Positions 1 through 55,101 of a stretch of 55,101 bases of DNA are shown one piece after another. The notes beneath the pieces are model-generated. The model saw only the letters and a list, made by a program, of their open reading frames with translations. It searched no databases and was not told the origin of the DNA. Source of the stretch: Gemmatimonadota bacterium (GTDB lineage Bacteria > Gemmatimonadota > Gemmatimonadetes > Longimicrobiales > Gaopeijiaceae). The stretch is taken from contig JADFRS010000001.1 in the NCBI GenBank assembly GCA_022561145.1, positions 40,322-95,422 on the forward strand, read 5' to 3'. A program made the position numbers and the translations under genes. The number at the start of each line of letters is the position of its first letter. The first letter of the stretch is position 1.

Positions 1-1
1 C

Positions 2-265
2 ACCGTGCGGCACGGAGCCGGAACGTTCGTGAGCGAGCTCCCGGGCCGCTTGAAGGACAAGGAAAAAGCGACTCATGCGCGACGCCTCGTTCGCGCCTTG
101 GTCTCGGACGCGGCCCGCCAGGGAATCAGCGGCCGTGACCTCGCCGAAGCATTCCAGCACGAGGTAGGAAGTGAGATTGATGAGCAACGCGATCGAGTTG
201 AACAAGGTCACGTACACGGCGGGAAAGTCGTTCCAGATCAGCGACCTGAACCTTCACGTACCTGA
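2..265 (+). CDS. GntR-family (YtrA-like) transcriptional regulator, C-terminal part, truncated by window edge
   Basis: Frame open from base 2: TVRHGAGTFVSELP... resembles the end of a GntR wHTH ('GxGTFV' wing) plus a short helical tail. It sits directly upstream of an ABC ATPase and overlaps it by about 86 bp. Confidence 0.65.
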   Translation, partial: TVRHGAGTFVSELPGRLKDKEKATHARRLVRALVSDAARQGISGRDLAEAFQHEVGSEIDEQRDRVEQGHVHGGKVVPDQRPEPSRT

Positions 266-1094
266 AGGCGCGATCTACGGCTTTCTCGGGGCCAACGGCT
301 CCGGCAAGACCACGACCATCCGATTGATCATGGGCATGCTCCGTGCGGAGGCCGGCCACATCAGCGTCTTGGGCGAGAACGTGCCCAACGACATGCCCTC
401 CATTCTGGGGCGTACCGGCTACGTGCCCGAACGTCCGCACCTCTACCCCGGCCTCACAGTCGGCGAGACCCTCCGCTACCACGCGTCCTTCTACAAGGAC
501 TGGGACAGCGAGTGGTCGTACGAGCTGGTCGAGGCCCTGCACCTGGACGCCCGCCAAACGGTCGGGCAGATGTCCAAGGGTGAGAAGGGCAAGCTGGTGA
601 TACTCCTGGCGATCGCCCAGCGCCCGGAGCTGCTGATCCTGGATGAGCCCACCGACGGCCTCGATCCCGTGGTCCGGCGCGACGTGCTCACGGCCGTGCT
701 CGACTACGTGTCGCACACCAAAGCCACCGTGTTCATCTCCAGCCACCTGGTGCACGAGCTGGAGCGCTTCTGCGACTGGGTAGGCGTGGTAGACGACGGG
801 ACATTGGTGGTCGAACTCCCGATGGAGGACTTCAAGAGCGGCATCAAGCGGCTCAAGGTGCAGAACCCGCCGGCCGAGACGGACGACGCGCCTTTCGTGG
901 TGCTCAACCGGACCTTCATCGACCGGCGAACCCCCATGGAGATGTGGGTGGTGCGGGGGTGGCAGGATCCGATGACCCAGTACTTCGAGCGCACGGGAGC
1001 GACCGTGTGTGATGTGATGGACCTGGACCTGGAAGAGGGATTCGTCGAGCTGCTTCGCTCGTCACGTCCCAGTTCGAACGGATACGGGGAGTGA
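180..1094 (+). CDS. ABC transporter ATP-binding protein
   Basis: Walker A GANGSGKTT, signature-like MSKGEKGK, Walker B LLILDEPTDGLDP. Start chosen at ATG 180 after a purine-rich RBS; the ORF track starts at GTG 171. Confidence 0.93.
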   Translation: MSNAIELNKVTYTAGKSFQISDLNLHVPEGAIYGFLGANGSGKTTTIRLIMGMLRAEAGHISVLGENVPNDMPSILGRTGYVPERPHLYPGLTVGETLRYHASFYKDWDSEWSYELVEALHLDARQTVGQMSKGEKGKLVILLAIAQRPELLILDEPTDGLDPVVRRDVLTAVLDYVSHTKATVFISSHLVHELERFCDWVGVVDDGTLVVELPMEDFKSGIKRLKVQNPPAETDDAPFVVLNRTFIDRRTPMEMWVVRGWQDPMTQYFERTGATVCDVMDLDLEEGFVELLRSSRPSSNGYGE

Positions 1095-1095
1095 G

Positions 1096-1785
1096 ATGAT
1101 GTTCCAACAGATTCTTTTCACGCAGTGGAAATCCTTCCGCATGGGGATGATCCCGTTCGTGATCGCGGCGTTCGCGCTGCCGCTGCTCGCGGTGCAGGGG
1201 TTGGGGCCGGTTCCTGAGGGGTACGAGGGGGCCCGGGTCGGGCTGCAGTACCTCGTCGCGAGTTGGCAGCTTTGGCTGCCGGCGTTCCCGGCCCTGGCTG
1301 TAACGGTCGGTGCGACTGCGGCACTCAACGCGTGGAGCTGGGACCACAAGACGGACCACATCTACGCGCTGTCACTTCCGATCTCTCGGTCACGCTACGC
1401 GGCCTGGAAGATGGGGGCAGGAGCTCTCCTGGTTCTCGTGCCGGCGCTCGGGCTGTTGCTCGGGGCGATCGTGGCGTCTGTCTCGATCGATATCCCCGCC
1501 AGCGTCAACGCTTACCCGACGGCGCTCGCGGTGCGCTTCTCCCTGGCCAGCCTGCTCGCCTACAGCGTGTTCTTCGCGCTTGCCGCGGGAACGATCCGGA
1601 CCACCGTGATCGTGTTGAGCAGCTTCATGGGCATGATCATCCTCACTGCCATCATGACGGATTACGCCAGCGCGGTGGTGCCCGGGTTCGCTTTCGACTT
1701 CAGCGCTTGGCTGGTGGAATCGTTGCTCGAGTGGCCGGGGCCGTTCGAGGTGTTCAGCGGCAACTGGAGCTTGATCGATGTCTAG
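1096..1785 (+). CDS. ABC-2 type transporter permease
   Basis: Multiple hydrophobic segments; begins 2 nt after the ATPase stop. Confidence 0.8.
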   Translation: MMFQQILFTQWKSFRMGMIPFVIAAFALPLLAVQGLGPVPEGYEGARVGLQYLVASWQLWLPAFPALAVTVGATAALNAWSWDHKTDHIYALSLPISRSRYAAWKMGAGALLVLVPALGLLLGAIVASVSIDIPASVNAYPTALAVRFSLASLLAYSVFFALAAGTIRTTVIVLSSFMGMIILTAIMTDYASAVVPGFAFDFSAWLVESLLEWPGPFEVFSGNWSLIDV

Positions 1786-2938
1786 GGTAGCCGCGTGCAT
1801 CGCCGTAACGCTCGCCATCGTGGTGGGAGCGGCTCCCCCGTCGATCGGTGCGCAACAGAGGTCGGCGGCCGAAACGGATCTGGTGCGCCGCATCGACAGC
1901 CTCCTGTCGGCGATGCCGGACACTCCCGACTACCAGCGTCAAGTGTTCTTGGCGAAGGCTGCTCGACAGGAGGAATGGGAACGGAGGGTCGGCACGCGCG
2001 ACGTGCCGTTGAGCAAGGTGGCTGTCGGGCCGTTCTCGGTTCTCGCGCCGCCGGATCAAATGGAAGAGGCCACGGAGCTGTACCGCCGAGCCTGGAGCAG
2101 ATACGCGAGCTCGGTTGGAGAGGCCTCGCCATTGCTCGACGACATCATCTTGGGATTTCAGATCTCGAGGCGGGAGTTCCGTATCCGCAATTCTACCACC
2201 CATCAGTCCGTTCGGGTCCGGCCGTGGACCTCGGCGGAGGACAGGGAGATCCGGGCCGCCGGCGCGATCGCCATGGTCCTGGGCCGTCTCATGCCACCGG
2301 ACCTCCTTGGATGGTCTGGCGCCATGCCCAGCCTGGGCGACAGGCCCGGCAAGCGGCCCACGTTTAGCTGGCCGGCGTTCTACGAGGTGGCCTACCGTGG
2401 CCTGGCCACCCAACCGGCGCGTGCGGCCTCCCTGTGTTTCGGCGGAGACTTGGATGCGTGTCTAATGGCCCTGGGCCTGGACGAAGACGCTACCTGGGAA
2501 GACCTGTACACCCTGGGGGAGATCCAGATAATCGTACGGGGAGTCCCATTGAGCACGCAGGTTCAACAGGATGCAAGGTGGTCATGCCTGTCCGAGCAGA
2601 AGTATGACGCCTGTGTCGCACTGGTCGCCGAGCGGCCCGGTGTGTCAATCCCGCTAAAGAGCCCGGTACGTATCTCGCTCTTGCTGACGGCACTGGACGC
2701 CGGAGGAGACGGCGCGTTCTCACGCCTGATCTCAGGGGATGACAGATCCATCTCCGAGCGCCTCGAACACGCGTCAGGCATGGGCATTCACGAGTTGGTC
2801 TCAGCGTGGCGTGCCCGAGTCATGGAGTCACGTCCCGACGTGACGGCGGGACTTCCCCTGACCGTAATCGTCTCCCTCCTTTGGATCGCGTTGATGTCCT
2901 TCTTCAGCCTCAGGAGCACCCGATGGCGCATTGGATGA
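1778..2938 (+). CDS. Hypothetical secreted/membrane-anchored protein with C-terminal TM segment and CxxGDxxAC motif
   Basis: Overlaps permease stop by 8 nt; N-terminal signal-like MSRVAACIAVTLAIVVGAAPPSIGAQ; C-terminal LTVIVSLLWIALMSFFSLRSTRWR; motif CFGGDLDAC. Confidence 0.75.
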   Translation: MSRVAACIAVTLAIVVGAAPPSIGAQQRSAAETDLVRRIDSLLSAMPDTPDYQRQVFLAKAARQEEWERRVGTRDVPLSKVAVGPFSVLAPPDQMEEATELYRRAWSRYASSVGEASPLLDDIILGFQISRREFRIRNSTTHQSVRVRPWTSAEDREIRAAGAIAMVLGRLMPPDLLGWSGAMPSLGDRPGKRPTFSWPAFYEVAYRGLATQPARAASLCFGGDLDACLMALGLDEDATWEDLYTLGEIQIIVRGVPLSTQVQQDARWSCLSEQKYDACVALVAERPGVSIPLKSPVRISLLLTALDAGGDGAFSRLISGDDRSISERLEHASGMGIHELVSAWRARVMESRPDVTAGLPLTVIVSLLWIALMSFFSLRSTRWRIG

Positions 2939-4077
2939 AGCATTGGCCGGCGCTGGTCGCCATCGGTTGCGGTCTGGTCGCACTGTGGCTCCTGCCGCCC
3001 GACCCGCCGCGAGAAGTCGACACTTATGTGCCTCCGACGGAGGCGCAGGCTCTCAAGGTGGCGCTCGTTAATGAAGCGCGCCGCCTGAACGACGTGCTCA
3101 AGCGCACGCGTTGGTTGGACTCGTTGACCGAAGTGCTCGCGAACTCCCAACCCGACGAGAACGGAGTGATTTTCTCGTTCCCAGAGGGACCCCTCAACGA
3201 TGCCTGGGTGAGAGATCTCCGCTCTCAGGTGGCACAGGAAATCGACCAGCTGGGAATCGAGAACGCCGAGTATCTGTTCGCCGTGGCGCGGCCCAACGTG
3301 TATTCCGGCAACCACGAGTTGTTCGAGGGGCGCGGCACAACCACAACCACGGAATTCTATACCCTCCGGACCGGGGATCGCATGGTATGTCTCATGCTCA
3401 ACCAGCGCAGAGGGACCACGCTTGGACCCTGCGCCCAGTTCCTGATTCATGGCACGCCCGGGCCGGCGATCAGGTCGTGGCTGAGCCAGGGCGCCGCCCA
3501 GTTTGCCATGCGGCATGTCCCGGCGCGGAGCCCGTCCGCTGGACTAAGCCGAATGGAGAGATTGTTGATTCGGAGCCCGCCCGCTGGACTAAGCCGATCG
3601 GAGAGATTGTTCATTAAGATAGGGAACCAGGGACTGTTTGGCATTCGGGGGCGAGTTACACCCGGCGCCCATAACTGCCTTGCCGGAGACGAGCAAGCGT
3701 GCCGCGAATCGGTACTCCAAGTCAAGCGCCCCGCCCGATACAGATTTGGCCCAGACCTCCCTGCTTTCGTTCACCTGGCTTTGATGAATGGCCCGTTCTA
3801 CACCTACGAGGAAAGCCTCTTCTACGACCTCGAACAGGAATTCGGACGGGAAGCCTTCGGCCGCTTCTGGACCTCCGACCAGGACGTGGACATCGCCTTC
3901 CAGGCGGCCTTCGGCCTGCCGATCGGAGCATGGGTCATGGGCTGGGCCCAGGCACGGCTCGGCGTCTACCGCATGGGACCCATGCCGAGCCTGGAAGCCA
4001 TCATCATCTCGCTGGGCGTCATCAGCTTCTTCCTGACGATCGCCATCGCGATGGGCAGACGTCGGAAGGTGGCGTAG
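2923..4077 (+). CDS. Hypothetical membrane-anchored protein, likely diverged paralogue of the preceding gene
   Basis: Overlaps preceding ORF by 16 nt; start at ATG 2923 (MAHWMKHWPALVAIGCGLVALWLL); motif CLAGDEQAC; C-terminal TM LEAIIISLGVISFFLTIAIAMGRRRK. Confidence 0.75.
   Translation: MAHWMKHWPALVAIGCGLVALWLLPPDPPREVDTYVPPTEAQALKVALVNEARRLNDVLKRTRWLDSLTEVLANSQPDENGVIFSFPEGPLNDAWVRDLRSQVAQEIDQLGIENAEYLFAVARPNVYSGNHELFEGRGTTTTTEFYTLRTGDRMVCLMLNQRRGTTLGPCAQFLIHGTPGPAIRSWLSQGAAQFAMRHVPARSPSAGLSRMERLLIRSPPAGLSRSERLFIKIGNQGLFGIRGRVTPGAHNCLAGDEQACRESVLQVKRPARYRFGPDLPAFVHLALMNGPFYTYEESLFYDLEQEFGREAFGRFWTSDQDVDIAFQAAFGLPIGAWVMGWAQARLGVYRMGPMPSLEAIIISLGVISFFLTIAIAMGRRRKVA
3526..3615 (+). repeat. 45-bp tandem duplication, 2 copies, in frame
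   Basis: cggagcccgtccgctggactaagccgaatggagagattgttgatt / cggagcccgcccgctggactaagccgatcggagagattgttcatt; 4 mismatches in 45; encodes RSPSAGLSRMERLLI/RSPPAGLSRSERLFI. Confidence 0.95.
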
Positions 4078-4096
4078 GGCCCCGCTTCCCGCCGAG

Positions 4097-5716
4097 CTAC
4101 CTCGGGCCCGCCTCCTTCACGGAGGCGGGCACCTGCTCCTCGAAGCGCTGGAAGTTCGCGCGGAACATCGCGGCGAGCTCTCCGGCCGCTTTGTCGTAGG
4201 CCGCTCCGTCCGCCCAGGTCTGCCGCGGGCGCAGCACCTCGGTCGGCACGCCGGCCACCTCCGCAGGCACCTCCAGCCCGAAGATCGGGTCGGTCTCGGT
4301 GGCCGTGTCTGCCAGCTCTCCCGCCAGGGCGGCACTGACCATCGTGCGGGTGTGGCTGAGCTTCATGCGCTCGCCGACGCCGTAACCGCCGCCCGTCCAG
4401 CCGGTGTTCACGAGCCAAACGTTCGCCCTGTGGTTCTCGAGGTGTTCGCCCAGCATCTCGGCGTAAACGCTCGGGTGTCTCGGCAGGAACGGCGCTCCGA
4501 AGCACGAGCTGAACGTGGCCTTGGGTTCGGTGATCCCACGCTCTGTTCCGGCGACCTTGGCCGTGTAGCCCGAGAGGAAGTGGTACATGGCCTGCTCGGG
4601 CGTCAGCTTGGAGATCGGAGGAAGCACGCCGAACGCGTCGGCGGTCAGGAACACCACGTTCTTGGGATGACCGGCCCGGCCCGGAATCACGGCGTTCGGG
4701 ATGTAGTCGATGGGGTAGGAGGCCCTCGTGTTCTCTGTGATCGACCCGTCGTCGAAGTCGATCTCCCGCGTGTCCTCGTCGAGGATCACGTTCTCCAGAA
4801 TCGTCCCGAACATCTGGGTGGCCTGGTAGATCTCGGGCTCACCGGCCTCGGACAGGCGGATCGTCTTGGCGTAGCAACCGCCCTCAAAGTTGAACACGCC
4901 GTCCCGTCCCCAGCCGTGTTCGTCGTCACCGATCAAGCCACGGTCGGGATCGGCCGAGAGCGTGGTCTTCCCCGTTCCGGAGAGACCGAAGAACAGAGCC
5001 ACGTCGCCGTCGGGCCCCACGTTGGCCGAGCAGTGCATGGGCAGCACACCCTGGTCGGGAAGCATGAAGTTCATCACCGAGAAGATCGACTTCTTGATCT
5101 CGCCGGCGTAATTGCTGCCCGCCACCACGATCTGGCGCTCGGCGAAGCTCACTGCGATCGCGGTGCCGGAGTTCGTGCCGTGCTTTTCCGGATCGGCCGT
5201 GAACCCCGGCGCGTGCAGCACGGTGAACTCCGGCTCGAATCCGTCCAACTCCTCAGGCGACAGCCGCAGGAACATGTTGTAGGCGAACAGGTTGTGCCAC
5301 GCTTTGTGCGTGATCACCCGCACGGACAACCCGTGCTCCGGATGGGATCCCACGCGCGCATCCCGCACGAACAGATCCTGGCCGCCCAGGAACTCGAGCA
5401 CGTCGTCTCGGAGCGCCCTGAAGTGCTCCTCGCTGAGCGGGACGTTGACCTCGCCCCAGTCGACCGAAGACTCCGACGCTGCGTCCCGCACGGTGTACTT
5501 GTCGTTGGGCGAGCGCCCGGTGTGCGGCGCCGTGACGGCGGTGAATGCACCCATGTGGGCGATACGGCCTTCGCCCCGCTCGAGCGCCTTCTCGTAGAGC
5601 TGCGCCGGAGAGAGGTTCCAGTGAACCACGCCGGTGGGTGTCAGTCCGTGAGACTCGAGTCCCACTTTGCTTTTCCCGCCGATCACCGATGGGCTTTCAC
5701 TTACCTGCGTCGCCAT
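4097..5716 (-). CDS. pckA: Phosphoenolpyruvate carboxykinase (ATP)
   Basis: GLSGTGKTTLSADP kinase motif, HTGRSPNDKYTV, GSNYAGEIKKSIF, NTGWTGGGYGVGERM. Start at ATG 5716 (MATQVSES); the track gives 5734. Confidence 0.97.
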   Translation of the reverse strand: MATQVSESPSVIGGKSKVGLESHGLTPTGVVHWNLSPAQLYEKALERGEGRIAHMGAFTAVTAPHTGRSPNDKYTVRDAASESSVDWGEVNVPLSEEHFRALRDDVLEFLGGQDLFVRDARVGSHPEHGLSVRVITHKAWHNLFAYNMFLRLSPEELDGFEPEFTVLHAPGFTADPEKHGTNSGTAIAVSFAERQIVVAGSNYAGEIKKSIFSVMNFMLPDQGVLPMHCSANVGPDGDVALFFGLSGTGKTTLSADPDRGLIGDDEHGWGRDGVFNFEGGCYAKTIRLSEAGEPEIYQATQMFGTILENVILDEDTREIDFDDGSITENTRASYPIDYIPNAVIPGRAGHPKNVVFLTADAFGVLPPISKLTPEQAMYHFLSGYTAKVAGTERGITEPKATFSSCFGAPFLPRHPSVYAEMLGEHLENHRANVWLVNTGWTGGGYGVGERMKLSHTRTMVSAALAGELADTATETDPIFGLEVPAEVAGVPTEVLRPRQTWADGAAYDKAAGELAAMFRANFQRFEEQVPASVKEAGPR

Positions 5717-5749
5717 GTCCTCCAGATCCTCCAAGTATTCCTCAAAACA

Positions 5750-8017
5750 CTAATTTTGGCCAGAACGGGCCTGCGAGTCCACACATGCCAGCGTGACCAG
5801 ATTGATGACGTCGTCCACGGTCGCTCCGCGCTGTAGGAATTGCACCGGCCTGCTCATTCCCAGCAACACCGGGCCGATCGCTTCGGCTTCGCTCAGTTCT
5901 TCGAGAAGCTTGTACGAGACGTTGGCCGCAGTGAGCGTCGGGAAGACCAGCACGTTGGCCGGTCCGGTCAACTCCGTAAACGGATAGGTCGTGCTGAGCG
6001 TGGACCAGTTCACCGCCGTGTCGGCCTGCATCTCTCCGTCCACCTCGAGGTCGGGGCGGCGCTCGCGCACCAGCTTCACGGCCGCACGGACCTTCTGAGT
6101 CTCCGCGTGCGACGCCGATCCGAAGTTGGAGAACGAGATCATCGCGATGCGGGGCTGGAGGCCGAGCTCCTCGACGAACTTCGCCGTCAGGACGGCGATC
6201 TCGGCCAGCGCCTCCGCGTCGGGGTCGATGTTCACAGCCGTGTCCGCAAAGAACAGGAGCTGTCGGTTGGGAAGAGCCACCATGTAGAGAGCCGCCACCC
6301 GGCTCACCCCCTCCGCCCGTCCCAGAATCTGAAGCGCCGGCCTGAGCATCTCGGGATAGTGCAGCTCGATGCCGCCCACCATGGCGTCGGCGTCACCGAG
6401 GTGGACCATGATGCCGCCGAAGTACTGGGGCTGGTACATCTTGGAGCGGGACTCCGCCTGGGTGAGGCCCTTCCTGAGCCTCATGCGATAGAGCTCGGCC
6501 GCGTACCGGTGGCGGGTCTCCTCATCATCGACGGGGTGCACGATCTGCACTCCATCCAAGCTGATGCCATGGAGTTCGCTGATATCCTGGAGTTTCCCGC
6601 GCCGTCCAATCAGAATCGGTTGGGCGATGCCCTCCTCCACGATCTGTGCACAGGCCTGGATCACCTGGAGGTTGTAGCCGTCGATCAGAACGACCCGTTG
6701 GGGATCGCGGCGGGCCCGGTTCACCAATCCCCGCATGACCTCGCGGCCCGGCCCCAAGCTGCCCCGCAGGCGGTCGCGGTACTCGTTGAGGTCCAACTGG
6801 ACACGCGCCACGCCGCTATCCATGGCGGCCTTTGCGACGGCAGGCGCCACGTAGAACAACACGCGCGAGTCGAAGGGGGTCGGAATCAAGTACTCGCGCC
6901 CGAACTCGAACTCCTCGCCGCCATAGGCTCTGGTGACATCCTCCGGCACGGGCTCACGCGCCAGATCCGCAAGCGCATGCGTAGCAGCGAGCTTCATCTC
7001 ATCGTTGATCGCCCGTGCACGCACGTCCAACGCACCGCGGAAAATGAACGGGAAGCCGAGGACGTTGTTCACCTGGTTAGGGTAGTCCGAGCGGCCCGTG
7101 GCCATGATCGCGTCGTCCCGGATCTCGGCCACCTCTTCGGGCGTGATCTCCGGATCGGGATTGGCGAGCGCAAAGATGATCGGGTCCTTGGCCATGGAGG
7201 CGACCATGTCCGCATCCACGATGCCCTTTACCGAAAGGCCGATGAACACGTCGGCGCCGTCCATGGCGTCGGCCAGCGTCCGAAGGGAAGTCTTCTTCGC
7301 GAAGCGCGCCTTGTACTCGTTGATCCCCTCCTCACGGCCCTCGTAGATGATGCCCTTGCTGTCGGCGATAAGGATCTTATCCGGATCCACTCCGAGTTGG
7401 ATGATGTGCGCCGCCGTGGCGAGGGCCGAGGCGCCGGCACCGCTGAACACCACACGAACATCCTCGATCTTCTTGCCGGCAACCTCGATCGCGTTGAGCA
7501 GAGCCGCGCCACCGATGATCGCGGTCCCGTGCTGATCATCGTGGAAGACCGGGATGCCAGCAGTCTCCTTCAGGCGCTGTTCGATGATGAAGCATGCGGG
7601 CGCGCTGATGTCTTCGAGGTTGATGCCACCGACGGTGGGCTCGAGAAGTTCACAGAACTTGATGATCTCCTCTGGGTCCTCGGACGCGATCTCGAGGTCG
7701 AACACGTCGATGCCAGCAAACTTCTTGAAAAGGACGCCTTTCCCCTCCATGACCGGCTTGGCCGCCAGGGGACCGATGTTTCCCAGGCCCAGCACGGCGG
7801 TGCCGTTTGACACCACCGCAACCAGATTACCACGCGCGGTATACCGGAACACATCGTCGGGATTCTTGTGGATCTCCAAGCAAGGTTCGGCGACCCCGGG
7901 GCTGTAGGCCAGGCTGAGTTCGCGCGCCGTCTTCACCGGTTTGGTGGGTACGACTTCGATCTTGCCGGGCCGGCCCTGGGAGTGATAATCGAGGGCAGCT
8001 TCGCGCCGCTTATCCAT
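5750..8017 (-). CDS. maeB: NADP-dependent malic enzyme with C-terminal phosphate acetyltransferase-like domain
   Basis: [48 protein letters not shown]-terminal half PTA-like. Confidence 0.96.
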
Positions 8018-8160
8018 GGTACCGTTCGTTTGGTTGAGTAGTCAGGAGTGAATATCGTAGCCGAGGCAAAATCGGGGGTCAATCGGTGGCGCCGACATGG
8101 TCCTTCCCCTCGCCGGCGCAGGCGAGCCTGGCACGTCGAGCGGGCAGGGGGTGTATCCTA

Positions 8161-9981
8161 ATGACCATGCCATTCTCTCCCTGTCCATTTTTCGCCTTCT
8201 TCGCATGGTGCTTGGGTGCGCTGGCCGTGTCTGCTCACGACGCCTCCGCCCAGGAATGTCCGAACGGCCGGATCTCGAACATCTTCGTCGACTCGCACTC
8301 CATCTTCGACATGTCACAGATCGGTGAGGACACCCGGGGCAGGTGGGCGTACAGCATCGCGAACTCCTTGCACTCCCGTACGAAACCGGGTTTTCTCGAG
8401 GCCGAGCTGTTGCTGCGCGTCGGTGACTGCGTCGACACCTTCTTGCTGGAAGAGTCGGAGCGCATTCTTCGTCAATATGATTTTCTGGCGAGAGTCGATG
8501 TGTACGCTGTCCTTCAGCCCGACGGCTCACAGCACATCGTGGTCGACACTCAGGACGAGTGGTCCACGCGGGTCGACCTCCTCTTCCGCTTCGATACCGG
8601 CGTGGACTTCGAGGGTATCAATGTCGCCGAGGAGAACTTCTTGGGCAGAGGCGTGCTGCTCGGCGGCTTTTGGCGGAATCGCCGAGAACTGCGTGATGTC
8701 GGCGGGAGCATTGGACTTCCTCGCACATTCGGTACACGCCTGAACAGCTCATTGCTGTTGGGTACCACGCGGATCGGGGGCTTCGAGAGCCAGGGGTTCA
8801 CATACCCGTTCGTGGGCGAAGTAGGACACTGGGCCGCCCGCGAGGTCTACTCCCGCCGCGAGGATCTGTTCTCGTACGCTCTCGAGGATCACCCCACCCT
8901 GTCGCACGTGGTGCTCCCTTTCGAGACGGAGCGAGCCGAAGTGACGGTGGCGGCTCGGGTGGGGCCACCGGGAAGCCTCACGCTGTTCGGCATCGGCATA
9001 TCGCGAGAGGAGCTGCGCTTTCCGGACGTGGCCAACCGGGTCGAGGCGGTCACCGACAGCGATTTCGGGGACCGGACGCCCGCGGCGCCCGAGCTCGCCG
9101 CTGAGGCGTTACGACTTACCCGTGAGACCGAGACCACCCGCCTGAATTTCCTGATCGGCAAGCGCAACATCCGATTCCAGAGGGAGATCGGCCTCGACGC
9201 GCTGAGGGGAGTCCAAGACGTGCCGCTGGGGACGGAGATCGCGCTCACGTTTGGTAAGAGCATTGGATTCCTGGACTCCGACGGACCGAGGGAGGTCGAC
9301 GACATCTTCACGCGCCTCCGCCTGTTCGGGGGTGTCGCCCCCGGCCGGTGGATCCTCACGGCGGGCGTGACAATCGAGGGTCGGCATTTCTCGGACGATG
9401 AGCCGGTGGACAGGACGGGCTGGCGCGACGTGCTCGCGGAGGCCGACGCCTACGTGTACTGGCGGCCGAGAGGGGCTTCCGGCCGCCACACGGTCTTCGC
9501 CCGCCTGTCGGCCGCGGGCGGCTGGAACATGGACTCCCCGCTCCAGCTCACGCTCGGCGGACCCGAGCAGCTCCGCGGATTCCACTTGGACCGCTTCCCT
9601 GGCGGCCGGCGGGTGGTCGCCACCATCGAGGACCGGATCCTCTTGGGGTGGACCGGCGGAGGAATGCTTGACCTGGGCCTGACGGTGTTCGGCGACCTGG
9701 GGCGAACGTGGGAGGGAGATGTACCCTTCGGCATGGACTCCGGCTGGCAATCCACCGTGGGAGCCGGCATACGGCTGGGATTCCCCAAGGGGACGCGCAG
9801 CGTCGCGCGGATAGACATCGCCGTGCCCGCGAACGGGCCCAACGCGTTCCGCGCACCGATGCTTCGGTTTACCGCACTGGAATTCCTGGGCTTCCGCATT
9901 GGCTTCGCCGACGGGCAGATGCAACGGAGCCGGCGAGCCGGCGTGGCATCGACAATCCTGCCGGGCCCGGCGGGGGGCTGA
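8161..9981 (+). CDS. Omp85/BamA-superfamily outer membrane protein with a single apparent POTRA domain
   Basis: Signal peptide, one POTRA-like region (ISNIFVDS...LLEESERILRQYDFLARVDVYA), then barrel-like alternating strands with GGPEQLRGFHLDRFPGGRRVVATIEDR. Confidence 0.75.
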   Translation: MTMPFSPCPFFAFFAWCLGALAVSAHDASAQECPNGRISNIFVDSHSIFDMSQIGEDTRGRWAYSIANSLHSRTKPGFLEAELLLRVGDCVDTFLLEESERILRQYDFLARVDVYAVLQPDGSQHIVVDTQDEWSTRVDLLFRFDTGVDFEGINVAEENFLGRGVLLGGFWRNRRELRDVGGSIGLPRTFGTRLNSSLLLGTTRIGGFESQGFTYPFVGEVGHWAAREVYSRREDLFSYALEDHPTLSHVVLPFETERAEVTVAARVGPPGSLTLFGIGISREELRFPDVANRVEAVTDSDFGDRTPAAPELAAEALRLTRETETTRLNFLIGKRNIRFQREIGLDALRGVQDVPLGTEIALTFGKSIGFLDSDGPREVDDIFTRLRLFGGVAPGRWILTAGVTIEGRHFSDDEPVDRTGWRDVLAEADAYVYWRPRGASGRHTVFARLSAAGGWNMDSPLQLTLGGPEQLRGFHLDRFPGGRRVVATIEDRILLGWTGGGMLDLGLTVFGDLGRTWEGDVPFGMDSGWQSTVGAGIRLGFPKGTRSVARIDIAVPANGPNAFRAPMLRFTALEFLGFRIGFADGQMQRSRRAGVASTILPGPAGG

Positions 9982-10018
9982 GGACGACGCTGCCGTGGGT
10001 CTATCTGCGCTCGGCTCG

Positions 10019-10729
10019 ATGCCGCCCCGGACGTTGGAGCTCGAGCTCGTGGACGGGCCGGTCCAAAACCTCGACGAGTTGGCCGACTCCCTCACGAAGA
10101 TGTCGCAGGCCAACAGGTGGCTGGGCGGACAACGAGCACTCGAGGCCCACCTCGAGCCGCTACTCAGCGCAGCCCCGCGAGCCAGGGTGCTCGACGTTGG
10201 AACCGGCAATGCACGCACCCCGGCCCGCATCCGTGCATGGTCCGAAAAGCGTGGATGCCGGTGGAACGTAATCGGGCTCGACCCGAATCCTCAGACCATC
10301 TCCGTTGCCAATGCGGCGTCGCCCAAGGGCCTCCCTCTGGTGCGCGGTGACGGGCTCACACTCCCGTTCCCCGACGATACCTTCGACGCGGTGGTTTGCA
10401 TGCTCACGATCCACCACTTCGACGACGGCGGGGCCGTACGTCTGGTGCGTGAGATGGCACGCGTCAGCCACGGCTTGGTGCTCGTGAACGATCTCGAGCG
10501 TAGAAGGCCGAACTACCTCGGCGCTCAGCTCTTGGCGGAGACACTGTGGCGTAACGACCGGCTCGCCCGCTTCGACGGCCCGGCGTCGGTCCGGCGTTCG
10601 TTCACGGCCGAGGAGTTGTTGGCGGTCGGGAGGGAGGCAGGCCTCACGAATGTTCGTGTGCGGCGACACTTTTTCTATCGGGTGGTGCTCAGCGGAGGTG
10701 TCGTGGGATTAGGGAGCGTCGCCTCGTGA
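10019..10729 (+). CDS. Class I SAM-dependent methyltransferase
   Basis: RVLDVGTGNARTPARI motif I, GLDPNPQTISVAN, LPFPDDTFDAVVCMLTIHHF. Start ATG 10019 (GTG 9995 possible). Confidence 0.9.
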   Translation: MPPRTLELELVDGPVQNLDELADSLTKMSQANRWLGGQRALEAHLEPLLSAAPRARVLDVGTGNARTPARIRAWSEKRGCRWNVIGLDPNPQTISVANAASPKGLPLVRGDGLTLPFPDDTFDAVVCMLTIHHFDDGGAVRLVREMARVSHGLVLVNDLERRRPNYLGAQLLAETLWRNDRLARFDGPASVRRSFTAEELLAVGREAGLTNVRVRRHFFYRVVLSGGVVGLGSVAS

Positions 10730-12048
10730 AGGGTGGGCATTCCCACGCTCCCAGGCGGTCCACGCCCGACGTCCTGATCGTGGGCTCGGGACCGGCCGGA
10801 AGCGCTCTCGCCATTCTGTTGAGGCGCCGGGGCTGGTCGGTGACGATGCTCGAACGGGCATTCCACCCGCGCCCGAAGGCGTGCGGGGAGTGCGTCAATC
10901 CAGGTGGCGTGCGCGCGCTCTCCCGACTCGGCTTGTTGGACTCGATTCTTGCGCTGCGCCCGGCCCGCCTCGAGGGCTGGTACCTTCGCACCGCAGAGGG
11001 TCACCAGGTCGATACACGCTTCCGGATGGAGGACGGCTTTGGCCTGGGCCTCCCGAGGGCCGATCTGGACGCCGCACTGGTGGGTGAAGCCGTGCGGCAC
11101 GGCGCCCGCCTTCATGAGGGCGTCACGGTGCGGGCCATCGAGTCGCAACGTGGACCAGCCCCGACGAGCGGATCAGGAGGGGGCCCACAGCAACTCGCGG
11201 TAGTGACCCGGGAGGCCGACGGCCACTCCGCTTGCCGAACCGCGCCACTCATCGTGGGCGCAGACGGGCTTCGGTCGGTCGTGGCGCGCGCCATCAACCG
11301 GACCGATCCCGTACCGCTGCGGAGAAAGGTTTCTATCACGTGCCGGCTGAGCGGCTCCGGCCCCACGCGACGGAGCGGACTCCTCTGGATGGGAGGCTTT
11401 GGTACCATAGGGCTGGCGCCGGTGCACGCCGACCGGCAGCTGTGGAACGGCACGGTGGTGGTCGATTCCGCCCGCTGGGGACGCTCGCTGGCAGGCAGGC
11501 CCTTGGAGTTTTTTCAGGAGGCATTCACGACCGCGGGGCTGGGCTGGGACTCGGAGCCGATGGTGCTGGAGGGGCCTTGGTGCAGCGGTCCGTTCGACGT
11601 GCCGCGGCGCCGGGCGGTTTCCGATGGCGTGCTGCTGGTGGGCGACGCGGCGGGCTACTACGATCCACTCACCGGACAGGGTATCTACCGAGCCTTGCTG
11701 TCCGCTGAGCTCGCTGCCCCGGTCATCGACAGGGCGCTACGCCGGGCCGGCGGCCGGCGACCATCAGGAGGCCCTCCCCCACCCCTCTCCCGAGCGAGCC
11801 TGGCACCGTACGAGGCCCGACTTCATCGAGCCTTCAGGGTAGGCCGCGGTATCCAGCGAGTCATCGAGGGCGTCGTGTCCCGCCGACGAGTCCGGGGCCT
11901 GGTGTTCGGGGGCTTACAGCTTGTCCCCGCGGTCGGAGACGCGTTGATTCGCCTTACCGGTGACGTCGCCACGCCGTATTCTCTCCTGAACCCGGCGCTC
12001 CGAACCCGTGGTGGTCCAGTGGAGCCGACGATCACACCGGGAAGGTAG
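10726..12048 (+). CDS. FAD-dependent oxidoreductase (geranylgeranyl reductase / flavin monooxygenase-like)
   Basis: DVLIVGSGPAGSALAILLRRRGWSVTMLER FAD fold; KACGECVNPGG; GDAAGYYDPLTGQGIYRAL. GTG start overlaps the methyltransferase stop. Confidence 0.9.
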   Translation: MKGGHSHAPRRSTPDVLIVGSGPAGSALAILLRRRGWSVTMLERAFHPRPKACGECVNPGGVRALSRLGLLDSILALRPARLEGWYLRTAEGHQVDTRFRMEDGFGLGLPRADLDAALVGEAVRHGARLHEGVTVRAIESQRGPAPTSGSGGGPQQLAVVTREADGHSACRTAPLIVGADGLRSVVARAINRTDPVPLRRKVSITCRLSGSGPTRRSGLLWMGGFGTIGLAPVHADRQLWNGTVVVDSARWGRSLAGRPLEFFQEAFTTAGLGWDSEPMVLEGPWCSGPFDVPRRRAVSDGVLLVGDAAGYYDPLTGQGIYRALLSAELAAPVIDRALRRAGGRRPSGGPPPPLSRASLAPYEARLHRAFRVGRGIQRVIEGVVSRRRVRGLVFGGLQLVPAVGDALIRLTGDVATPYSLLNPALRTRGGPVEPTITPGR

Positions 12049-12108
12049 TCTGGACCACACCCGCCCTGGCCACGAAGTTACACTGCCCCCCGGTGTTCGA
12101 GGATTCCA

Positions 12109-12579
12109 ATGCTGACGATCGACGAAACCATCACGACTGCTCCGGCCGACGCGTGTTTCCAGGCGGCGGCCGATGTCGAGCGTTGGCCGGAAATCCTGCC
12201 CCACTACCGTTGGGTACGGTTCCACCACAAGGACGGATTCGCCAAAGGTGTGGTCGAGATGGCTGCGTGGCGCCCCTTTGGGCCGCTCGGCTACCCTACG
12301 TGGTGGCTCTCCGAGATGGATCACGATGCCGAAAACCGGCGGGTCTTCTACAAGCACGTAGGCGGAGTCACGAAAGGCATGGATGTGCGTTGGGAGGTCG
12401 ACGAGTTGCCTGACGGCAAGACCCGAATCCGGATCGTGCACGAGTGGACCGGCCCCGCGTGGCCCCTCATCGGGCGACCGGCGGCCAACCTCGTGATCGG
12501 GCCCCAGTTCGTCAGCCACATCGCCAGGCGAACCCTGGCGGGTGTCGCCCATGCGGCAGAACAGGTGGCACTCCGATGA
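12109..12579 (+). CDS. SRPBCC-family protein (polyketide cyclase/dehydrase-like)
   Basis: MLTIDETITTAPADACFQAAADVERWPEILPHYRWVRF is a typical SRPBCC START-fold N-terminus. Confidence 0.8.
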   Translation: MLTIDETITTAPADACFQAAADVERWPEILPHYRWVRFHHKDGFAKGVVEMAAWRPFGPLGYPTWWLSEMDHDAENRRVFYKHVGGVTKGMDVRWEVDELPDGKTRIRIVHEWTGPAWPLIGRPAANLVIGPQFVSHIARRTLAGVAHAAEQVALR

Positions 12580-13838
12580 CGACTGACGGGCGCGACGCAC
12601 CCAACAGAGTGTTGATCACCGGGATCGGCCCGATCACCGCGTCGGGGATCGGAGTGGACCGCTTGTGGGCAGGTCTCCACCGCGGGTCGTCACCCGTGCG
12701 CGACGTGACCCGTTTCGACGTCTCGTCCTACCGTTCTCGCCTGGCCGCCGAGATCGAGGACTTCGACCCTCAAGACTATATGGGTAGAACCCAGGCCCGC
12801 CGTCTCAACCGATTCGGCCAATTCTCGGTGGCCGCCACGGGCCTGGCGCTCGCGGACGCCGAACTCCGGGCATCCCAATTGAAGCCGGAACGTGTGGCGG
12901 TCCAGATGGGGTCCGCCTTGGGGGGGATCATCCAGGCCGAAGAAGAGTTCCCGAAATTCTTGAGCAAGGGTTTGAAATCGGTCAGCCCCCGCCTGGCTCT
13001 CGGAGTCTTCTGCGGTGCAGCGAGTTGCAACGTGGCCATCGAGTTCGGCTTCACCGGGCCGAATTCCACCAACGCCATGAGCTGCGCTTCGGGAACCATC
13101 GCCATCGGCGATGCGTGGCGCCTCATTCGGGCGGGCATCGTCGACGTGGCGGTCGCCGGTGGGAGCGAGGCGCCCCTCGGACCCCTCTCGTTCGGCGCGT
13201 TTTCGCTCATCCGGGCGATGAGCGCGCGCAACCATGAGCCGTCGAGGGCTTGCCGCCCCTTCGACGAGGATCGGGACGGCTTCGTGATGGGCGAGGGCGC
13301 CTGCGTGCTCATTCTCGAGAGCGAGGCCCACGCGCAGGCGCGGGACGCGCACGTCTACGCGGAAATCAGAGGGTTCGGCACGTCCAATGATGCACACCAC
13401 ATGGCGGCCCCCCGTCCGGACGGAGCCGAGGCCGCACGCGCCATGGCCGAGGCAATCGCCATCGGCGGGATTGCCCCGGACGAGGTCGACTACGTGAACG
13501 CCCACGGCTCCTCCACCCCCCTCAACGACGCTACAGAGACGCGCGTGATCCACTCCGTGTTGGGCGACTGGGCGGACAAGGTCCTGGTGTCGGGCACCAA
13601 GCCCTATTACGGGCACGCACTCGGTGCGTCTGGCGCGATCGAGGCGGGCATCTGCGCACTCACTATCCAGCGGGGATGGGTCGCTCCCACCTTGAACCTC
13701 GATACCCGTGGGGAAGGATGTGATCTCGACTACGTCGGAAACGAAGGGAGAGAAGCAACCGTGGACACCGCGGTCACGAACTCCTTCGGCTTCGGAGGGA
13801 TCAATGCGAGCCTGTCTTTGAGGGCTTTCTCGCTCTGA
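12576..13838 (+). CDS. Beta-ketoacyl-ACP synthase (KAS II/FabF-like)
   Basis: Apparent C-H-H catalytic residues: AMSCASG, NAHGSSTPLNDATE, SGTKPYYGHALGASGAIEA; NSFGFGGINASL. ATGA overlap with the SRPBCC gene. Confidence 0.93.
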   Translation: MTTDGRDAPNRVLITGIGPITASGIGVDRLWAGLHRGSSPVRDVTRFDVSSYRSRLAAEIEDFDPQDYMGRTQARRLNRFGQFSVAATGLALADAELRASQLKPERVAVQMGSALGGIIQAEEEFPKFLSKGLKSVSPRLALGVFCGAASCNVAIEFGFTGPNSTNAMSCASGTIAIGDAWRLIRAGIVDVAVAGGSEAPLGPLSFGAFSLIRAMSARNHEPSRACRPFDEDRDGFVMGEGACVLILESEAHAQARDAHVYAEIRGFGTSNDAHHMAAPRPDGAEAARAMAEAIAIGGIAPDEVDYVNAHGSSTPLNDATETRVIHSVLGDWADKVLVSGTKPYYGHALGASGAIEAGICALTIQRGWVAPTLNLDTRGEGCDLDYVGNEGREATVDTAVTNSFGFGGINASLSLRAFSL

Positions 13839-13905
13839 CTTTCTCGTGTTTGCGCCACTGTCTGTCCGGGAGGCGAAACACCCGTGCCGACGCTGAAAAA
13901 AACCT

Positions 13906-13932
13906 TTGACTCTAGAAACAGGTTTTTATAAG
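13906..13932 (+). promoter_or_regulatory. Putative sigma-70-like promoter upstream of the sigma factor gene
   Basis: TTGACT (13906-13911), 15-nt spacer, TATAAG (13927-13932). Overlaps an inverted repeat AAAAACCT...AGGTTTTT (13898-13927). Confidence 0.4.
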
Positions 13933-14068
13933 TTTGACCCTCTTCCTCGCCAGTGATGCTAAGCTCTTTGGGCTTCTTCTCTTAGCTCGAGCTCTGCCGA
14001 CGGGGACGATTTTGTCGCCGGCGGCGCCGAGGGCCGCTCGAACCCAAAGACGAGGTTGATCAAAACGC

Positions 14069-14929
14069 ATGTTTTCAACTTCCCGAGGCCTGGACTCCTT
14101 CGATCAGTACCTGCAAGACGTAGAGAAATACCCCCTAATCCAGGACCCCGCGGAAGAGCGGGCGCTGGCACGCAGGGCCCGCACCGGCGATAAGGAAGCC
14201 GCCGAGCGTCTCGTTACCGCGAACCTCCGGTTCGTGATCTCCTACGTGAAAAAGTATCAGGGCCGCGGCTTGGGCCTGGCCGAGTTGGTGTGTATCGGCA
14301 ACGAAGGCCTGCTCAAGGCCGTGAAGAAGTTCGATCCCGACAAGGGCGTGAAGTTCATCTCCTACGCCGTGTGGTGGATCCGCCAGACCGTACTTCAGGC
14401 TCTGGCCGAACAGACGCGCTCTGTACGGATTCCGCTCAACCAAAACTCGAACCTGGTCAAGCTCGCGCGCACCGACACGCAGCTCACGCAGCAGTTGGGC
14501 CGCTCTCCGACGATCAAAGAGCTTTCGAAGGAGATGGGCGAACCCGAGGAGACCCTGCGGGCGCTGCGCCGGGTGGCCGCGAGCGAGCTCAGTCTCGACG
14601 CGCCCATCGACCGTAGCGATCGGGACAGCGCGAGCTTTGGTGAGCGCTTTGCTGGAGCCGACGCAGGGGACATCGAGCAGGACGTCGAGGCCATCGCGCG
14701 CCGCGACTATCTCGAGGGGATGTTCGACGCCTACCTCACGGAGCGCGAGCGCAAGATCCTCTACCTCTACTATGGCCTGGACGACGGTGAGGAGCGGACG
14801 CTAGAGCAAATCGGGTCGCTGCTCGGGGTCACCCGCGAGCGCATCCGACAAATCCGGAACCGTGCGTTCGAGAAGCTTCGCGAGAGCCCACATGGTGAGT
14901 CCCTGTCCGGCTTCTGGACCGCCAACTAG
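14069..14929 (+). CDS. RNA polymerase sigma-70 family factor (RpoD/SigA-like, short, group-2-like)
   Basis: DSFDQYLQDVEKYPLI, NLRFVISYVKKYQGRG, DLV-like ELVCIGNEGLLKAVKKFDP, KFISYAVWWIRQ; region 4 LEQIGSLLGVTRERIRQIRNRAFEKLR. Confidence 0.94.
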   Translation: MFSTSRGLDSFDQYLQDVEKYPLIQDPAEERALARRARTGDKEAAERLVTANLRFVISYVKKYQGRGLGLAELVCIGNEGLLKAVKKFDPDKGVKFISYAVWWIRQTVLQALAEQTRSVRIPLNQNSNLVKLARTDTQLTQQLGRSPTIKELSKEMGEPEETLRALRRVAASELSLDAPIDRSDRDSASFGERFAGADAGDIEQDVEAIARRDYLEGMFDAYLTERERKILYLYYGLDDGEERTLEQIGSLLGVTRERIRQIRNRAFEKLRESPHGESLSGFWTAN

Positions 14930-14951
14930 TCCAAGCACGCGGCAACACCCC

Positions 14952-14986
14952 AGGGCCCCGTCTCCAAGAGGCGGGGCCCTTCTCGT
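14952..14986 (+). terminator. Rho-independent-like terminator after sigma factor gene
   Basis: AGGGCCCCG (14952-14960) pairs with CGGGGCCCT (14972-14980), inner CTC/GAG pairing, followed by tctcgtt. Confidence 0.65.
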
Positions 14987-15046
14987 TGAGGACCGGGCCA
15001 TGCGCCTAATCGGAACCGCCCTCTGGGCACCGATGTAACACCTCCC

Positions 15047-17092
15047 ATGCTTCGACGCCTCCGAGGATACTCCCCTACGTCGGCGCTAACCGCGCTTACC
15101 CTCCTGGTCCCCTTGGGTTGGTCGCTGGAGGCGCAGAATGCCGACACCGCGTGGAATTCGGAGCGCGCGCTCGAGTTGATCGCTCTGGCTAGATCTCTTC
15201 GCCATGAAACGTCGGTGGATCCCGCCTTTCGCTCGTATTCCGCCGAGGCGCGGGGTTACGTCTATTATTTTCTAGACCGTGCCGATACGAATGAGCGCAC
15301 GCTCGTCAAGACAGACCAAATCGCTCTCGACATCTACTGGCGCGCCCCGAGCGACACCCGCCAGCGGATCGTAGGGCTGAGGGACGAGAAGAAGCTTCCG
15401 ACAAACATCAAATACCACCTGGACCACCTCACCGTCGTCCAGGATGACTTCGGTGACAGGATCCGGATGGGCGACGGGGATGAGGTCGAGGCCGTCATTC
15501 ACCCTGTGGCCCCAGCTTCGGATTCGGTCTACGACTTCCGGCTGGCGGACTCGCTCACGCTGACGTTTGCAGGCCCGACCGCCGAGCTTCGGGTCTACGA
15601 GCTGCAGGTCCGTCCCAAGAACCTCGACGCACCCGGAATCATCGGGAGCGTCTTTCTGGAGCGAGGGACGGGCGCGATCGTGCGCATGAACTTCACGTTC
15701 ACGCCGGCCTCCTATGTCGACAGCCATCTGGACTACATCCGCATCTCGCTGGACAACAGCGTGTGGGACGCAAAGTACTGGCTCCCCTACCGCCAGGAGG
15801 TGGAGATCCGGCGCGAGGTGCCCCTATTCGAGTTCGTGTCGGGCGGCGTAATCAGGGGCCGGTTCGACATTCGCGGCTACCGGTTCAACCAGGAGCTTCC
15901 CGATGGCCTCTTTGGGATGGCTCGGGTCACCGCGGCCGCCAACCTCGAGGACTTTCAGTTCGAGTCCGGCCTCTACGACCAACTCGACGAGGAGGGACTC
16001 GCGCCCGCACCCGCTCTCAGCGACATCCGCAGAGAGGCCGTGCGAATGGCCGGCCGCCGTTACGTCAGCGGACTCGCGCCTTCAAGGCTCTACCTCCCGT
16101 CGCTGACGTCGGTGGTTCGGTACACCCGAGCCGAGGGCTATTTCAACGGCCTCGGCATGTCGTTGCGGGCCGGGGGGGGGGCGCTCAGGCTCAAGAGCTT
16201 CGGAGGGTACGCCTTCGGCCGCAACAAGCCTCACGCTTCGGTCTACGTCGGCGCGGACGAGGCTCATGTGGGACCCTACTTCCGCGCCACCTTGAACGAC
16301 CTGCGGGACGTGGGCCCCATCAAGGGCGCTTCCGGGGTGCTCAACACCCTCTCGGCCCTGGCTGAGGAAGAGGACTTCACGGATCCGTACTTCTCGTCGG
16401 GCCTTAGCGTTGCGCACAGCCTCCCCGTCACGGGGGGGCATCTCCGGATCTCGGGACACTGGGAACGGCACCGCTCCGCGGAGGATGTCGTCACCGGAAA
16501 AGGGTCGTCCAGTGTGCGCCCCGTTCGGCGCATCGACGAGGGTGACGGGCTGTGGCTGCAACTGGATGCGACGCCGCGGCCCACGGGCCGCTTTAGCCCG
16601 CTTCCCCGCGCGACGCTTCGACTCGGCCGATTCGAATACCAAACGTTCGCGTCGGTACTCGTGTCCTGGGAATGGCGGTCCGCACGCCCGTCGAGTGCAT
16701 TCAATATGACGGCCGACGTGCATGGAGGCTGGGGCGGGGCAGCCCCGGCGCAGATGCTCTTCCTTCTGGGTGGCCGTCACACCCTGCCGGGCTACGGCTA
16801 TCGCTCCTTCGAGGGGGACAGGATGGCGCTCGTGCGCATCGAGGCCACACAGGCCATCCTGACCCCCTGGTTCCGTCTCCGCCTGTTCGCATCCAGCGGC
16901 GTAACGGGGTTGGACCACGACCGCTTGCCTCAGAACTGGACCGGAGAAACCACCAACGGACTCAAGAACTCGGTCGGCGCAGGCCTCGGTCTCGGCTGGG
17001 ACATTCTACGGCTCGACGCCGCCAGGGGCGTAAACGGAGGCGAATGGGAGTTCATCCTCTCCGTGAACCACGGCTTCTGGCGCTGGCTTTAG
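15047..17092 (+). CDS. Putative outer membrane beta-barrel protein, unknown function
   Basis: Signal-like N-terminus (LTLLVPLGWSLEAQ), N-terminal soluble domain, then barrel-like segments with LGGRHTLPGYGYRSFEGDRMALVRIEA; ends ...VNHGFWRWL. Confidence 0.7.
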   Translation: MLRRLRGYSPTSALTALTLLVPLGWSLEAQNADTAWNSERALELIALARSLRHETSVDPAFRSYSAEARGYVYYFLDRADTNERTLVKTDQIALDIYWRAPSDTRQRIVGLRDEKKLPTNIKYHLDHLTVVQDDFGDRIRMGDGDEVEAVIHPVAPASDSVYDFRLADSLTLTFAGPTAELRVYELQVRPKNLDAPGIIGSVFLERGTGAIVRMNFTFTPASYVDSHLDYIRISLDNSVWDAKYWLPYRQEVEIRREVPLFEFVSGGVIRGRFDIRGYRFNQELPDGLFGMARVTAAANLEDFQFESGLYDQLDEEGLAPAPALSDIRREAVRMAGRRYVSGLAPSRLYLPSLTSVVRYTRAEGYFNGLGMSLRAGGGALRLKSFGGYAFGRNKPHASVYVGADEAHVGPYFRATLNDLRDVGPIKGASGVLNTLSALAEEEDFTDPYFSSGLSVAHSLPVTGGHLRISGHWERHRSAEDVVTGKGSSSVRPVRRIDEGDGLWLQLDATPRPTGRFSPLPRATLRLGRFEYQTFASVLVSWEWRSARPSSAFNMTADVHGGWGGAAPAQMLFLLGGRHTLPGYGYRSFEGDRMALVRIEATQAILTPWFRLRLFASSGVTGLDHDRLPQNWTGETTNGLKNSVGAGLGLGWDILRLDAARGVNGGEWEFILSVNHGFWRWL

Positions 17093-17105
17093 GGGCGCTG
17101 AGTTC

Positions 17106-17453
17106 CTACGCCACTTCGGCCACGGCCGCGCGCTGTGACAACAACACGAGCTCGCGCACATTGACGTCGGCCGTCGGAATCTTTACCCCGTCGCGTTCGT
17201 AGGAGTCGTACTCCAGCCGCCCTTCCACGTAGATCCTGTCTCCCTGTGACACGTGCTCCTCGGCAAACTGGGCCAGCCGGTTCCACAGCGTCAGTCGGTG
17301 CCAGTCGGTGACCTCTTGCGGGTCGTCGCCGAACGGCGGGCGGTTCGTGGCCAGCGACAGGTGAACCACCTTGGTGCCACTCTTGGTCTCCTGGACATCA
17401 GGGTCCTGGCCGACGTGTCCGACCAGGGTGACCTTATTCACACTACGGCTCAT
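17106..17453 (-). CDS. ssb: Single-stranded DNA-binding protein (short)
   Basis: MSRSVNKVTLVGHVGQDPDVQETKSGTKVVHLSLATN...WHRLTLWNRLAQFAEEHVSQGDRIYVEGRLEYDSYE. Start at ATG 17453; the track starts at 17561. Confidence 0.93.
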   Translation of the reverse strand: MSRSVNKVTLVGHVGQDPDVQETKSGTKVVHLSLATNRPPFGDDPQEVTDWHRLTLWNRLAQFAEEHVSQGDRIYVEGRLEYDSYERDGVKIPTADVNVRELVLLSQRAAVAEVA

Positions 17454-17593
17454 GGAATGCCTCCATCCCCTCGGGTGTGACGGTATCGCGGGGTCCTCAC
17501 GGTCATCAGCGAGGACGCTAATCGTGCACGGAAGGTGAAGGCCTGCGAGGGGCGTACCCATGGAGGGATACGCCGTTTGTCGAGGGGTGGGGA

Positions 17594-20368
17594 TCAGGCG
17601 CCCTTCGTCTCGTACCAGCTCCGTCCCACGCCACCCTCGGCCACGAGCGGCACGTTGAGTTCCATGGCGCCCTCCATTTTCTCGATGACGATTGCCGCCA
17701 GGGCATCCTCTTCCCCCTCCGGGACCTCGAAGAGCAACTCATCGTGCACCTGGAGCAACATGCGCGCTCCTGTGTCGGCCTCGTCGAGGGCAGCCTGGAC
17801 GTCGATCATCGCGAGCTTGATCATGTCGGCCGCCGTACCCTGGATGGGCGTGTTCTGGGCGATGCGCTCGCCGAACTGTCTGATGTTCCAGTTCTTGGCC
17901 AGCAGCTCGGGTATGAACCGGCGCCGGCCCGAGAGGGTCTCGACGTATCCCTTTTCCCTCGCCATCTCGATCTGTAAATCCAGGAACGACCGCACCCCAG
18001 CAAAGCGCTCGAAGTACTGGTCGATGAAGGCCTGTGCCTCTTCTCGCTCGATCCCGAGTTGTTTCGCCAAGGAGAAGGCTCCCTGACCGTAAAGCGTGGC
18101 GAAGTTGATCGTCTTGGCTTGTCCTCGCATCTCCGCCGTGACCTCGTCCAGAGCGACATCGAAAATCACGGAGGCCGTCTGCCTGTGGACGTCGATTCCC
18201 TGCTTGAACGCAGTGACGAAGGCATCGTCTCCCGAGAAGTGCGCCAGTACGCGCAGCTCCACCTGGGAGTAGTCGGCCCCATAGAACAGATAGCCGTCAG
18301 CGGGAACGAACCCCTTGCGGATCTCTCGGCCGAGGTCGGTCCGAATGGGAATGTTCTGCAGGTTCGGCTCGGACGACGACAGGCGGCCCGTCGCCGCAAC
18401 CGTCTGGTTGAAGCGTGTGTGGATGCGCCCGGTCCTGGGGTTCACGAGCTGGGGAAGGGCGTCCACATAGGTGGACCTGAGTTTCTCGAGCTCCCGATAC
18501 TCCATCATGAGCCGTGGCACTTCGTGGCCCATCGCCGCGAGTTCTTCGAGCACTGAGGAGTCCGTCGACGCACCCGTCTTGGTGCGCTTGAGCACCGGAA
18601 GCTGCTGTTTCTCGAACAGGACCTCACGAAGCTGCTGCGTGGAGTTTAGGTTGAACTCCTCGCCCGTAACCTCGTAGATATCCCTTCTGATGACCTTGAG
18701 GTCACGCTCGAGCCGCTCGCTCATCGCATTGAAGAAACCATCGTCGATCCGAATTCCGGCCCGCTCCATGCGTTCGAGCGTCGGAATCAGCGCCATCTCG
18801 AGGTCGACGAACAGTCTGGTGAGGCCGTGTTCATCGAGTTGGGGAGCAAAGCGCTCGAACAGCCGTAACGCGAGTTCAGGACCCTGGCCCCCGTATGCCG
18901 TCGCCCGAGCCTGGTCGACCTCGGCGAAGGATATGCGCTTTTGGCCGGTTCCCACCACCTCGGCATAGGGGGTCGGAGCTACTCCCAGAAGGTCCTGAGC
19001 GAGAGCGTCGAGCGTGTGCTTGCGGCGGCTCGGATCGAGCACGTACGACGCGACCCCCACGTCGAAAGAGACCCCGCCGAGCGTCACTCCAGCGCCCGCC
19101 AAGAGGACCATGTCGGTCTTCAGATCCCCTCCGACTTTGGCCACGGCCGGGTCCTCCAGCATGTCGACGAACGGCCTCATGGCCGGTGAGTCGAGCGCGG
19201 GAAGATTGGCCACATCGTCTCCACCGAGTCCGAGGTCCAGTTCGCCGGGAGGTGAGTGGGCGAAGGACAGGTAGTGGGTCTCGCCAGGCTCCACCGCTAG
19301 CCCGATGCCCACGACGTGTGCGCGGTGCGGATCGGAGCCAGAGGCGTATACGGCCAACGCCACGCGTCCACTTTCCCGGATCTGGGCCGCCAGTTTCGTG
19401 GCGGCCCCAGTCTCCGTGACGAGATGGGTCGTGAGCTCGATGCGTTCTTCCGCGACCGGCGCATCCGGGCTCCCACCGGGTGCGAACTGCTCGATGAGCC
19501 GGCGGAACTCCAACTCCACGAAGAGCTTGTGCAGCCGCTCACGGTTCGGCTCGCCGACCCGAAGACGCTCCAGGTTCAGGTCGACGTCTAGATCCTTCAT
19601 CAGCGTTACGAGCTGCCTGGAAAGGCGCACTTGGTCAGCCTGTTCCGTGAGCGATTCTCGGGCTCGCTTCCCGGAGATCTCGTCTGCGCGCGCCAGGATT
19701 TCATCGAGACTTCCGAACTGCTCCAGGAGTTTCACCGCAGTCTTGGGGCCGACGCCCGCCGCACCCGGGATGTTGTCGGAGGAATCACCGACAAGGGCCA
19801 GGTAATCCACCACCTTGGACGCGGGAACACCGAACTTTTCGTGGACGTTACGTTCATCGACCCATTCGGCCGCCACGCCTGTGCGCCCCCCCCTGCCGGG
19901 ATTGAGTAGATGCACGCCCGGACCCACGAGCTGGTAGAGATCCTTATCGCCCGAGACGATCACGGTCTCCAGGCCGGCCTGCTGTGCCTTGACGGCAAGC
20001 GTGGCAATGACGTCGTCCGCCTCGTAGTCCTCCAGCTCGACGAGAGCATCGTTGAATCCGGCCACCAGCTCACGAACCCTCGGCAGGCTGTCACGCAGAT
20101 CGTCGGGCATCTTGTCGCGGGTGGCCTTGTACTCCGGATAGACCTTCTCTCGGTGGCTCATGCCGGAGTCGAAGACCACCGCCAGGTAGTCCGGCTGATG
20201 TTTCTCCCGGATGTCCATCAGGAAGTTGACGAAGCCGAACGGGGCGGATGTATTCTCGCCGCGGGAGTTGGTCAGAGGCTTGTTGATGAAGGCGAAGTAC
20301 GCCCGGTAGATCAGCGCGTAGGCATCGATCAGAAACAGTCGAGGGGCGGTCTTTTCGGGGATGTCCAC
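17594..20368 (-). CDS. polA: DNA polymerase I
   Basis: N-terminal 5' nuclease (RLFLIDAYALIYRAYFAF), polymerase motifs (DYSQVELRVLAHFSGD, QAKTINFATLYGQG, LLQVHDELLFEVP). Confidence 0.97.
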   Translation of the reverse strand: MDIPEKTAPRLFLIDAYALIYRAYFAFINKPLTNSRGENTSAPFGFVNFLMDIREKHQPDYLAVVFDSGMSHREKVYPEYKATRDKMPDDLRDSLPRVRELVAGFNDALVELEDYEADDVIATLAVKAQQAGLETVIVSGDKDLYQLVGPGVHLLNPGRGGRTGVAAEWVDERNVHEKFGVPASKVVDYLALVGDSSDNIPGAAGVGPKTAVKLLEQFGSLDEILARADEISGKRARESLTEQADQVRLSRQLVTLMKDLDVDLNLERLRVGEPNRERLHKLFVELEFRRLIEQFAPGGSPDAPVAEERIELTTHLVTETGAATKLAAQIRESGRVALAVYASGSDPHRAHVVGIGLAVEPGETHYLSFAHSPPGELDLGLGGDDVANLPALDSPAMRPFVDMLEDPAVAKVGGDLKTDMVLLAGAGVTLGGVSFDVGVASYVLDPSRRKHTLDALAQDLLGVAPTPYAEVVGTGQKRISFAEVDQARATAYGGQGPELALRLFERFAPQLDEHGLTRLFVDLEMALIPTLERMERAGIRIDDGFFNAMSERLERDLKVIRRDIYEVTGEEFNLNSTQQLREVLFEKQQLPVLKRTKTGASTDSSVLEELAAMGHEVPRLMMEYRELEKLRSTYVDALPQLVNPRTGRIHTRFNQTVAATGRLSSSEPNLQNIPIRTDLGREIRKGFVPADGYLFYGADYSQVELRVLAHFSGDDAFVTAFKQGIDVHRQTASVIFDVALDEVTAEMRGQAKTINFATLYGQGAFSLAKQLGIEREEAQAFIDQYFERFAGVRSFLDLQIEMAREKGYVETLSGRRRFIPELLAKNWNIRQFGERIAQNTPIQGTAADMIKLAMIDVQAALDEADTGARMLLQVHDELLFEVPEGEEDALAAIVIEKMEGAMELNVPLVAEGGVGRSWYETKGA

Positions 20369-20377
20369 GGCGCTCGC

Positions 20378-21388
20378 TCAGCCCGAGGCGGGAGGGGCAG
20401 GCTCACAAGTGATGTAGGTCCAGGACGCCCCAAACGTGCTCTGACCCACGAACATGCGCTGCAAGGAGGCGCGCATCAGTGACAGCCTGTCCTCGATGAC
20501 CCGCTGGGCGGTGGGACTACCCGTGACCTTTTCGGCACCGCCGACCCATCCCAGGACGCCCTCGTGGTATACTGAGAGAAAGTCGTACCACTGGTCCACC
20601 CGGGCAGGAATGGTCATCCGCTCGACGCTTGTGATCCGAAAACCCTCCTGCTCGAGAACCTCGACGTAGTACTCCAGGGCACGGACCGGCAAGAAGTACT
20701 TGTTCCGAAGCGTGTCGTGAGCCTCGACGTAGTCCGCGTCGGTCAATACGTCCCGATAGGCTTCGTATCCCGAGTCCTGCAGAACGATCTCTCGAGCCGT
20801 CTCGTGGATCACGTGGACCGTCTCGTCGATGAGCCAGTCCGTCTCGCCCATCTCGGGGTGGCGGATGTTTCCCGACTGGATGAACACCTTGCCGTTCGGC
20901 TTGAGCACCTCCCGCCAGGCTCGAACCGTGTCCGCGAGATCGAAGTAGAGGTGGACGGCGTTCGTGGACACCAAGGCCTCGACGCGGCGTTCCAAGACGG
21001 CAGACCCGACGACCTCGTCGACGCGCTCGAGCCGACGCTCCTCCCGCAAATACCGGATGTGCCGAAACGCCACGCGCCGCTCGTTCCTGAACTTCTCGAG
21101 CGCCAATCTCAGGAATTTCGGCGACGAGTCGACCACCAGCACGCCACAGTCCAGATCGGGGAACTCACGCAACAGACGCTGCGCAAGGATTCCGGTGCCT
21201 CCGGAATAATCGATGAGAATAGAGCCGCTCTCGAGCGCCTCACCGAGCTGGTGCAAGGTATGGTCCAAGTTCGCATACCAACCGTGCGCTTCGACCGAGT
21301 CGTAGTTCAGCGCGAGAGCTTCAACAGGCTGCTGAACCCAATCGGCGTCTGGTATCCTGGAAAACGAGTTTGGCCATTCAAAGGACAT
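20378..21388 (-). CDS. Class I SAM-dependent methyltransferase
   Basis: SILIDYSGGTGILAQRLL motif I, ALVSTNAVHLYFDLADTVRAWREVLKPNGKVFIQS. Start ATG 21388. Confidence 0.8.
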   Translation of the reverse strand: MSFEWPNSFSRIPDADWVQQPVEALALNYDSVEAHGWYANLDHTLHQLGEALESGSILIDYSGGTGILAQRLLREFPDLDCGVLVVDSSPKFLRLALEKFRNERRVAFRHIRYLREERRLERVDEVVGSAVLERRVEALVSTNAVHLYFDLADTVRAWREVLKPNGKVFIQSGNIRHPEMGETDWLIDETVHVIHETAREIVLQDSGYEAYRDVLTDADYVEAHDTLRNKYFLPVRALEYYVEVLEQEGFRITSVERMTIPARVDQWYDFLSVYHEGVLGWVGGAEKVTGSPTAQRVIEDRLSLMRASLQRMFVGQSTFGASWTYITCEPAPPASG

Positions 21389-21463
21389 GGAGGCGCAAAC
21401 TAGAGGCCGCCCCGGGCGCCGGAAAGCCATGCTCAAACAGACGACACCCTCACCAAATAGAAA

Positions 21464-21493
21464 GGGCGCCCCGCGTAGAACCGCAGGGCGCCC
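21464..21493 (-). terminator. Rho-independent terminator downstream of csp
   Basis: GC-rich inverted repeat gggcgccc...gggcgccc; on the - strand it is followed by TTTCTATTT. Confidence 0.75.
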
Positions 21494-21516
21494 ATCTTGT
21501 CAACTCCGACGGCCCG

Positions 21517-21717
21517 TTAGGCGCGAATTACCACCGCGGCTTGGAGCCCCTTCTCGGATTCGCGAAGCTCGAATTCGACCTCCTGACCCTCGCGCAGAGT
21601 GCGAAATCCCTCGCCCTCGATTACCGAAAAGTGGACGAATACGTCATCACCGTCGGGTCGGGTGATGAAACCGTATCCTTTGGAGTCATTGAACCATTTG
21701 ACGGTCCCTCTGGACAT
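21517..21717 (-). CDS. Cold shock domain protein
   Basis: [51 protein letters not shown]: canonical CSD with RNP1/RNP2. Confidence 0.97.
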
Positions 21718-21867
21718 TCGGCAACTCCTTCCTACGTCTGGCTAATCTGCTCTGCGTCCGCCCTTCCCGCAGGAGAGAGGAGGCAGCGGGTCGCACCCGT
21801 ATCTCAAGCTTAGAACGGGCAACTCACCACCGCAAGATGGACGTGCCGCGTCACCGGTGAATCCCGC

Positions 21868-24174
21868 TCAGAAACCGACATCCTCTCCGTAAAGCACTCT
21901 GTACACCGCCAGAAATTTCTGAACGCTCTTCACGTAACCCCTGGTTTCCTTGAAGGGGATTCGCTCGGTGAAGCGGGAAGGATCGACGATCTCGGGGAAG
22001 TTGCGCCAACGGTTGGCCCGGCTGGGGCCGGCATTATAGGCCGCTAGAGCGAGTGGGATATTGTCCCCGAAGCGTCCCGCCATGTCAACCCAGAATCTGG
22101 TCCCAAGATGGACGTTGATCTCGGAAAACTCGAGAGTGGCCGCCGTGAAGGCCCGGACGCCCTCCGCACGCGCGAGTTCGCGGCCCGTCTCGGGCATTAT
22201 CTGCATTAAGCCGATCGCCCCGGCGCTCGATCGGATCACAGCAGAAAAGGCGGACTCCTGCCTGATCAGGGCCGCGAGAAAGATCGGATCAACCCCGCGT
22301 TCGGCGGCCTCTCGCTTCACGATCTCGCGGTACGGGAACGGGTAGATCACTCGCAACAAACGCAGATCGGGCGGCCGGCCTCGAGCCCGGATGTCCCAGC
22401 CTAGCCCGACCCCCTCGACCGTGAGGCCCCGAGCTATGAACGCCTCTGCCAGGGCGAACTTCGCGTCCAACGACTCGTCCGAGCGCTCCACCAAGCGATC
22501 GACGACCGTTTCCGCTGCCTCATCGAGGCCGACCTCCCGAAGCAGATCGAGTGTCTCCAGTTCCCCGGAAAGCCACGGCGGCGCCATAGGTTCGGACCCC
22601 TCGGGAAAGTCCATCCTGAACGGCGTTCCATCCAAGTCGGCAGCCAGGGCGGAGTAGTATGACAGTGGGAAGCGTCGCCGCAGAAGCTCGAGATGCCCCC
22701 GGGCCCGCGCCTCGTCGTTCAGGGCGTACGCGGCCCTGGCGGCCCAGTACGCCGCTTGATCCCAGCGGCCTCCCTCCGGGAGAGTCTCCAGGTAATGCTC
22801 GTAGACATCGGCTGCCGCCTCGAACTCCTTACGCTGTAGGTGGATCTGGCCCAACCGCATGCGAGACAATCCCGCACGATCGACTCCCGGCGCCATATTG
22901 GCGGCTCGGCGATATTGGCCCGCGGCGGCAACGAGGTCTCCGCGATCGTGGAGTTGGTCTGCCCTGAAGAAGATGACGGAGACAGCCTCGGCGCTCTCCG
23001 GAAAACGTTCTACGATCCACTCGTCGATCGTCCGGACAGCGTCCCTCCGGCCTTGGGTCCGCCGCACCGTACGCCACTCGGTCAATAGCCTCAGCTCGAA
23101 GTCGCCATCAGCCGACTCGGCGAGGCCCCGGAACTTACGGATGGCATCGTCGTGCCTGCCCACCGCCGAAAGAAGGCGTGCCCGATCGAGAAGCACCTCC
23201 TGCGAGCGCGACGAGCCCGCATCCCAGCCGTCGATATGCATCTCGACGGCCCGAAGCGCCCGCGGCGCGTCACCCGTCGCGGCAAGAGCCACCGACAGCG
23301 GGAGCGCCTCCTCGGCACCCGGATCACCCATCTCGAGGATCATTCTGGCAGCTCGGCCCGCGCTCCCGCCCCTGGAGCGCAACGCAAAAGAGCTGGCCGC
23401 CGCCGCCAAGGCGCCGGCAGAGTCGGTGGTGGCCAACATGAGCTCGGCGATGGTCTGTAGGGCGAACGCTCGGCGGCCCGAAGAGAGGCTGGGAAGCATG
23501 GTGCCATAGCTCTCCACCGCAGCCGTGGTGTCACCCGCGGAAAGGTGGGCGCGCGCAACCAGATTCCACGCTCGGGAAAGGGCCGCGGGATCGGAGATCA
23601 CCGCCAAGACGGCCCGGACACGGTCCGGGTCTCCTCCCTCCGAGGCCCTGCGAGCCATCTGGAGAGCGACCCAACTGGCTGCGACCGGCTCGGCACGCGC
23701 CAAGGCCCGGAGATCCGGCATCGCCTCCTCACGCGAGGCCCGATCCAGCGCGTTCGTCCGCCTCATTCGGGTAGCCGCTGAAGGACTCCCGTGACCCAGG
23801 TTCAGATAATACGTGTATCCGTCTGCCGCCTCACCCCACCGACCGGACTCCTCCAGCGCCCGCGCTCTCAGCAGGAGGCCCCGGCCGTCGTAGAGATCGT
23901 CGAGCCATTCGGCCTCATCGAGAATCACGAGGGCCGCCGTCCAATTTCCCCACCCGGCCTCCGCCTCCGCCAGCAGCAGCAGCTCGGGAGGGTGTAGAGG
24001 ACGGTCTTCGGCGAGTCGCCTCAGGATCTTCGTGGCATGCCAATGCCGGCCCACCTCGACTTCCGCGCGGGCGGAATCCGCCGCGGCCTCAGTCGGGCCA
24101 GGGACTTGGGGACTCGTGCGCGGGCCTAGCCCAACGCCGGCGACCAGAAAGGGAATCAGGAGCGCTCGCTTCAA
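21868..24174 (-). CDS. Soluble lytic murein transglycosylase with N-terminal TPR-like helical repeats
   Basis: SLT core ALIRQESAFSAVIRSSAGAIGLMQIMPETGRELA, LAAYNAGPSRANRW. Probable TTG start at 24174 (MKRALLIPFLVAGVGLG signal); the track's 24291 start overlaps a terminator. Confidence 0.9.
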   Translation of the reverse strand: MKRALLIPFLVAGVGLGPRTSPQVPGPTEAAADSARAEVEVGRHWHATKILRRLAEDRPLHPPELLLLAEAEAGWGNWTAALVILDEAEWLDDLYDGRGLLLRARALEESGRWGEAADGYTYYLNLGHGSPSAATRMRRTNALDRASREEAMPDLRALARAEPVAASWVALQMARRASEGGDPDRVRAVLAVISDPAALSRAWNLVARAHLSAGDTTAAVESYGTMLPSLSSGRRAFALQTIAELMLATTDSAGALAAAASSFALRSRGGSAGRAARMILEMGDPGAEEALPLSVALAATGDAPRALRAVEMHIDGWDAGSSRSQEVLLDRARLLSAVGRHDDAIRKFRGLAESADGDFELRLLTEWRTVRRTQGRRDAVRTIDEWIVERFPESAEAVSVIFFRADQLHDRGDLVAAAGQYRRAANMAPGVDRAGLSRMRLGQIHLQRKEFEAAADVYEHYLETLPEGGRWDQAAYWAARAAYALNDEARARGHLELLRRRFPLSYYSALAADLDGTPFRMDFPEGSEPMAPPWLSGELETLDLLREVGLDEAAETVVDRLVERSDESLDAKFALAEAFIARGLTVEGVGLGWDIRARGRPPDLRLLRVIYPFPYREIVKREAAERGVDPIFLAALIRQESAFSAVIRSSAGAIGLMQIMPETGRELARAEGVRAFTAATLEFSEINVHLGTRFWVDMAGRFGDNIPLALAAYNAGPSRANRWRNFPEIVDPSRFTERIPFKETRGYVKSVQKFLAVYRVLYGEDVGF

Positions 24175-24271
24175 GTTCGCACCACGGTGTTCGCACTCCT
24201 CGAGGTTGTTGACGCTTCCTTGCGTACGCCTACGGGTGGTGGGGAGATCCACCTCATTCGGGAGACGCGAC

Positions 24272-24305
24272 AAAAAAACGAGGCCACCCAAAAAGGGTGG
24301 CCTCG
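24272..24305 (-). terminator. Rho-independent terminator downstream of the ExbB/TolQ-like gene
   Basis: Perfect 11-bp stem CGAGGCCACCC / GGGTGGCCTCG with a 5-nt loop; on the - strand followed by T7 (A7 at 24272-24278). Confidence 0.9.
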
Positions 24306-24332
24306 CTGCGAGACTCGTCGGAGCGCTTGATG

Positions 24333-25040
24333 TCAGCGTGCGGCGGCGCGTTCCGCCTCCATGGCGTGGAGCGCGTCGATCATCTTCTGGGCCGACTCTT
24401 CCATGTCGATCACCAGGCTGTCGATGCGAGACACGAAATAGTTGTGCGCGATGCTCACCGGAATGGCGATTGTGAGGCCCGCCGCCGTGGTCAGCAACGC
24501 AACCTTGATCCCGCCGGCCACCAGAGTCGCCTCGACCTCACCCGCGGCTTCGATCGACTCGAATGCGATGATCATCCCGATCACCGTGCCGAGGAAGCCC
24601 AGCAGGGGCGCGATGTTCGTGAGCGTAGCGAGAACCACCAGACCCTTCTCGAGCTTGCTCAACTCGATAAGCCCCTGGTTCTCGATGGCCTTCATGACCC
24701 GCTCGGTGCCTTCCTCGTGCCGTTCAAGCCCAGCATAGAGAATGTTTGCGGCAGGAGCGTCGGAGTTCCTGGTGGCCTCGAGCGCCTCGTCGATGCGATG
24801 CTCGGCGAGGAGTTCGTCTACCTCACCGAGAATCTTCTTAGTCCGAGAACTTTTTGCCGCCAGGTCGAAGAACTTCCAGATGATCATCACAATACCGAGA
24901 ATCAGGCAAGCCCCGAGAGGCCAGCGCATGAAGCCCGTCTCGTCCCAGATGAAGGCGAGTCCCTCGCCGAGAGTCTGATCTTGTGCTTCAAGCCCTGGAA
25001 TCTGGAGCAGAGCGCTGTAGACTCGCATGAAACCCACCAA
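24333..25040 (-). CDS. MotA/TolQ/ExbB proton-channel family protein
   Basis: LVVLATLTNIAPLLGFLGTVIGMIIAFESI...GGIKVALLTTAAGLTIAIPVSIAHNYF: characteristic of the family. Confidence 0.92.
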   Translation of the reverse strand: MVGFMRVYSALLQIPGLEAQDQTLGEGLAFIWDETGFMRWPLGACLILGIVMIIWKFFDLAAKSSRTKKILGEVDELLAEHRIDEALEATRNSDAPAANILYAGLERHEEGTERVMKAIENQGLIELSKLEKGLVVLATLTNIAPLLGFLGTVIGMIIAFESIEAAGEVEATLVAGGIKVALLTTAAGLTIAIPVSIAHNYFVSRIDSLVIDMEESAQKMIDALHAMEAERAAAR

Positions 25041-25165
25041 AAGGACCTCCAGCCGCAGTGTCGAATTCTAGTGTTCCCCATCGCCATGATGGGGCCGAAA
25101 ATCTCGCTGTTCCCAATTGCTTTTTTCGCGAAGGCCCGGAAACTGAACGTGCTCCCCCAGGACTG

Positions 25166-26233
25166 TCAAGCCCCTCCCCCGAGGCGTGACCGCTCCTTGA
25201 TGCAAGCCACGAAACACCCCTCACCACATTCTTCGAGATCAGGCATGTCACGGCGGCACTCTTCGTCCTTCTTCGGGTGTGAGCACCGAGGATGAAACAC
25301 ACAGCCAGAGGGAGGACTCATCGGGCTCGGCGGGTCACCCGTCAACATGGTACGCTCGTAACCGGGTTCAGACTTCCTGTCGAGTGAAGGAACAGCCGAG
25401 AGCAGGGCTTTCGTGTAGGGGTGTCGAGGCGCGCGGTAGAGCCGTTCGGCGGGGCCGATCTCGACGATCTTGCCCAGATACATCACGGCCACCCGATCAC
25501 ACAAATGCTCGACCACCGCCAGATCGTGGGCGATGAACAGGTATGCGAGGCCCAGATCGGCCTTGAGGTCCGACAACAGGTTCAGAATCTGAGCTTGCAC
25601 CGACACATCCAACGCCGACACCGGCTCGTCGAGCACAATAAATTCCGGCTCGACGGAAAGTGCACGCGCGATCCCGAGTCGTTGGCGCTGGCCGCCACTG
25701 AATTCGTGCGGGTATCGACCCGCGTGCTCCGCCCGCAGACCAACCAACTCGAGTAACTCTACGGCCCGCCGCCGCCGGCCCGTGGCCTCCCCGGCCAGAT
25801 GGTGAACCTGCAGGACCTCCTCTAGCATGCCGCCGGCCGTCAAGCGAGGGTTGAGGGAGCCAAACGGATCTTGAAACACGATCTGAGCCCGCCCTCGGAA
25901 AGCACGGAGGGCGCGTGCGTCCATGGACAGGACATCGACACCGTCGAAAACCACCCGCCCGCCCGTGGGTTCGAGCAGGCGAAGCAGCGACCGGGCCGTC
26001 GTGGACTTCCCGCACCCCGACTCCCCGACCAAGCCCAGGGCCTCCCCTCGCCCAACCGTAAAGCTGATGCCGTCGACGGCCCTCACCAAGCCGCGAACCC
26101 GGCCCGAAGCTCCATCGCGCGCAGCGAAATGCATGGACAGGTCCATGACCTCGAGGAGGACCTCGGCCTCGCCGGCGATCATGCTCGCGTGTCCTCCCGT
26201 GCGGCCGCGGTTTCGGGAGACTCCAGCCAGCAT
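25166..26233 (-). CDS. Oligo/dipeptide ABC transporter ATP-binding protein (DppF/OppF)
   Basis: GESGCGKSTTARSLLRL, FSGGQRQRLGIARAL, FIVLDEPVSALDVSVQAQ, C-terminal Cys-rich oligopeptide tail (GCVFHPRCSHPKKDEEC). Confidence 0.95.
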   Translation of the reverse strand: MLAGVSRNRGRTGGHASMIAGEAEVLLEVMDLSMHFAARDGASGRVRGLVRAVDGISFTVGRGEALGLVGESGCGKSTTARSLLRLLEPTGGRVVFDGVDVLSMDARALRAFRGRAQIVFQDPFGSLNPRLTAGGMLEEVLQVHHLAGEATGRRRRAVELLELVGLRAEHAGRYPHEFSGGQRQRLGIARALSVEPEFIVLDEPVSALDVSVQAQILNLLSDLKADLGLAYLFIAHDLAVVEHLCDRVAVMYLGKIVEIGPAERLYRAPRHPYTKALLSAVPSLDRKSEPGYERTMLTGDPPSPMSPPSGCVFHPRCSHPKKDEECRRDMPDLEECGEGCFVACIKERSRLGGGA

Positions 26234-27213
26234 CGGGCGGTCCTTTCGGATCCTGCAATGGGCAGGAGATCGGGAGCTTGCTCAGCGCACCGATCCATCA
26301 CGAAGGCACAGCGCGGGTGAAACCGGCAGCCGTGAGGCCAAAGGTTGGGGCTGGGAGCGACGCCCGGTATCACGGCCAGCCGCGTACCCCTGGAACGCCT
26401 CCCCGGAAGCGACGCAAGCAGCCCCTGGGTGTAGGGGTGCCTGGGATGATGGAATACCTCCTGTGCGGAGCCCTCCTCGACGATTTGACCGGCATACATC
26501 ACGGCGACCCTGTCGCAGAACTCCGCGACCACGCCCAGGTCATGGCTGATCAACAACACCGCCATGCCCCGTCGCTGCCGTAGGTCGGAAAGGAGACCCA
26601 GAATCTGCGCCTGAGTCGTCACGTCGAGCGCGGTGGTGGGCTCGTCGGCAATCAGGAGTCGCGGCTCACAGGAAAGGGCCATGGCTATCATGACGCGCTG
26701 TCGCATGCCCCCCGACAGTTGGTGGGGATATTCACCGAACCGGACCTCGGGATCCGGGAGCCGGACCTCGGCCAAGAGCTCGACCGCGACCGCGGCAGCC
26801 TCGCGCCCCCTCAACCCCCTGTGGAGCTGAAGCGCTTCCACGACCTGGCTCCCCACCCGATGCACAGGGTTGAGCGAGGTCATGGGCTCCTGAAAGATCA
26901 TGGAAACTTCATTGCCCCTCATGCGCCGCAATCTCGCCTCTGCGGCTCCCACGAGCTCCTCCCCTTCGAACCGGATCGAGCTCCCGGGGAGGATCTCACC
27001 CGGCGGACTGGGCACGAGCGCCATCACCGAGAGCGCCGTCATGGTCTTTCCGCAGCCCGATTCACCGACGAGACCCAACGACTCGCCGCGCTCGACTCGA
27101 AGACTGACTCCGTCTACGGCCCGTGCTGTTCCAGTGCGGGTATGGAGGTAGGTTCTCAACTCGGAGACCTCCAGGAGAGCCTCGTCCGCCCGGGTGCGTG
27201 TCACAATGTCCAT
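26179..27213 (-). CDS. Oligo/dipeptide ABC transporter ATP-binding protein (DppD/OppD)
   Basis: [65 protein letters not shown]. Start ATG 27213. Confidence 0.95.
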
Positions 27214-27215
27214 GG

Positions 27216-28373
27216 CTATTCGAGACGGGGATCTAGTGCGTCGCGCAAGCCATCCCCGACCAGGTTGAAGCTGAGCACCGTGAAGACGATGGCGAGTCCC
27301 GCAAAGGTCGAGAGCCACCATGCGTCCAGCATATTACTCTGTCCGTGGGCCACCATCGCACCCCAGGAGGGCACGTTTGCCTGCACGCCGAGCCCGAGAT
27401 AGGACAGGCCGGCCTCGAGCACAATCATGTCGCCGATGCCGAGCGTGGTGGCCACGATGACGGGAGCCAGGACGTTGGGCACGATGTGTCGGAAGATGAT
27501 GCGCCCGCGCGAGTACCCGAGTGCTCGCGCCGCCTGCACGAAATCCCGCTCGCGAAGGCTCAACACCTCGCCCCGTACGAGCCGCGTGGTCGATGGCCAC
27601 TGGGTCAGCCCGAGTACCAGGATAATCAACAGGAGCGATGAGCCGAACAACGCGACCACGGCAATGAGGAGGACCAGTCTCGGAAATGCCATCACAACGT
27701 CGACGACGCGCATGATCACACCGTCGGACCAACCGCCCAGGTAACCCGCTACGGCCCCTAAGACCGTCCCGATGGTAACGCTGATGGCCACAGCGACGAG
27801 CCCGATCGAGAGCGAGATTCGGGCACCGTACAGGACCATCGAAAGCACATCACGAGCGAGCCGGTCCGTGCCGAACGGATGCTCGAGCGAGGGTCTCAAC
27901 AGGCCGTCGGATCCGAGCCCGGCCGTGATGCCAGGTTCATACGGAGCGATGAACGGAACGAGCAGAGCCACCAAGTACGCCGTGCCGACAGTGACAAGAC
28001 CCAGTACGGCGAGGCGGGAACCACTGAACGACTGGAATACCGGCCCCCACATTCCCGTCACCTCGGACTGGGGACTCCGCTGCGTCCTTCTCAGGTTGCG
28101 GAACGACCAGGCCCAGGCCCCGAGCAGGCCGGCAAGGAGCGTGATGAAGGCCACCTGGTGATCCAAAGGACCCAGGGGTGCATCAAACACCAGGTCCCAC
28201 CGAAGCACCAAGATCGACAGGCAGCCCACCCAAACCCAAAGCACGAACCCACCGCTGGCTCGCCGCCCCTCGAGAATCTGGACCAACCCCGGGAGGATCG
28301 CCGACAGAACGGCCGCGCGACGACTCACCGACCCGGCGCCCGCAACAGGCACTCCCCCGCCTCCCTCAGTCAT
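27216..28373 (-). CDS. Oligo/dipeptide ABC transporter permease (DppC/OppC) with N-terminal hydrophobic extension
   Basis: HPFGTDRLARDVLSMVLYGARISLSIGL and the EAA loop; about 110-residue N-terminal extension with extra TM segments. Start ATG 28373. Confidence 0.93.
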   Translation of the reverse strand: MTEGGGGVPVAGAGSVSRRAAVLSAILPGLVQILEGRRASGGFVLWVWVGCLSILVLRWDLVFDAPLGPLDHQVAFITLLAGLLGAWAWSFRNLRRTQRSPQSEVTGMWGPVFQSFSGSRLAVLGLVTVGTAYLVALLVPFIAPYEPGITAGLGSDGLLRPSLEHPFGTDRLARDVLSMVLYGARISLSIGLVAVAISVTIGTVLGAVAGYLGGWSDGVIMRVVDVVMAFPRLVLLIAVVALFGSSLLLIILVLGLTQWPSTTRLVRGEVLSLRERDFVQAARALGYSRGRIIFRHIVPNVLAPVIVATTLGIGDMIVLEAGLSYLGLGVQANVPSWGAMVAHGQSNMLDAWWLSTFAGLAIVFTVLSFNLVGDGLRDALDPRLE

Positions 28374-29352
28374 ACCGGATTCTGGGATCGGCCAGGCCGT
28401 AGAGCAGGTCCGCAATCAGATTCCCCAGCACGACCATGCCAGCGAAAATCAAGCTGGCGGCCATGACCACCGGGTAATCCCGCCGACCGATCGATTCCAC
28501 CACGAGTAATCCCATGCCCGGCCACGCGAACACCGTCTCGACGAGCACTGCTCCGCTGAAGAGGAACGGCAGGTAGAGCCCCAACAGCGTGATCACCGGC
28601 AGGAGGGCGTTCCGCAGCATGTGCTTGAAGATCACGGTTCGCTCAGGCAGCCCTTTGGCACGTGCCGTGCGTACGAAATCCTGTTGGATCACCTCCAGCA
28701 TGCTGGACCGCACGTACCGCGCGACTCCGGCGGCCAGAACGAGGGCGAGCGTGGTCGCCGGCAATACGAGGTGCCGGGCGGTGTCCACGAGCCGTTCAAG
28801 TCCCGTCAGGAACTCGTAGTCTGGGCTGTGAATGCCCGAAGCAGGGAGCCAGATAGGCCAATCCCAGACGTTTCGCGCAAACAAGCTGAACGTCAGCACC
28901 ATCATGATGGCCAGCCAAAAGGAGGGCATGGAGTAGAAGAACAGGGTTACCACGCTCAACAACGAATCGACCGGAGAGCGCCTCCTGACCGCCTGGAAGA
29001 CGCCGACCAATATCCCCACCGCGAAGGCTCCACACATCGCGGTCGCGGTAAGGAGGATCGTGTTCGGCAGGAGCTCGAGAACGACATCCAGAGCTGGCCG
29101 GTCCAGAGCCAGGGAGTACTGGAAATCGCCCCGCAGGACCCCCGTCAACCACTTCACGTACCGAATCAGCACAGGATCGTCCAACCCCATGCTCCGTCGC
29201 ACGTGCTCCAGGCTCTCGGGCGACATGTTGCGGCTCAAATACAGCAAGGATGGGTCGCCAGGCGCCAGGTGGAGAACGAAAAATACTAGGGTGATGATGC
29301 CGAGGATGAGCGGTACGGCACCGATCAGCCTGCGTATCGCGTACCTGGTCAT
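28366..29352 (-). CDS. Oligo/dipeptide ABC transporter permease (DppB/OppB)
   Basis: MTRYAIRRLIGAVPLILGIITLVFFVLHLAPGDP..., RTARAKGLPERTVIFKHMLRNALLPVIT. Confidence 0.95.
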   Translation of the reverse strand: MTRYAIRRLIGAVPLILGIITLVFFVLHLAPGDPSLLYLSRNMSPESLEHVRRSMGLDDPVLIRYVKWLTGVLRGDFQYSLALDRPALDVVLELLPNTILLTATAMCGAFAVGILVGVFQAVRRRSPVDSLLSVVTLFFYSMPSFWLAIMMVLTFSLFARNVWDWPIWLPASGIHSPDYEFLTGLERLVDTARHLVLPATTLALVLAAGVARYVRSSMLEVIQQDFVRTARAKGLPERTVIFKHMLRNALLPVITLLGLYLPFLFSGAVLVETVFAWPGMGLLVVESIGRRDYPVVMAASLIFAGMVVLGNLIADLLYGLADPRIRYD

Positions 29353-29364
29353 CTTGGCATCAGC

Positions 29365-30138
29365 TCAGACTCGCCAGGTCCAGTCGTCCGACGAGTACAT
29401 CACCTCCAGCCGAGCCTGAGTCGCCGACTCGTGCCCGTGCATGGCCCCATCGGACCAACGCCCACCCAGCGCCTCCTTCAGGCCGGCTCGGATCGCGCCC
29501 GTGACCTCGTCCCAGCCCGGCGACCGACCCAAGAGCCCGCTCAGCGTTGCGGGATTTTCGACGACCTGCCCATCCCGCCGAAGCCGTTCCAGAGGGCCTT
29601 GGTCGCCCCCCAGGATGAGCGACCCATGCTGAAGGAAGCCAGCACCAATCCGCGCCTGTGCACTCCCTATGAGCTTGCGTCCACCCGCCGTGACCTCGCC
29701 CGGGGAAGGCTTTCGAAAGCACGGGCCCGCATCGGGCTTGCTGGCTGCACCGCTCGACGAAGCGAGCTCGACATCGGCTCCGAGGGCCCGGAGACCCATC
29801 ATCAGACCCTCGTTCACTCGTTCGTACACCTGGCGCAACCCGCCCAGCGCCCGTAATGGCGCAACGACCGCATAGGTGAGCTCGTCACTGTGCAGCACAG
29901 CACGGCCGCCCGTGGGACGCCTGACGAATGGGATGCCGCACTCGCGAGCACGGTCCGTGTCGTAGCACTTGCCGGGCTCGTTTCGACCCAGAGACACGGT
30001 GGGCCTGTCCCACCGATAGAGGCGCAAGACGGCATGTCCCGCCTCGAGCTCCTCCGCAAGAGCGTGGTCTCGGGCCATGTTCTCGAAGCCCGCCATCGGC
30101 GGATCGATGAGCACCCGCCACTTCAAGGCGTGATCCAC
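29365..30138 (-). CDS. Lipoate-protein ligase / octanoyltransferase family (LipM-like)
   Basis: FVRRPTGGRAVLHSDELTYAVV, PCFRKPSPGEVTAGGRKLIGSAQARIGAGFLQHGSL. Confidence 0.88.
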   Translation of the reverse strand: MDHALKWRVLIDPPMAGFENMARDHALAEELEAGHAVLRLYRWDRPTVSLGRNEPGKCYDTDRARECGIPFVRRPTGGRAVLHSDELTYAVVAPLRALGGLRQVYERVNEGLMMGLRALGADVELASSSGAASKPDAGPCFRKPSPGEVTAGGRKLIGSAQARIGAGFLQHGSLILGGDQGPLERLRRDGQVVENPATLSGLLGRSPGWDEVTGAIRAGLKEALGGRWSDGAMHGHESATQARLEVMYSSDDWTWRV

Positions 30139-30159
30139 CGTACCTCCTTCGACAGCCTT

Positions 30160-30849
30160 CTAAAGCTCGAGCGTTTCCCCGAAAGCCAGGACTTCGACCC
30201 TGGCCCGGTCACCCACAAGTTTCCTGAACGCCTCCGGGTCCTGCTCGACATACGGCCAAGTGTTGTAGTGGATCGGAACGACCACCTTGGGTTGAATGAA
30301 CTCGATCGCCCTCGCCGCGTCATCGGGGCCCATGGTAAAGTTGTCGCCTATCGGTAGCAGCGCGAGGTCCACTTGACCCCGCAGAAGCTGCATGTCCATC
30401 GTCAAGGCCGTGTCTCCTGCGTGGTAGACCCGCTTCCCGGGACCCAGGTCGATGAGAAATCCTGCGGGGTTCGTGGTGAAGCCCTCCGCACCTTCTCCCG
30501 CCACCTGGCCCCCGTGGACGGCGTTCGTCATCTTGACCCGCCCGAATGGGAACTTCCACGATCCGCCGATGTGCATGGGATGGGTGTTCTCAACACCCTG
30601 TGACTGGGCGTAGCTCACGATCTCGAACGTCGCCACGAGGGTCGCGCCAGTCTTCTTCGCAATCGGGATCGCGTCAGCGAAGTGATCGAAGTGCCCGTGT
30701 GTGCAGAGAATGAAGTCCACGTCGGTCACGTCCTCGGCCCTGAGCTCGCTCAAGGGATTTTCGTCAAAGAACGGATCGATTACGATCGAAGTACCGTCGT
30801 CCGTAGTGAGCGTGAACGTCGAGTGCCCGTGGTACTTCAGGGTCGCCAT
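30160..30849 (-). CDS. Metal-dependent hydrolase, UPF0173-type metallo-beta-lactamase fold
   Basis: MATLKYHGHSTFTL..., CTHGHFDHFADAIPIAKKTGA, VYHAGDTAL. Confidence 0.92.
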   Translation of the reverse strand: MATLKYHGHSTFTLTTDDGTSIVIDPFFDENPLSELRAEDVTDVDFILCTHGHFDHFADAIPIAKKTGATLVATFEIVSYAQSQGVENTHPMHIGGSWKFPFGRVKMTNAVHGGQVAGEGAEGFTTNPAGFLIDLGPGKRVYHAGDTALTMDMQLLRGQVDLALLPIGDNFTMGPDDAARAIEFIQPKVVVPIHYNTWPYVEQDPEAFRKLVGDRARVEVLAFGETLEL

Positions 30850-30887
30850 GGCCAGTCTCTCCTCTAGCTGGAATTATCTAGCGGCGA

Positions 30888-33812
30888 TTATCCGGTCTCT
30901 ACAACGCTCTCGGCCTGCTCGTAGGCTTCGATCGGAGGGCACGCACACACGAAGTTCCGGTCGCCGTACGCGTTGTCTACCCTGCGTACGGGGGGCCAGA
31001 ACTTGTGGTTCCGAGTCCCAAGCGTCGGATACACCGCCTGTTCCCTGCTGTACGCATGGTCCCAGTACTCGGTCATGGCCATTCGGGCTGTGTGCGGCGC
31101 GTTCTTGAGCACATTGTCTTCGCGGTCGCTCAAACCCAACTCGATCTGCTGGATCTCGTTCCTGATCGAGATCAGGGCATCGCAGAAGCGGTCCAACTCT
31201 TCCTTGGACTCGCTCTCCGTCGGCTCGATCATCATCGTTCCCACCACCGGAAACGACATGGTCGGTGCGTGGAACCCATAGTCTATCAGGCGCTTGGCCA
31301 CGTCTTCGTCCGAGATGCCGGTCGCTTTCTTGAGGGGCCGGAGGTCGAGGATGAACTCATGAGCCACTCGCCCTCGATCACCCGTATACAGGACTTCGAA
31401 GTGCTCCGAAAGCCTCTTGGCCATGTAATTGGCATTTAGGATAGCCAGCTCTGTAGCCCGCTTGAGGCCGTCGGATCCCAGAAGGGCGATGTAGGCCCAG
31501 GAAATCACGAGAACACCGGCACTCCCCCACGGGGCCGCCGAGACAGGCGGGATGCCGCGCTCCCCACCCACCTTCACCAGCGGGTGGCTCGGAAGGAAAG
31601 GAGCGAGAGCCTCGGTCACGCAAATCGGGCCCATGCCCGGGCCACCACCTCCGTGCGGTATCGAAAAGGTCTTATGGAGGTTGATGTGGCACACGTCCGC
31701 ACCATAGTCGGCCGGACGACTGAGACCCACCTGCGCATTCAGGTTGGCTCCGTCCAGGTAAACCTGTCCGCCGTTCTCGTGCACGATGTCGCAGATCTCC
31801 CTGATGCGCTCCTCAAAAACACCGTGTGTCGAGGGATAGGTAATCATGCTCGCCGCGAGATGGTCGGCGTGCTCGGTAGCCTTGGCTCTGAGGTCATCCA
31901 CGTCGATGTTGCCACTGTCGTCGCACTTGACCACGACCACCCGCATTCCCGCCATCACAGCGCTTGCCGGGTTCGTCCCATGTGCCGACTGCGGGATCAG
32001 GCATACATCTCGGCGCTCGTCTCCCCTGTCACGGTGGTACGCCCGGATCGCGAGCAAGCCGGCGTATTCGCCCTGGGCGCCCGAGTTGGGCTGGAGCGAC
32101 ACGGCTGCGAATCCGCTGATCTCGGCTAGCCAACACTCGAGATCAGCGAACATCTCACGGTATCCTCCGGCCTGATCCAAAGGAGCAAACGGATGCATCG
32201 CAGCGAACTCGCGCCAGGTCACGGGTACCATCTGCGTGGTCGCGTTCAGCTTCATGGTGCACGAGCCCAGCGGAATCATGCTCGTGTTGAGCGAGAGGTC
32301 ACGCACCTCCAACCGGTGGATGTAGCGGAGCATCTCCGTTTCTGAGTGATAGCTGTTGAAGACCGGATGCTCCATGAAGGGAGTGCTGCGGGCGTGTTCT
32401 CGCTTGTAGGTCGGCACCTCCAACTCGCCCACGAGTTTCCGGGCATTGAGCTTCACGCCGCCCCCCTTTGGCCCACCCTCGCTGAAGACCTGGAACAGGT
32501 CGTCCACGTCCTCGGGTTTCGTCGCCTCATCCAGCGAGATCCCCACCGTGCCGTCGCCGTTGTCGCGCAAGTTCATGCCCGATTCGACCGACCTGCGAAG
32601 AACCTCAGACGCGTCGATGCCGGCGCCCGGAACCACGGTGAGTGTGTCGAAGAACGTCTCGTGGACCACGGTGTGGCCGAGCTTGGTCAAGCCATGAGCC
32701 AAGAGTGTAGCGAGGTGATGAACCCTCGTCGCGATCCGCTTGAGCCCCTCCGGCCCGTGGTAGACCGCATACATCCCGGCCATGATAGCAAGGAGCACCT
32801 GAGCCGTGCAGATATTCGAGGTCGCCTTCTCGCGCCGTATGTGCTGCTCTCGGGTCTGGAGAGACATGCGGAGCGCAGGGTCGCCGTCCGCGTCGATCGA
32901 AACACCGATGAGTCGTCCAGGAATTCGTCGCTTGAGCGAATCTTTGACGGCCAAGTAAGCCGCGTGCGGACCACCGTACCCCATCGGCACGCCGAACCGC
33001 TGAGTGCTACCCACGGCCACGTCGGCGCCGAACTCCCCGGGAGGCGTGAGCAACGTGAGAGCCAACAGATCTGCGGCCACCACCACACCCGCGCCGATCT
33101 CATGGACGGCGGCGCAGAAAGACGAATAATCGTAGACGGCTCCGTCGCTGGCCGGATACTGGAGGAGAACGCCGAACAGACGCGACTCCATGGAATCCAA
33201 ATCGAAGTTGTCATGATCGCCCACGACGACCTCGACTCCCAGCGGCTCGGCCCGCCCCTGGACCACTGCGATGGTTTGGGGATGGCAAGTGGCCGAGACC
33301 ATGAAAACGTTCCGCTCGGGTTCTCGCGTCTCGCCAAAGAGCAAGGTCATGGCCTCGGCCGCCGCAGAGCCCTCATCCAACAGGGAAGCGTTCGCGATCT
33401 TCAGACCGGTCAGATCCATCACCATGGTCTGGAAGTTCAGGAGGGCCTCGAGGCGCCCCTGTGAAATCTCCGCCTGATAGGGCGTGTATTGCGTGTACCA
33501 CCCGGGGTTCTCGAGGATGGTGCGCTGAATCACTCCCGGCGTGATCGTTTCGTAGTAACCCATGCCCAGGAATGAGCGTAGCGTTCGGTTCAGCGCGACA
33601 CGCGTGCGTAGCTGCTCGAGAAGGATGTGCTCCGGCACGGCGGCGGGAATGTCGAGAGGTCGGCCGAGACGGATGGACTCTGGAACCGTCTGATCGATCA
33701 GTTCGTCTAGGGAAGCGGCACCTACCGTTTCCAACATGTCGGTGATGTCGCGGTCGCGTGGGCCAATGTGCCGCCCCTGGAAACCCGCGTCGGGCTCAAT
33801 CGAGAAAGACAT
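30888..33812 (-). CDS. gcvP: Glycine dehydrogenase (aminomethyl-transferring), glycine cleavage P protein
   Basis: [14 protein letters not shown], full-length P protein with [21 protein letters not shown]-lysine region. Start ATG 33812. Confidence 0.97.
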
Positions 33813-33826
33813 CGAGTCATCCTGCC

Positions 33827-34219
33827 TCACTCTCCCACATGCTCCTGGTAGGCTACAGCGTCCATCAGCCCCTCGAGGTCGCTCTCGTCCGACACCCGGA
33901 GCTTGACCATCCACCCGGCCCCGTAGGGGTCGGAGTTCACGACGGAGGGATCGTCTTGGAGCGCGGCGTTCACGTCCACCACCTCGCCGGTGAAGGGGCT
34001 GAAGAGGTCGCTCACCGCCTTCACCGCCTCGATGGTCCCGAAAACCTCCATCTTCCCGAACGAATCCCCGACGCTGGGCAACTCGAGATAGACGATATCT
34101 CCCAACTCACCCTGGGCGTAATCGGTAATCCCGACCATATAAACGCCCGAATCGTCCGTGGCCTTCAGGTACTCGTGCTCTTCCGAGTACAGTAGTCCTT
34201 CCGGGAAATCCGCCATCAT
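33827..34219 (-). CDS. gcvH: Glycine cleavage system H protein
   Basis: [36 protein letters not shown] (lipoyl-Lys motif). Confidence 0.97.
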
Positions 34220-34382
34220 TCCTCCAAGGGGTTCATGGTTCCGGGCGGTGACAATAGAAGGCCCCTTCGAGGAGCGTCAACCCTGACCCGTGGCCTCTCC
34301 AGCTTTTCAGTCGGTGGCCCATCCCCTAAGTTTTTCTAGGCATGCTGCACACTGAAAGGAATCCTGCCGAGGATAAGAATAT

Positions 34383-35552
34383 ATGTCGTCCGTAGTTACC
34401 GATCAGAAGCCACTCGCCTTGAGCTCTCTCAGCGATGAAGAGAAGATGTTTCAGGAGGCTGTCCGCGACTTTGCCACCTCCGAGATCGCGCCGGTCGTAA
34501 ACGCGATGGACGAAGAGCAGGCGATGCGCCCCGAGCTCATCAGCCAGCTCTTCGAGCTCGGCTTGATGGGGATCGACGTCCCGGAGGAATACGGCGGAAC
34601 GGGCGCGGATTTCTTTACCGCCATCCTGGTCGTGGAGGAGCTTTCGAAGGTCGACCCTTCGGTGGCTGTGCTCGTGGATGTTCAGAACACGCTTGTCAAC
34701 AACGCCCTGACGCGCTGGGGTAATGACGAACAGAAGCAGCGCTATTTCCCGAGGCTCACGTCGGACCTGGTCGGAGCCTACGCGCTCTCCGAGGCTGGAA
34801 GTGGATCCGACGCTTTCGGGCTGGCGTGTCGCGCCAACCAGGACGGCGACGATTGGGTCCTCACTGGACAGAAGCTCTGGGTTACGAACGGGCACGAAGC
34901 TGGGATCTACATCGTGTTCGCAACGGTCGACCCCGAGGCCGGCTACAAGAGCATCACGGCCTTCCTGGTCGAGCGGGAATCCGAGGGCTTCACGGTCGGC
35001 AAGAAGGAGGACAAGCTCGGGATTCGGGCCTCGTCGACCACCGAACTGGTCCTGGACCACGTTCGCGTCCCGGCAGCCAACGTCCTCGGTGACGTGGGTA
35101 AAGGCTACAAGGTCGCGATCGAAACGCTCAATGAGGGTCGTATCGCGATCGGCGCCCAGATGGTGGGGCTGGCCCAGGGCGCTCTCAATCACACGCTGCG
35201 CTACGTTCAGGAGAGAGAGCAGTTCGGCCGCACCGTGGGCGAATTCCAGGGTGTACGGTTCCAACTCGCCGAGATGGCCACGGACATCGAAGCCGCGCGA
35301 CTGCTCGTCTACAATGCGGCCCGGCTCAAAGACTCCGGTGAGGACTTTCTTATACCATCCGCCATGGCGAAGCTTTTCGCATCGCGCATGGCTCAGCAAG
35401 TCTCGTCGCTGTGCGTCGATCTGCACGGCGGCTACGGGTTCACGCGCGAATATCCCGTGGAAAAGCTGTACCGAGACTCCAAGATAGGCACGATCTACGA
35501 AGGGACCACCAACATGCAGCTCCAGACCATCGCCAACGCACTGCTTCGCTGA
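34383..35552 (+). CDS. Acyl-CoA dehydrogenase
   Basis: AYALSEAGSGSDAF, LWVTNGHEAGIYIVFA, GGYGFTREYPVEKLYRDSKIGTIYEGTTNMQ. Confidence 0.96.
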   Translation: MSSVVTDQKPLALSSLSDEEKMFQEAVRDFATSEIAPVVNAMDEEQAMRPELISQLFELGLMGIDVPEEYGGTGADFFTAILVVEELSKVDPSVAVLVDVQNTLVNNALTRWGNDEQKQRYFPRLTSDLVGAYALSEAGSGSDAFGLACRANQDGDDWVLTGQKLWVTNGHEAGIYIVFATVDPEAGYKSITAFLVERESEGFTVGKKEDKLGIRASSTTELVLDHVRVPAANVLGDVGKGYKVAIETLNEGRIAIGAQMVGLAQGALNHTLRYVQEREQFGRTVGEFQGVRFQLAEMATDIEAARLLVYNAARLKDSGEDFLIPSAMAKLFASRMAQQVSSLCVDLHGGYGFTREYPVEKLYRDSKIGTIYEGTTNMQLQTIANALLR

Positions 35553-35749
35553 TGTTCGGGCTAGGGGTTACCGAACTCGTCTTCATTCTCCTGATCCTGG
35601 TGTTCTTTTTCGGCGCCAAGAAGATTCCGCTCATCGCGCGGGGCCTCGGGGGGGCCATACGCAATTTCAAGGGCGAGTTGCGGGAGGAGACGCCCGAGAT
35701 TGAAAGCACGGACGACCCGAAGCTTCCTCCGGGAGATGGGGAACCCTGA
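35552..35749 (+). CDS. tatA: Twin-arginine translocase subunit TatA/TatE family
   Basis: MFGLGVTELVFILLILVFFFGAKKIPLIARGLGGAIRNFKGELREE; TGATG overlap with the upstream gene. Confidence 0.93.
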   Translation: MFGLGVTELVFILLILVFFFGAKKIPLIARGLGGAIRNFKGELREETPEIESTDDPKLPPGDGEP

Positions 35750-35766
35750 CGCACCCACTCGACAAC

Positions 35767-36540
35767 GTGGTCATCGTCCTCAACGAGCCACAGAACGTCG
35801 TCAACGTGGCCGGAGTGATTCGGGCGATGATGAACATGGGCCTGTCGAGGCTGCGCCTGGTCCGCCCCGCCGAGTTCGACGCCTACCGCATCGCGGGCAT
35901 CGCCCACCGCAGCGAGGATCTCGTGGAGGCCACAGAGATCTTCGACTCCTTGGAAGAAGCCGTCGCGGACGCCACGTTCGTGGCGGGCACTACGGCGAGA
36001 GCGCGAACGGCCCAACGGAACTACGTGCGCCCCCGCGAGCTTGCGCCACGCATCATCGAGCGGGCCCGTGAGGGGGAGGTCGCGGTGCTCTTCGGCCGGG
36101 AGGATCGCGGACTGGGAAACGAGGCACTCGACCTTTGCCATTCCGTGGCCATCGTCCCCACCGACCCCGGATTTTCGAGCCTGAACCTGGCCCAGGCCTG
36201 CCTGTTGACGTGTTATGAGATCTTCCTGGCCTCTCAGGACGAAGGGGAGCCCCTGCCGACCGGCCGCCGGGCGGAGGGAGCAGCCACACAAGCCGACCTC
36301 GAGGAGACCTACGCCGCGCTTGCGGCCGGACTGGAGAGCATCGAGTTCTTCAAGGGCAGCAGATCGCCAGAATCGATGATCCGTATCCTTCGTACACTCA
36401 TCTCCCGCGCCGAACCCGACCTGCATGAGGCACGGTTGGTCAGAGCCATCGGATTCAAGGTTCGAGACTACGTCGAACGGCTCAAGGAAGACAACGAGAG
36501 GCTCCGAAACCTACCCTCCGATGAGGACCGGGAAAGCTAA
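35767..36540 (+). CDS. SpoU/TrmH family RNA methyltransferase, TrmJ-like
   Basis: IVLNEPQNVVNVAGVIRAMMNMGLSRLRLV, ALLFGRED-type VAVLFGREDRGLGNEAL, FSSLNLAQACLLTCYE. The start may lie slightly upstream at a non-ATG codon. Confidence 0.9.
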   Translation: MVIVLNEPQNVVNVAGVIRAMMNMGLSRLRLVRPAEFDAYRIAGIAHRSEDLVEATEIFDSLEEAVADATFVAGTTARARTAQRNYVRPRELAPRIIERAREGEVAVLFGREDRGLGNEALDLCHSVAIVPTDPGFSSLNLAQACLLTCYEIFLASQDEGEPLPTGRRAEGAATQADLEETYAALAAGLESIEFFKGSRSPESMIRILRTLISRAEPDLHEARLVRAIGFKVRDYVERLKEDNERLRNLPSDEDRES

Positions 36541-36654
36541 GACCAACGGTTCATATGGGGACTATCGTATTGAACCAGCGTTCTCAAGCGCATATCTTGG
36601 GGCCATACAGCCCCCTCCGGCTGCCTCAGCCGGATGACAGACAGGTGTGTCCCC

Positions 36655-38151
36655 ATGTCCACGACCGAGACGGGCGCTCCATCCAGCGTCGCTGAGCGAG
36701 ATCGTCTCTTGCTCGATATCGGGCGTACCCTCACGGGCACGCTCAGCCTGGATGAATTGTACCAGGCCGTCTATCAGGAAACCGTCAGAGTCGTCCATGC
36801 GGAGGGCTTTTACATCGCCCTTTACGACCAGGCGAAGGATCTGGCAACGGTGGTCTACTTCGCCGACAGGGGTGAAGAGACCCAGTGCGACATCACCTAT
36901 CGCGGCTCCGACAGCGAAGTGATCAGGGCCGGACGCGGTACCATCATCGAGGATCGACTCGACAGTCAGTCTCTGATGCTGCTCGGAGATGCCGAGTCGG
37001 ACGTCACGCGCTCAGCCATGTCCGCACCCCTTACGCTCAGGGGCCGGGTCACCGGTGTCATCAGCACCCAAAGCTACGAGCCTCGTTCCTATAAGGAGCA
37101 CGACCTCGAGCTTCTCCAAGGGATTGCGGATGTCGCGGCCATCGCGATCGAGAACGCCAGGCACGTCGACAACCTTACACGCCGCCGGGAGGAGGCCGAG
37201 CAGATCGAGGAGATCGGGCGCCTCCTGGTATCGTCGTTGGACTTCGACGAAGTGCTGGAGAAGCTCACCGAAGCGGTGCTTCAGCAATCGGGGGCAGACA
37301 CTGCGGCCATCTGGATGATCGAGGGCACCGTTGCTTCAGTTCGGGCGTCGGCGGGGGAGCATCCCCCTCCGCCTGGAATCCGGTGGGACATCAGGGGCCA
37401 CCTCTTCGACCGACTCGTGCGAGACCGGGAGCACACGACGCTCGACGATCTCGGAAACAGCGAACTGGTGCCGAAACACCTGCGCGAGACGCTCACCTGC
37501 GGCACGGCCCTAGGGATTCCGCTCCTCTTCGGTGACCGGGTGGGCGGCTTCCTGGCGGTGGGAACCAAGGAACCACGGCCATTCAACGACGACTGCATAA
37601 GGGTCTTGCGCAGAATCGCCAGCCAGGCGTCGGTGGCACTGGAAAACGCGGAGCTTCATGCGGGCGTGGAGGCGCTGTCCCTGACCGACCCCCTCACCGG
37701 GCTTCCGAACCGGCGTCATCTACAGATTCATATGGATCGGGAGGTGGCCGCGGCCCGAAGGGGACGTGAGTTGTGCCTGATCCTGTTCGACATCGACGAC
37801 TTCAAGCGCTACAACGACACGCTGGGACACGTAGTGGGGGATCAACTCCTAAGGGCCTTCGCCCGAGTCCTGGATGAGGAAAACCGCGCGATGAACCTGG
37901 TGGCACGTTACGGCGGGGACGAGTTCGTCACAGTGCTTTCGGAGAGCGACGTGGCCGGTGCCGAACACTACATCCAGCGAATCCACGACCGGATCGCACG
38001 AGACCGCATATTGGCGCCGCAGGGCGTCACGGTCAGCTCAGGGTTCGCCACCTTCAAGAGCGATCAGATGGTCGGCATGGAAGAGCTCATCCAGGCGGCC
38101 GATCGGAACATGTACGCCAACAAGGAAAAGGGCGGAGGGACCCGCCACTGA
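36655..38151 (+). CDS. Diguanylate cyclase with two N-terminal GAF-like domains
   Basis: Two GAF-type regions, then LTDPLTGLPNRRHLQIHMDRE...LILFDIDDFKRYNDTLGH...ARYGGDEFVTVL. Confidence 0.93.
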   Translation: MSTTETGAPSSVAERDRLLLDIGRTLTGTLSLDELYQAVYQETVRVVHAEGFYIALYDQAKDLATVVYFADRGEETQCDITYRGSDSEVIRAGRGTIIEDRLDSQSLMLLGDAESDVTRSAMSAPLTLRGRVTGVISTQSYEPRSYKEHDLELLQGIADVAAIAIENARHVDNLTRRREEAEQIEEIGRLLVSSLDFDEVLEKLTEAVLQQSGADTAAIWMIEGTVASVRASAGEHPPPPGIRWDIRGHLFDRLVRDREHTTLDDLGNSELVPKHLRETLTCGTALGIPLLFGDRVGGFLAVGTKEPRPFNDDCIRVLRRIASQASVALENAELHAGVEALSLTDPLTGLPNRRHLQIHMDREVAAARRGRELCLILFDIDDFKRYNDTLGHVVGDQLLRAFARVLDEENRAMNLVARYGGDEFVTVLSESDVAGAEHYIQRIHDRIARDRILAPQGVTVSSGFATFKSDQMVGMEELIQAADRNMYANKEKGGGTRH

Positions 38152-38161
38152 TCGAGAGTCC

Positions 38162-39475
38162 CTAGCCTACACCGGCGCTCTGACCGACCAACTCGGCTTC
38201 CACCATCTCCGCATCCGGTCTCGGCTGCCAGATCTGTATCACCGGGAACGTCGCGTAGAACCAACGCAGCGACCCGATGAACAGACCCAAGAACATCAGT
38301 CCGATGAGAGGCCACCAAATCGTGACGGCCGGCCCGTCCTGGTACAGCGAGGGAGTAACCATCAGGTACTTCTCGAGCCACAGGCCGGCCAAGATCACGA
38401 AACCGAAGCCCCGTAACAGCGAAGGGGTCATCTTGGGCTTGCGGCCGATCAGCCCCGCGAACGGGATCACGAAGCACATGATGACCATGAGCAGGGACCA
38501 AGCCCCGAACGGTGGCTCGGACCGGCGGATGATCCAGGACTGTTCCCACGTCAGCTTGCCGTACCAGATGACCAGGTACTGGGCAAAGAACAGGTAGGCC
38601 CAGAAGACGCAGAATGCGAAGGTCAGCTTGCCGAGGTCGTGCAGTTGGCTTCGGCCCATCGCCTTGTCGAGATCGTTGTCCGATGCCTTCAGGAAGGTGA
38701 CCGCGATGGCAGTGGCCGTTATGCCGCTCCAGAAGGCGCCCATGAAGAACCAGGGCCCCATCATGGTCGAGTACCAGTGCGGCTCGAGCGACATGACCCA
38801 GTCGAACGCGATGATGCTCAATACTATGGCGTACACCATCACGAAGACCGGTGCCATGCGGGTCATGCGCCCGTAGCTCCGGTCCTCCTCCTCATCCTGG
38901 CCGAGCCAACCCTCACTCAGGCGCTCGTGCCAGCGAGCACGGCTCTCTCTGCCTTCTCGTTGAGCCCTATGAGCCTTGGCGTGGGCCATGTCCGGCCGGA
39001 GCGCGAGGTACGCAAAATACAGGCTCATGCCGAACAGCACGATCACACCGACCACGTTCCTGGTCACCAGGAACGGTCTGTTCAGATAGGCAGCCTTCTT
39101 CTGCAGGATGGGGTCGTGCGCCATCTCCGCGATCCACGGAAAGAACGACTCGCCGAGGCCCAGCATGGGCAGCATCAGAACAAAGGAAATAGGCAGGAAG
39201 GCGACGAAGGCCAGGCTGACGCGCCGCACCGACCAATTCCACTTCGCCTTCGTGATCCAGGTGGCTACGGTGAGTAGCATCGCCCCCATAGCGATAGCGG
39301 TGAAGAACAGCCAGTTGGACACGTAGGCCTGCCACGCGCGATCGGAGTCCTGCGTCAACGCGAGGATGAACGAGGCGAGGCCGACCACGACCATACCGAC
39401 CACGATGTTGTCCCAGGTCTTCGAGCGCTCCAAGTAGCGAATCGGAATCTCGGAGGGGATGTGCACATGCCACAC
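38162..39475 (-). CDS. actF: Alternative complex III subunit ActF (quinol:cytochrome c oxidoreductase membrane subunit)
   Basis: Polytopic membrane protein in canonical actABCDEF order; many TM segments. Confidence 0.88.
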   Translation of the reverse strand: MWHVHIPSEIPIRYLERSKTWDNIVVGMVVVGLASFILALTQDSDRAWQAYVSNWLFFTAIAMGAMLLTVATWITKAKWNWSVRRVSLAFVAFLPISFVLMLPMLGLGESFFPWIAEMAHDPILQKKAAYLNRPFLVTRNVVGVIVLFGMSLYFAYLALRPDMAHAKAHRAQREGRESRARWHERLSEGWLGQDEEEDRSYGRMTRMAPVFVMVYAIVLSIIAFDWVMSLEPHWYSTMMGPWFFMGAFWSGITATAIAVTFLKASDNDLDKAMGRSQLHDLGKLTFAFCVFWAYLFFAQYLVIWYGKLTWEQSWIIRRSEPPFGAWSLLMVIMCFVIPFAGLIGRKPKMTPSLLRGFGFVILAGLWLEKYLMVTPSLYQDGPAVTIWWPLIGLMFLGLFIGSLRWFYATFPVIQIWQPRPDAEMVEAELVGQSAGVG

Positions 39476-39477
39476 GG

Positions 39478-40104
39478 CTACCTACCTCCCCCGGCCCCGG
39501 TCGGCCCGTTGCCGGCGCGCCGCTGTAGCTCTCGCACGTAGTTCACGATGTGCCACCGGTCGATGTGCGTGATCTGATGGGCATACGCGGGCATGATCGG
39601 GCCACCCACGCGGATCTTTCCGTATATGACTCCGTCCGGGAAACCCGCCGTGCGCGCGTTGGAGAGGTCGATGCCCAGGGCCCCCGGGTACTTGTCGGCG
39701 ATGTAGCCCTCGGTGCCCACGCCTCGATCGCCGTGACACACCGCACACATTCGTAGGTACATCTCTTGGCCACGGGCGAGTGACGCGGCATCGGCCGGTA
39801 CGGGATTCTCCAGGTTTCTCACTGAGGGTGCCGACGTGAGTACGTCGATCATCGTGAACGGCGCAGGCATGTCGCCCATCTCAGGCTGTCCGGTGTTGAT
39901 CCGGCCGGGGGTGGTCGTGAAATTGCCGGCCGCGAACGGTACGGAATTCTCAGGCGCCGGCAACGGATTCTCGTACGGGTCGAACGAACGCTGGTCGCGC
40001 ATGCTGCGGCCAGCGAGCGCCACCATGAGATCGTCCAGAGGTGAGCATCCACTCGCGAGTACTACCAGGCCGAGAACGGCAACGGCTCGCAGGCTACGAC
40101 GCAT
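39478..40104 (-). CDS. actE: Alternative complex III subunit ActE, monoheme cytochrome c
   Basis: Lipoprotein-like LASGC; one CxxCH (CAVCH); VPFAAGNFTTTPGRINTGQ; position in cluster. Confidence 0.9.
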   Translation of the reverse strand: MRRSLRAVAVLGLVVLASGCSPLDDLMVALAGRSMRDQRSFDPYENPLPAPENSVPFAAGNFTTTPGRINTGQPEMGDMPAPFTMIDVLTSAPSVRNLENPVPADAASLARGQEMYLRMCAVCHGDRGVGTEGYIADKYPGALGIDLSNARTAGFPDGVIYGKIRVGGPIMPAYAHQITHIDRWHIVNYVRELQRRAGNGPTGAGGGR

Positions 40105-40615
40105 GGGCCACCCCCTCCGGGTTCTCTCGAATCTCGGCCGGTTCCTGGCTCTCCAGGATTCGGCGAGCTTCGCCGATGCGCCCCTCAGGCGCCGTGACGT
40201 ACAGACCGAACCGTCCCGCGCTGAACTCGGGATCGTAGACGACCATGGGCTTCACGTAGGGTAGGCGGCTGTTGATGAACATGCCGATCAAGGTGGCCAA
40301 GACGCCGAACAGGATCGCCAGCTCGAACGCGATGATCACGTAAGCGGGCATGGACAGGATGGGCTTTCCGCCCGTGATGATCGGCCAGTCCAGAGACGTG
40401 AACGAGGCCAGGGCGAAGCCGGCCGCCGCGCCCGACATGCCACCCACCAGCGTGAACACGCGAACAGGACTCTGGTCGTAGCCGAGCGCCTCCTCGATGA
40501 GGTGGTCCGGATAGGGCGAAAATACCGTGATCGACGCAATCCCGGCCTTCCGCAGCTCCCCGATAGCATCGACGGTGGAATCCACATAGTCGAACGAAGC
40601 GAGCAGCCCGGTCAT
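40094..40615 (-). CDS. actD: Alternative complex III subunit ActD (DUF3341-like)
   Basis: MTGLLASFDYVDSTVDAIGELRKAGIASITVFSPYPDHLIEEAL; two TM segments; position in cluster. Confidence 0.92.
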   Translation of the reverse strand: MTGLLASFDYVDSTVDAIGELRKAGIASITVFSPYPDHLIEEALGYDQSPVRVFTLVGGMSGAAAGFALASFTSLDWPIITGGKPILSMPAYVIIAFELAILFGVLATLIGMFINSRLPYVKPMVVYDPEFSAGRFGLYVTAPEGRIGEARRILESQEPAEIRENPEGVAHAS

Positions 40616-42003
40616 GACTGACCCCCATCACCCGCTACGGCTTGAGCGGTCCGATCGCCCCTCATCGGCCTGATCAGGACCTCCTTGAGCTCGGCGATCG
40701 CCACCGGCGGAATGAGCCTGGTAAACAGCAGGAACCAGAACCCGAACCAGCAGAAGCTCCCGACCAGGATGCCCATCTCGGTAAGCGACGGTCGGTACAC
40801 GCCCCAGGCGAAGGGCTCGTATTCGTGTGACAGCGACGTGACCACGATCACGTAGCGCTCGAACCACATGCCGATGTTGATGAAGATCGAGATGACGAAC
40901 AGAGCGGGTACCGAACGGCGGATCCGCTTGAACCACAGCATGAGCGGCACGAAGCCGTTGCAGACCAGCATGATCCAGGCGGCCCACCAATAGTGGCCGA
41001 AGAGCCGGAACCAGAACGCCTGCCGCTCGGCAGGCTCACCGCTGTACCACGCCATGAAGAACTCGGACATGTAGGCGTACAGCACGATCATCGACGTGAG
41101 CAAGCAGAGCTTGGCCAACGCGTCGAAGTGCTTGGTAGTGAGGTACGCCTCGAGCCCGAACGCCTTCCGCATGGGCACGGCGAGCGTGATCACCATCGCG
41201 CAGCCCGAGAAGATCGCGCCCGCCACGAAGTACGGGGCGAAGATGGTGGCGTGCCAGCCGGGCACGATCGTTACAGCGAAGTCCCAGGAGACCACCGAGT
41301 GCACCGAGAGCACCAGCGGGGTCGCGAGCGCGGCCAGGAAGATGTAGGCCTTACTGAAGTGGTGCCACTCGCGGTCCGTCCCACGCCACCCCATGGAAAT
41401 AATCTTGTAGAACTTCTTCCTCAAGCCGGTCGCCTGGTCTCTGGCGGCCGCCAGGTCGGGAATCGTCCCCAGGTAAAAGAAGGTCGCCGACACGGTGAAG
41501 TAGGTGGTGACCGCAAAAACATCCCAGACCAGCGGCGAGCGGAAGTTGGGCCACAGAAACCGCGAGTTCGGATACGGGATCAGCCAGTAGGCGTGCCACA
41601 CCCGCCCCACGTGGATGAGCGGGAACAGCCCGGCGGTCATGACCGCGAACACCGTCATGGCCTCGGCCATGCGATAGATCGCCTGCCGCCACGGCGCCCT
41701 GAACAGGAACAGGATTGCGGAGATCAGCGTGCCGGAGTGCGCGATACCGACCCAGAACACGAAGCTCGTGATGTACACGCCCCAGCCCACTGGTCCGTTC
41801 AGGCCGCTGACCCCGATGCCCTTGACGACCTGATATCCCCAGGACGTGAAGAACAGCCCGACGCCCGCGGCCGCGATGCCGAAGAGAATCCACCACCCGA
41901 GGCCTGGCCGGCCGAGAGGTCTCAGGATGTCTCTGTTGACGTCGCCGAGGGATGGGACGTCCGGATGAGCCAGCGCGCCCCTGCTGCGGTCGGCCGCCAT
42001 CAA
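40612..42003 (-). CDS. actC: Alternative complex III subunit ActC (NrfD/PsrC-like membrane protein)
   Basis: GWGVYITSFVFWVGIAHSGTLISAILFLFRAPWR, VVSWDFAVTIVPGWHATIFAPYFVAGAIFSG. Confidence 0.94.
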   Translation of the reverse strand: MMAADRSRGALAHPDVPSLGDVNRDILRPLGRPGLGWWILFGIAAAGVGLFFTSWGYQVVKGIGVSGLNGPVGWGVYITSFVFWVGIAHSGTLISAILFLFRAPWRQAIYRMAEAMTVFAVMTAGLFPLIHVGRVWHAYWLIPYPNSRFLWPNFRSPLVWDVFAVTTYFTVSATFFYLGTIPDLAAARDQATGLRKKFYKIISMGWRGTDREWHHFSKAYIFLAALATPLVLSVHSVVSWDFAVTIVPGWHATIFAPYFVAGAIFSGCAMVITLAVPMRKAFGLEAYLTTKHFDALAKLCLLTSMIVLYAYMSEFFMAWYSGEPAERQAFWFRLFGHYWWAAWIMLVCNGFVPLMLWFKRIRRSVPALFVISIFINIGMWFERYVIVVTSLSHEYEPFAWGVYRPSLTEMGILVGSFCWFGFWFLLFTRLIPPVAIAELKEVLIRPMRGDRTAQAVAGDGGQS

Positions 42004-45000
42004 TGCTCCCCGGATTCCACGTCGTGGAACGTCACCTTCTTCAGATAGCTCACGGCAGGCTGTGTGTTCACGGTGGAATCGAGCACTCGGTAGGTCCGCT
42101 CGTTCTGGATGATCCGGGCGACGCGGGAATTCTCGTCGCGCACGTCACCAAAGACGATCGCTTCAGCCGGGCAACTCTGCTGGCACGCCGGGACGACCTC
42201 ACCGTCACGCATGCCTCGGCCCTCCACGGCGGTCCGGTTCTGGACGGCCCTGATGCGCTGTATGCAGAACGAGCACTTCTCCATGACGCCGCCCTCCCGA
42301 ACCGTGACGTCCGGGTTGAACTGCATGTTCATCGGCTCCGGAATCTGATCCGCGTAGCTGTACCAGTTGAAGACCCGGAGCTTGTACGGGCAGTTGTTGG
42401 CGCAGTAACGAGTGCCCACGCACCGGTTGTACACCTGCACGTTGAGTCCCTCGGCATTGTGATAGGTGGCGTATACCGGGCAGACCGACTCACACGGCGC
42501 GTTACCACAGTGCTGGCAGAGCATCGGCAAGAACCGGATGTCCACCGGACCCGCCTCGTCGGCGTGGACCGTCTCGTAGTAGCGCTCGAGGCGTATCCAG
42601 TGCATCTCGCGGCCCATGATCATCTGATTCTCGCCCACCCACGGCACATTGTTCTCGGCCTGGCAGGCGGTCACGCAAGCGCTACAGCCCGTGCACTTGT
42701 CGAGGTCGATGGCCATGCCCCAGCGAGGGCCCTCGTGCGCATCCACGTACTGACCGTATTCGGCGCCGGGCAAAGGGAAGTCCCCGGGCTGGCCGTCCGT
42801 CTCGACCGGCACGAAGCCGCCGACACCCTGGAGCTCCTTGAGTTGCCCATGCGCGTCGGCCTCGCCCGCTTCCTCATGGCCGAGCTCCGCCAGCGCCACG
42901 GCCGGCGTGATGCCGCGCTCGTGCTGCTCGGTGGCACCGGCAATCGTGGCCAACTTGCGTCGCTCGCCCGTCGCGGTGATCGACACCCGCGTCGCCAAGT
43001 TGACTAGACCGCCCGACGGCTCTTCGGTCTCGGCCGGCAGCAGTGCCATCGCGTTCACGCCGTTGCCGTCCGCGAATCGCCCGGCCCCGGTATGGCCGCC
43101 TCCCATGGCCAGGGCCACCACGTCCTCACGGATGCCCGGATACGTCCAAACCGGAACCTCGACCGAGCCGTGCTCGGAGGCGACCGTGACCATGTCGCCG
43201 TCACGCAGACCCAGGCCCTCGGCGGCACGCGGATTCATCTCGACCCAGGAGTGCCAGGTGATCTTGCTCACCGGATCCGGCAACTCGAGCAACCAGGGCC
43301 GGTTCGCGTTCAGGGCTCCGTCGCCGAACCGGGCAGACGGATGCACCATCAGGTGGAAATCCCCATCCCCGTCGAACGCCGGCACGTCGAACACGAGCGC
43401 GGCGTCCGGCGAGCGCAGGGAAGCAGCGCCTCCCGAGGACACCTCCGTCTCCAGCACGCCGTTCTTGAGGGCGTCGCGCCACGCGGTCTCGAAGTCGCCA
43501 GCGCCACCCAGCAGCCTCTGCCAACTCGTGCGCAGATAGTCGTAGAAGGTTGCCGCGCCGAGATCGTTGCCCATGAGAGTCGCGACGGAAAGCAGCACGT
43601 CCGCGCTCTGCTTGGAGTCGAAGTTGGGCACGGGCTGCATGGCAGGCTGGCTCAGGGCGTGCAGCCCGGGCCGCGGGTTGGAGTCACCCCACGACTCGAG
43701 GAAGTGGCGGTCGGGGAGGATCAGATCGGCCATCTCGGCCGTCTCGTTCATGGAACTGGCGAAGACGACCTTGAACGGCATCGCCTCGAAGGCGGCAGCG
43801 AACCCACTCGCGGCAGGCAGCGAGTGTGCTGGATTGCAGCCGTGCACGAGCACCGCCTGCACCCCTCCGCCCGTCATGGTCCGGATCGCCATCTCCATGT
43901 CACGGTACGGAGTGGAAGCGGAGCCGAGGTCCGCGTTGTTCAGGCTGACGGTCCGGCCGACGTTGCCGGCCACGAAGTTCAAGACGAGTACGGCGAGGTT
44001 CGACGCGGTTGCGTTCCGGTGCTGCCCGCTGAAGCCCGGCCCCAACGCCAGGCTCGGCCCCGCCGCAGCGAACCGTTCCGCCAGCTCGGTGATCTCATCT
44101 GCGGAAAGCCCGGTCGCCTGTGCCACGGTTTGCGGCGTGTATGCCCGCACGATCTCGGCATACGGACCGGCGTCGTTGCCGCTCCCGGAAATCACGTTGG
44201 CCATGGCCAGAGCGACCAGCCCCTCCGAACCCGGCGTGATGGGGAACCAATCGTCGGCGTTCTGGCCTGTGAGGGACAATCTCGGCCCCACCAGGACCAG
44301 GCGCCCCTTCTCGCCGTCCTCGTCCACACTGCTCATGCGGGCGAAGCCCCGGCCGTGCTCTACGGGCGAGAGCCAACCCGTGAGGAAGTCCGCCCCGAAC
44401 GAGACGATGAGGCGCGCAGCTTCCAGATCGTAGGAGGGCACCACGTTGCGCCCGAAAGCAAGCCGCGTGGCCTCCCGAAGCGGTGCCTCGGAGAGTGCAT
44501 CGTACTCGATGCGCCTTCCGCCCGTGGCCGAGACGAACCCGTCGATGAGGTCACCGAACGTGGGGCCGGTGCTGCCGGTGAGGAACAGATAGTCACCGTC
44601 ACCGAGCCGATCCGCCAGCAACTGCTCGGCCTCCTCCCAGGAGATCTGCCGCATGCCGTTCGCATCCCTGAGCATGGGCCCGGCGAAGCGATCGGGGTCG
44701 TAGAGCCCCTGAAGCGAGGAATGCCCTCTCGAACAGAGCGCCCCCGAGGATATGGGATGCCGAGGATTGCCCTCGACCTTTACCACACGCCCCTCTCGGG
44801 TACGCACCCACATGCCACAACCGGCCGGGCATTCGCCGCAGACGGTCGTGTACCAGGTGGCTACGCCAGGCGTGATCTCTTCGGGCGGGACGACATAGGG
44901 GATGAGGCGCTCGACGTTCTCCGTCGAGCATCCGACCACTCCGGCACCGGCGCTACTGACGCCGACCACCTTAAGGAAGTCCCTTCTCTTGATCCCCGAG

Positions 45001-45014
45001 GCACCTTCGCTCAT
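42000..45014 (-). CDS. actB: Alternative complex III subunit ActB (Tat-dependent; molybdopterin-enzyme-like domain fused to ferredoxin-like FeS domain)
   Basis: RRDFLK Tat motif with VVGC; VCGECPAGCG...ALCSRG; C-terminal CTGCSACVTACQ, CQHCGNAPCESVCP, CANNCP, CSFC. Start ATG 45014. Confidence 0.94.
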   Translation of the reverse strand: MSEGASGIKRRDFLKVVGVSSAGAGVVGCSTENVERLIPYVVPPEEITPGVATWYTTVCGECPAGCGMWVRTREGRVVKVEGNPRHPISSGALCSRGHSSLQGLYDPDRFAGPMLRDANGMRQISWEEAEQLLADRLGDGDYLFLTGSTGPTFGDLIDGFVSATGGRRIEYDALSEAPLREATRLAFGRNVVPSYDLEAARLIVSFGADFLTGWLSPVEHGRGFARMSSVDEDGEKGRLVLVGPRLSLTGQNADDWFPITPGSEGLVALAMANVISGSGNDAGPYAEIVRAYTPQTVAQATGLSADEITELAERFAAAGPSLALGPGFSGQHRNATASNLAVLVLNFVAGNVGRTVSLNNADLGSASTPYRDMEMAIRTMTGGGVQAVLVHGCNPAHSLPAASGFAAAFEAMPFKVVFASSMNETAEMADLILPDRHFLESWGDSNPRPGLHALSQPAMQPVPNFDSKQSADVLLSVATLMGNDLGAATFYDYLRTSWQRLLGGAGDFETAWRDALKNGVLETEVSSGGAASLRSPDAALVFDVPAFDGDGDFHLMVHPSARFGDGALNANRPWLLELPDPVSKITWHSWVEMNPRAAEGLGLRDGDMVTVASEHGSVEVPVWTYPGIREDVVALAMGGGHTGAGRFADGNGVNAMALLPAETEEPSGGLVNLATRVSITATGERRKLATIAGATEQHERGITPAVALAELGHEEAGEADAHGQLKELQGVGGFVPVETDGQPGDFPLPGAEYGQYVDAHEGPRWGMAIDLDKCTGCSACVTACQAENNVPWVGENQMIMGREMHWIRLERYYETVHADEAGPVDIRFLPMLCQHCGNAPCESVCPVYATYHNAEGLNVQVYNRCVGTRYCANNCPYKLRVFNWYSYADQIPEPMNMQFNPDVTVREGGVMEKCSFCIQRIRAVQNRTAVEGRGMRDGEVVPACQQSCPAEAIVFGDVRDENSRVARIIQNERTYRVLDSTVNTQPAVSYLKKVTFHDVESGEH

Positions 45015-45033
45015 TTGGGTCGTCTCGATACGG

Positions 45034-45588
45034 TCAGAAGTGACACACCGCACAGTCGCGCGAAGCTTCCCGCTCCTTATGGCACGACACACACCACCCC
45101 ATGCTCAGGCTCTGGACAGGCTTTTCAATCACCCCAGCTGTCTCGGCGACTTGGCCGTGGCACTCGGTACAGTCCACCTGCGCCGCCACGTGCCTCATGT
45201 GTGGGAACCTCACGTGATCAGACACTTTGTAGACGCGAACCCACGGGATGGGCTCCTGCCGCTCCCAGTAGCCCACCACCTTGGCGATCTCCGCCTGCTG
45301 CTCCTCGGTCGTCCCGCGGATCACCTGGTGGCATCCCCAACACGTTGCTACGGGCGGAATACCGGCGGCCACAGAACGCTCGGCCGAGAAATGGCAGTAT
45401 TGACAGTCGATCCGGTCCTGGCCCGCATGGATGCTGTGCGGAAAGGCAATGGGCTGGATGCTGGTCGGAGCCGCCGTGCCGGCAACGTCCGTCGCCTCGT
45501 CTTGACTACTTCCCCGTACCTGGACGAACGCCACGGTCAGCAGGGCCATGCCCCCGGCGGCAGGAAGTAGAGTCCATCGCTTCTTCAT
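45034..45588 (-). CDS. actA: Alternative complex III subunit ActA, pentaheme cytochrome c
   Basis: Five CxxCH motifs: CQYCH, CWGCH, CTECH, CVSCH, CAVCH; N-terminal TM anchor. Confidence 0.94.
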   Translation of the reverse strand: MKKRWTLLPAAGGMALLTVAFVQVRGSSQDEATDVAGTAAPTSIQPIAFPHSIHAGQDRIDCQYCHFSAERSVAAGIPPVATCWGCHQVIRGTTEEQQAEIAKVVGYWERQEPIPWVRVYKVSDHVRFPHMRHVAAQVDCTECHGQVAETAGVIEKPVQSLSMGWCVSCHKEREASRDCAVCHF

Positions 45589-45766
45589 ATTCTATGGAGA
45601 GGAGGTTTCTCGGCGATTCAACCCAGCGTGCAAGCGGCCGGAAGCTATGTGGGGCCCCCTGTCGTGTCAACGCTGCCACGGGCCTCCGCGAGAACCTTTT
45701 TTCGGCGGCGGGTGTTTAACTTTTTCCGTTTCAACCGTGGGAAAAAAGCGGAGGGAGAAGGCAACT

Positions 45767-46741
45767 TTGGCCGACACGGCAGCCCTGCAGGAAACACGTC
45801 CGAGCGTCGATCTCCTCAACCGGCTGATCGCTGAGGTCGAGGTCGTCTTCCACGGCAAGAACGAGGTCATCCGGTTCGCTGTAGCAGCGCTCCTCGCCAG
45901 GGGTCACATCCTCTTCGAGGACGTTCCGGGAGTAGGTAAGACGACGCTGGCGCATGCGCTCGCCACCGCGCTCGGGCTGTCCTTCAAGAGAATTCAGTTC
46001 ACGAGCGACCTCTTGCCTTCCGATGTCCTGGGCGTGTCGATCTACAACCCACGGACCTCCGAGTTCGAGACGAGGCCGGGGCCGATCTTCACGAACTTGG
46101 TTCTGGCCGACGAAATCAACCGCGCTCCGCCCAGAACCCAGAGCGGGCTCTTGCAGGCCATGCAGGAGGGCCAGGTCAGCATCGACGACAAGACGCACGA
46201 CCTGCCGATGCCCTTCATGGTGATGGCGACCCAAAATCCACTCGAGCATCACGGCACGTACCCCCTTCCCGAGAGCCAGGTAGACCGGTTCCTGATGAGG
46301 CTGGCGATCGGGTATCCGGACGCGGAGGCCGAGCGGCGCATTCTGCTCGAGTCCACCCAAGAGGCGACGTGGGACGAAAGGATCCAGGCTGTGCTCACGC
46401 CACCCCAGGTCTTGGCCCTTCAGCAGGAGGTGCAGGAGATCGAGGCCGAACGTTCTCTGGTGGACTACTTGATGGAGATCGTCCATCGAACCCGTACGGA
46501 GCCCCGCTTGCGCATGGGGGTCAGCCCTAGGGGCGCGATTGCTCTGTTCCGTGCGGCGCGCGCCCTGGCACTGCTCGACGGCCGGTCATTTCTGGTGCCC
46601 AGCGACATCCATAGGCTGGTCGTGCCTTGTCTGGCGCACCGGGTGCTGCCGGTCGGCACCACCGCGGCCACGCATGAGGCGCACGAGGAGTCCGCAGCCA
46701 TTCTAGAGGACATCCTGGAAAGCCTCGCAGTACCGGTGTGA
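45767..46741 (+). CDS. MoxR-family AAA+ ATPase
   Basis: GHILFEDVPGVGKTTLAHALA, FTSDLLPSDVLGVSIY, ATQNPLEHHGTYPLPESQVDRFLM. TTG start at 45767 preceded by GGAGGGAGAAGG; GTG 45737 is an alternative. Confidence 0.93.
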   Translation: MADTAALQETRPSVDLLNRLIAEVEVVFHGKNEVIRFAVAALLARGHILFEDVPGVGKTTLAHALATALGLSFKRIQFTSDLLPSDVLGVSIYNPRTSEFETRPGPIFTNLVLADEINRAPPRTQSGLLQAMQEGQVSIDDKTHDLPMPFMVMATQNPLEHHGTYPLPESQVDRFLMRLAIGYPDAEAERRILLESTQEATWDERIQAVLTPPQVLALQQEVQEIEAERSLVDYLMEIVHRTRTEPRLRMGVSPRGAIALFRAARALALLDGRSFLVPSDIHRLVVPCLAHRVLPVGTTAATHEAHEESAAILEDILESLAVPV

Positions 46742-47853
46742 GCGTCTCGGGCCTCATCAGAAAGGCTCGCGAAACCTGGCGCCGTCTTCGAGCCTGGCGC
46801 CGGATCAGCTTTACCACGGGGGGGACTCTCTTTTGCGTCGGGGCCGTAGCTGTGGGAGCCGCCGCCGCAACGACGGGAAACAACCTCCTCTATTTGTTGC
46901 TGGGCTCCATGCTCGGGCTGATCGCGCTTAGCGGTTGGCTGTCGGAGCGCACCCTGCGCGCGCTGGTGATCGAGCGCAGGCTGCCGAGGGCGGTGACGGT
47001 GGGCAAGCCTGTTCGCATTGGGTATCACGTCCACAACCACAAGCGACGGTTTCCCACCCTCACCGTACATCTGTTCGAGCCCGGTCTGAGCGAGGGTGCG
47101 TTCATCGCGCGGCTGGATGCAGGCGAGTCCACCACGGTCCGCTCCGAGAACGTCTTCGTCCGTCGAGGCGTCCACCACCTCGAGGTCCTCACCCTGTCGA
47201 CGACGTTTCCATTCGGCTTGTTCAAGAAGGAGCGCGACGTTCCGCTGGCGGGTGAGTTGGTTATCTGGCCGAGGACGAACCAGCCGGTACACATCCCGTC
47301 TCCCCCGGGTGGCCGGCGCCAGCCCCAGGTCGAGACGGCCATGGCGAGCGCGGCCGGCACTCGGGGTGAGTACCGTGGCTTGCACGAGTACAGGGTGGGG
47401 GACGACCCGCGCGACATTCACTGGCGCTTGAGCGCCCACAGGGGTGAGCCGATCGTGCGGGAGTATGAGCAGGACGCCGCGGAGGCACTCTGGATCTGCC
47501 TCGAAACCCGTGGAACGCCGGGCGACCGCGCCGAAGCAGCCGTGGAGACGGCGGCTTCCCTGGCCAGTAAGGCCTACCATACGGGCAAGCGATTCGGCCT
47601 GTCGACCCCAAACGGGATCGTCGACGCCGGCGCCGGGGTAGGCCAGCTGGAGCGGGTGTTGGACGCTTTGGCCAGGGTGGACTTCTCCCCCGACGAACGC
47701 CGCGTGCAGGCACCGGACGACCCGGCTCGCTGCGTGCTGATATCGCTCACAGGCGGCACACGCGACGGCTTCATAGAGTGTCTCGGACCGGGCCCCTGGT
47801 CCGAACCTCCGGGCGGACTCGGGCAATTCCCCGATGTGGAGCCGCGCTCATGA
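46738..47853 (+). CDS. DUF58 domain protein (vWA-like)
   Basis: RTLRALVIERRLPRAVTVGKPVRIGYHVHN, EYRGLHEYRVGDDPRDIHWRLSAHRGEPIVREYE. GTG start overlaps the moxR stop. Confidence 0.9.
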   Translation: MSVSGLIRKARETWRRLRAWRRISFTTGGTLFCVGAVAVGAAAATTGNNLLYLLLGSMLGLIALSGWLSERTLRALVIERRLPRAVTVGKPVRIGYHVHNHKRRFPTLTVHLFEPGLSEGAFIARLDAGESTTVRSENVFVRRGVHHLEVLTLSTTFPFGLFKKERDVPLAGELVIWPRTNQPVHIPSPPGGRRQPQVETAMASAAGTRGEYRGLHEYRVGDDPRDIHWRLSAHRGEPIVREYEQDAAEALWICLETRGTPGDRAEAAVETAASLASKAYHTGKRFGLSTPNGIVDAGAGVGQLERVLDALARVDFSPDERRVQAPDDPARCVLISLTGGTRDGFIECLGPGPWSEPPGGLGQFPDVEPRS

Positions 47854-49856
47854 GCCTTCAACGCCTGCACAGGCGCATGGCGGTCTCCATGGGGATCACG
47901 GCCCTGGTGGCCTTCGCCGGCGGGGCGGGTTTCGAGCCGGTATCAGCCATTCTGGCGGCGGTCGCGCTCCTGCTCGCCCTGTTTTGGCAGCCTGATCATG
48001 ACCTGTCGCTCAAGCTGGAGCAGGTCTGGCTCCCACTTGCCGTTCTCCTCGTGTTGCGGTCGCTTTGGCACATCTTCATGATCGGCGACGACGTCGTCAT
48101 CCCCGTGGTGGACCTCCTGCTCCTGCTCCTGTGTGCCGAGGCGCTCCGGTCGCTGGATGCCCACAACGACGCCCGCCTGTATGCGCTCTCGTTCGCCCTC
48201 CTCCTGGCGTCCACTGCCTATCGGCCGGGCCTCCTGTTCGCGGTCGCGTTCGTGAGTTACGTGGCCCTGGCCACCGTGACGCTGATGGTCGGCCACGCCC
48301 GTCGCGAGGCGGAAGCCAACGGGGTGATGAACGCGCGCCTGGGCTCCCGCTTCCTGCTCGCCATGACGGGCCTTTCGGTGGTCTGCCTGGTGGGAAGTGC
48401 GGTGGTCTTCCTCACCTTCCCGCGGGTGTCGCAGGCGTGGGTCGGACGTGGAGAAACTCTGACCCGATCGATCGTCGGATTCTCGGACCAGGTCTCTCTC
48501 GGGGAGCACGGGTCACGGATCTTCCCAAACCCCCAAATCGTCCTGCGTGTGGAGTTTCCAGACGGCCCGCCACCCTCCCCACAGAACCTGTACTGGCGAG
48601 GCCGTTCCTACGATCGCTTCGACGGTGTGCGTTGGAGCCGCTCGCCGCGCCTGACGCCGTCTCTGGGGCTCGATCGCTGGTACGAGGGCTGGGGACCCGA
48701 TCGACTCAACTATCGGGTCTACGCCATTCCGCTCGACGTCAAGGTGCTGTTCACGCTCCACCCGGCACTCACCGTCCGTGCTACCGAGCCGCGCATCCAG
48801 CCCCTCTTCGACAACTCGGGCGACCACATCTATTGGGGGTCCGGATCGCCGGTATACGATGTCGTCTCCGTGACGGCGCGCCCCGATCCGGAGCGACTGA
48901 GGTCGGCTCGTCGCGGCTACTCTCCGGCTCGCCGGCACTATACGCAGTTGCCGCGCCTCCCCCAGAGGGTACCCGACCTCGCTCAGCGCCTGACCCAGGA
49001 CCTCACCAACAACTACGATCGGGTCGTGGAAATCGAGCGGTTCCTACAGACCGAGTTCGACTACACCCTCGATCTGCCGCGGTCGGCGCGCGAAGCCACC
49101 CTCGACTACTTCCTCTTCGACCGCAGAGCCGGCCACTGTGAGTACTTCTCCACGGCCATGGTGGTCATGCTCCGCACGTTGGGCATCCATGCTCGGGAGG
49201 TGAACGGCTTCCGGGGCGGCGTCTGGAACAACTTCGGCGAGTTCTTGGCCGTCACCCAAAACGAGGCGCATTCGTGGGTCGAGGTCTGGTTTCCGGAGTT
49301 CGGCTGGGTGCCGTTCGATCCGACGCCGGCATCGAGCGGATCGGGAACGCTCGCAACCTCGTGGCTGTGGCCCGGCAGACTATGGCTCGAGGGGCTCCAG
49401 CACCATTGGAGCAAGTGGATTCTGGACTACAGTCTCCAGGCCCAGTCGAGCCTACTCAGCCGTGCCGCGGATCTGTTCAATGGAGACGGTAGCTCAGGTG
49501 ACGCGACGGCTTCCAGCCGGCCATTCCGCCGCGGGCTATGGTCGCTCGCGCTCGTCTCGACACTCCTGGCCGGCTTCCTTTGGGCCAACCGGGGAGGTCC
49601 GCGCTACTCGCCCGAAACCAAGATGTACCTGAGCCTGCGCGACGACGCCGAGCGGGCCGGACTGAGCGCTGGCCGGGGCGCGACGCCGCAGGCACTGGTC
49701 GAGGAATTTCGGCGACGGCGGCACCCCGGGGCGGGTCCGGCGGGCCGGGTGGTGGACCTCTACCTGAGAGCCAGGTTCGCCGGAAACACTCTGTCCGACG
49801 GGGAGCGCCGCGAGATGGTCGAGGCCCTAGAGGCCGCGAGGAAGTTCCTGCGCTGA
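47850..49856 (+). CDS. TgpA-like transglutaminase-core membrane protein
   Basis: N-terminal TM block; RRAGHCEYFSTAMVVMLRTLGIHAREVNGF...NEAHSWVEVWFPEFGWVPFDPTP; overlaps the DUF58 stop. Confidence 0.93.
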   Translation: MSLQRLHRRMAVSMGITALVAFAGGAGFEPVSAILAAVALLLALFWQPDHDLSLKLEQVWLPLAVLLVLRSLWHIFMIGDDVVIPVVDLLLLLLCAEALRSLDAHNDARLYALSFALLLASTAYRPGLLFAVAFVSYVALATVTLMVGHARREAEANGVMNARLGSRFLLAMTGLSVVCLVGSAVVFLTFPRVSQAWVGRGETLTRSIVGFSDQVSLGEHGSRIFPNPQIVLRVEFPDGPPPSPQNLYWRGRSYDRFDGVRWSRSPRLTPSLGLDRWYEGWGPDRLNYRVYAIPLDVKVLFTLHPALTVRATEPRIQPLFDNSGDHIYWGSGSPVYDVVSVTARPDPERLRSARRGYSPARRHYTQLPRLPQRVPDLAQRLTQDLTNNYDRVVEIERFLQTEFDYTLDLPRSAREATLDYFLFDRRAGHCEYFSTAMVVMLRTLGIHAREVNGFRGGVWNNFGEFLAVTQNEAHSWVEVWFPEFGWVPFDPTPASSGSGTLATSWLWPGRLWLEGLQHHWSKWILDYSLQAQSSLLSRAADLFNGDGSSGDATASSRPFRRGLWSLALVSTLLAGFLWANRGGPRYSPETKMYLSLRDDAERAGLSAGRGATPQALVEEFRRRRHPGAGPAGRVVDLYLRARFAGNTLSDGERREMVEALEAARKFLR

Positions 49857-49923
49857 ACATCCGGCCTCCCGGCCGATCGCACGAAGCTTGGAAATCAGTG
49901 GCGCAGGGTGATACTCTAGGGCC

Positions 49924-50229
49924 ATGAGCGTAGCCCCATCCTCCGGAGGAAACATCCCGACATCCCCAGGACAGCACGTGGCCAGCATCAGCCACGAAGG
50001 CCGATTCTGGGATGTCTACTTGGAATTCGCCGACGATCCGCGCCGGGTGGACTCCTTCGGTGGTGTTCTGTGCTTTTCGCCGGCCGACGTGGACAGCGAG
50101 GAGCTCCCTGTGCGCACGACCACGATCTTGATTGAACGCACCTTCGACGAGGTCGTAAGGAAGGCGCATGCCATGGAGGAGCACCAGCTCCAGGGCCTGC
50201 TTCGTTCGGCGCTCCCGGACGAAGACTAG
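49924..50229 (+). CDS. Small hypothetical protein (101 aa)
   Basis: Isolated ORF with ATG start on the same strand as the transglutaminase operon; no motif recognised. Confidence 0.55.
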   Translation: MSVAPSSGGNIPTSPGQHVASISHEGRFWDVYLEFADDPRRVDSFGGVLCFSPADVDSEELPVRTTTILIERTFDEVVRKAHAMEEHQLQGLLRSALPDED

Positions 50230-50249
50230 AAGCCCTTACCCCCCCGGTC

Positions 50250-51503
50250 TCATCCGGCCTCCTTCACCCATCGCCACAGCTCGGGGAGGGTCGGCCGCTT
50301 GCCCTGCATGAGGATCCCCACCCTGTAGATCCGGCCGGCCACCCACGCGACGCCGCCGATGGTTATCACCATGAACACCATCGACAGTCCCACCTGCCAG
50401 AGCGGGGCGCCACCGAGATACCGAGGCAGCATGACAATCGGGCTGAAAAACGGCACCAATGATAGAACCGTCGACAGCGTGGAGTTGGGGTCCTCCATGA
50501 TGCTCGACATGAAGAAGATTGGAATCATGACCAGCAACGTCACTGGAAACTGCGTCTGCTGGGCTTCCTCCTCCGTCGAACACATGGCAGCCACCGCCGC
50601 GTATAGTGACGAGAACAGCAGGTATCCCAGAATGAAGAAGGCCACAAAGATCACCAACGCACCGACAGCCGGCAGGTACTGTAGAAGCTCGCTCGCGTTG
50701 CCGAGTTCGGGCCTGAAGGCGATCAGATAGGGGAGCCCGACCGTCAACAACAGGGTGACCGCAAGGGCCCAAATGCCCACCTGCGTGAGGGCCACCGCAC
50801 CGACGCCGAGAATCTTTCCGAGCATGAGCTCCCACGGACGGACGGACGAAATGATGACCTCGACGACCCGACTGGTCTTCTCCTCGAGCACCGAACGCAT
50901 CACCATCATCCCGTAGATGAGGATGACCATGTAGAGGACCATCGCTCCGGCAAAGCCGACCGCCATTCCGATCTCCCGTGCGCCCTCTTCCGGTGCCTCG
51001 TCGGATACGCTCTCGAAGTCGATTTCACCCCCGGAGAGCAGGTCTTCGACCTGGGCGCCGGAGTCCGTCGCGCTGAGGCGCACTTGGAGAGCGGAGCGGA
51101 CCACGGCCTGCTGCATGCGAATCCTTGTCAGCGTTCTAGGGGCGTGGTCTCCGTGGAACGTGGCCTTGCCACTGGTCAGCGTCTCGGCGTCCAAGACCAG
51201 ATAGCCGGAGATAGTCCGCTCACGGGCACGCTCCGCGACCTCTTCGAGCGCCTCCGGAGTGGTCGCAACTCGTTCCGGCTCGAAGCTCGAGGGGAGCCGT
51301 CCGGCCACGAGATCGTAGAGCACGCCCGAATGATCGATGATGGGAAGCACACGATCACGGTTGGATCGCCTCGCCTCAGACATGGCCGAAAGCGCAATGA
51401 CACCGAGGATCGCCGCCGGCAACGCCAGCGTTCCGACGATGAACCACCGGTTACGGACGCGGTAGATGTACTCGCGCCGAATGACCACGAATACGTTTCT
51501 CAT
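50250..51503 (-). CDS. ABC-2 type transporter permease (NatB-like)
   Basis: MRNVFVVIRREYIYRVRNRWFIVGTLALPAAIL, EEKTSRVVEVIISSVRPWELMLGKILGVGAVALTQ. Start ATG 51503. Confidence 0.92.
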   Translation of the reverse strand: MRNVFVVIRREYIYRVRNRWFIVGTLALPAAILGVIALSAMSEARRSNRDRVLPIIDHSGVLYDLVAGRLPSSFEPERVATTPEALEEVAERARERTISGYLVLDAETLTSGKATFHGDHAPRTLTRIRMQQAVVRSALQVRLSATDSGAQVEDLLSGGEIDFESVSDEAPEEGAREIGMAVGFAGAMVLYMVILIYGMMVMRSVLEEKTSRVVEVIISSVRPWELMLGKILGVGAVALTQVGIWALAVTLLLTVGLPYLIAFRPELGNASELLQYLPAVGALVIFVAFFILGYLLFSSLYAAVAAMCSTEEEAQQTQFPVTLLVMIPIFFMSSIMEDPNSTLSTVLSLVPFFSPIVMLPRYLGGAPLWQVGLSMVFMVITIGGVAWVAGRIYRVGILMQGKRPTLPELWRWVKEAG

Positions 51504-52459
51504 GACACGGCCTCCGCCCTCTGGAGATCTCGGGGAAGGCCGGCGTCTCCGACTGCATCTCCACCTGCGTGTCGAATGAAGATCTCGTGCAAGCTCGGCT
51601 CCACCAGCTCGAAATGGTGGATCACCGCACCCGACTCCACGCCCCTCCGGAGGATGGCCTGGTGATCTGCGCCCTCGTGGAGGAGCAGGTGTACGCCCCG
51701 GTCGACCTTCTCGATGGAGGCCACTTCTGGACCCGCGAGCCACCCGTCGGAACCGTCGAACTTCACAGCTACTACGCCCTCTCGCTCCTGGGCCTTGAGA
51801 TCCTTGAGCGCCCCGTCCAGTACCTTCTCAGCCTTGGAGATCAGGCACACGTACTCGCAGAGTTGCTCTGCCTGGGCCATGAGGTGAGTGGAAAATAGGA
51901 TGGTGGTGCCGCGTCGGTGGAACTCGCGCACGATGTCCTCGAGGACGTCCTGGTTGATGGGGTCGAGGCCGCTGAAGGGCTCATCGAGGATGAGCAGCTC
52001 GGGATCGTGAATGACCGTCGCGATGAACTGGACCTTCTGCTGCATTCCCTTCGACAGATCCTCGACCTTCTTTTCCTTCCAGTCGCCCAGCCCCAGACGG
52101 TCGAGCCAATCACCGGCGCGGCGGGCAGCTTCCTTGCGCGCCAAGCCGCGAATCTCCCCCATGAACTCGAGCTGTTCGAGGACCTTCATCTTGCGATAGA
52201 CCCCGCGCTCTTCCGGCAGGTATCCCACACGCTTTTGGCGGATGTCATCCGGATCGCCTCCCAGAAGACGCACGACGCCTTCGTCGGGATGTAGGATTCC
52301 CATGATCATGCGTAGCGTAGTCGTCTTGCCGGAGCCATTCGGTCCGAGCAGCCCGTAAATGCAACCGCGCGGAATGCTCATGTGCAGGTCACGGACCGCC
52401 GTATGCTCACCGAACCGTTTGGTCACGCCTTCGAGGCGAATGGCAATGTCTGAGCTCAT
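51500..52459 (-). CDS. ABC transporter ATP-binding protein (NatA-like)
   Basis: GLLGPNGSGKTTTLRMIMGIL, DLSKGMQQKVQFIATVIHDPELLILDEPFSGLDP. Start ATG 52459. Confidence 0.95.
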   Translation of the reverse strand: MSSDIAIRLEGVTKRFGEHTAVRDLHMSIPRGCIYGLLGPNGSGKTTTLRMIMGILHPDEGVVRLLGGDPDDIRQKRVGYLPEERGVYRKMKVLEQLEFMGEIRGLARKEAARRAGDWLDRLGLGDWKEKKVEDLSKGMQQKVQFIATVIHDPELLILDEPFSGLDPINQDVLEDIVREFHRRGTTILFSTHLMAQAEQLCEYVCLISKAEKVLDGALKDLKAQEREGVVAVKFDGSDGWLAGPEVASIEKVDRGVHLLLHEGADHQAILRRGVESGAVIHHFELVEPSLHEIFIRHAGGDAVGDAGLPRDLQRAEAVS

Positions 52460-52673
52460 ATTCTTCGCCGCTCGTTCAGGTGTGAAGTCTGTCTTCTTTG
52501 GTCGGGTTTCGCGCTTGTGGTGGGTCGCCATGAGTACGGGTGGCAGCCCCCGTTCCTTCACTCTTCATGCGGGCTCGGCTCGTGAATGTCAAAACTCGAC
52601 CTCGAACGGCTTGCTGCCTGGTGGAAAGCATTTAGATTCGAGGCCCGCACAAGACAAACCATGAGGAGGCTGG

Positions 52674-52868
52674 ATGGCCATCTACCGGACACTGTACTAC
52701 ACCGACGTATCAGTCGGTGTTGGTGGCCGAATCACGATCCCCCAGGACATGCGTGACGACCTGAGGATCTCTGAGGGTGATTCGTTGACGGTCCGCGTAG
52801 AAGAAACCTCCGATGGCAACCGGCAGATGGTGGTTTGGCGTTCCGACGAGCAGGCCGAGGAAGAATAA
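52674..52868 (+). CDS. AbrB/MazE/SpoVT-type DNA-binding domain protein
   Basis: VSVGVGGRITIPQDMRDDLRISEGDSLTVRVEE: typical swapped-hairpin AbrB motif. Confidence 0.82.
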   Translation: MAIYRTLYYTDVSVGVGGRITIPQDMRDDLRISEGDSLTVRVEETSDGNRQMVVWRSDEQAEEE

Positions 52869-52905
52869 TCCTCCCGGGTCTCACAGCTGTTTGGTTTGAT
52901 ACGGA

Positions 52906-54312
52906 TCACCCCTCGGCATCGACCCATCGTACAAGTGTGTTCAACGGCCCCATCCCATCGTGATGCCACCAGGGCGGTGGCCAGGGGGCGGCCTCGAAGC
53001 CGGTGATGCGAAGCGCTCCAGCCCTGGCCAGGGATTCATGGAGTTCGACCGCCTCCACCTCTCCGGCTCCCACGACAGCCACCGTCTGCAGGTGACGACG
53101 TACCCTGACCAGGTGTGGGACGACGTCCACCAATTTACGTACCGGCACCACACGCAGAACCCGGTTGAGGCAGGACGGCTTGAAGTCGGGCTCGGGCTCG
53201 TAGATCACGGTCCACGGTGCTTCACCACCGGCATACACCGCCACGTCCTCCCCAGCCGCCATGCGCAACTCGGCCGCACCACGAATCTGGTGGACGGCCG
53301 AAGCCTCTTCGGGCGTGATGGCTCCGCTCGGTATCTCGCGCTCCAAGGCCTCCAGGGCCTCGGCCAGGAGTCCCGCCAAGGCATGCGGAGAGACCGCCCC
53401 ACCCCGTTCGACGTATACCAGGTGCGGCGAAACGCATCCACGCTGGTCGAACGTCGCAACGGCTAGGGCGACGGAGGTCGCGGTCGCCCGTGCCATCTCG
53501 TCGCCGGTGAGAGCCTCGGCGCCCACCAGGCCAAGACTCAACCGGTGGTGATACGCCACCAGACGGACGCTGGCCGGCGTCCTACTCCTCACGTCGCGAA
53601 TCGTGTCGTCGCTGCCGTAAACGATCACCGCGTCCGCCTCGGCCAACGCCGCAGCCTCCGCATCGGATGCGGGGCCCTCGCCCCCCGGCCAATAGAGGAC
53701 GGCCGCCGCCGCCGCGATCTCGGGGGCGTGCTCCTCCAGGCCTCGCAAGAACAGATTGGGCAGAACAACGTCGCCCAGGCCGGGCTTCACGAGCACCGCC
53801 GACTTCACGAGCAGGGCACGAATGAGCGATGTGACCGAAACGCCAGGCACGGTACCGGAGCCGATGTGCAGCGTAAGCGGCGACCCGAGTGCTCTCGAGC
53901 TTCCTCTGGCGCCGGCCTGAAAGGTGTCGAGCACACGTGGGTCGGCAAACTCCGCCTCGAGCAGTTCGAGCAAGCGGGGCTCGGTCCAGTCTCGAGCCAT
54001 CCCGTCCAGCACCAATTCCGCCATGGGGGGAGACAGGCCAGCCGTGTGGGGGAGCAGAGACAGCGCGGCCTCCCGCAGTGGATCGCCTGAGGACCCGAAA
54101 CGTGCCCCTACCGCTCCCAGGCTCGCCGCGATATCAAGAACGGCGTGGGACAAGAGGGCTTCGCGGGAACCCCGCAAGGACGCGCACAACCCACGCATGG
54201 CCTCGGACGAGAGCACCGGGTAGCAAACGGCGCCACCCGCCGCCTCGGCGCGTTCCTCGCCGAGTCGGTCACCGGCACTCGCCGGGAGAGTCCAGGCGTC
54301 GAACGGCGTCAC
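52906..54312 (-). CDS. LuxC-like acyl-CoA/acyl-protein reductase
   Basis: GSGTVPGVSVTSLIRALLVKSAVLVKPGLGDVVLPNLF, ATFDQRGCVSPHLVYVE (candidate nucleophilic Cys). Confidence 0.85.
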   Translation of the reverse strand: MTPFDAWTLPASAGDRLGEERAEAAGGAVCYPVLSSEAMRGLCASLRGSREALLSHAVLDIAASLGAVGARFGSSGDPLREAALSLLPHTAGLSPPMAELVLDGMARDWTEPRLLELLEAEFADPRVLDTFQAGARGSSRALGSPLTLHIGSGTVPGVSVTSLIRALLVKSAVLVKPGLGDVVLPNLFLRGLEEHAPEIAAAAAVLYWPGGEGPASDAEAAALAEADAVIVYGSDDTIRDVRSRTPASVRLVAYHHRLSLGLVGAEALTGDEMARATATSVALAVATFDQRGCVSPHLVYVERGGAVSPHALAGLLAEALEALEREIPSGAITPEEASAVHQIRGAAELRMAAGEDVAVYAGGEAPWTVIYEPEPDFKPSCLNRVLRVVPVRKLVDVVPHLVRVRRHLQTVAVVGAGEVEAVELHESLARAGALRITGFEAAPWPPPWWHHDGMGPLNTLVRWVDAEG

Positions 54313-55101
54313 GGACGGACTCGTATGGTCGATGACGACGCTGACAGGAGCTCATCCATCGCAAGCGAGCAGCCTCGCGGCTCCGCGCCCGTCGATCGGC
54401 CGAGCACCCGGAAGCCGTCATCGACCGTCACCCCCATGTCCTCGGTCAGCACGGCGCACACCGAGCCCAGATTCGCCAGATCAAAGTGACACAGGAGCCC
54501 CGCTGCCCCATCCGCCGCGGGGCCCAGCGTGACCGGATCCAGGACACGGGTCCGGACCCATGGGGGTGGGAGGTGCCTCCGTGCGGCGAGGCCGGGGTCC
54601 GCCGAGTCCCGAATCACCGGCTCGTAGAACTGAGAGAGCAGCTCGGTCATGCCGTACTCATTCACGATCATGCCTGTCGGCACACCGTGGCGCTCCGTCA
54701 GCGCGGCGTAAAACTCCTCACGGGGCAGGGTACGAGAGCGGCCCTTGAAGCCCCCGGTCTCCATGATGCGCGACCCGGCGGGTAGCCTGAACGTCCAATC
54801 CCCCTCCTTCATCACGTCCATCCAGTGAACCAATGCGAAGGCGGTTCCCACCAGCAAAACGGGCTCCTCGGCAGCCTCGGCACGCGTCAGCGCCTGCCGA
54901 AGCGCACCGTGATCGATTCGCCCACCGGCGTCAATATGGAACTCGGCCCGCCCGGGTCCCAAACGATCGGCCACGCACCCGATCATGTAGCTGAGGGACG
55001 AGTCGGTGAGCTCGACGGGAGACGGAATGAGCGACAGCAGCCTCACGTTGGCGTCGTCGGGCACGAGATGAGCCGAGAAGTTGGGCAGGAGCGATGCCCG
55101 G
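54309..55101 (-). CDS. LuxE-like acyl-protein synthetase, 5' end truncated by window edge
   Basis: METGGFKGRSRTLPREEFYAALTERHGVPTGMIVNEYGMTELLSQFY, VLGRSTGAEPRGCSLAMDELL. Frame open to window end; overlaps LuxC start by 4 nt. Confidence 0.85.
   Translation of the reverse strand, partial: RASLLPNFSAHLVPDDANVRLLSLIPSPVELTDSSLSYMIGCVADRLGPGRAEFHIDAGGRIDHGALRQALTRAEAAEEPVLLVGTAFALVHWMDVMKEGDWTFRLPAGSRIMETGGFKGRSRTLPREEFYAALTERHGVPTGMIVNEYGMTELLSQFYEPVIRDSADPGLAARRHLPPPWVRTRVLDPVTLGPAADGAAGLLCHFDLANLGSVCAVLTEDMGVTVDDGFRVLGRSTGAEPRGCSLAMDELLSASSSTIRVRP

Follow-up and report, generated by a model that had tools for sequence, protein, structure and literature searches.

Gene content of the locus

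The window, that is, the whole stretch of 55,101 nucleotides that was analysed from a Gemmatimonadota contig, contains four co-directional open reading frames, referred to here as MT, FAD, SRPBCC and KAS:

10019-10729, + strand: MT, ATG start; class I SAM-dependent methyltransferase, UbiE/Methyltransf_11-like
10726-12048, + strand: FAD, GTG start; flavoprotein of the geranylgeranyl-reductase superfamily/PHBH fold
12109-12579, + strand: SRPBCC, beginning 60 nt after FAD; aromatase/cyclase-like protein
12576-13838, + strand: KAS, ATG start; FabF-like ketosynthase of a separate clade

The stop of MT and the start of FAD share the letters GTGA, and the stop of SRPBCC and the start of KAS share ATGA; both overlaps, and the common direction of the genes, had been read in an earlier note on this DNA and are confirmed from the ORF coordinates. 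Scanning against a consensus revealed no promoter of the sigma-70 type within the four-gene stretch. Comparison with Pfam and NCBIfam places MT in Methyltransf_11 (2.6e-15; a PRK06202-like match is weak) and FAD in FAD_binding_3 (1.4e-20), with 114.6 bits against the geranylgeranyl-reductase superfamily model, under its cut-off of 158.8; in Pfam, SRPBCC matches Polyketide_cyc (4.9e-9) and KAS matches the N- and C-terminal ketoacyl-synt domains (4.9e-42 and 1.1e-32, respectively). MT is predicted to methylate a ring, at O or C, and its homologues are found 5′ of FAD in nearly all related loci. FAD is predicted to be a ring hydroxylase/oxidoreductase: its AF2 model (pLDDT 85) was matched by Foldseek to flavin halogenases, aromatic monooxygenases and one geranylgeranyl reductase.

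No type III PKS, ACP or second ketosynthase adjoins the four genes, in keeping with the earlier note, which had seen no chalcone synthase-like gene, chain length factor (CLF) or ACP next to them. The genome-wide search that it had proposed found no type III PKS in the source genome, which is 89% complete, and located ACPs only on contigs C87 (with fabF), C141 and C53. The flanks of the operon hold a large ORF at 8164-9981, which has no Pfam match and is outer-membrane barrel-like by eye, and a sigma-70-family gene at 14069-14929. An ORF of the former type lies immediately 5′ of MT in many Gemmatimonadota loci, and the sigma-factor gene stays beside SRPBCC-KAS even where MT-FAD has moved off. 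Both recur in Gemmatimonadota but did not appear in the Paenibacillus loci that were inspected, and we regard them as context.

KAS is distinct from the housekeeping FabF

The Cys-His-His residues of KAS that had been picked out by eye are indeed kept (C170, H310 and H347), alongside K342, and all four are invariant across the KAS clade. The source genome carries a separate FabF, 43% identical to KAS, in a plsX-fabD-fabG-acpP-fabF set on contig C87 (all gene names except fabF and acpP were read from translations), and a separate FabF-like gene was present in all 22 of the other genomes checked. A 60-sequence tree unites the operon KAS proteins of Paenibacillus and Gemmatimonadota in one clade with a support of 100, so the possibility that KAS groups with housekeeping FabF as the only fabF of the genome is not borne out. 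Twelve positions are fixed in this clade and differ in FabF, including A114-L115, F145, G147, C151, N166, M168, S169 and S312, which would lie close to the residues that in FabF form the acyl pocket and dimer interface and near the nucleophile. KAS is the single ketosynthase of the operon, in which no CLF was found, and the only others found in the source genome are the FabF on C87 and a third KAS on C53. The latter was considered as a possible partner and rejected, as it sits in a FabA-FabA-KAS-ACP-acyltransferase set unlike the four-gene operon. The genes of this set (L005, G000:C53:1-8883), with two FabA-like members and a divergent KAS, stand in a row and are reminiscent of an aryl-polyene cluster or another of type II-like character.

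The SRPBCC protein resembles aromatase/cyclases

Judged by profile and by structural model, SRPBCC is closest to the type II PKS aromatase/cyclases WhiE-ORFVI, TcmN and ZhuI. The SRPBCC profile matches WhiE-ORFVI (2.4e-8), BexL and TcmN (7.6e-6), whilst unannotated proteins of the START type score 0.22 at best (0.22-0.27). Foldseek with the AF2 model (pLDDT 92) returned TTHA0849 (2D4R) as the top match, together with ZhuI (TM 0.84-0.86), WhiE and TcmN. Residues W26, Y33, W65, W66 and W95 are invariant in the SRPBCC alignment and align to W28, Y35, W63, W65 and W95 of TcmN/WhiE, which we take to be pocket-lining residues. The catalytic Arg69 of TcmN is not conserved, the aligned position being an invariant Met70. 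SRPBCC is predicted to fold and cyclise a poly-β-keto chain.

Conservation and distribution of the operon

A scan with the FAD protein yielded 63 loci, about half of which carry MT-FAD-SRPBCC-KAS in this order. The order recurs in Gemmatimonadota and in Paenibacillus with differing flanking genes; the four genes are a conserved, transferable operon, and their arrangement is far from chance. A lack of synteny in relatives, which the earlier note had named as something that would refute its reading, was not found. Amongst 395 sampled genomes of Gemmatimonadota, the SRPBCC profile detects members in 229, spread over 98 of 138 genera; for Paenibacillaceae the figure is 24 of 250. No SRPBCC relatives were found on plasmids. 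FAD and SRPBCC occur together in 218 genomes (odds ratio 123), and in three genomes where MT-FAD has no adjoining SRPBCC-KAS, the latter two genes are found elsewhere, still paired. Four Gemmatimonadota loci (L023, L024, L025 and L037) have an amidohydrolase or cation-efflux gene 5′ of MT-FAD and a metallo-β-lactamase-fold gene 3′ of it.

Alternation with type III PKSs

Gemmatimonadota also have operons of the order MT-FAD-type III PKS, and it is the position of the type III PKS that SRPBCC-KAS occupies. The earlier assignment of MT and FAD to a type III PKS (alkylresorcinol) context is therefore upheld. For the counts that follow, weak PF00195 matches under about 40 bits were left out, since the majority have the look of KASIII-type enzymes; the line of 50 bits was the analyst's choice. 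Of 22 genomes whose MT-FAD is of the window type, SRPBCC without a strong type III PKS is found in 14 and the reverse in eight (p 3e-6); across the 395 Gemmatimonadota genomes, four have both, 41 a type III PKS only, 225 SRPBCC only and 125 neither (Fisher p 4e-13; p 8e-5 when counted by genus), although such p-values, here and in Paenibacillaceae, overstate the evidence because related genomes are not independent observations. Of the 250 Paenibacillaceae genomes, none has both, 120 have a type III PKS only, 24 SRPBCC only and 106 neither (p 5e-8), meaning that a strong type III PKS is found in 0/24 SRPBCC genomes and 120/226 others; many of these may be BpsA-like enzymes of the alkylpyrone type, so that the exclusion in this family may stem from redundancy within a wider class of products. 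In six of the eight MT-FAD genomes that lack SRPBCC, no MT or FAD dedicated to the type III PKS lies near it.

The FAD tree and the contrasts within genera are a better guide than these p-values. Four genera (g6, g16, g59 and g70) contain both states, SRPBCC and type III PKS, never in one genome. In the FAD tree, a quick tree whose root depends on a selected outgroup that does not itself form a single clade, the type III PKS genomes L019, L022 and L038 are nested amongst those of the ketosynthase type, with L038 beside L062 at a support of 100, and the deeper branches are Ktedonobacteria, Methylomirabilota and Myxococcota, with type III PKSs. The type of synthase changes four times on this tree, compared with 13.6 times when shuffled. 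The pattern fits one early gain of KAS and SRPBCC on a type III PKS background, followed by several swaps.

Some genomes run counter to the alternation. The four that have both SRPBCC and a type III PKS include G144, where the type III PKS is separate and ICMT-linked, an arrangement of the alkylpyrone kind, and G043, which has a Methylomirabilota-like type III PKS arrangement adjoining an MT. A strong FAD match with neither synthase was seen in six genomes, three of them 95-100% complete (G057, G097 and G173) and three 80-86% complete (G195, G356 and G363). Gemmatimonadota loci L151 and L158 carry pairs of a BpsAB-like type III PKS and an ICMT, probably of the alkylpyrone type. Methylomirabilota loci L047, L048, L054 and L056 have the order type III PKS-MT-YceI-FAD, in which YceI may bind the lipid product.

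A proposed pathway

The observed gene content and order, protein families, clade separation, cyclase-like fold and pattern of replacement are best accounted for, with somewhat better than even probability in our estimation, by an alkylresorcinol/hierridin-type MT and FAD pathway where a CLF-free, FabF-derived KAS and an SRPBCC aromatase/cyclase have taken over from the type III PKS. To judge from the sequences, the operon appears to make a fatty phenol-type lipid. The substrates, ACP source, number of extensions, ring type and product that we infer are as follows. The fatty-acid ACP would hand a long-chain acyl group to KAS, which would carry out about three extensions with malonyl-ACP and no ketoreduction; SRPBCC would bind the resulting poly-β-keto chain and guide it to close into a ring of the resorcinol or resorcylate kind; this ring would then be methylated by MT, and its hydroxylation or oxidation by FAD would give a methoxylated alkylphenol, hydroquinone or quinone lipid. 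The use of a housekeeping ACP, already suggested in the earlier note, is likely, as the operon has no ACP and the genome has acpP. The hybrid pathway suggested there also looks right, with MT and FAD of the type III PKS kind beside KAS and an aromatase/cyclase-like SRPBCC. The outline given by that note therefore stands, whilst its description of the genes as tailoring genes without a PKS does not: it missed that SRPBCC and KAS are most likely the ring-forming synthase itself, in place of the type III PKS.

There is, in our view, about an even chance that this represents an undescribed minimal aromatic PKS, in which a homodimeric, CLF-free FabF-type ketosynthase works with the fatty-acid ACP and an SRPBCC aromatase/cyclase, and that this synthase and type III PKSs have repeatedly taken each other's place within a single lipid pathway of Gemmatimonadota and Paenibacillus. 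If so, two enzyme logics, a type III PKS and a FabF-type ketosynthase with an aromatase/cyclase, would serve one ring-forming step of one conserved pathway, and most of the genera sampled from a little-studied phylum would possess a small aromatic synthase with neither a CLF nor a dedicated ACP. Paenibacillus would provide a culturable test bed, and a likely function could be given to genes that, in hundreds of genomes, are at present named by domain only.

Alternative explanations

The product may differ from the one proposed: KAS and SRPBCC may be a type II-like synthase in which the former elongates a fatty acyl chain once or a few times and the latter cyclises or binds it, giving an alkylpyrone, a tetronate-like compound or a simple β-keto lipid that is then acted on by MT and FAD, so that the tailoring is common to type III PKS pathways and the ring is different. 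The type III PKS relatives yield pyrones as well as resorcinols (PMC8086630), the exclusion in Paenibacillaceae may be against enzymes of the alkylpyrone type, and the lack of conservation of TcmN Arg69 points the same way; against this, the closest relatives of SRPBCC are aromatase/cyclases and the MT-FAD order is that of alkylresorcinol operons, and we regard a different product as unlikely, if worth keeping in mind. Less probable still is a role in the modification of a membrane lipid or quinone, with KAS supplying an unusual fatty acid, SRPBCC acting as a Coq10-like lipid carrier and no aromatic polyketide being made. The SRPBCC/Polyketide_cyc family does include lipid-binding proteins, TTHA0849 heads the Foldseek matches, and FAD and MT are weakly similar to UbiH/UbiE; the profile nevertheless favours aromatase/cyclases over START-type proteins, and such a role leaves the alternation with type III PKSs unexplained.

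We consider it very improbable that KAS arose by duplication of the housekeeping FabF and that the four genes are mere neighbours without a common function. In favour of this, KAS scores 489.9 bits on the fabF model, just below the cut-off of 493.75, but such an identity was rejected on the separate fab operon, the tree and the synteny: a housekeeping fabF lies elsewhere in all genomes checked, the KAS clade is fully supported, and the gene order is kept across two phyla.

Comparison with known systems

The phenolic-lipid operon srsABC of Streptomyces and BpsAB of Bacillus combine a type III PKS with a methyltransferase and give alkylresorcinol/quinone or alkylpyrone lipids; the srs operon also has a flavoprotein, and the BpsB-type methyltransferase is ICMT-like and not a class I SAM methyltransferase. 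The four-gene operon shares with them the pairing of a synthase with a methyltransferase and, with srs, the flavoprotein, and differs in that their synthase is a type III PKS and in the ICMT-like nature of the BpsB-type enzyme. In the hierridin operon hidABC of Cyanobium/picocyanobacteria and in operons of Planctomycetota, an MT, an oxidoreductase and a type III PKS make alkylresorcinol products (PMC8086630, PMC10896814). Here the likeness, which is one of gene order and enzyme type, extends to a small three-function operon with the order MT, FAD-type oxidoreductase and synthase; the synthase itself is a type III PKS (HidC) in those operons and a FabF-type KAS with SRPBCC in the present one. 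No published account of the version with KAS and SRPBCC was found in a literature search of partial coverage, and Gemmatimonadota are absent from the phyla of a KS-CLF catalogue (PMC10132072). With the type II aromatic PKSs (whiE, tcm and R1128), the operon has in common a Cys-His-His ketosynthase with a conserved Lys, an SRPBCC aromatase/cyclase, and tailoring by MT and FAD enzymes. Type II PKSs have been described as needing KS/CLF and ACP (PMC12664062), in contrast to the operon described here, where a FabF-like ketosynthase, presumably homodimeric, stands without a CLF or a dedicated ACP.
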